The notes under the pieces: generated by a model
What the model was told of the DNA's origin: nothing
Seen by the model: only the letters and a program-made list of their open reading frames with translations
Database searches by the model: none
IMG/VR virus record: IMGVR_UViG_3300025093_000134
Span: 1 to 22,890 of that record
From: a virus
DNA length: 22,890 nt
Reading direction: 5' to 3' (one strand)
Position numbers and translations under genes: made by a program
Part shown: piece by piece, positions 1 to 22,890 of the stretch
How the letters are laid out: every line of letters starts with the position of its first letter
Position numbering within the stretch: position 1 is the first letter of the stretch

Positions 1-390
1 GAGCTTTCGAGACACGTCAAGAGGTTGTGTAGCATTCAAAATCAACCAATATTTGTGTGCGTTGAGTAAGTAGTATTGTGACTGTTTAGCTTTAAGAGCT
101 TGACAACGCCATTTTTCGAAGTCAAAGCTCGATTTATAACGACTGCTGCCCATCGCGCACTCAGATTGGCGTATGTCAATTTGTAAATCGATGTCTGTGA
201 TTGTGTAGCCGATCGCTGAAATTTTTGCCTCACAGTCTTTAACAGAAGTAGGAGGCTCGTTGTCCGAGTAAATCCAAGGCGGCAGGTTTGGAATAATGTA
301 TTTTTCTTCCCAAAGAGAAGGTTTATGCGGCCTTACTTCCGAAGTGGAATGATTCGAGAATGTCCTCGATGTACCTGTTGAAATTCCCAT
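1..390 (-). CDS. Partial hypothetical protein, runs off left edge
   Basis: An open frame on the minus strand begins at ATG 390-388 and stays open to base 1, giving at least 130 codons. The C-terminus lies outside the window. I do not recognise the family. The first ~25 residues are Ser/Thr-rich. The body reads like a folded protein, with many Tyr, Trp and charged residues, for example 'PPWIYSDNEPPTS' and 'FDFEKWRCQALKAKQSQYY'. No signal peptide or membrane segment is apparent. Its start overlaps the 3' end of the winged-helix gene by 68 nt, so the two are probably cotranscribed. No later ATG, GTG or TTG occurs near the start in this frame, and a TTG lies a little upstream. The amino-acid make-up and the gene order on the same strand support it over the 63-residue ORF in another frame at 42-233. 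Confidence 0.6.
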   Translation of the reverse strand, partial: MGISTGTSRTFSNHSTSEVRPHKPSLWEEKYIIPNLPPWIYSDNEPPTSVKDCEAKISAIGYTITDIDLQIDIRQSECAMGSSRYKSSFDFEKWRCQALKAKQSQYYLLNAHKYWLILNATQPLDVSRKL

Positions 391-757
391 TGATGCAATA
401 AAGCGTGTGGTGTTCAAATCGGGTTCTGGTAACAAGATCGAGCTTTCTAAGTTTTTTAAGCTGCTCGCGAGTAGTCGCCTGAGACTGACCCAAAGCCTCA
501 GATAATTCGTTTACATCAGTCGGTTGAAGGGACTGTAACTCATAAATTAAAAAACGCAGCTTTTGGATTTGGTTATATCTCTTTTTATTCTTCGAATTGA
601 TCTCTCTGACAGCTCTATAGAGAGCTTCTCGTGCAAAAGCTGCTTGATGGTTCCGGGGGATATCTTTTGTCTGATAAGAGCTTCCACCGTTTGGCGAGCT
701 GCCAAGGGAAGTGTTGTGTCCTTTGTTGTTAGGCATAGGTGGTAAGGGTTGATACAC
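323..757 (-). CDS. Winged-helix DNA-binding protein (ArsR-like fold)
   Basis: A 144-residue frame with GTG start at 757; an ATG eight codons in (736) is an alternative. Residues ~62-135 look like a winged helix. A helix 'QKLRFLIYELQ' is followed by 'DVNELSEALGQSQATTREQLKKLRKLDLV' (helix-turn-recognition helix), then a wing 'TRTRFEHHTLYCIN' and a C-terminal helix. This pattern is typical of ArsR/MarR-type regulators; no metal-binding set is obvious. The first ~60 residues are low-complexity and overlap the upstream HNH-HTH gene in another frame. The real product may therefore be shorter, start at a non-standard codon, or arise by frameshifting from that gene. A DNA-binding regulatory role is inferred from the fold only. 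No convincing Shine-Dalgarno site precedes either start. Confidence 0.6.
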   Translation of the reverse strand: MYQPLPPMPNNKGHNTSLGSSPNGGSSYQTKDIPRNHQAAFAREALYRAVREINSKNKKRYNQIQKLRFLIYELQSLQPTDVNELSEALGQSQATTREQLKKLRKLDLVTRTRFEHHTLYCINGNFNRYIEDILESFHFGSKAA

Positions 758-1236
758 TTTGAATTACAGCACTTAGAACGCACACAGTGCTCTGGTTTAA
801 CCTCTTTTCTCCAGAATTGAGTGAAGATAAACCTCCTTGTGCGTTGGTATTGGGCGTCGTTAGGTCCTTTGTACAGACCTCCGTCGTCCGGAAACTCCAG
901 GCAAGCCTTGGGATCGAGGGTTGCTCGGTGCATGTTGAGCCACGCAAGAAGACGCTCGGACTTGTAGGTAGCCGTTTGGTGCTCTTCTCGACAGATCTCA
1001 CAGGCGTGGATGCCATCGAAAGGAAGCAGCACGTTTGCTGAGTCCTGAGAGCTGATAGTGATCGGCTGAGATCGACCACACCGGCAGGACCAAACGACAA
1101 CGTCACCGTAGTCCAGGACATCCCAGTGCCCACGGATGGTCTGAGAAGTTGGCTGACCAGGCGGACGAACTGGTGCCGAAGGCTGAAGAAGCCCCAAAAG
1201 CGCCGCCAGACGGGCGTCGCGAGTGTTCATAAGCAT
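547..1236 (-). CDS. HNH-type endonuclease with C-terminal helix-turn-helix
   Basis: A 229-residue protein with ATG at 1236. The N-terminal half has a Cys pair C51/C53 and a CxxC at C79/C82, suggesting a zinc-binding segment. Residues 150-168 read H-C-x4-C-C-N-x2-C-x-N-P-x-H-L, the zinc/active-site signature of HNH_3-like homing endonucleases. Residues ~180-220 ('ARQTVEALI' to 'SERSIRRIKRDI') look like a helix-turn-helix, as in phage-borne HNH enzymes that use an HTH for target recognition. A free-standing homing endonuclease or DNA-binding accessory protein is the likeliest role. The gene ends at TAA 549-547, inside the winged-helix frame, with a run of six T just before the stop. It is the first gene leftward from the 1237-1585 noncoding region and is probably controlled from there. 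Confidence 0.65.
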   Translation of the reverse strand: MLMNTRDARLAALLGLLQPSAPVRPPGQPTSQTIRGHWDVLDYGDVVVWSCRCGRSQPITISSQDSANVLLPFDGIHACEICREEHQTATYKSERLLAWLNMHRATLDPKACLEFPDDGGLYKGPNDAQYQRTRRFIFTQFWRKEVKPEHCVRSKCCNSKCINPYHLCLTTKDTTLPLAARQTVEALIRQKISPGTIKQLLHEKLSIELSERSIRRIKRDITKSKSCVF

Positions 1237-1585
1237 GTTGTTGTTCTTGTCTTAAGAGACTAACACACAGAGCGCACAGAAGGAGAGTATCGACAGATTT
1301 TCAAAAGGATAAGACTTTTTCACTTGAAGGTTTTTCCATACGTGCTGGCTGGTGTCGGGTGTCGATAAAGACGCTATCGCAAGGACACGGAGGCCAAAAA
1401 CTCTTACTTTTCTAATTTAATTACTTAATACGTATACTTAGACGTCTATATAGATACGAATTAAGAGACACACTGCTTAGATTTGAGCGTTCTAACGGAC
1501 TTTATTAGGTAACAACAGTCGCAAGCTCCCGTGGAAGGCAGTGTGAGTCATAGTGTTATACAATTTGATTAATAGATTAAGTATC
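1237..1585. promoter_or_regulatory. Divergent noncoding region
   Basis: About 350 bases lie between the leftward HNH gene and the ATG of the small rightward gene. I see no convincing coding frame on either strand. The middle (about 1405-1465) is very AT-rich and holds the dyad element annotated separately. Transcription must start here in both directions, so promoters are expected, but I cannot point to a clear sigma-70 -35/-10 pair. The rest shows no recognisable gene, tRNA or terminator. Confidence 0.5.
1424..1465. promoter_or_regulatory. 42-bp dyad-symmetric element (operator, origin or cruciform candidate)
   Basis: The arms at 1424-1435 (CTTAATACGTAT) and 1454-1465 (ATACGAATTAAG) are inverted copies matching at 11 of 12 positions. 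The spacer contains a perfect 10-bp palindrome, TAGACGTCTA, at 1439-1448, almost centred on the dyad. The left arm includes the 8-bp palindrome ATACGTAT (1428-1435), and CTATATAG (1446-1453) is another. The element lies between divergent genes. It could bind a dimeric or multimeric regulator (the nearby winged-helix or HTH proteins are candidates), act as a replication start, or be an integration or resolution site. No run of T follows it, so it is not a normal terminator. Confidence 0.6.
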
Positions 1586-1744
1586 ATGCGACTCACCTGC
1601 AATTCCGAATCTCCTCCGACCTGGCAAACGATCCGAGAAAGAGCTAATCAATTAGGGATCCCTGCCTGGAAACTTGCTGAAGAACTTGCTTTTCACGAGG
1701 ACAAAGAAACTTTGAGATTTTCAGACACATCGAATAACGGGTAA
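1586..1744 (+). CDS. Small hypothetical protein
   Basis: A 52-residue frame from ATG 1586; an in-frame GTG at 1553 would add 11 residues. I do not recognise it. Residues ~12-35 ('TWQTIRERANQLGIPAWKLAEELAFHED') could form a helix-turn-helix-like pair of helices, and the tail is polar. The ATG is preferred because the extra N-terminus is poor in coding character. It sits between the divergent control region and the strong ribosome binding site of the fibre region. A small DNA-binding or regulatory role is possible but unproven. Confidence 0.45.
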   Translation: MRLTCNSESPPTWQTIRERANQLGIPAWKLAEELAFHEDKETLRFSDTSNNG

Positions 1745-1779
1745 GATTAAATTCGAGGAATACTCAGATAGACTGATAT

Positions 1780-1788
1780 AAGGAGGTG
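1780..1788 (+). promoter_or_regulatory. Strong Shine-Dalgarno site for the first fibre gene
   Basis: AAGGAGGTG precedes ATG 1799 by about 10 bases. It is one of only two strong ribosome binding sites in the fibre region; most genes here have none. This fixes the start of the 270-residue protein and suggests high expression. Confidence 0.7.
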
Positions 1789-1798
1789 GACTATTTAA

Positions 1799-2611
1799 AT
1801 GCCTGAACGCAATAGCCCTGCTTGTCCACTTCATGGCGATCTCCCTAGGGCAAGACACCCTCACAACTTCTTCGGAATTGTGGCGGTTATCGATCAACTC
1901 ATCGACACTATTAGCGGCGTGGGAACTACAAGTTATACAAGATGCCCCTACGGCTACCCCGCCAACTTCGAAGGCGTAGTAAGGGCTCTTGAAGATTTAA
2001 ATTCTACGACAAGTGGTATTAGTGCTGGTGGAGGTGCTCCTGTAGTTACCTCTGGTATTACTGCTGGTTCTGGTTTATATGCTTCGATTAGTGGAGATTT
2101 AGTTTTACTCAACTTAGATTCACGGGCTGAGGGCTCGGTTTCGCTTGCTTACGATTCGAATACCGCTGTATACAGTGGATCTGCAAGTTCTTCACCAGGT
2201 GGTGGAGCGAGCGTCACTGTATCTGGAGCACCTGGTACAGGTTATTCAGCAGGTGACCTTTGGTTCGATACAAACGAAGGTCGTCTGTTTGTTTATGCAT
2301 CAGGCAACGACGTTGGATCTCCTGACTGGTATCAAACGAACGCCGAAGGCATTGCTCTTATGAGTGACCTTCCTCCGTCGGGCGGTGGTGAAAATGCACC
2401 TGCTCGTCACGGAAGTATTTGGTTTAACCAACTCGCAGGTTCGCTTTTCGTTTACGACGCGCAGACCAGTGGTTGGTATGAGACCGGTCCTCAGCGGAGT
2501 GTTGCTTATGGTTCTGCTCCCCCGAGTCCTCCTGTCGCGGGTGCTGGTTGGTACGACACGATTGATTCAGCACTTAAAGTTTGGAATGGCACTTCCTGGA
2601 TTAGCACTTAA
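1799..2611 (+). CDS. Virion structural protein, probable tail fibre or fibre base
   Basis: A 270-residue protein. The N-terminal part (residues ~24-68, with 'IDQLIDTISGVGTT', 'YGYPANFEGVVRALEDLN') resembles a segment I recall from marine-phage fibre proteins. A Gly/Ser/Ala-rich linker follows (70-145). The C-terminus has three copies of a phage-structural repeat of the form G-x-x-W(F/Y)-D-T-x-x-x-x-L-x-V-Y/W-x-x-x-x-W, at about residues 152-178, 205-228 and 249-267 ('GDLWFDT', 'GSIWFNQ', 'AGWYDTIDSALKVWNGTSW'). Such repeats are common in neck, baseplate-periphery and fibre proteins. The strong Shine-Dalgarno site upstream and its place ahead of the fibre cassettes support a role in virion assembly or fibre attachment. 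The precise location in the virion is inference. Confidence 0.7.
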   Translation: MPERNSPACPLHGDLPRARHPHNFFGIVAVIDQLIDTISGVGTTSYTRCPYGYPANFEGVVRALEDLNSTTSGISAGGGAPVVTSGITAGSGLYASISGDLVLLNLDSRAEGSVSLAYDSNTAVYSGSASSSPGGGASVTVSGAPGTGYSAGDLWFDTNEGRLFVYASGNDVGSPDWYQTNAEGIALMSDLPPSGGGENAPARHGSIWFNQLAGSLFVYDAQTSGWYETGPQRSVAYGSAPPSPPVAGAGWYDTIDSALKVWNGTSWIST

Positions 2612-2635
2612 TATCAGGACGCTTTTACCAAACCC

Positions 2636-2755
2636 ATGGCAGCCAAAAACGGTAACTACATCGCCTCTCGCCCTAAGACGACTTGTCAAGGTCAGGGTAC
2701 AAACTCCCGTCCAAAGCGTCGCGGTAAGAAAAAATTGAGAGGTCAGGGGCGCTAA
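2636..2755 (+). CDS. Tiny basic phage protein ending in RGQGR
   Basis: A 39-residue frame, ATG 2636, TAA 2753-2755. It reads 'MAAKNGNYIASRPKTTCQGQ' and then a tail dense in Arg and Lys that ends 'KKKLRGQGR'. I recall very similar mini-proteins (KNGNYIASRPK... ending KKYRGQGK/R) beside structural genes of marine cyanophages. The function is unknown. The charge suggests nucleic-acid or virion binding. It sits in the gap between the 270-residue structural protein and the first cassette. Confidence 0.7.
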   Translation: MAAKNGNYIASRPKTTCQGQGTNSRPKRRGKKKLRGQGR

Positions 2756-2779
2756 AGTGATGTTAAACAGTAAATAAAA

Positions 2780-3268
2780 ATGGCAATCGTCAGCCTTGTC
2801 GCAGGTGAGACTATTACTGCTGGTCAAGCAGTTTATATCAACTCATCTGGTCTTGCTCTAAGGACCCAGGCTGACGGTGGCAACATTGATTTAGCAGCTT
2901 GTGCGGGTGTCGCCCAGGACACAGTTCTTGAAGGTCAAAGTTTTCGGTGTAACGTCGACTCGGTATCAACAATACCGAGTGCCGCTTTCACACCAGGAAC
3001 TGCGCTTTTCCTACACCCATCTAATGATGGAGGATTAGCTGAGTACGATGTATTTGCTTCTGGTGTAGCAGCAACTGCGGCTGTAGGTCTTTATTTGACC
3101 CGTGTGGGCACAGCGCTGACCACTGATCGACTGGCCGTTGAATTAAAAAGACCCATATTTATTAATAACACTACATCGATCCTTCTTATGGAGACTGCAT
3201 CTGGATTGGTTGTAGATGCTATCCTGGATGAAGATGGCTTTAGAATTGACACAGAAGGTGCGCTCTAA
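2780..3268 (+). CDS. Fibre-cassette 1 head protein, beta-rich, possible trimerisation or attachment role
   Basis: A 162-residue protein beginning 'MAIVSLVAGETITAGQAVYI'. It is beta-rich with no signal peptide or membrane segment. The pattern 'G..ITAGQAVYINSSG' followed by 'GVAQDTVLEGQSFRCNV' is like small phage decoration/DUF2190-type modules, which carry 'aG..V...' and 'GiA......G..v.v' strands. It is a distant counterpart of the 165-residue protein at 8288-8785, which occupies the same position in the second cassette. The spacing to the next gene is 2 nt, so they are translated together. A base or adaptor that links the stalk to the virion is plausible. I cannot prove it is not a capsid-decoration protein. 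Confidence 0.6.
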   Translation: MAIVSLVAGETITAGQAVYINSSGLALRTQADGGNIDLAACAGVAQDTVLEGQSFRCNVDSVSTIPSAAFTPGTALFLHPSNDGGLAEYDVFASGVAATAAVGLYLTRVGTALTTDRLAVELKRPIFINNTTSILLMETASGLVVDAILDEDGFRIDTEGAL

Positions 3269-3270
3269 TT

Positions 3271-4059
3271 ATGCCTAGCCAGAAGATATCCCAGTTTCCA
3301 GCTCAAACGACCGTAGCGTCGGGCGATATCCTGGCGCTTGTAACTGTTTCGGGCAGCACTTTTGATAATAAACGAATAGGAATTGACGTTTTAGACGGTA
3401 GATATCACGCCACTGCTTCTGGCGGCGCGGCATTAGAAATCGCTGTCGAAGCTCTTGCTTCTGGCAACGCTGCTTTAACTGATTCTGTAGAAGCACTTGC
3501 CTCAGGTAACGCAGGCATTTCTATTGCAATCGCTTCAGGTAACGTTGCTCAAGCTTCTGGTAACGCAGGTATTAGCCTTGCGATTGCTTCTGGTAATGTT
3601 GCTCAAGCTTCTGGTAATGCAGCTCTTGTTGATGCATCAGCTGCTCTTGCTTCAGGTAACGCAGCACTTACCGACGTCTCAGGTAAGTACGACAAGACGG
3701 GTGGACCTATTACAGGCACTGTAACCGTTCAGGATCAGTCCATCGGCACCGTGGGCAACCAAGGCGTTCGTAATGGCACAATTACACTTGATTTTGCTTC
3801 AGCAAATAATTTTGAATTTGTCCTTGATGGGACTTCTACGCTTGGTGCACCAACAAACGCCAGCGGCGGTCAGTGCGGTGCTATTACAGTCCGCCAAGAC
3901 AGCACTGGATCGCGTACTCTTGCTTACAATGCGGTGTTCAATTTTGCCGGTGGCACTGCACCGACACTTACGACTACAGCTAGCGGGGTTGATGTAATTT
4001 CATTTTATGTTTCGTCCCCGACTGAGATTCAATCCGTTGCTGTTTTAGATCTCCAATGA
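3271..4059 (+). CDS. Fibre stalk protein with ASGN coiled-coil repeats (cassette 1)
   Basis: 262 residues. Residues 1-50 form an N-terminal module ('QKISQFPAQTTVASGDILALV', a common phage fibre start). Residues ~58-137 hold seven ASGN(A/V) repeats starting at 63, 77, 88, 95, 106, 113 and 127. The spacings of 14, 11, 7, 11, 7 and 14 are heptad and hendecad steps, which suggests a trimeric coiled-coil stalk. Residues ~138-262 form a C-terminal beta domain ('KYDKTGGPITGT', 'TLGAPTNASGGQ', 'TGSRTLAYNAVF', 'FAGGTAPTLTT') known in phage fibres. Its paralogue at 8813-9601 has exactly the same length. Its stop codon overlaps the next start (ATGA at 4056-4059), indicating coupled translation with the giant lectin-like protein it probably carries. 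Confidence 0.75.
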   Translation: MPSQKISQFPAQTTVASGDILALVTVSGSTFDNKRIGIDVLDGRYHATASGGAALEIAVEALASGNAALTDSVEALASGNAGISIAIASGNVAQASGNAGISLAIASGNVAQASGNAALVDASAALASGNAALTDVSGKYDKTGGPITGTVTVQDQSIGTVGNQGVRNGTITLDFASANNFEFVLDGTSTLGAPTNASGGQCGAITVRQDSTGSRTLAYNAVFNFAGGTAPTLTTTASGVDVISFYVSSPTEIQSVAVLDLQ

Positions 4060-7000
4060 TTCCTGGACAGGCTCAACAGTTTTTTGAAGCAGCCGCTGCT
4101 CAAGCTGGTGGCGGTGACCATCAGATTGAACGCAGCTTGCGTTTTAATGAAGATGATACAGCCAATTTATCGAGGACTTTTAGCACTTTTACAGACCTAA
4201 ATGTAGGCACTATATCTTTTTGGTTAAAAAGATCAGGTTTAGGTGCTGGTGTTATTGCAGCAGGTTGGGATGGAGGTGTTTCTTACAGTGGTTCGATTCA
4301 ATTCAATTCGTCTGATAATGCTCTACAAGTAAGTATCGGCGGTGCTGCTGCCTATACCTTTAAAACAAATGCAATTTTAAGGGATACTAACGCTTGGTAT
4401 CACGTAGTCGCAGCCTGGGATCGGGGTGCTGCTGCTGCCGACAAAGTAAAAGTTTGGATTAATGGTGTTGCTCAGACATCAAGTACCACAGCGTATCAGT
4501 CTTGGACTTCTGGTGATTGCCAGATATGGGCTAGTAATAGCGGAAACAGAATAGGCCGTGGCGACGCAGATAGGTATGGCAATTTTTTAAATGGATATTT
4601 AGCTGAATATCATTATGTAGATGGACAAGCACTTGATGAATCTAGTTTTGGACAATTTGACACAAACAATAACTGGAATCCAAAGGCATACTCTGGATCG
4701 TACGGATCAAATGGTTTCTATTTAAAATTTGCTGACAACAGTAGTGATTCTGCGCTTGGGACCGATAGTAGCGGTAATGGTAATAATTGGACTGTTAACA
4801 ACATTAATGCTGCCGACGGGGCTGCTGTAACAGTTGGTGCAGCTAATGGCGGACTGCCGATCCGGAACACTTCAGGTGACCAAGGAGGCACACCTGTCTC
4901 AGGGTTTAGATCAGACTCGTCATCAAGCCAACTTTTTCTTGCGCTTCCGTTAAATACAAACACTAGCGACGTAAGCAACTCAATTAACAGCGGTAGTACA
5001 ACAAAAACAACTACTAACCAGAGCACAGCTACGTCTTCGACGCAGGCAAGATTCTACGGCGCGTCAAGCTATTGGAACGCTAACACTGACGGAATCCTTG
5101 TAGCAGAGTCAGGTTCTGAACTTGTTGTCGGCACGGGTGATTTTACTATTGAGCTTTGGTTCTATGACGACAGTAATCATGGTGGAGGAGGATCTGGAAG
5201 ATGCTATTTGTTTGACAATCGGATTGGCGGTTCAATTGTTGGGGATCCTCCGACTATTACTGGATATGTCGACGGCAGTAGTGACATTAAATATGGATCT
5301 AGTGGTGGCGGCACGATTACAAGTTCACAAGGTACAGACGGAGTAAATAATAAATGGTTTCATTTTGCAGCAGTTAGAAACAGCGGTACAACAACCCTTT
5401 ATATCAACGGAACTTCTGTTGGCTCGCACTCAGATACTACCAATTACACAAATAACGGTTTTGGCATCGGCAGGGCTACTGACGGTGGTTACGGATGGGC
5501 TGGATATATTCAGGACTTCCGTGTATATAAAACTGCAAAATATACTTCAGACTTTAACATTCCTGCTGAAGCCAATCCGACGATAGGTGCTGATTGCGAC
5601 AGCCTGATCGATTCACCGACAAGTTACACGGCAGAATCTGGCAACAACGGTGGTAATTATGCGTTGTTAAATCCTCTTTCTATTATCCAAAGCGTTAGTG
5701 GAGATACATCTACGCCAACTTTCTCTAACGGAAACCTCACTTACGATGGAGTTAGTAGCAAGTGGGGTCCTGGCTTTGGGTCTATTGCAATTCCTTCTTC
5801 TGGCAAATGGTATTTTGAGGCGACTCTTGCCAGCACCACTGTTAACGCAGTTGTGGGGATAGCTAAATACCTTTATGCAACTGGAAATAGATTTTGGGAT
5901 CAAGGTACTGGCACTCAAACTTTGTTTAAATCTGCGGGCGGAGGTATTACACACAACAGCACATCTCTAGCCTCTGGCACTTCCCTTTCAGCTTCAGATG
6001 TCGTCGGTGTTGCCATCAACTGTGATGATGGTGAAGCGAAGTTCTACCTAAATGGCGCGCTAGAGGCAACGGTAGACATTCCAGCTAATGTAGTGGCAGC
6101 CATTGACGATGGAGAGGCTTTTCCGTTTGTTGACTCATATAACGGCGTTGATTGGTATTTAAACTTCGGCTCTCGCCCATTTGCGTTCACGCCACCAACA
6201 GATCATGTAAGTCTCTGCACGCAGAATCTGAGTGATCCATCGATTCCTAAATCTTCGACGGCGTTTGACACCAAATTATGGACTGGCAATGGTACTGCTA
6301 GGTCCATCACAGGGTACGACTTTAGTCCTGATTTTGCATGGATAAAAGACAGGACTGGAACTGATTACCATTCTTTCATTGATATTGTCAGAGGCGGAAC
6401 TAAGGTCGTTTTTTCTAATGTTACTAATGCCGAGGAAACACAATCACAAGCAATTACCTCTTTCAATTCAGATGGATTTGATCTTGGAACTTGGCAAGCT
6501 GTAAACAAAAATAGTGGCTCTTTTGTCGGCTGGACCTGGGACGCTGGAACTTCAAACACCTCACTTAGTGTTGGCGATCTAAATAGCTCTGCTTACAACA
6601 CAAGTCAGACGTGGAGCAGTAACGTTAGTGGTGGTTCTGGTGCATATGGAGCTGCTGCTAATGCTTTCAATGGCTCGTTAAGCAACTTTGCGTCACCGGA
6701 ATACAGTTCCCCGATGACGTACACCAACCCGTCAGCGTCCGATACTGTAATTAGCACGTTCGAGTTATACCTGGATATTTATACAATGTCTGGTATTACT
6801 CTAGAGCTGAATGACACAGACATTACGTCTCAAGTGTCTACTACTAAAAAGTGGTACAGCATTTCAGGATTTAGTGGTGATAATTTCAGTAAGCTTTATT
6901 GGCGACCTACTTCCGGCAACTTTGAAGTGCGGATATACGCAATTAGAATTAACGGGCAAATATTACTTGATAACGGTGTAACTCCTCCAAACGTCCCGAC

Positions 7001-7667
7001 AGTTGCTTCAACCTATCGCGCCAATCCAACCGCTGGCACCAGTATTGTCACTTGGACCGGTGCGGCAAATGCTACCGTTGGACATGGTTTAAACGCAGCC
7101 CCGGAGCTTGTCTGGACCAAGTCCAGAACAAGTGCTGTATCTTGGCGAATTTGGAGCGCTGCATTCCCTAACGCTGCAGCTAATTATTTGGGATTTGATA
7201 ATTCAGGTATGGGAACATTCGCTGGCACTTATTGGGGGGATATGAATTCACAAACAATAGGATTGGGTGACGGCACTTACGACAACAATACTGGCGACAT
7301 GGTTGCCTTCTGCTTCGCGCCTGTCGAATCGTATAGTGCCTTTGGCAGTTTTGAAGGCAGCGGAAATGCTGATGGTCCGTTTATTTATACAGGTTTTAGA
7401 CCACGTTTTATACTTATGAAAAACATCGATAACGCCGGCAGTGGATACGACTGGTTTACTTTTGACACAGCGAGAGATACTTACAATGTTTCTGAAAAAA
7501 TTCTTCTAGCGAATACAAACGGAGCAGAGTCTAATTCTGATACAGTCGATATTTTGTCTAATGGATTCAAGATTAGAACAACTGCGAACGGAGTCAATTT
7601 GAACGCACATACGATAATCTACGCCGCCTTTGCTGAGCATCCCTTTAAAACCGCCCGTGCTCGATAA
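4056..7667 (+). CDS. Giant multi-domain lectin-like tail fibre protein (cassette 1)
   Basis: 1203 residues. In order: LamG/concanavalin-like domain (~24-210, with 'GTISFWLKRS', 'AWYHVVAAWD', 'VKVWINGVAQ'); a second LamG (~333-505, 'FTIELWFY', 'KWFHFAAVRN', 'TTLYINGTSVG'); a SPRY-type domain (~530-715, 'SGKWYFEATL', 'DVVGVAINCDDGEAKFYLNG'); and a phage C-terminal fibre domain (~738-835 and ~985-1203, 'LWTGNGTARSITGY', 'DSLIDS', ending 'YAAFAEHPFKTARAR'). That last domain is interrupted by an extra beta-sandwich module (847-973). These folds bind carbohydrate or protein surfaces, so host receptor binding at the fibre tip is the likely role. There are no catalytic signatures and no signal peptide. 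Compared with the 951-residue paralogue at 9603, it has one additional LamG and carries the 847-973 module at a different place. Confidence 0.8.
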   Translation: MIPGQAQQFFEAAAAQAGGGDHQIERSLRFNEDDTANLSRTFSTFTDLNVGTISFWLKRSGLGAGVIAAGWDGGVSYSGSIQFNSSDNALQVSIGGAAAYTFKTNAILRDTNAWYHVVAAWDRGAAAADKVKVWINGVAQTSSTTAYQSWTSGDCQIWASNSGNRIGRGDADRYGNFLNGYLAEYHYVDGQALDESSFGQFDTNNNWNPKAYSGSYGSNGFYLKFADNSSDSALGTDSSGNGNNWTVNNINAADGAAVTVGAANGGLPIRNTSGDQGGTPVSGFRSDSSSSQLFLALPLNTNTSDVSNSINSGSTTKTTTNQSTATSSTQARFYGASSYWNANTDGILVAESGSELVVGTGDFTIELWFYDDSNHGGGGSGRCYLFDNRIGGSIVGDPPTITGYVDGSSDIKYGSSGGGTITSSQGTDGVNNKWFHFAAVRNSGTTTLYINGTSVGSHSDTTNYTNNGFGIGRATDGGYGWAGYIQDFRVYKTAKYTSDFNIPAEANPTIGADCDSLIDSPTSYTAESGNNGGNYALLNPLSIIQSVSGDTSTPTFSNGNLTYDGVSSKWGPGFGSIAIPSSGKWYFEATLASTTVNAVVGIAKYLYATGNRFWDQGTGTQTLFKSAGGGITHNSTSLASGTSLSASDVVGVAINCDDGEAKFYLNGALEATVDIPANVVAAIDDGEAFPFVDSYNGVDWYLNFGSRPFAFTPPTDHVSLCTQNLSDPSIPKSSTAFDTKLWTGNGTARSITGYDFSPDFAWIKDRTGTDYHSFIDIVRGGTKVVFSNVTNAEETQSQAITSFNSDGFDLGTWQAVNKNSGSFVGWTWDAGTSNTSLSVGDLNSSAYNTSQTWSSNVSGGSGAYGAAANAFNGSLSNFASPEYSSPMTYTNPSASDTVISTFELYLDIYTMSGITLELNDTDITSQVSTTKKWYSISGFSGDNFSKLYWRPTSGNFEVRIYAIRINGQILLDNGVTPPNVPTVASTYRANPTAGTSIVTWTGAANATVGHGLNAAPELVWTKSRTSAVSWRIWSAAFPNAAANYLGFDNSGMGTFAGTYWGDMNSQTIGLGDGTYDNNTGDMVAFCFAPVESYSAFGSFEGSGNADGPFIYTGFRPRFILMKNIDNAGSGYDWFTFDTARDTYNVSEKILLANTNGAESNSDTVDILSNGFKIRTTANGVNLNAHTIIYAAFAEHPFKTARAR

Positions 7668-7714
7668 GATCTGATTTAACGGTTATACTTAACTTATAAA
7701 GTATCGAAGTCGCC

Positions 7715-8284
7715 GTGTTAGTTCTCGACGGAAAAACACTGCAGTATGACCGTCCTTTTTCACACGACGGTATTAACTACCCTGCAAACTGGCTTCGTTT
7801 AACGACTCTGGCTGAAAAAGAAGCCATTGGTATTGTTGAACAGCCTGATCCAGTAACTTCGAGTTACGATCAAAGATTTTGGTGGGGCGTAGATAATCCT
7901 AAAAATCTTGATGATCTAAAAATTGTTTGGAAAAATAAAACATCCGATACTGCTAGTTCTTTCCTAGCGCCGACTGACTGGTACGCGATTCGCAAAGCCG
8001 ACACTGGCGTAGCTATTCCCACTGATTGGTCTGATTGGCGTCAAAGCATCCGTGTGGCAGCTTCAACCAAGCAAACTGCTATTGATGCAGTTACGACTGT
8101 CGCTGAGTTAGAGACATACATCACGACAAACGATGGTGCAGACAGCGATTATCCAGTTTGGCCGCTCGATCCCGACCAAGTAGCTGCTTTACCGACGCCT
8201 GAGCCGACGCCTGAGTCTGAGTCCGTCGTTACTGGTGGAACAGTTTCGACCGAGAGTGAAGATGTAGTCGATTTAGGAGGCTAA
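7715..8284 (+). CDS. Tail-fibre-assembly-like protein
   Basis: 189 residues, GTG start at 7715. The first ~60 residues read 'LDGKTLQYDRPFSHDGINYP' and 'ANWLRLTTLAEKEAIGI'. Next comes 'APTDWYAIRKADTGVAIPTD' leading into 'RQSIRVAAS'. This fits the 'L-x-x-T-D-W-Y-x-I/V-R-x-x-E/D-x-G-x-x-I-P ... R-x-x-I/V-R' signature of tail-fibre-assembly (Caudo_TAP) and related DUF4376-like proteins. The C-terminus is acidic and Pro/Thr/Ser-rich. Such proteins often follow the fibre gene they act on and help it fold or trimerise. This one lies between the two fibre cassettes, so it may serve either. No Shine-Dalgarno site precedes the GTG, but the reading frame has good coding character from that codon. Confidence 0.65.
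   Translation: MLVLDGKTLQYDRPFSHDGINYPANWLRLTTLAEKEAIGIVEQPDPVTSSYDQRFWWGVDNPKNLDDLKIVWKNKTSDTASSFLAPTDWYAIRKADTGVAIPTDWSDWRQSIRVAASTKQTAIDAVTTVAELETYITTNDGADSDYPVWPLDPDQVAALPTPEPTPESESVVTGGTVSTESEDVVDLGG
8275..8280 (+). promoter_or_regulatory. Shine-Dalgarno site of cassette 2
   Basis: AGGAGG ends 7 bases before the GTG at 8288 and lies inside the last codons of the preceding gene. It decides the start of the 165-residue protein, and suggests that cassette 2 is translated strongly and in coupling with the assembly-like gene. Confidence 0.7.
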
Positions 8285-8287
8285 TTC

Positions 8288-8785
8288 GTGACTAATCGGT
8301 CGATCTTCAACCGCCGGTATACCTCGTATAGCCCTGCTGGCGTTGAGGTTTACCTGCTGAACGGCGCTGGTATTTCGTCGCAGCTGAATCCAACTTTCGA
8401 CTTTGAGCTCGGTGAAGACCTTGATTCTGGTTCTGTTGTTTACGTAAGCGGTGCAGTTATTCTTGCTGCATCTGCTGCTTCTGGAACTATCTCCGATGCT
8501 GCTTATGCGGTTGGTATTACGACTGTTTCTGGAAACGCAGGGGCAACTGTCCCTGTAGTCACCGATGAAATCGCAACTGTAGACAGTCAAAATATTACAC
8601 ACCAGAGCACTTTGACCCCTGGTCGTTATTACTATCTGTCGACGGTTCCTGGTCAGGTCACCTTGATTGAACCTTCAGGTATCACTGCTTCTGGTGGATT
8701 CCAAGCCTCAACCCTTGTAGGCATGGCACTCACCCAGTCCGATATTCACTTAGAAATCGATGGTCCTGTTTTCTTAACTCCCTGA
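8288..8785 (+). CDS. Fibre-cassette 2 head protein, beta-rich
   Basis: 165 residues from GTG 8288, placed by the AGGAGG site. It reads 'RRYTSYSPAGVEVYLLNGAG', 'GEDLDSGSVVYVSGAVILAA', then beta strands and a C-terminal 'SDIHLEIDGPVFLTP'. The pattern 'G..l.sG.vVYvs...' and the final 'rlaVEl..PiF/ lhLEIdgPvFl' strand match the 162-residue protein at 2780-3268, so the two are probable divergent paralogues heading the two cassettes. The role is probably structural, linking or capping the fibre stalk; this is inferred from gene order. Confidence 0.6.
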   Translation: MTNRSIFNRRYTSYSPAGVEVYLLNGAGISSQLNPTFDFELGEDLDSGSVVYVSGAVILAASAASGTISDAAYAVGITTVSGNAGATVPVVTDEIATVDSQNITHQSTLTPGRYYYLSTVPGQVTLIEPSGITASGGFQASTLVGMALTQSDIHLEIDGPVFLTP

Positions 8786-8812
8786 GTTAGACTGTAATTA
8801 AAATATTTCGTC

Positions 8813-9601
8813 ATGGCAGATCGTCAGCCTATTGTTTTAGTCAGCGGCGCTTTCGCTGAACTGCCTCCGGGCGACGGAATTATTGGTGCAAGTGTAACTC
8901 TTATAAGTAATCCAAGTGGTTTATATACACTTGGTGGAGAACTTGGATATGACGGCACAGCTATTACAGCGCTTGCCTCTGGTAACGCTGCTCTTTCGGA
9001 TGTAGCTGGAGCAGTTGCCTCGGGTAACGCTGCACTCGTTGATTCCGCTGAAGCTCTTGCCTCTGGTAATGCAGCTCTAACCCTTGCTGTTGCTGAAGGT
9101 GGGGCACTTGCCTCTGGCAATGCTGCTTTAGCTGACGCAGCTACCGCACTTGCCTCAGGTAACGCAGGTATTGCTGACGCAGCGACTGCGCTTGCTTCAG
9201 GTAACGCTGCTCTCACTGATGTGGGCGGCAAATACGACAAAACGGGTGGTCCGATCTCAGGCACCGTACGCGTAGAAAAGCAGTCATATGCTGATGTCCG
9301 TGACGAAGGGCTCGAAAGCGGCACTATTACTTTGGACTTTGGGTCATCCAATAACTTCAAAATGACTTTGACCGGAACCTCCACCCTCGGCGCACCAACA
9401 AACGCCAGTGGTGGTCAGTCCGGCAGTATTTTTATTCTTCAAGACGGTACGGGATCACGTACGCTCGCTTATAACGCTGTTTTTGCGTTTGCTGGAGGCA
9501 CCGCACCGACCTTGACTACTGCAGCTAGCGGGCAAGATGCGCTTCTGTATTACGTTCAAGATGCGAGTACCATTATTACAACGTCCGTTCTGAACGTTTG
9601 A
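8813..9601 (+). CDS. Fibre stalk protein with ASGN coiled-coil repeats (cassette 2)
   Basis: 262 residues, ATG 8813. Six ASGNA repeats start at residues 55, 69, 83, 100, 114 and 128, spaced 14, 14, 17, 14 and 14; this is mostly double-heptad spacing and predicts a coiled-coil stalk. The N-terminal 50 residues differ from the cassette 1 stalk, while the C-terminal ~125 residues are close ('KYDKTGGPISGT', 'STLGAPTNASGGQ', 'TGSRTLAYNAVFAFAGGTAP'). Divergent N-termini with conserved C-termini suggest that the C-terminal domain serves as a common joint to the lectin-like protein. The stop at 9599-9601 is one base before the next ATG. Confidence 0.75.
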   Translation: MADRQPIVLVSGAFAELPPGDGIIGASVTLISNPSGLYTLGGELGYDGTAITALASGNAALSDVAGAVASGNAALVDSAEALASGNAALTLAVAEGGALASGNAALADAATALASGNAGIADAATALASGNAALTDVGGKYDKTGGPISGTVRVEKQSYADVRDEGLESGTITLDFGSSNNFKMTLTGTSTLGAPTNASGGQSGSIFILQDGTGSRTLAYNAVFAFAGGTAPTLTTAASGQDALLYYVQDASTIITTSVLNV

Positions 9602-9602
9602 T

Positions 9603-12458
9603 ATGGCTGCTTTAGACGGTCTAACTCCAGCGATTATCGGCGCTGCAAATTCTGCCAGTGCAGATTTTGCAATCGAACGCAGCTTGCGTTTTAATGATGG
9701 AGACACTCCAGAATTAACAAGAACTCCTAGTAGCACTGGCAATACAAATACATTCACGCTTTCTTTTTGGGCCAAAAGGTGCCTGCTAGGCTCAACGCAA
9801 ATGATCGTACAGACTGGAGATGATTACTCCAATTTGTTTAGGGCTTATTGGGATGGCAATGATAATTTTCGTTTTCACCAATATAACGGCTCCTATGTAA
9901 TGGATTACACTACAAGTGCAGAATATAGAGATGTAGGCGCTTGGTATCACTACGTTATTGCAATAGATACGACACAAGCAGTAGCAGCTGATAGGGTCAA
10001 AGTTTATGTAAATGGTGCTGAGATAACTGATTTTTCAGCAACAACCGACCCATCTTTAAATTTAACGACTGGTTGGAACGCTGCGATCACGCAACGTATC
10101 GGCAGAGAGTATACAACAACGTATGGAAATTATTACAACTACGGTGGTTATCTAGCAGAATTCTACAATATCGACGGTCAGCAACTTGCTGCGTCTGACT
10201 TTGGTGAATATGACAGCGATAATGTGTGGCAGCCAAAACAGTATCAGGGAGGCTTTGACGATTGGTTTGATACAAGTCAGACCTGGAGCGGTCTTTGGAG
10301 CGGTTCAGTAGGTTACGGTTCGTTTGCGAATCTGCATGACACTAATCTTACTAACTATATGCAGTCGCTTGATGCGACTCTGACGCTTTCATCGCCTATT
10401 GCAGTCACCTCTCTGCGAATACTTCTCCAAAGATACGGAGCTTCCGGAACATCACTGTCTATTAATGGCACTGATGAGTCCAGTCAGCTTCCTAGCGCTC
10501 CATCAGGAATCGTTTGGGTTGATATTACTGGAGTTACATCTCTAACATCGATTAATGTTACTAGCGGTGATTACTCTTCTAACACTCTTGGCTTATACGC
10601 CATTGAAGTGAATGGAAAGCTGTTACTTGACACAGGAACAAGTGCTTCTAATAACGGCTTCCATCTCGATTTCTCCGATAACAGCAGCACCTCTGCGCTT
10701 GGAACAGATAGCAGTGGCAATAGTAATAATTACACTGTTACTAATCTTTCCGTTACACCAGGCGTAGATAACGACAGTCTCCTTGATTCACCAACAGATG
10801 GTGATACTACAGGCGACACTGGGGTGGGCGGACAAATATCGGGAAATTACTGTGTAATTAATCCTCTAGGAAGAAGTGCAAATAATCCTACAGTTTCAGA
10901 TGGAAATCTGAAAATGGTTCTTGGTGCTGCTCAAGGCACTCGACACGGAACCATGGGAGTGACGAGTGGAAAATGGTATTTTGAAGTTGTGTATACAGCA
11001 GCTACTGCTTTTGATGGAATGGTTGGCGTTGCCAACAAGAATCACGAAAACAATTTGGGCAACTATATAGGCGGAGATTCAGACAGCTGGGGATATTATT
11101 ACGACGGTCAAAAATACCATCCTGGTCAGAGTGGTGCCTACGGAGCTAGTTGGACCACTAACGATGTGATGGGTATCGCCCTTGATATGGACAACGGTGC
11201 TCTTTATTTTTCAAAGAACGGGACGTATCAAAACGGAGGTGACCCAACTAGCGGTGCGAGTAAAACAGGTGCAGCATTCACAAACCTTTCAGGCACTATT
11301 TTCCCAGGACTAAATGCATATGGCGGCACACAATTTGTAAATTTTGGGCAGAGACCGTTCAACACAAGCGCTCCAAGTGGTTATAAAACTTGGAATACTG
11401 CAAATCTTCCAACCCCAGCTATCGCCGACGGCGCGACGGCACTTAACGCAACCTTGTGGACCGGAACCGGCAGCAGTAAATCAATCACCGGTTATGGTTT
11501 TGCCCCAGATTTTGTATGGATCAAATGTCGTAATAACACTGCATCTAACGCACTGCTCGATATCGTTAGGGGAAGTTCACAGGTTTTGCGTACTGACGGT
11601 ACTGCCGCACAAACCAACAACACAACCGTGTGGACATCTTTTGATTCAGACGGTTTTACACTGGGTGCAGACACCAGCAATGGTTGGACTAATTACAACA
11701 CTTGGACGTATGTTGGCTGGGCATGGAAAGCTGGCAGTTCGACCGTAACTGTTGCAAAAGACGCAAACGGGACCAATCTTCCTGGTGCAGAATGTCAAGT
11801 TAGAGCAAATACCACTAACGGCACTTCGATCGTAGTAGTTGCTAACCCTCAGGCTAATGAAGCCCGTGTTCACGGACTTAATGCCGCTCCTGATTTCTTT
11901 ATTTGTAAAAGCACAGCTTCAGCAGACAGTTGGCATTGTTATTGGAGTATTCTGGGATACACAAAATACATCAATTTGAATGGAACTGGCCCTGCTGTTA
12001 CAAGCGACCAATTTGGTTCACAAGATCCTGACTCGACATATTTTTATGTGAAACCGGTTACTGGGTCTGGTGCAAATAAAAGCGGAGGTATGGTTTATTA
12101 CCTATTTACCACCGTGGAAGGCTATAGTTCCTTCGGCAAATATACTGGCAACGGAAATTCAGATGGTCCGTTTATTTCTACAGGTTTTAGACCAAAATGG
12201 GTATTAATTAAATCTTCTAGTGATACTGGGAATTGGGGTCTTTGGGATACAGAAAGAGACACCTTTAACGTTTCTACCAAACGACTTCAACCACAAAGTG
12301 GTGCTGCTGAAAGCGGCAATGATCCAAATGTTTACATTGATATTTTGTCTAATGGTTTCAAAATAAGAAACTCAGACACTGATTCAAACGGTAGTTCGAG
12401 AGAGTATATTTATGCCGCATTTGCGGAGCATCCGTTTAAGACTACCCGTGCGCGGTAA
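9603..12458 (+). CDS. Large multi-domain lectin-like tail fibre protein (cassette 2)
   Basis: 951 residues. The N-terminus resembles that of the 1203-residue protein ('AIERSLRFND'). Domains: LamG (~24-215, 'FTLSFWAKR', 'AWYHYVIAID', 'RVKVYVNGAE'); beta-sandwich module (222-346, 'DTSQTWSGLWSG', 'LYAIEVNGKLLLDTG'); short linker; SPRY-type domain (~414-585, 'SGKWYFEVVY', 'DVMGIALDMDNGALYFSKNG'); C-terminal fibre domain (~617-951, 'LWTGTGSSKSITGYGFAPDF', 'DGPFISTGFRPKWVLIK', ending 'YAAFAEHPFKTTRAR'). Its likely role is receptor binding at the fibre tip. It lacks the second LamG of its paralogue and carries the beta-sandwich module after the first LamG rather than inside the C-terminal domain. 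Confidence 0.8.
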   Translation: MAALDGLTPAIIGAANSASADFAIERSLRFNDGDTPELTRTPSSTGNTNTFTLSFWAKRCLLGSTQMIVQTGDDYSNLFRAYWDGNDNFRFHQYNGSYVMDYTTSAEYRDVGAWYHYVIAIDTTQAVAADRVKVYVNGAEITDFSATTDPSLNLTTGWNAAITQRIGREYTTTYGNYYNYGGYLAEFYNIDGQQLAASDFGEYDSDNVWQPKQYQGGFDDWFDTSQTWSGLWSGSVGYGSFANLHDTNLTNYMQSLDATLTLSSPIAVTSLRILLQRYGASGTSLSINGTDESSQLPSAPSGIVWVDITGVTSLTSINVTSGDYSSNTLGLYAIEVNGKLLLDTGTSASNNGFHLDFSDNSSTSALGTDSSGNSNNYTVTNLSVTPGVDNDSLLDSPTDGDTTGDTGVGGQISGNYCVINPLGRSANNPTVSDGNLKMVLGAAQGTRHGTMGVTSGKWYFEVVYTAATAFDGMVGVANKNHENNLGNYIGGDSDSWGYYYDGQKYHPGQSGAYGASWTTNDVMGIALDMDNGALYFSKNGTYQNGGDPTSGASKTGAAFTNLSGTIFPGLNAYGGTQFVNFGQRPFNTSAPSGYKTWNTANLPTPAIADGATALNATLWTGTGSSKSITGYGFAPDFVWIKCRNNTASNALLDIVRGSSQVLRTDGTAAQTNNTTVWTSFDSDGFTLGADTSNGWTNYNTWTYVGWAWKAGSSTVTVAKDANGTNLPGAECQVRANTTNGTSIVVVANPQANEARVHGLNAAPDFFICKSTASADSWHCYWSILGYTKYINLNGTGPAVTSDQFGSQDPDSTYFYVKPVTGSGANKSGGMVYYLFTTVEGYSSFGKYTGNGNSDGPFISTGFRPKWVLIKSSSDTGNWGLWDTERDTFNVSTKRLQPQSGAAESGNDPNVYIDILSNGFKIRNSDTDSNGSSREYIYAAFAEHPFKTTRAR

Positions 12459-12504
12459 AGTTTGTAATTACTAATTAGACTATTAATAAGCCGCACCATT
12501 GTTT

Positions 12505-12894
12505 ATGGTCGACTTTGAAAACGATTTAGTCTTCAACCTTCAATGTTTACAAAAAAGGTCTGCTAGAAAACGTTTTCGAAGAAGTATCTTAGATGAGTGG
12601 CCGGAGTGTGCTTACTGCGGTCGAAAACATCCGACGACGCTCGATCATGTAACTCCTCGTGCGAGAGGAGGTAAACAAGACCGAAGAAATCTTATCGGAG
12701 CTTGTGGGGCCTGTAATCTCGAAAAAAGCGACCTTGACTGGTTTGTTTGGTATCGAGGTCAAGTATTTTGGACACCAGAAAGGGAGGACAGGATTCTGAG
12801 CTGGATTAACCAGCGTACAGAACCTGATCCTCCCTCTCCTGTTTTTGTGAACTGGATGGAAAAAGGAACACTTTTGCTTCCAGAGGCTGCTTAG
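12505..12894 (+). CDS. HNH endonuclease
   Basis: 129 residues from ATG 12505; an in-frame TTG at 12499 is also possible. Classic HNH: 'CAYCGRKHPTTLDHVTPRARGG' in two parts, with the first CxxC, catalytic DH, then 'DRRNLIGACGACNLEKSD' with the second CxxC. The C-terminal 'DWFVWYRGQVFWTPEREDRI' followed by 'LSWI' is typical of small cyanobacterial/phage HNH proteins with a W-Y/F-x-x-Q-x-F tail. It likely nicks or cuts DNA, as a free-standing homing endonuclease or packaging-associated nuclease. It follows fibre cassette 2 and shares its stop codon region (TTAG, 12891-12894) with the convergent gene. Confidence 0.85.
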   Translation: MVDFENDLVFNLQCLQKRSARKRFRRSILDEWPECAYCGRKHPTTLDHVTPRARGGKQDRRNLIGACGACNLEKSDLDWFVWYRGQVFWTPEREDRILSWINQRTEPDPPSPVFVNWMEKGTLLLPEAA

Positions 12895-13091
12895 ACCTCA
12901 ACAGGTACGCAGTTCGGAGGGCCGTGTGCCTTCATTTTTTCGATTAATTTCCATCTGTGACGTCGGTTCTCTGGTTTTGCAAACCAGGGATCCATCTTTA
13001 CTGTTTCGATGGCCTCTAGCGTCTGTTCACAAGTCATTTGCCAGTCGTAAGGACTGCTCGCGATGACCGTGGCTAGAAGGATTTCGATCAT
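12891..13091 (-). CDS. Small secreted or membrane-anchored protein
   Basis: 66 residues, ATG 13091. A short hydrophobic N-terminus ('MIEILLATVIASS') could be a signal peptide or anchor. It is followed by a polar region containing 'DWQMTCEQTLEAIETVKMDP' and ending 'HGPPNCVPVEV', with two Cys (C20 and C62) that could form a disulfide. The family is unknown to me beyond a likeness to small cyanophage proteins. Its start overlaps the holin-like gene stop (ATGA), so the two are translated together. A role in lysis (a spanin-like accessory) is speculative. Confidence 0.65.
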   Translation of the reverse strand: MIEILLATVIASSPYDWQMTCEQTLEAIETVKMDPWFAKPENRRHRWKLIEKMKAHGPPNCVPVEV

Positions 13092-13264
13092 TTTTTCGCG
13101 ACCTTGGTCACGATACCAGCGATCATTTCAATTACTTTGTAAAACTTGCCGTAAAGCTCATCGTCTTTTGGTGTCGGTGTGACGTTAACGATGGCAAGTG
13201 CTAAAAGGTGTGCCGCGCCTGCAATACCGACGATGCTCGACCAATTTTCTAAAATAAAAGCCAT
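13088..13264 (-). CDS. Small membrane protein, holin candidate
   Basis: A 58-residue frame, ATG 13264, TGA 13090-13088. The N-terminal half has one hydrophobic segment ('IVGIAGAAHLLALAIVNVTP'), followed by 'TPKDDELYGKFYKVIEMIAG' and a basic tail 'IVTKVAKK'. I recall this pattern (hydrophobic segment, N-x-T-P-T-P-K-D-D) in small cyanophage membrane proteins. A single-span holin or antiholin is the working guess. It overlaps the next gene downstream by ATGA and is divergent from the basic protein at 13313. Confidence 0.7.
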   Translation of the reverse strand: MAFILENWSSIVGIAGAAHLLALAIVNVTPTPKDDELYGKFYKVIEMIAGIVTKVAKK

Positions 13265-13283
13265 GACTAAAAGTTAGATACAA

Positions 13284-13291
13284 TATAAATA
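13284..13291 (+). promoter_or_regulatory. Possible T4-type late promoter TATAAATA
   Basis: An exact TATAAATA lies 22 bases before the ATG at 13313, in the divergent gap between two genes. It matches the T4-like late consensus at a fitting distance. The gap is AT-rich and no T4-type sigma gene is visible here, so a chance match is possible. Confidence 0.35.
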
Positions 13292-13312
13292 TAGTCCTAT
13301 AAGTGCATACAA

Positions 13313-13573
13313 ATGCCCGCCATTCTGGAAGACGCAGTTAAATCGATTATGAAAGAGAACCCCGATATGAAGAAAGGGGCAGCTTACGCTATTGCTACGA
13401 AACAACTTCAGAAGTCTGGTGATCTCAAAAAAGGCTCTAACACAGCTACTGAAAAGGGTGATCGTCGTGGCGAGATGAGTAAATCGACGCGAGCAAAAAC
13501 CCGAGCAAGGAAATATAAAGAAGAACGAAAACGCGGTAAAAAAGACGAACGTAATACGAGTGATCGTGACTGA
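13313..13573 (+). CDS. Small highly basic phage protein
   Basis: 86 residues. The N-terminus 'MPAILEDAVKSIMKENPDMK' and 'GAAYAIATKQLQKSGDLKKG' is a recognisable conserved phage start (short helix, then 'AYAIATKxLQKSG'). The last ~40 residues are almost all Lys, Arg, Glu and Asp, with 'EMSKSTRAKTRARKYKEERK'. It is probably a virion-internal or DNA-associated protein; the role is unknown. A TATAAATA box precedes it and the next gene starts 5 bases downstream. Confidence 0.7.
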   Translation: MPAILEDAVKSIMKENPDMKKGAAYAIATKQLQKSGDLKKGSNTATEKGDRRGEMSKSTRAKTRARKYKEERKRGKKDERNTSDRD

Positions 13574-13578
13574 TATTT

Positions 13579-14187
13579 ATGGAGTTATTACTCCCTGATT
13601 TAAAGCTTCCGGACATACAAACTTTTCCGGAACCTGTTATTGACTTCTTGACGCCGCTTGCTCCGACGTATCCGAAGGTGTTGGTGCCTTCGTATCGTCC
13701 GGGCAAAGCTACGGTGTCTTTACCGAAAGTGACTCCAAAGGGACCTGTACCGGAACCCGAGCCAGAGAAATCAGTAGGTGAAAAAATCGTTGAGGATGTT
13801 GTTGAAGCTGTTAAGCCAGCTCTAGATTCTCACACTAAAGCCATTGGCACGCTTAGAACCGACCTGGATAATTTTATTGTTGAGGTCGAAGAAAAAGAAA
13901 TAGAAGCTTCTGAGGTTGTAAATACAGTAACTTTGCCAGGCAACCTCGAGATACCCATACCAAAACCAGAAATTCTTGTAACAGCAGGGACGACTGCCAC
14001 TGTCTCTGTGGGTGCAACCCTTATAGCAACCTCAGTGTTTAAAAAATGTGTTTCTGCTTTTAAACCTGTTATTAAACAGGTTATCAATCGGGTTCAGAGG
14101 AAGCTTGGGAAGAAACCTCCAACTTGGAGTAGGCAGCGATTGGAACAACGTCGTCGCAGATCGCTGAAAACGGGCTCTCCGGCCTGA
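13579..14187 (+). CDS. Conserved cyanophage-type protein with one hydrophobic segment
   Basis: 202 residues. The N-terminal third is Pro-rich ('LLPDLKLPDIQTFPEPVIDF', 'PEPEPEK'). A helical, acidic middle follows (~66-110). Then 'IPIPKPEILVTAGTTATVSV' leads into a hydrophobic stretch (~133-150) and a strongly basic C-terminus ('FKPVIKQVINRVQRKLGKKP', 'RQRLEQRRRRSLK'). I remember this arrangement in structural-region proteins of marine cyanophages. It may be a virion protein or membrane-associated. The last 104 nt overlap the antisense C-terminus of the secreted protein at 14084. Confidence 0.65.
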   Translation: MELLLPDLKLPDIQTFPEPVIDFLTPLAPTYPKVLVPSYRPGKATVSLPKVTPKGPVPEPEPEKSVGEKIVEDVVEAVKPALDSHTKAIGTLRTDLDNFIVEVEEKEIEASEVVNTVTLPGNLEIPIPKPEILVTAGTTATVSVGATLIATSVFKKCVSAFKPVIKQVINRVQRKLGKKPPTWSRQRLEQRRRRSLKTGSPA

Positions 14188-14683
14188 CCATATATCCTTT
14201 TTCGTACAAGTTCACACACTCACGTATACGAGTAAGAAGAATATCGACTCTTTTTTGCTGAATTTTTTTGCGAGCGTATTCTTTGCAAAGCTCAGTAATT
14301 CTTCCGTCTAAAGGGACGCTAATAGATATTTGAGCGCCAAAATTTTGACTTCTGGTGTACTGCGGATGAAAGTCACCGCCAAGATAAAAAGGTGTAAACA
14401 CCACAGTGCCGCTATTGCAGTAGTGCCCACTTGAGAATCCTTGTGTGCTGTATGATCCTTGATTTATCTGTACCGCGCTATTTGTTACTGAACCTGTTGA
14501 AGTCGACTGAGGGTTTGCAACGACAGTTGTCCCGTCGTTTTGAGCGTGGGCGACGCCGCCCCAAAAAAGTATTACTGAGAGAACACACTTAAGGAAGTGG
14601 TCGTTGAAGTGGTTTCGATCGTTCGCTCGATGTCCTGGGTTTCGATTACTCCAGCTGCTCGCGAAGTGATTTCCAGCTGCCAA
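14084..14683 (-). CDS. Secreted protein, start codon uncertain
   Basis: A signal peptide-like stretch 'VLSVILFWGGVAHA' (about 14584-14543) precedes a mature region starting 'QNDGTTVVANPQSTSTGSVT'. The remainder has Cys residues and charged helices ('DGRITELCKEYARKKIQQKR', 'SPFSAICDDVVPI'). I recall this pattern as a cyanophage protein that follows the gene at 14572. The only usual start in frame upstream of the signal segment is TTG 14683, which would add ~30 residues that are an out-of-frame shadow of the preceding gene. Either that start is used, an unusual codon is used, there is a -1 shift from the upstream gene, or an indel is present. The 3' end overlaps the convergent plus-strand gene by 104 nt. 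Confidence 0.65.
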   Translation of the reverse strand: MAAGNHFASSWSNRNPGHRANDRNHFNDHFLKCVLSVILFWGGVAHAQNDGTTVVANPQSTSTGSVTNSAVQINQGSYSTQGFSSGHYCNSGTVVFTPFYLGGDFHPQYTRSQNFGAQISISVPLDGRITELCKEYARKKIQQKRVDILLTRIRECVNLYEKGYMVRPESPFSAICDDVVPIAAYSKLEVSSQASSEPD

Positions 14684-14931
14684 TTTTCTGCTCCAGAAGT
14701 CATCGAATAGGTTGTGCTTGAACCTCCGATTTCGGCGCTCGGAGTAACGTTATGGCCTGTGTAGCTGTTGTAAGCCCCACCGTATTTTTCAATCGCAATC
14801 GTTTCAGTAATCGTCTGCTCAGTGGTAGTAGTGCTGTTCATCGAGCCCTGTGTAAACGAAGGGGCGACTTGTGCAAAAGCAGGTGTTGAAATAAATAAAC
14901 CAAAAACAGCTAACCATTTGAATGTTTTCAT
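14572..14931 (-). CDS. Secreted protein with signal peptide
   Basis: 119 residues, ATG 14931. A clear Sec signal peptide ('MKTFKWLAVFGLFISTPAFA', cleavage after AFA) precedes 'QVAPSFTQGSMNSTTTTEQT', a Thr/Ser-rich beta segment, then 'YGGAYNSYTGHNVTPSAEIG' and a C-terminal 'ETQDIERTIETTSTTTSLSV'. I recall near-identical architecture in marine cyanophage secreted proteins of unknown function. It is the middle gene of a three-gene minus-strand unit, coupled to the upstream holin-like gene by ATGA. A periplasmic or virion-surface role is plausible. Confidence 0.75.
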   Translation of the reverse strand: MKTFKWLAVFGLFISTPAFAQVAPSFTQGSMNSTTTTEQTITETIAIEKYGGAYNSYTGHNVTPSAEIGGSSTTYSMTSGAENWQLEITSRAAGVIETQDIERTIETTSTTTSLSVFSQ

Positions 14932-15179
14932 GGTTTTGTCTTGGGTGGATTGTTTACTTCTACTTTAGTGTCTTTTTGTTTCCTATTTACATCTGAAGCT
15001 CGGCTAATGCCATAACCAGCCAAAGATCCAGAAAAAATACTGGCGATAAAAGTTGGGTCCATTTTTTGAAAATAACCCATGTAAGAAAGTGTCAATAAAG
15101 CGGCACTCCAGCTGAGTACTGACACTTTTACAATCTCAGCTAACCACTCGTAAGAACGCTTGTTTTCTTCTTCGTTCAT
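14928..15179 (-). CDS. Two-span membrane protein, holin candidate
   Basis: 83 residues. Two hydrophobic segments ('VSVLSWSAALLTLSYMGYF' and 'PTFIASIFSGSLAGYGI') are separated by a short loop. The N-terminus is acidic and the tail is Lys/Asp/Pro-rich ('DVNRKQKDTKVEVNNPPKTK'). The length and topology fit class II holins, but no holin motif proves it. It leads the minus-strand unit with the two secreted proteins (ATGA overlap at 14928-14931) and is divergent from the DUF5872-like gene at 15235. Confidence 0.65.
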   Translation of the reverse strand: MNEEENKRSYEWLAEIVKVSVLSWSAALLTLSYMGYFQKMDPTFIASIFSGSLAGYGISRASDVNRKQKDTKVEVNNPPKTKP

Positions 15180-15202
15180 GGCTGAGAACTATTCTTCAGT
15201 CA

Positions 15203-15210
15203 TATAAACT
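15203..15210 (+). promoter_or_regulatory. Possible late-promoter-like box in the divergent gap
   Basis: TATAAACT, followed by ATAAGA, lies ~25 bases before the GTG at 15235, in the 55-bp gap between divergent genes. It matches the T4 late consensus at seven of eight positions. This is weak evidence; it could also serve as a -10 element. Confidence 0.25.
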
Positions 15211-15234
15211 ATAAGAGTTATTGAGAGTTTGTAA

Positions 15235-15465
15235 GTGGCAGAAACCGCTAAGAAAAAGCATCCTGAAAAATGGGAGCGAGCAAAGCGGAAAGCCCGCAAG
15301 AAAATGGGCGGTCACTCTGCACGCGCCATGCAATTAGCTACAAAATATTATAAAGAGATGGGCGGTAAGTACGAAGGTAAAAAATCAAGTAAAAATAAAC
15401 TCTCTAAATGGAGCAAGGAAGACTGGCAGACTAGAGAAGAGTATGAGAAAAAGAAAAAAGATTAA
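15235..15465 (+). CDS. Small basic DUF5872-like protein
   Basis: 76 residues from GTG 15235. Lys-rich, with 'GGHSARAMQLATKYYKEMGG' followed by 'KYEGKKSSKNKLSKWSKEDW' and a K/E tail. That S-A-R/A-x-x-A-x-x-Y-K-x-x-G-G-x-Y ... K-W-x-x-E-x-W pattern is the DUF5872-type motif found in giant viruses and phages. The function is unknown; a basic virion component is likely. The companion 'RYLPKAAW' part usually seen in such proteins is instead in the gene at 15929, on the far side of the cupin gene. Confidence 0.7.
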   Translation: MAETAKKKHPEKWERAKRKARKKMGGHSARAMQLATKYYKEMGGKYEGKKSSKNKLSKWSKEDWQTREEYEKKKKD

Positions 15466-15474
15466 TTCAAATCC

Positions 15475-15936
15475 ATGCGTGTAAAGCGTCCTTGGGGTTG
15501 GTACGAAGAGCTCGCATCAGGCTCTGGCTACAAAGTTAAGGTCTTGCTTGTACGTGCAGGCTGCCAACTTTCGCTCCAACGTCATAGGCATCGCAGTGAA
15601 AGTTGGACTGTGGTCGCAGGAGATGGAAGGTTGTTTTGTGACGACAAATGGTACAAGGCAATTCCAGGATTAATGCTCAGCATCCCTTGTGGCTCTGTGC
15701 ATCGTGCAACTGGAGGAAAAAAAGATCTGATTATTTCGGAAGTGCAGCACGGTGACTATCTAGAAGAGGACGACATCGAGCGTCTTGAAGATGACTACGG
15801 GCGTTCTTCAGACAAACAGCGACGAAAACTTGTGAAAATCGCTCGCAAAGCTCAAGAGTGTGTGAGCCGTGAAGAGGCTCAGAAACTTCTCCGTAAAGCA
15901 CGTAAAATATTTAAAAAGCTCAATAAACGTGGCTGA
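15475..15936 (+). CDS. Mannose-6-phosphate isomerase-type cupin with basic C-terminal tail
   Basis: 153 residues. The cupin core is residues 1-110: 'RPWGWYEEL' start, 'GYKVKVLLVRAGCQLSLQ', metal-binding H37-R-H39-R-S-E42, second cupin motif 'P-C-G-S-V-H76', then 'EVQHGDYLEEDDIERLEDDY', which closely follows the type II phosphomannose isomerase (ManC C-terminal) family. That family interconverts mannose-6-phosphate and fructose-6-phosphate, but free-standing phage cupins may only bind sugar. Residues 111-153 are an added Lys/Arg-rich helical tail ('REEAQKLLRKARKIFKKLN') not part of the usual family. The next gene overlaps its end by 8 nt. Possible roles are sugar metabolism for surface modification or a virion protein; neither is shown. 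Confidence 0.75.
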   Translation: MRVKRPWGWYEELASGSGYKVKVLLVRAGCQLSLQRHRHRSESWTVVAGDGRLFCDDKWYKAIPGLMLSIPCGSVHRATGGKKDLIISEVQHGDYLEEDDIERLEDDYGRSSDKQRRKLVKIARKAQECVSREEAQKLLRKARKIFKKLNKRG

Positions 15937-16144
15937 TAGAGCTCGAGAAAAAGGTCGAACGGAACGCTACTTACCGAAGGCAGCGTGGGCTTCGATGTCA
16001 AAGGACGAACGCAAAGCAACGGATGAAAAAAAGAAGCGGGCTACACGAGGAAAACCTGTAAACACTCACGTAGCCAACACTGAAAAAGCCAAACGGGCTG
16101 GCAAAAAAGCTCGGTCGTACAAAGCATCTAAAAACAATGGCTAA
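15929..16144 (+). CDS. Small basic protein with RYLPKAAW motif
   Basis: 71 residues from GTG 15929, overlapping the cupin stop by 8 nt; a start further upstream would lie wholly inside the cupin gene. 'GRTERYLPKAAWASMSKDER' and 'KATDEKKKRATRGKP' match the second half of DUF5872-like phage/giant-virus proteins. The C-terminus ends 'AGKKARSYKASKNNG', a tail nearly repeated in the next gene. The function is unknown. The strong positive charge hints at nucleic-acid or capsid interaction. Confidence 0.7.
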   Translation: MADRAREKGRTERYLPKAAWASMSKDERKATDEKKKRATRGKPVNTHVANTEKAKRAGKKARSYKASKNNG

Positions 16145-16271
16145 ACAAGGACCTTGCTGGGACGGTTACGTTATGGAGGGAATGAAAAAAAGTAAGAAAT
16201 CGGGAAAAATGGTGCCAAACTGTGTAAGAGCTAAGAAAAAAGCTCGGTCCTACAAGAAGTCGAAAAAATGA
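16137..16271 (+). CDS. Mini-protein with CWDGY...GKMVPNCV motif
   Basis: A 44-residue frame, ATG 16137, TGA 16269-16271. It reads 'GPCWDGYVMEGMKKSKKSGK' then 'MVPNCV' and a Lys/Arg tail. The C-W-D-G-Y-x-x-x-G-M-K ... G-K-x-V-P-N-C-V motif is a widespread short peptide of marine phages and giant viruses, often the end of longer proteins; its role is unknown. The two Cys could pair or bind metal. It overlaps the previous gene by 8 nt and the next by ATGA, so it is translationally coupled. Easily missed because of its length. Confidence 0.75.
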   Translation: MAKQGPCWDGYVMEGMKKSKKSGKMVPNCVRAKKKARSYKKSKK

Positions 16272-16423
16272 CCGATCAAGCTTGCCCAATGTCTTCTTCT
16301 CACGATGAGGAAGAAAAAAAAGTCCTTCATTTTGAGCGTCCAAAGACTCAAAAAGAAGCTTACTGGGAGGAGCGCTGTGAAAAAGATCCTCAATCTCCTG
16401 GTTGTTTAATTTACGACGACTAA
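16268..16423 (+). CDS. Small acidic protein ending in CLIYDD
   Basis: A 51-residue frame, ATG 16268 (ATGA overlap), TAA 16421-16423. An acidic N-terminal half is followed by 'TQKEAYWEERCEKDPQSPGC' and 'LIYDD'. The W-E-x-x-C-x-x-x-P-x-x-x-G-C-L-x-Y-D-D end is one I recall from cyanophage mini-genes. The function is unknown. It is the last gene of the plus-strand mini-gene run and shares its stop region (CTAA, 16420-16423) with the convergent gene. Confidence 0.7.
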   Translation: MTDQACPMSSSHDEEEKKVLHFERPKTQKEAYWEERCEKDPQSPGCLIYDD

Positions 16424-16821
16424 TCGTCGAAATTTTCAGACTTATCTTCAGATGCTCTGTAGGAGTAGGCTGTCTCTCCTCCTTCAGGTTCGTCGTCAAA
16501 ATTTTCAGACTTATCTTCGAATAATTCATAGGAGTAGCCCATTTGTCCTCCTAGCGGTTCGTTGCGATTATCTTCAGAAAAATAAATTTGCTGAAAACCA
16601 GGGTAAAAGTCTTCCGCTTCCTGAGTATCCCAGCACTCATGGAGTTCTTTTATTTCTTCGTCAACCTCTTTCATCACTAACTGAGTTCTAAATTCTGCCC
16701 AATCATCCCTGCAGTTAATCCGAGCCCGCTTCACCCATACGTTGCTTCTGAGTGTGGGCCAGAAACGAAATAAAAACTCAGTCAGTTCATAGACTGCGGC
16801 GTTGAGCTTGTTGTACCGCAT
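16420..16821 (-). CDS. Acidic hypothetical protein with tandem-repeated C-terminus
   Basis: 133 residues, ATG 16821. Residues 1-75 are helical ('LNAAVYELTEFLFRFWPTLR', 'EVDEEIKELHECWDTQEAED') and I do not recognise the family. Residues 88-110 and 111-133 are two tandem 23-residue repeats, each ending 'EDKSENFDD' and containing 'YSY'. A third degenerate half copy ('FSEDNRN') precedes them. The acidic repeats may be a flexible interaction tail. Its start faces the promoter gap before 16900. Confidence 0.65.
   Translation of the reverse strand: MRYNKLNAAVYELTEFLFRFWPTLRSNVWVKRARINCRDDWAEFRTQLVMKEVDEEIKELHECWDTQEAEDFYPGFQQIYFSEDNRNEPLGGQMGYSYELFEDKSENFDDEPEGGETAYSYRASEDKSENFDD
16423..16560 (-). 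repeat. 2 x 69-bp tandem repeat inside the coding region
   Basis: Bases 16423-16491 and 16492-16560 encode residues 111-133 and 88-110 of the acidic protein. The strongest DNA identity is the shared ~22-base stretch reading AATTTTCAGACTTATCTTC and flanks on the plus strand, at both unit ends. The copies have diverged elsewhere, so the duplication is not very recent. In-frame copy-number change would alter only the tail length. Confidence 0.8.
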
Positions 16822-16899
16822 GATTGCATAGCTGATGAATCAAATCTAAGTCATACCCTTTAAGACTAAAATAAAGGTAATCATTGATCATTTATCCCA

Positions 16900-17301
16900 A
16901 TGGCTGAGGTCACTTTTAATCGTGAGCTCGGAGCTGCTCCTGCTGGCATCACCCGCTTCGGCCAGTATCGCTCCGAAAATGGCGGCAACGTAACTGTCAA
17001 CAGCACCACTGAAGACACTTCTGAGGGTTCTCGCAAGCGTGCTGATAAATATGGAGTGACTTCAAGTGCAACTGGCACAGGAACTGTAACTCTTACAGCA
17101 GGTTCTGAAGCTGTCCGCCGTGTTTACGTTATGAGCGGTGTCGACGGTTCCATCCTGGGTGAAGTCGACGCGCCTAAAACGTCTGGACGCATCGATGTAT
17201 CTTTCACTTTCAGCGTGGGAGCATCCATCGAAAATTATCTGTATGTGGAGAAAACCGATCGCTCCCCTTCTGTTTATCGAGTGACGTACACTGCCGCCTG
17301 A
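16900..17301 (+). CDS. Beta-rich hypothetical protein, possible virion component
   Basis: 133 residues, ATG 16900. It starts 'MAEVTFNRELGAAPAGITRF' and is full of alternating hydrophobic/polar strands ('TGTVTLTAGSEAVRRVYVM', 'GRIDVSFTFSVGASIENYLY', 'SPSVYRVTYTAA'). No signal peptide, membrane span or catalytic motif is seen. It looks like a small beta-sandwich structural or decoration protein, which is inference. It opens the rightward gene block after a divergent 78-bp gap that should hold a promoter, although I see no clear consensus there. Confidence 0.6.
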   Translation: MAEVTFNRELGAAPAGITRFGQYRSENGGNVTVNSTTEDTSEGSRKRADKYGVTSSATGTGTVTLTAGSEAVRRVYVMSGVDGSILGEVDAPKTSGRIDVSFTFSVGASIENYLYVEKTDRSPSVYRVTYTAA

Positions 17302-17328
17302 TCTTTAATAGGTAAAACTGAGTGAGTC

Positions 17329-17484
17329 ATGTCCAATCCTCAAGACTGGGAGTGCTCGCTCGCTAAAAAAATAAAAGAGTCGATGGAAGAGGGCAAACGC
17401 ACCTCTTCCTCGTACTATGTATCTATCGAAGAAACCGTGAGTCGGTGTGAGAGAAAAGAGGCAGATACGGATGGGAAAGACTAA
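17329..17484 (+). CDS. Small hypothetical protein upstream of the peptidase
   Basis: A 51-residue frame, ATG 17329, TAA 17482-17484. It reads 'MSNPQDWECSLAKKIKESME' then 'GKRTSSSYYVSIEETVSRCE' and a charged end; two Cys. Not recognised. It lies in the operon just before the peptidase, whose ATG 17471 it overlaps by 14 nt, which suggests translational coupling. Confidence 0.55.
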   Translation: MSNPQDWECSLAKKIKESMEEGKRTSSSYYVSIEETVSRCERKEADTDGKD

Positions 17485-18283
17485 ACACCCCCTTCTAGGT
17501 CACTCGATTCTCGCCAAAGCAGATACCTGGTTAACAAGGTTCCCTGCTGATCCTGAGTATTTACAGGCAGAGGAAAAACTTTTTGTGCCTAAAGGCAGCG
17601 CGTGGGAGTGGTTAAAAATAGTTGTTACTGCAGGTGCTTTGTTCAGAGAAGTAGTGCTGAAGTCCAACCCTGACACTTCGTGGTATTTCTACGACCCAGA
17701 TTGGAAGGTGATAAATGATCTTGATGAAAAAATTGAGTACACACCAAATCATCACATACAGTTAGAAACTCCTTTTTTCCGTCATCATCCTGGATTTGAT
17801 GGTGTTGATAACACTTGTTTTAGCAGTGCTTGCGCGATGCTTTTAAAGACTCTTAGAGAAAGGTCTTTTGATGACTATGAGGATTATCTAGAAAGCGTCA
17901 GTGATTTAGGTGATGGCACTGAAGCTTGGGTTCAGATAAAAGCACTCAGTCATTACGATTTGAATGCTGAGTTTAGGCAGGACGGAGATTGGTCAGCGGT
18001 TGAAGAGCTTATAAACGAAGGTATTCCTGTGCCTTTGGGGATTCTTCATTTTGGTCCTGTAGAGAATCCCAGTGGTTCGGGCCATTGGATTGTCGCTGTA
18101 GGAGTAACGAAAGACCGAGAAAATTTAATAGTTCACGACCCCTTTGGTGACCTTGATGTTTATAGCGGTGTTTATACGTCTGAGTGCGGCTCATTTAGAA
18201 AATATTCGAAAAAGCATTTAAGTGATCGATGGATGGTTGAAAAAGGCTACAGTTCTGGTTGGTATATTAAAGCTCACAAATGA
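17471..18283 (+). CDS. C39-like cysteine peptidase, probable phage lysin
   Basis: 270 residues from ATG 17471; an in-frame GTG at 17447 would add eight. The N-terminal ~80 residues include 'LAKADTWLTRF', 'VPKGSAWEW' and 'SWYFYDPDW', like a small SH3-like or wall-binding module. The papain-like C39_2 core spans ~95-270: Q97 (oxyanion), catalytic C116 in 'DNTCFSSACAMLL', H205 in 'SGSGHWIVAVGV', D223 in 'IVHDPFGD', ending 'GYSSGWYIKAHK'. C39-type domains with this layout in phages are usually annotated as endolysins that cut peptide cross-links in cell wall. There is no signal peptide, so export would need a holin. The following gene starts inside its stop (ATGA at 18280-18283). Confidence 0.75.
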   Translation: MGKTKHPLLGHSILAKADTWLTRFPADPEYLQAEEKLFVPKGSAWEWLKIVVTAGALFREVVLKSNPDTSWYFYDPDWKVINDLDEKIEYTPNHHIQLETPFFRHHPGFDGVDNTCFSSACAMLLKTLRERSFDDYEDYLESVSDLGDGTEAWVQIKALSHYDLNAEFRQDGDWSAVEELINEGIPVPLGILHFGPVENPSGSGHWIVAVGVTKDRENLIVHDPFGDLDVYSGVYTSECGSFRKYSKKHLSDRWMVEKGYSSGWYIKAHK

Positions 18284-18492
18284 GTAACTACAGCAAGATT
18301 CTTGAAGAATGGAACGCCGAGCAGGAAAACCGTAAAGCTCTTTTCACGGAATTTTTATATCAACGATCGGGCCGAACCAACGGTTTATTTACTGACTTGT
18401 GGGAAGAATGGTGCCGTGAATCGGGTGAACAAGCCCGTGAAGAACATTTTACTGCTGTTAAATCTGGAGAAGGTAAAATAAAGACAGCGTAG
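18280..18492 (+). CDS. Small helical hypothetical protein
   Basis: 70 residues. 'MSNYSKILEEWNAEQENRKA' then 'FLYQRSGRTNGLFTDLWEEW', mostly helical and Glu/Arg-rich, with one Cys. Not recognised. Coupled to the peptidase through the ATGA overlap, so it may be a partner or simply packed with it. Confidence 0.6.
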   Translation: MSNYSKILEEWNAEQENRKALFTEFLYQRSGRTNGLFTDLWEEWCRESGEQAREEHFTAVKSGEGKIKTA

Positions 18493-18502
18493 AGTCTGTT
18501 AG

Positions 18503-18739
18503 GTGGCGCAGCGCGATTATGACAAAGAATATCGTGAGCATGGCGGTACAGAACGTCAGAAAAAACGTCGTGCTGCGCGTAACAAGGCTCGTAGACATAT
18601 GGAACGGGCTGGGAGAGTATCTAAAGGAGACGGAAAAGAAGTCGACCACAAAGACTTCAACCCGGAGAACAACAGCTCTTCGAATCTTCGGGTAGTTAGT
18701 AAAAAAACTAACCGCGAGAAACAACCCAAACGAAGCTAA
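18503..18739 (+). CDS. Short HNH-like protein
   Basis: 78 residues from GTG 18503. A long Arg/Lys-rich N-terminal half precedes 'GKEVDHKDFNPENNSSSNLR' and 'VVSKKTNREKQPKRS'. The (E/D)VDH-K-D-x(5)-NNS-x-x-N-L-R-V pattern is the catalytic betabeta-alpha metal part of an HNH nuclease with conserved D-H and two N. The zinc-binding Cys pairs are lacking, so this is a minimal HNH of the kind common in cyanophages. It may be a nuclease or a DNA-binding relic. It follows the peptidase operon. Confidence 0.7.
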   Translation: MAQRDYDKEYREHGGTERQKKRRAARNKARRHMERAGRVSKGDGKEVDHKDFNPENNSSSNLRVVSKKTNREKQPKRS

Positions 18740-18748
18740 ACTAAAACT

Positions 18749-19258
18749 ATGGAACAACCTAATTTTTTACAGCGACCCGGTGGTCTTGGACCTATGCCCG
18801 GTCTCAAGCCGTTAGGTATGCCAATGGCAAAGCCTTCGGCTTATATGAACGATGACATCAGTATCACTGCTCGTCGGCAAGCTTACTCCGACGACGTTAA
18901 TCGAGTTTTTGCTCAATACAATATTGATCACGGAACTTATAGCCGTACGCCTGTAAATCCTCTTCCTTACGCTGAAGGCAATATCACTAAGTCAGCTCAA
19001 GCGACTGGTCCTGCTGGCTACAACCACAAAGAAATGCCTATGCCTGAGAGAGCTGTAGACATCCCGAAAGAGCAATACATTGCTGAGACAGCGCTTGCTC
19101 AAAATCCAATGATGCGTGGGAACGTTCAGGCTCTCACTATCCTTCCTCAGCAAAACTTCCTGAATACTCAAGATCCTAATCAGATGATGTATACGCAGGA
19201 CTACCGGGGCGCTGATGACATTTCCTTACAGGAACAAATTATGGGAGGCAAGAAATGA
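18749..19258 (+). CDS. Pro/Met-rich hypothetical protein
   Basis: 169 residues, ATG 18749. It begins 'MEQPNFLQRPGGLGPMPGLK' with repeated P-M-P/G-M-P elements, has a helical middle ('SITARRQAYSDDVNRVFAQY') and ends 'QDYRGADDISLQEQIMGGKK'. It is probably largely disordered. Not recognised; perhaps a virion accessory or a scaffold-like protein. It overlaps the next mini-gene by ATGA. Confidence 0.6.
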   Translation: MEQPNFLQRPGGLGPMPGLKPLGMPMAKPSAYMNDDISITARRQAYSDDVNRVFAQYNIDHGTYSRTPVNPLPYAEGNITKSAQATGPAGYNHKEMPMPERAVDIPKEQYIAETALAQNPMMRGNVQALTILPQQNFLNTQDPNQMMYTQDYRGADDISLQEQIMGGKK

Positions 19259-19401
19259 TGATGCGGAGCGAGCAAATGGGACCTACTCGCATGGCTGGCA
19301 TGGCACTTGGTATGCGTCCTGCAGACATGGTGCGTGCTGTGAGTAATCCTTCAGAGCTGACTGCACGCTTGCGTTACCAACAGACATTCCCAAAAAGTTG
19401 A
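19255..19401 (+). CDS. Met-rich mini-protein
   Basis: A 48-residue frame starting at 19255 with three ATG codons in a row, TGA 19399-19401. Ten of 48 residues are Met ('MAGMALGMRPADMVRAVSNP'). It continues the Met/Pro-rich style of the preceding gene and is translationally coupled to it. Its stop overlaps GAGGT, which may serve as the ribosome binding site for thyX. Confidence 0.6.
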   Translation: MMMRSEQMGPTRMAGMALGMRPADMVRAVSNPSELTARLRYQQTFPKS

Positions 19402-19412
19402 GGTAGTGTTAC

Positions 19413-19428
19413 CCGAGATCGATCTCGG
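19413..19428 (+). promoter_or_regulatory. Perfect 16-bp palindrome/hairpin before thyX
   Basis: CCGAGATCGATCTCGG is a perfect palindrome two bases before ATG 19431. As RNA it folds into a 6-bp GC-rich stem with a UCGA loop. GAGGT at 19400-19404 is too far from the ATG in linear RNA, but the hairpin would leave about 11 effective bases, the optimal distance. It may tune ThyX translation or act as an operator. Confidence 0.55.
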
Positions 19429-19430
19429 AA

Positions 19431-20126
19431 ATGCATACCGCAAAGCTTGATTGGATTACTCCTGATGCCGAGAAAGTAATCGCTCGGCATGCTCGCGTGT
19501 CAACGTCAAATCCCGATCGAGAAGAATACGCACGACTCCTTTCTTATTGCATTAAGCACGGACATTGGTCGATCCTGGAGCAGGCTAATGTCAGTTTCGA
19601 GATTATTACTTCGAGGGCAATTTCAGCTCAGCTCATTCGCCATAAATCCCTGTGCTTCCAGGAACTGTCTCAGCGGTATACGAATCCTTTTGAAACGCTG
19701 CCAGACGGCATTCACGATCGACCCCAAGAATTTTCAATTCGAAAGCAAGCTGATAAAAATAGGCAGTCGAGCACTGAAAACATCGACCCAGGACTTCTAG
19801 CTTCTTTCAGGGATCGTATTTACAAATTTGATGCTGAAGCATATGCGCTCTATAGCGACATGCTAGAAGCAGGAGTGGCGAGGGAGTGTGCAAGAAACAT
19901 TCTTCCTATGTACACGCCCACAAGACTCCACGCAAACGGCACAGTGCGATCATGGGCGCATTATGTGGGGCTGAGAGCTAAAGAAGATACTCAGCTGGAG
20001 CACCAACTAATCGCTCGTCAGATTGCCATGATTCTTGGCCTTGAGCTACCTACTGTTGTCAAAGCACTTGTGGAGACCGACGATCACTCACTCGACGGTT
20101 GGCGATTTTTGTCAGACATATCTTGA
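19431..20126 (+). CDS. thyX: Flavin-dependent thymidylate synthase ThyX
   Basis: 231 residues, ATG 19431. ThyX makes dTMP from dUMP using FAD, NADPH and methylene-tetrahydrofolate, independent of ThyA and DHFR. The diagnostic segment RHRxxSxxxxSxRY is here R-H-K-S-L-C-F-Q-E-L-S-Q-R-Y (residues ~69-82), with Cys at the first Ser position and Lys for the second Arg; dUMP-binding 'ELSQRY' is intact. Other family marks: 'WSILEQANVSFEI', 'ARNILPMYT' and 'NGTVRSWAHYV' (flavin/dUMP-binding). The length is typical of the family. It supplies dTMP for phage DNA synthesis and sits next to the replication gene block. Its 3' end overlaps the convergent gene by 43 nt. Confidence 0.93.
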   Translation: MHTAKLDWITPDAEKVIARHARVSTSNPDREEYARLLSYCIKHGHWSILEQANVSFEIITSRAISAQLIRHKSLCFQELSQRYTNPFETLPDGIHDRPQEFSIRKQADKNRQSSTENIDPGLLASFRDRIYKFDAEAYALYSDMLEAGVARECARNILPMYTPTRLHANGTVRSWAHYVGLRAKEDTQLEHQLIARQIAMILGLELPTVVKALVETDDHSLDGWRFLSDIS

Positions 20127-20284
20127 TCCTCTTCGACCCAGTATCCGATGGTCGTTTCTTGTTCGATAAAACCCATCAAATTGGCGAGAGCTTCGTCCAG
20201 AAGTTTTTGATCTTCTTCTGAAAGTTTCTCTACGATCTCGTCGACTTCACTATCGACATGATCTTTTGACTCTTCAGACATCAT
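20084..20284 (-). CDS. Small acidic protein
   Basis: 66 residues from ATG 20284 (a second ATG follows at 20281), overlapping the upstream gene stop by 11 nt. An upstream extension would lie entirely inside the upstream gene in another frame and has no coding character. Very acidic helical start ('SEESKDHVDSEVDEIVEKLS', 'EEDQKLLDEALANLMGF'), no motif known to me. Last gene of the minus-strand unit led by the helicase; a role in replication is only inferred from that position. Confidence 0.6.
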   Translation of the reverse strand: MMSEESKDHVDSEVDEIVEKLSEEDQKLLDEALANLMGFIEQETTIGYWVEEDQDMSDKNRQPSSE

Positions 20285-20465
20285 CAAACTCCTGGAGGTA
20301 CGCTTGGCGAGCTTCTTCGTTAATTCTTTTGCGAAGATAAGCAATTTTATCGTCGACGAGATGGGCGCTTGAGACATATGTAGCGCATGTAAATCCATCA
20401 CGTTTAAGTTCTACTCTTATCAGCTCAGGGCCTTGTGTGTCGATAGAGATTTTCTCTTCACTCAC
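20274..20465 (-). CDS. Small hypothetical protein
   Basis: 63 residues with GTG 20465 overlapping the upstream stop as GTGA, which makes this start more likely than the TTG five codons earlier. It reads 'MSEEKISIDTQGPELIRVEL' and later 'HLVDDKIAYLRKRINEEARQ'. Alpha/beta, no motif recognised. In the same operon as the helicase and coupled to the membrane winged-helix-like gene. Confidence 0.65.
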   Translation of the reverse strand: MSEEKISIDTQGPELIRVELKRDGFTCATYVSSAHLVDDKIAYLRKRINEEARQAYLQEFDDV

Positions 20466-21013
20466 GTCGGGTCTTTCCAAGGGTTTTCGGGAACTGGTGC
20501 TGTTTGTCGAGGCGCTGTTACCTGAGCTAACTGAGCCGCACGAATAATCTGACGATGCTGCTCGAGTTCTTGAGAAAGGGCTGCGGTCTGTTGTTTGGCC
20601 CAGTTTTGAGCGTTGTTAGTAAGTTCGTCTAACACGCTTGAGCTGTGTGGGAAATTAAAAGTTGTTCCTACTCCTTTGTTGTTATTTATTTTAGTTGCGC
20701 CAGTAGTTTCAGCTAGTGCAGAAAGAAAGCCGTGCGCTTGATCGATGCTGACATTTGCGATGAAAGAAAGTTCAACGGGATCAACTAAACCACGATTTTT
20801 TTCGTATAAAGCACTGAAAGCCCCGCTGACTCGATGAGCAATATCTGAACCTTCACGAGAGCGTAAAGCCTTCTTGTCAGCAATAGACACACCAGCTAAA
20901 ACCCCTCCCATAAAAGTGAGAGGGGCACCGACAAACTGAGGTGCTGTAATCGCTGTGGCAACAGCAGCAGCGCCACCAAAGAAGATGGTCAGAGGAAAGA
21001 ACTTAAGTGCCAT
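20462..21013 (-). CDS. Membrane-anchored protein with winged-helix-like domain
   Basis: 183 residues from ATG 21013, overlapping the helicase stop by 11 nt; a longer frame back to 21097 is a shadow of the helicase. The N-terminus has two hydrophobic segments ('MALKFFPLTIFFGGAAAVAT' and 'VGAPLTFMGGVLAGVSI') that form a membrane hairpin. Residues ~60-120 ('HRVSGAFSALYEKNRGLVDP', 'SIDQAHGFLSALAETTGATK', then strand 'GVGTTFNF') look like a winged helix. The rest is a Gln/Ala-rich helix that may coil ('NWAKQQTAALSQELEQHRQI'). No family recognised. Its position directly after the helicase suggests tethering DNA or the replication machinery to the membrane, which is inference. Confidence 0.6.
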   Translation of the reverse strand: MALKFFPLTIFFGGAAAVATAITAPQFVGAPLTFMGGVLAGVSIADKKALRSREGSDIAHRVSGAFSALYEKNRGLVDPVELSFIANVSIDQAHGFLSALAETTGATKINNNKGVGTTFNFPHSSSVLDELTNNAQNWAKQQTAALSQELEQHRQIIRAAQLAQVTAPRQTAPVPENPWKDPT

Positions 21014-22890
21014 CGTGCTTTTGAAAAGAAGATTCCCATTTAGAAAAGTCAGGCTCCTGAGCGAACTCCACAGGGTTCGGAAGCCGTGTATCACCATGAG
21101 AGGCGCGATCAGATGTTAGATCAAAAGGTTTGAGACGCAAACCTTTGATTGCAGGCATGCCTGATTTTGTTGTTGCTTTGCAATGAGGCAGCTTCAGGAT
21201 GTTGCATAGAGTCTCTAACGTTCTCTCTACAAAGCGGGGTTTAGCAGCAGGTTTGTACCCGCAAGCTTTGCAGAAGTTGGCGTAACTCGCGTACAGCTCG
21301 GTATATGCGTTTTTGACGAACATACCTTTTTCTGACTCATCCGTGCTCGGTCGTGCTGCACCACGACCCACATGTGTGGCTGTATTAGGTGCGTAAAGGC
21401 AGCACTCTCCCATCCATGCGACGTACTGATTGTTGAAAACCAAAGCATCGATGTTGGTCTGAGCCAGCGAGGGAGCGTGTTTTACAGGGTTGGCAAGAAC
21501 GTCCCGCATCTCGGCAAAGGGCATTGATAAAGCCCATGAGACGATGCCTGGGAGTTCCTCAACGAAGTCACCTTCAAGCCTGTCGTCGTAAACATCTAGA
21601 AGCTGTCGACGCTGACTTGGAGGAACAACTTTGTCCATAACGATTGTCAGACGCCGTCGTTCGAGACCGCTGGTGGAATCATTAGAGCTGATGTGTTCAT
21701 TACTGGCAATGCAGACCAGACACTCAGGCTTAAAACTAATAATTTCTTTGCCGTACTTCCGCTCTGCACGGAGTGTGTCAGACGCCGAGGTCAGTTTTTT
21801 CAAAACGTCCATGCGTTTGTTGTAGTTCGATTCGTCCGTAAGGAGCAGAAGACGCTTGCCAATCAGGTTGTAAGTTTCAAATTTATTCTGCTCGATCAGC
21901 TCCAAGCTCGAGGTGTGGGTGCTATTGAAACCAGCAAGCGCAATCATGAGCTGCTGCATCGTTGACTTACCGGTTCCACCTGGGCCAACTAAGTGGAGGA
22001 ATCGTTCGCCAGAGGTGTAGCCAGTCAAAAGGGCTCTGGAAAAAGCTTGAATCAGTTTTGCTTGACCCTTACGGAGAGAGTCGTCCATCCAAGCCCGAAA
22101 CTTTGGACATTTGCGATCTTGATCCCACTCGTAAAGAAGACGGGACCGGAAGTAAAGCTCTTTGTTTTTGCCTGGTTCGAACTCGAAGCTGTCGCTGTCT
22201 AGTGCACCATTAGCAAAAGGAATGTGCTTTCTGCCCTTACTGAAAATGCTCGTCCGACCACCGTCAAGAGACTTAAGCATTTTTGCCTGAAGCATCGCGT
22301 ACACACTGTTGACAGTGGAAGCTGCATATTTGGGCAACACTCCAGCTGACACGAAAGTGTCTAATGCATTAACAATGCGCCTTTTGACGTGCATTTCGTC
22401 TTGCACATACCAAATACCTGTGTCCTCGTCATAGGTATAAAAGTTGTCGTGGGTGCTGTCGTATAGATAATTATCGCCTTGATTTGTAGCGATTATTTCG
22501 GCTACGTCGTTCTCTGCGAAGGCTCTTTTTTGTTCAGTTGCGTTCTGCAGATTTACTAATTGTGCGGGCGTCTCTGGAACAGCGGTTTCTTTGTTTGTCA
22601 TTGTTGTTTTTGTTGATGTTGTTGTAGGTTTTTCCGAAGATTTTTCATCGAGAGAGAAATCATCGAAAGTCAAAATAGAATCAAAAGCTTTAGCTCGTGC
22701 CTGCTTTACTGATTCCTCGATGTCGCTGGGGACGACATCTTTGAAGGTGTCGATGTCGACGGATTTGAGCCGTTTCCAGGCTGCAATATCGTCATGCTCC
22801 GATGCCATAACGATAGCTGGTCTGATCGTCTCAACATCTCGAATGCTCTCGACGATGCGAGTAAATTTGCCGTCTACCTCCGCTGGATAC
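21003..22890 (-). CDS. D5/P4-like SF3 replicative helicase, partial at right edge
   Basis: The frame is open past the window end, so an N-terminal part, perhaps a primase domain, lies beyond it. The first Met in the window is at 22808 (601 residues to TAA 21003). Numbered from that Met: a Thr/Lys linker at ~60-80; D5_N-type region ~100-240 ('DNFYTYDEDTGIWY', 'IPFANGALD'); SF3 ATPase with Walker A G275-P-G-G-T-G-K281-S-T, Walker B 'LLLLTDE' (D325-E326), motif C 'VCIASNEH' (N370) and likely Arg finger 'ERRRLTI'; then a C-terminal winged-helix-like region. This is the phage/plasmid primase-helicase family that loads at and unwinds the origin. It heads the minus-strand unit of four genes. Confidence 0.88.
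   Translation of the reverse strand, partial: YPAEVDGKFTRIVESIRDVETIRPAIVMASEHDDIAAWKRLKSVDIDTFKDVVPSDIEESVKQARAKAFDSILTFDDFSLDEKSSEKPTTTSTKTTMTNKETAVPETPAQLVNLQNATEQKRAFAENDVAEIIATNQGDNYLYDSTHDNFYTYDEDTGIWYVQDEMHVKRRIVNALDTFVSAGVLPKYAASTVNSVYAMLQAKMLKSLDGGRTSIFSKGRKHIPFANGALDSDSFEFEPGKNKELYFRSRLLYEWDQDRKCPKFRAWMDDSLRKGQAKLIQAFSRALLTGYTSGERFLHLVGPGGTGKSTMQQLMIALAGFNSTHTSSLELIEQNKFETYNLIGKRLLLLTDESNYNKRMDVLKKLTSASDTLRAERKYGKEIISFKPECLVCIASNEHISSNDSTSGLERRRLTIVMDKVVPPSQRRQLLDVYDDRLEGDFVEELPGIVSWALSMPFAEMRDVLANPVKHAPSLAQTNIDALVFNNQYVAWMGECCLYAPNTATHVGRGAARPSTDESEKGMFVKNAYTELYASYANFCKACGYKPAAKPRFVERTLETLCNILKLPHCKATTKSGMPAIKGLRLKPFDLTSDRASHGDTRLPNPVEFAQEPDFSKWESSFQKHDGT

Follow-up and report, generated by a model that had tools for sequence, protein, structure and literature searches.

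A short noncoding element at a divergent gene junction of the 22,890-nucleotide viral stretch analysed here (the window) is probably a single-copy bipartite protein-binding site, either an operator or an activator site, within a divergent control region. Its sequence is conserved at a constant position, in one copy per genome and in two spacing states, and it is restricted to one phage family; from these comparisons we infer protein binding and transcriptional control. To judge by its sequence, the window comes from an uncultured group of relatives of Synechococcus phage S-EIV1 (KJ410740), the closest isolate in the collection searched, with which a related genome of ~80 kb shares 69% identity in the major capsid and 50% in the terminase. 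The S-EIV1 group accounts for 3.3% of cyanophage content in ocean data (Nishimura et al. 2017, PMC5332604). As a control element the feature is conserved and of a generally known kind, in a phage family that has been little studied, and it provides a concrete control element for a widespread cyanophage lineage of which the collection searched contains a single sequenced isolate. The junction and its neighbours are laid out as follows:

323..757, minus strand: ArsR/MarR-type winged-helix protein (Pfam HTH_5, 6e-9), in a frame that overlaps the HNH gene
547..1236, minus strand: HNH-like protein (PHROG endonuclease/HNH matches, alignment, AlphaFold2 model with pLDDT 82)
1237..1585, no strand: divergent intergenic control region between the leftward HNH-like gene and the rightward small ORF (ORF list; synteny)
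1259..1288, minus strand: second conserved motif, GCGCACAGA-like and repeated in tandem, immediately upstream of where the HNH gene starts (motif discovery)
1405..1460, no strand: the conserved element, 56 bp without a difference between the window and its 7 closest relatives
1528..1564, plus strand: GTGG-N2-GCAG-like box and TATACAAT (-10-like, 1557-1564), conserved in alignments, with a poor -35
1586..1744, plus strand: small conserved ORF of 52 aa with an invariant P-A-W-x-L-A-E, the first rightward gene

The block at 1405-1460 is invariant across eight contigs (the window and seven others) whose surroundings differ by up to ~14%, identity between the window and its sister clade being 86% across 700 bp. 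With the leftward HNH-like gene as the query, 45 loci were found, 44 of them at 35-97% identity, and the order of HNH gene, element and small ORF is maintained in relatives down to 35% HNH identity. Motif discovery by expectation-maximisation, run on 23 non-redundant upstream regions, yielded two motifs, both noncoding; one of them is the element, which 20 of these 23 regions carry at the equivalent divergent junction, mostly in a shorter form (TWATACGTWTATMTARATACGA). A matrix trained on marine short forms only, with the window clade and freshwater relatives held out, recovered the element in three held-out window-clade regions (P < 0.001) and in the five freshwater relatives L132, L137, L138, L144 and L147 (P < 0.001); matches were weak in L135, L140 and L141, and L125, L129, L130 and L142 had no significant match to this matrix. 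L142 carries a degenerate copy at the same offset, and L117 a degenerate version. The loci L125, L129 and L130 are without a clear element yet keep the HNH, winged-helix and small-ORF genes, and the three proteins are therefore not strictly tied to the element.

Each of three large genomes holds one copy of the element. Searched as an exact pattern, it matched nine times among 2.9 million viral contigs (seven relatives known from the other searches, one further fragment with the small ORF and one unrelated contig) and once among 84,980 species genomes, in an uncultured Flaviramulus. The two exact matches outside this phage family are probably due to chance, and as an exact pattern the element is nearly absent outside the family. 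Membership in a host regulon was considered and rejected on that single bacterial match. The element region has no match to an Rfam family at E up to 1.

Attention had been drawn to this spot in an earlier note, which proposed a dyad-symmetric element; the spot was right and the reason partly wrong. The symmetric parts and the units from which they are built are the following:

1424..1465, no strand: the proposed dyad (12-bp arms, 18-bp spacer), its right arm disrupted in the sister clade and more so in L112
1428..1435, plus strand: outer left half-site H1, ATACGTAT, matching the left half of the short-form element
1430..1453, plus strand: two 12-bp units, ACGTATACTTAG and ACGTCTATATAG, from alignment with the L069 short form, the units being compared by eye
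1440..1447, plus strand: inner half-site H2, AGACGTCT, the core of TAGACGTCTA, which is clade-specific, derives from the extra 12 bp and is not present in short-form relatives
1454..1461, minus strand: right half-site H3, ATACGAAT (ATTCGTAT on the minus strand)

The inverted repeat described in the note is borne out, with 11 of 12 positions matching between its arms (1424-1435 and 1454-1465), which flank an 18-base spacer, and the nearly centred 10-bp palindrome TAGACGTCTA is found at 1439-1448, 1 bp from the dyad centre. The note is slightly in error over one palindrome: 1424-1465 holds three of 8 bp, starting at 1428, 1440 and 1446 (ATACGTAT, AGACGTCT and, at 1446-1453, CTATATAG), and ATACGTAT belongs to the left arm and not to the spacer; an additional 10-bp palindrome, TCTATATAGA, occupies 1445-1454. 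The claim that such symmetry is far above chance was overstated: the window contains five equally good inverted repeats, against 2.15 +/- 1.9 in dinucleotide shuffles. The chance of such a repeat within the 349-bp intergenic region alone is 0.034, and for three 8-bp palindromes in this 42-mer P = 0.037. Symmetry alone gives little reason for interest, and the comparative evidence, 56 bp identical in eight contigs, is stronger.

Comparison of the aligned sequences suggests that relatives conserve the sequence of the element and not its symmetry. The earlier note had named a failure of the symmetry to be conserved, compensatory changes included, in relatives that keep the flanking genes as the result that would speak against it. 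The outcome is divided: the symmetry appears not to be kept, and compensatory changes are absent, yet the element sequence itself is strongly conserved. In the right arm of the sister clade GAACCAAG stands in place of GAATTAAG (AATTAAG to AACCAAG), which breaks two pairs without compensation, and in L112 (74% HNH identity) the centre is TATACGTCTA, so that the TAGACGTCTA palindrome is broken, and the right half is altered too. More divergent relatives have the short form at the same junction (TTTAATACGTTTATATAGATACGAATTTGACGAC in L069, CTTATACGTTTATAAATAAACGATCTTGACGACA in L065 and CTTAATACGTTTATCTAGATACGACTCTA in L144), beyond which the window clade carries 12 bases. From the comparison of short and long forms it follows that the proposed dyad is the outer half-site H1 paired with the right half-site H3. 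The agreement of ACGTATACTTAG and ACGTCTATATAG at 9 of 12 positions suggests that the 12-bp insertion of the window clade arose as a tandem duplication of an ancestral ACGTTTATATAG, and the palindrome TAGACGTCTA sits at the junction of the two units. In registered 22-bp sites a mean of 5.9 of the 11 pairs are complementary, versus 3.0 for windows elsewhere in these regions. Paired variable positions showed no covariation (1 extra pair type versus 2.3 in shuffles), and a dimer-type dyad is therefore not demonstrated. The locus offers a worked example of functional-looking symmetry that turns out to be mostly lineage-specific once relatives are compared.

The CG steps of the element are spaced at either 14 or 26 bp. 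On the tree of HNH-like proteins these two states require at least two changes, the long state having arisen twice, in groups (the window clade and L140/L141) that are far apart. In the distant pair L140 and L141, the element was independently lengthened by the same 12 bp, with no obvious duplication.

The earlier note had listed an operator in the divergent control region among its options, and this reading fits an element that is conserved, single-copy and noncoding, with genes for putative DNA-binding proteins alongside. A regulator, most likely encoded by the phage, would recognise a pair of half-sites, each centred on CG (ATACGTWT ... ATACGA), set on an AT-rich core. Its targets would be the HNH/winged-helix genes to the left, the small-ORF and tail-fibre genes to the right, or both groups. 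In the window clade, a 12-bp duplication-like insertion would have added a half-site and so produced the striking symmetry. A tolerance of approximately one helical turn in the spacing of the CG steps is in keeping with a pair of contacts on the same face of the double helix, although the 12-bp increment is somewhat longer than one helical turn, which counts against the binding-site reading.

Several known systems resemble such a site in part. Operators of the lambda OR/OL type are short, partly symmetric half-sites between divergent genes, near genes for DNA-binding proteins, and here too intergenic, partly symmetric half-sites lie beside putative DNA-binding protein genes; in contrast to lambda, there is one element per genome and no array of near-identical operators, and the dyad is without covariation support. 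A lytic/lysogenic choice at the element is unlikely because no integrase was found. AraC-type regulators tolerate half-sites moved apart by roughly one additional helical turn, which recalls the two half-sites at 14 or 26 bp; however, neither an AraC-type protein nor a sign of looping was seen here, and the increment is 12 bp rather than 10.5. The NtcA box of cyanobacterial and cyanophage promoters, GTA-N8-TAC, resembles the element in the similar spacing of its GT...AC steps, but on visual inspection the GTA/TAC triplets are not preserved, the block that is conserved is longer, and the element, as an exact pattern, is nearly absent from bacterial genomes.

It might be argued that the element is itself a phage-specific promoter, with a -10-like TATAGATA/TATAAATA box used by the host polymerase together with a phage factor, which would leave a long leader ahead of one of the divergent genes. 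The conservation of the AT-rich core (TATAAATA/TATAGATA/TCTAGATA), the intergenic location and the -10-like hexamers readable on both strands would suit this proposal, which we nevertheless consider unlikely: the element is single-copy in each genome, a consensus scan of 1150-1850 found no sigma-70 promoter with -35/-10 hexamers at 16-18 bp, and separate promoter-like boxes lie nearer both genes. Moreover, the two independent +12-bp changes would alter the -35/-10 spacing, and 12 bp would break a promoter that spans the element. A single-subunit RNA polymerase was not detected either, in a search that had no positive control and does not prove absence. A regulator site fits better than a -35/-10 promoter because the element is conserved between divergent genes, single-copy, bipartite and tolerant of 12 bp. 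A T7-like promoter, to which a TAATACG match at the left arm pointed, was also tried and rejected, as the genomes hold no further copies of the element. An explanation by chance, with a fortuitous dyad and incidental conservation, draws on the facts that the inverted repeat, taken by itself, is no rarity in the window and that its symmetry is lost in relatives; it is very improbable given that the underlying sequence is conserved in held-out lineages (P < 0.001), and it is largely refuted for the element while still fair for the exact 12-bp arms.

The earlier note also considered a replication origin, which the phage SF3-type helicase would open, and a resolution site. The origin has in its favour an AT-rich single-copy element, a tandem GCGCACAGA repeat at a distance of ~150 bp, and the presence of a D5/SF3 helicase gene in these genomes. 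The GC-skew computation that the note had called for shows no switch at the element: the skew has the same sign on either side in the window and in three large genomes (G047, G040 and G016, the last an 80-kb relative), and the origin is therefore disfavoured. In addition, three lineages are without a clear element and one has a degenerate copy, the helicase and polymerase genes of G016 are ~20-30 kb distant, and the ends of the G016 record comprise a long noncoding region of divergence, which makes a stronger candidate for the origin; taken together, an origin at the element is distinctly improbable. The G016 ends (L091 1-760 and L094-L095) carry a ~700-bp near-identical terminal repeat, largely noncoding and rich in GC palindromes, where replication and structural genes diverge. 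A role in recombination, resolution or packaging, or as a cruciform, would be in keeping with an imperfect dyad with repeated half-sites, yet it is extremely doubtful. Six related genomes or contigs, fragments among them, yielded no Phage_integrase (PF00589) or Resolvase (PF00239) domain in a search in which the positive controls matched, and in G016 the terminase lies ~24 kb from the element. Hairpin potential is weak in the window (z = -1.9) and absent in the two relatives tested (about -0.2 to -0.5, the L107 stretch beginning inside the element), which, with the lack of an integrase or resolvase domain, disfavours the resolution site.

If the element is a regulator site, the binder could be encoded by any of three conserved neighbours, the HNH-like, winged-helix and small-ORF genes. 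The first two, in agreement with the earlier note, are putative DNA-binding protein genes (HNH-like; winged-helix, Pfam HTH_5) that adjoin the element. The HNH-like protein (547-1236) keeps its zinc ligands, with a Cys/His pattern CINPYHL, and carries Ser or some other residue at the position of the first catalytic His, which has apparently been replaced; the residue that aligns, weakly, near the catalytic His98 of I-PpoI is not His. A fold search with this protein returned nothing significant, the resemblance to I-PpoI being weak, and the AlphaFold2 model has a three-helix domain at the C-terminus. The protein is possibly a nuclease turned DNA-binding protein. The winged-helix gene is conserved in the loci of relatives, G016 included, and within 323-1236 its frame overlaps the end of the HNH-like gene by ~190-210 bases, an overlap that is kept in relatives. 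The small ORF occurs at this junction in all 22 of the 22 relatives aligned, and the model of its product is of low confidence, with two short helices. S-EIV1 itself is without the small ORF, the winged-helix protein and both motifs, and has only a weak HNH-domain match elsewhere. A more specific scenario, in which an HNH-derived protein lacking the catalytic histidine and its overlapping winged-helix partner would bind the 12-bp-switching bipartite site and time tail-gene expression in S-EIV1-like cyanophages, seems quite unlikely; if true, it would constitute a previously undescribed phage regulatory system.

The rightward box at 1528..1564 is a possible promoter for that direction, as its sequence suggests. 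The tandem GCGCACAGA-like motif was assigned to all 23 of the 23 non-redundant junction regions, weakly in L117, and is a probable leftward promoter or operator. This tandem 9-bp repeat (of the AGCGCACAGA type, at 1259-1288) is more widely conserved than the 1405-1460 element, and G047 has a second, weaker copy in noncoding DNA near 44,841 (L098). Further to the right, 2780-12458 contains an apparent duplication of a three-gene tail-fibre-like cassette that encodes cement-like, ASGNAAL-repeat and large adhesin-like proteins.
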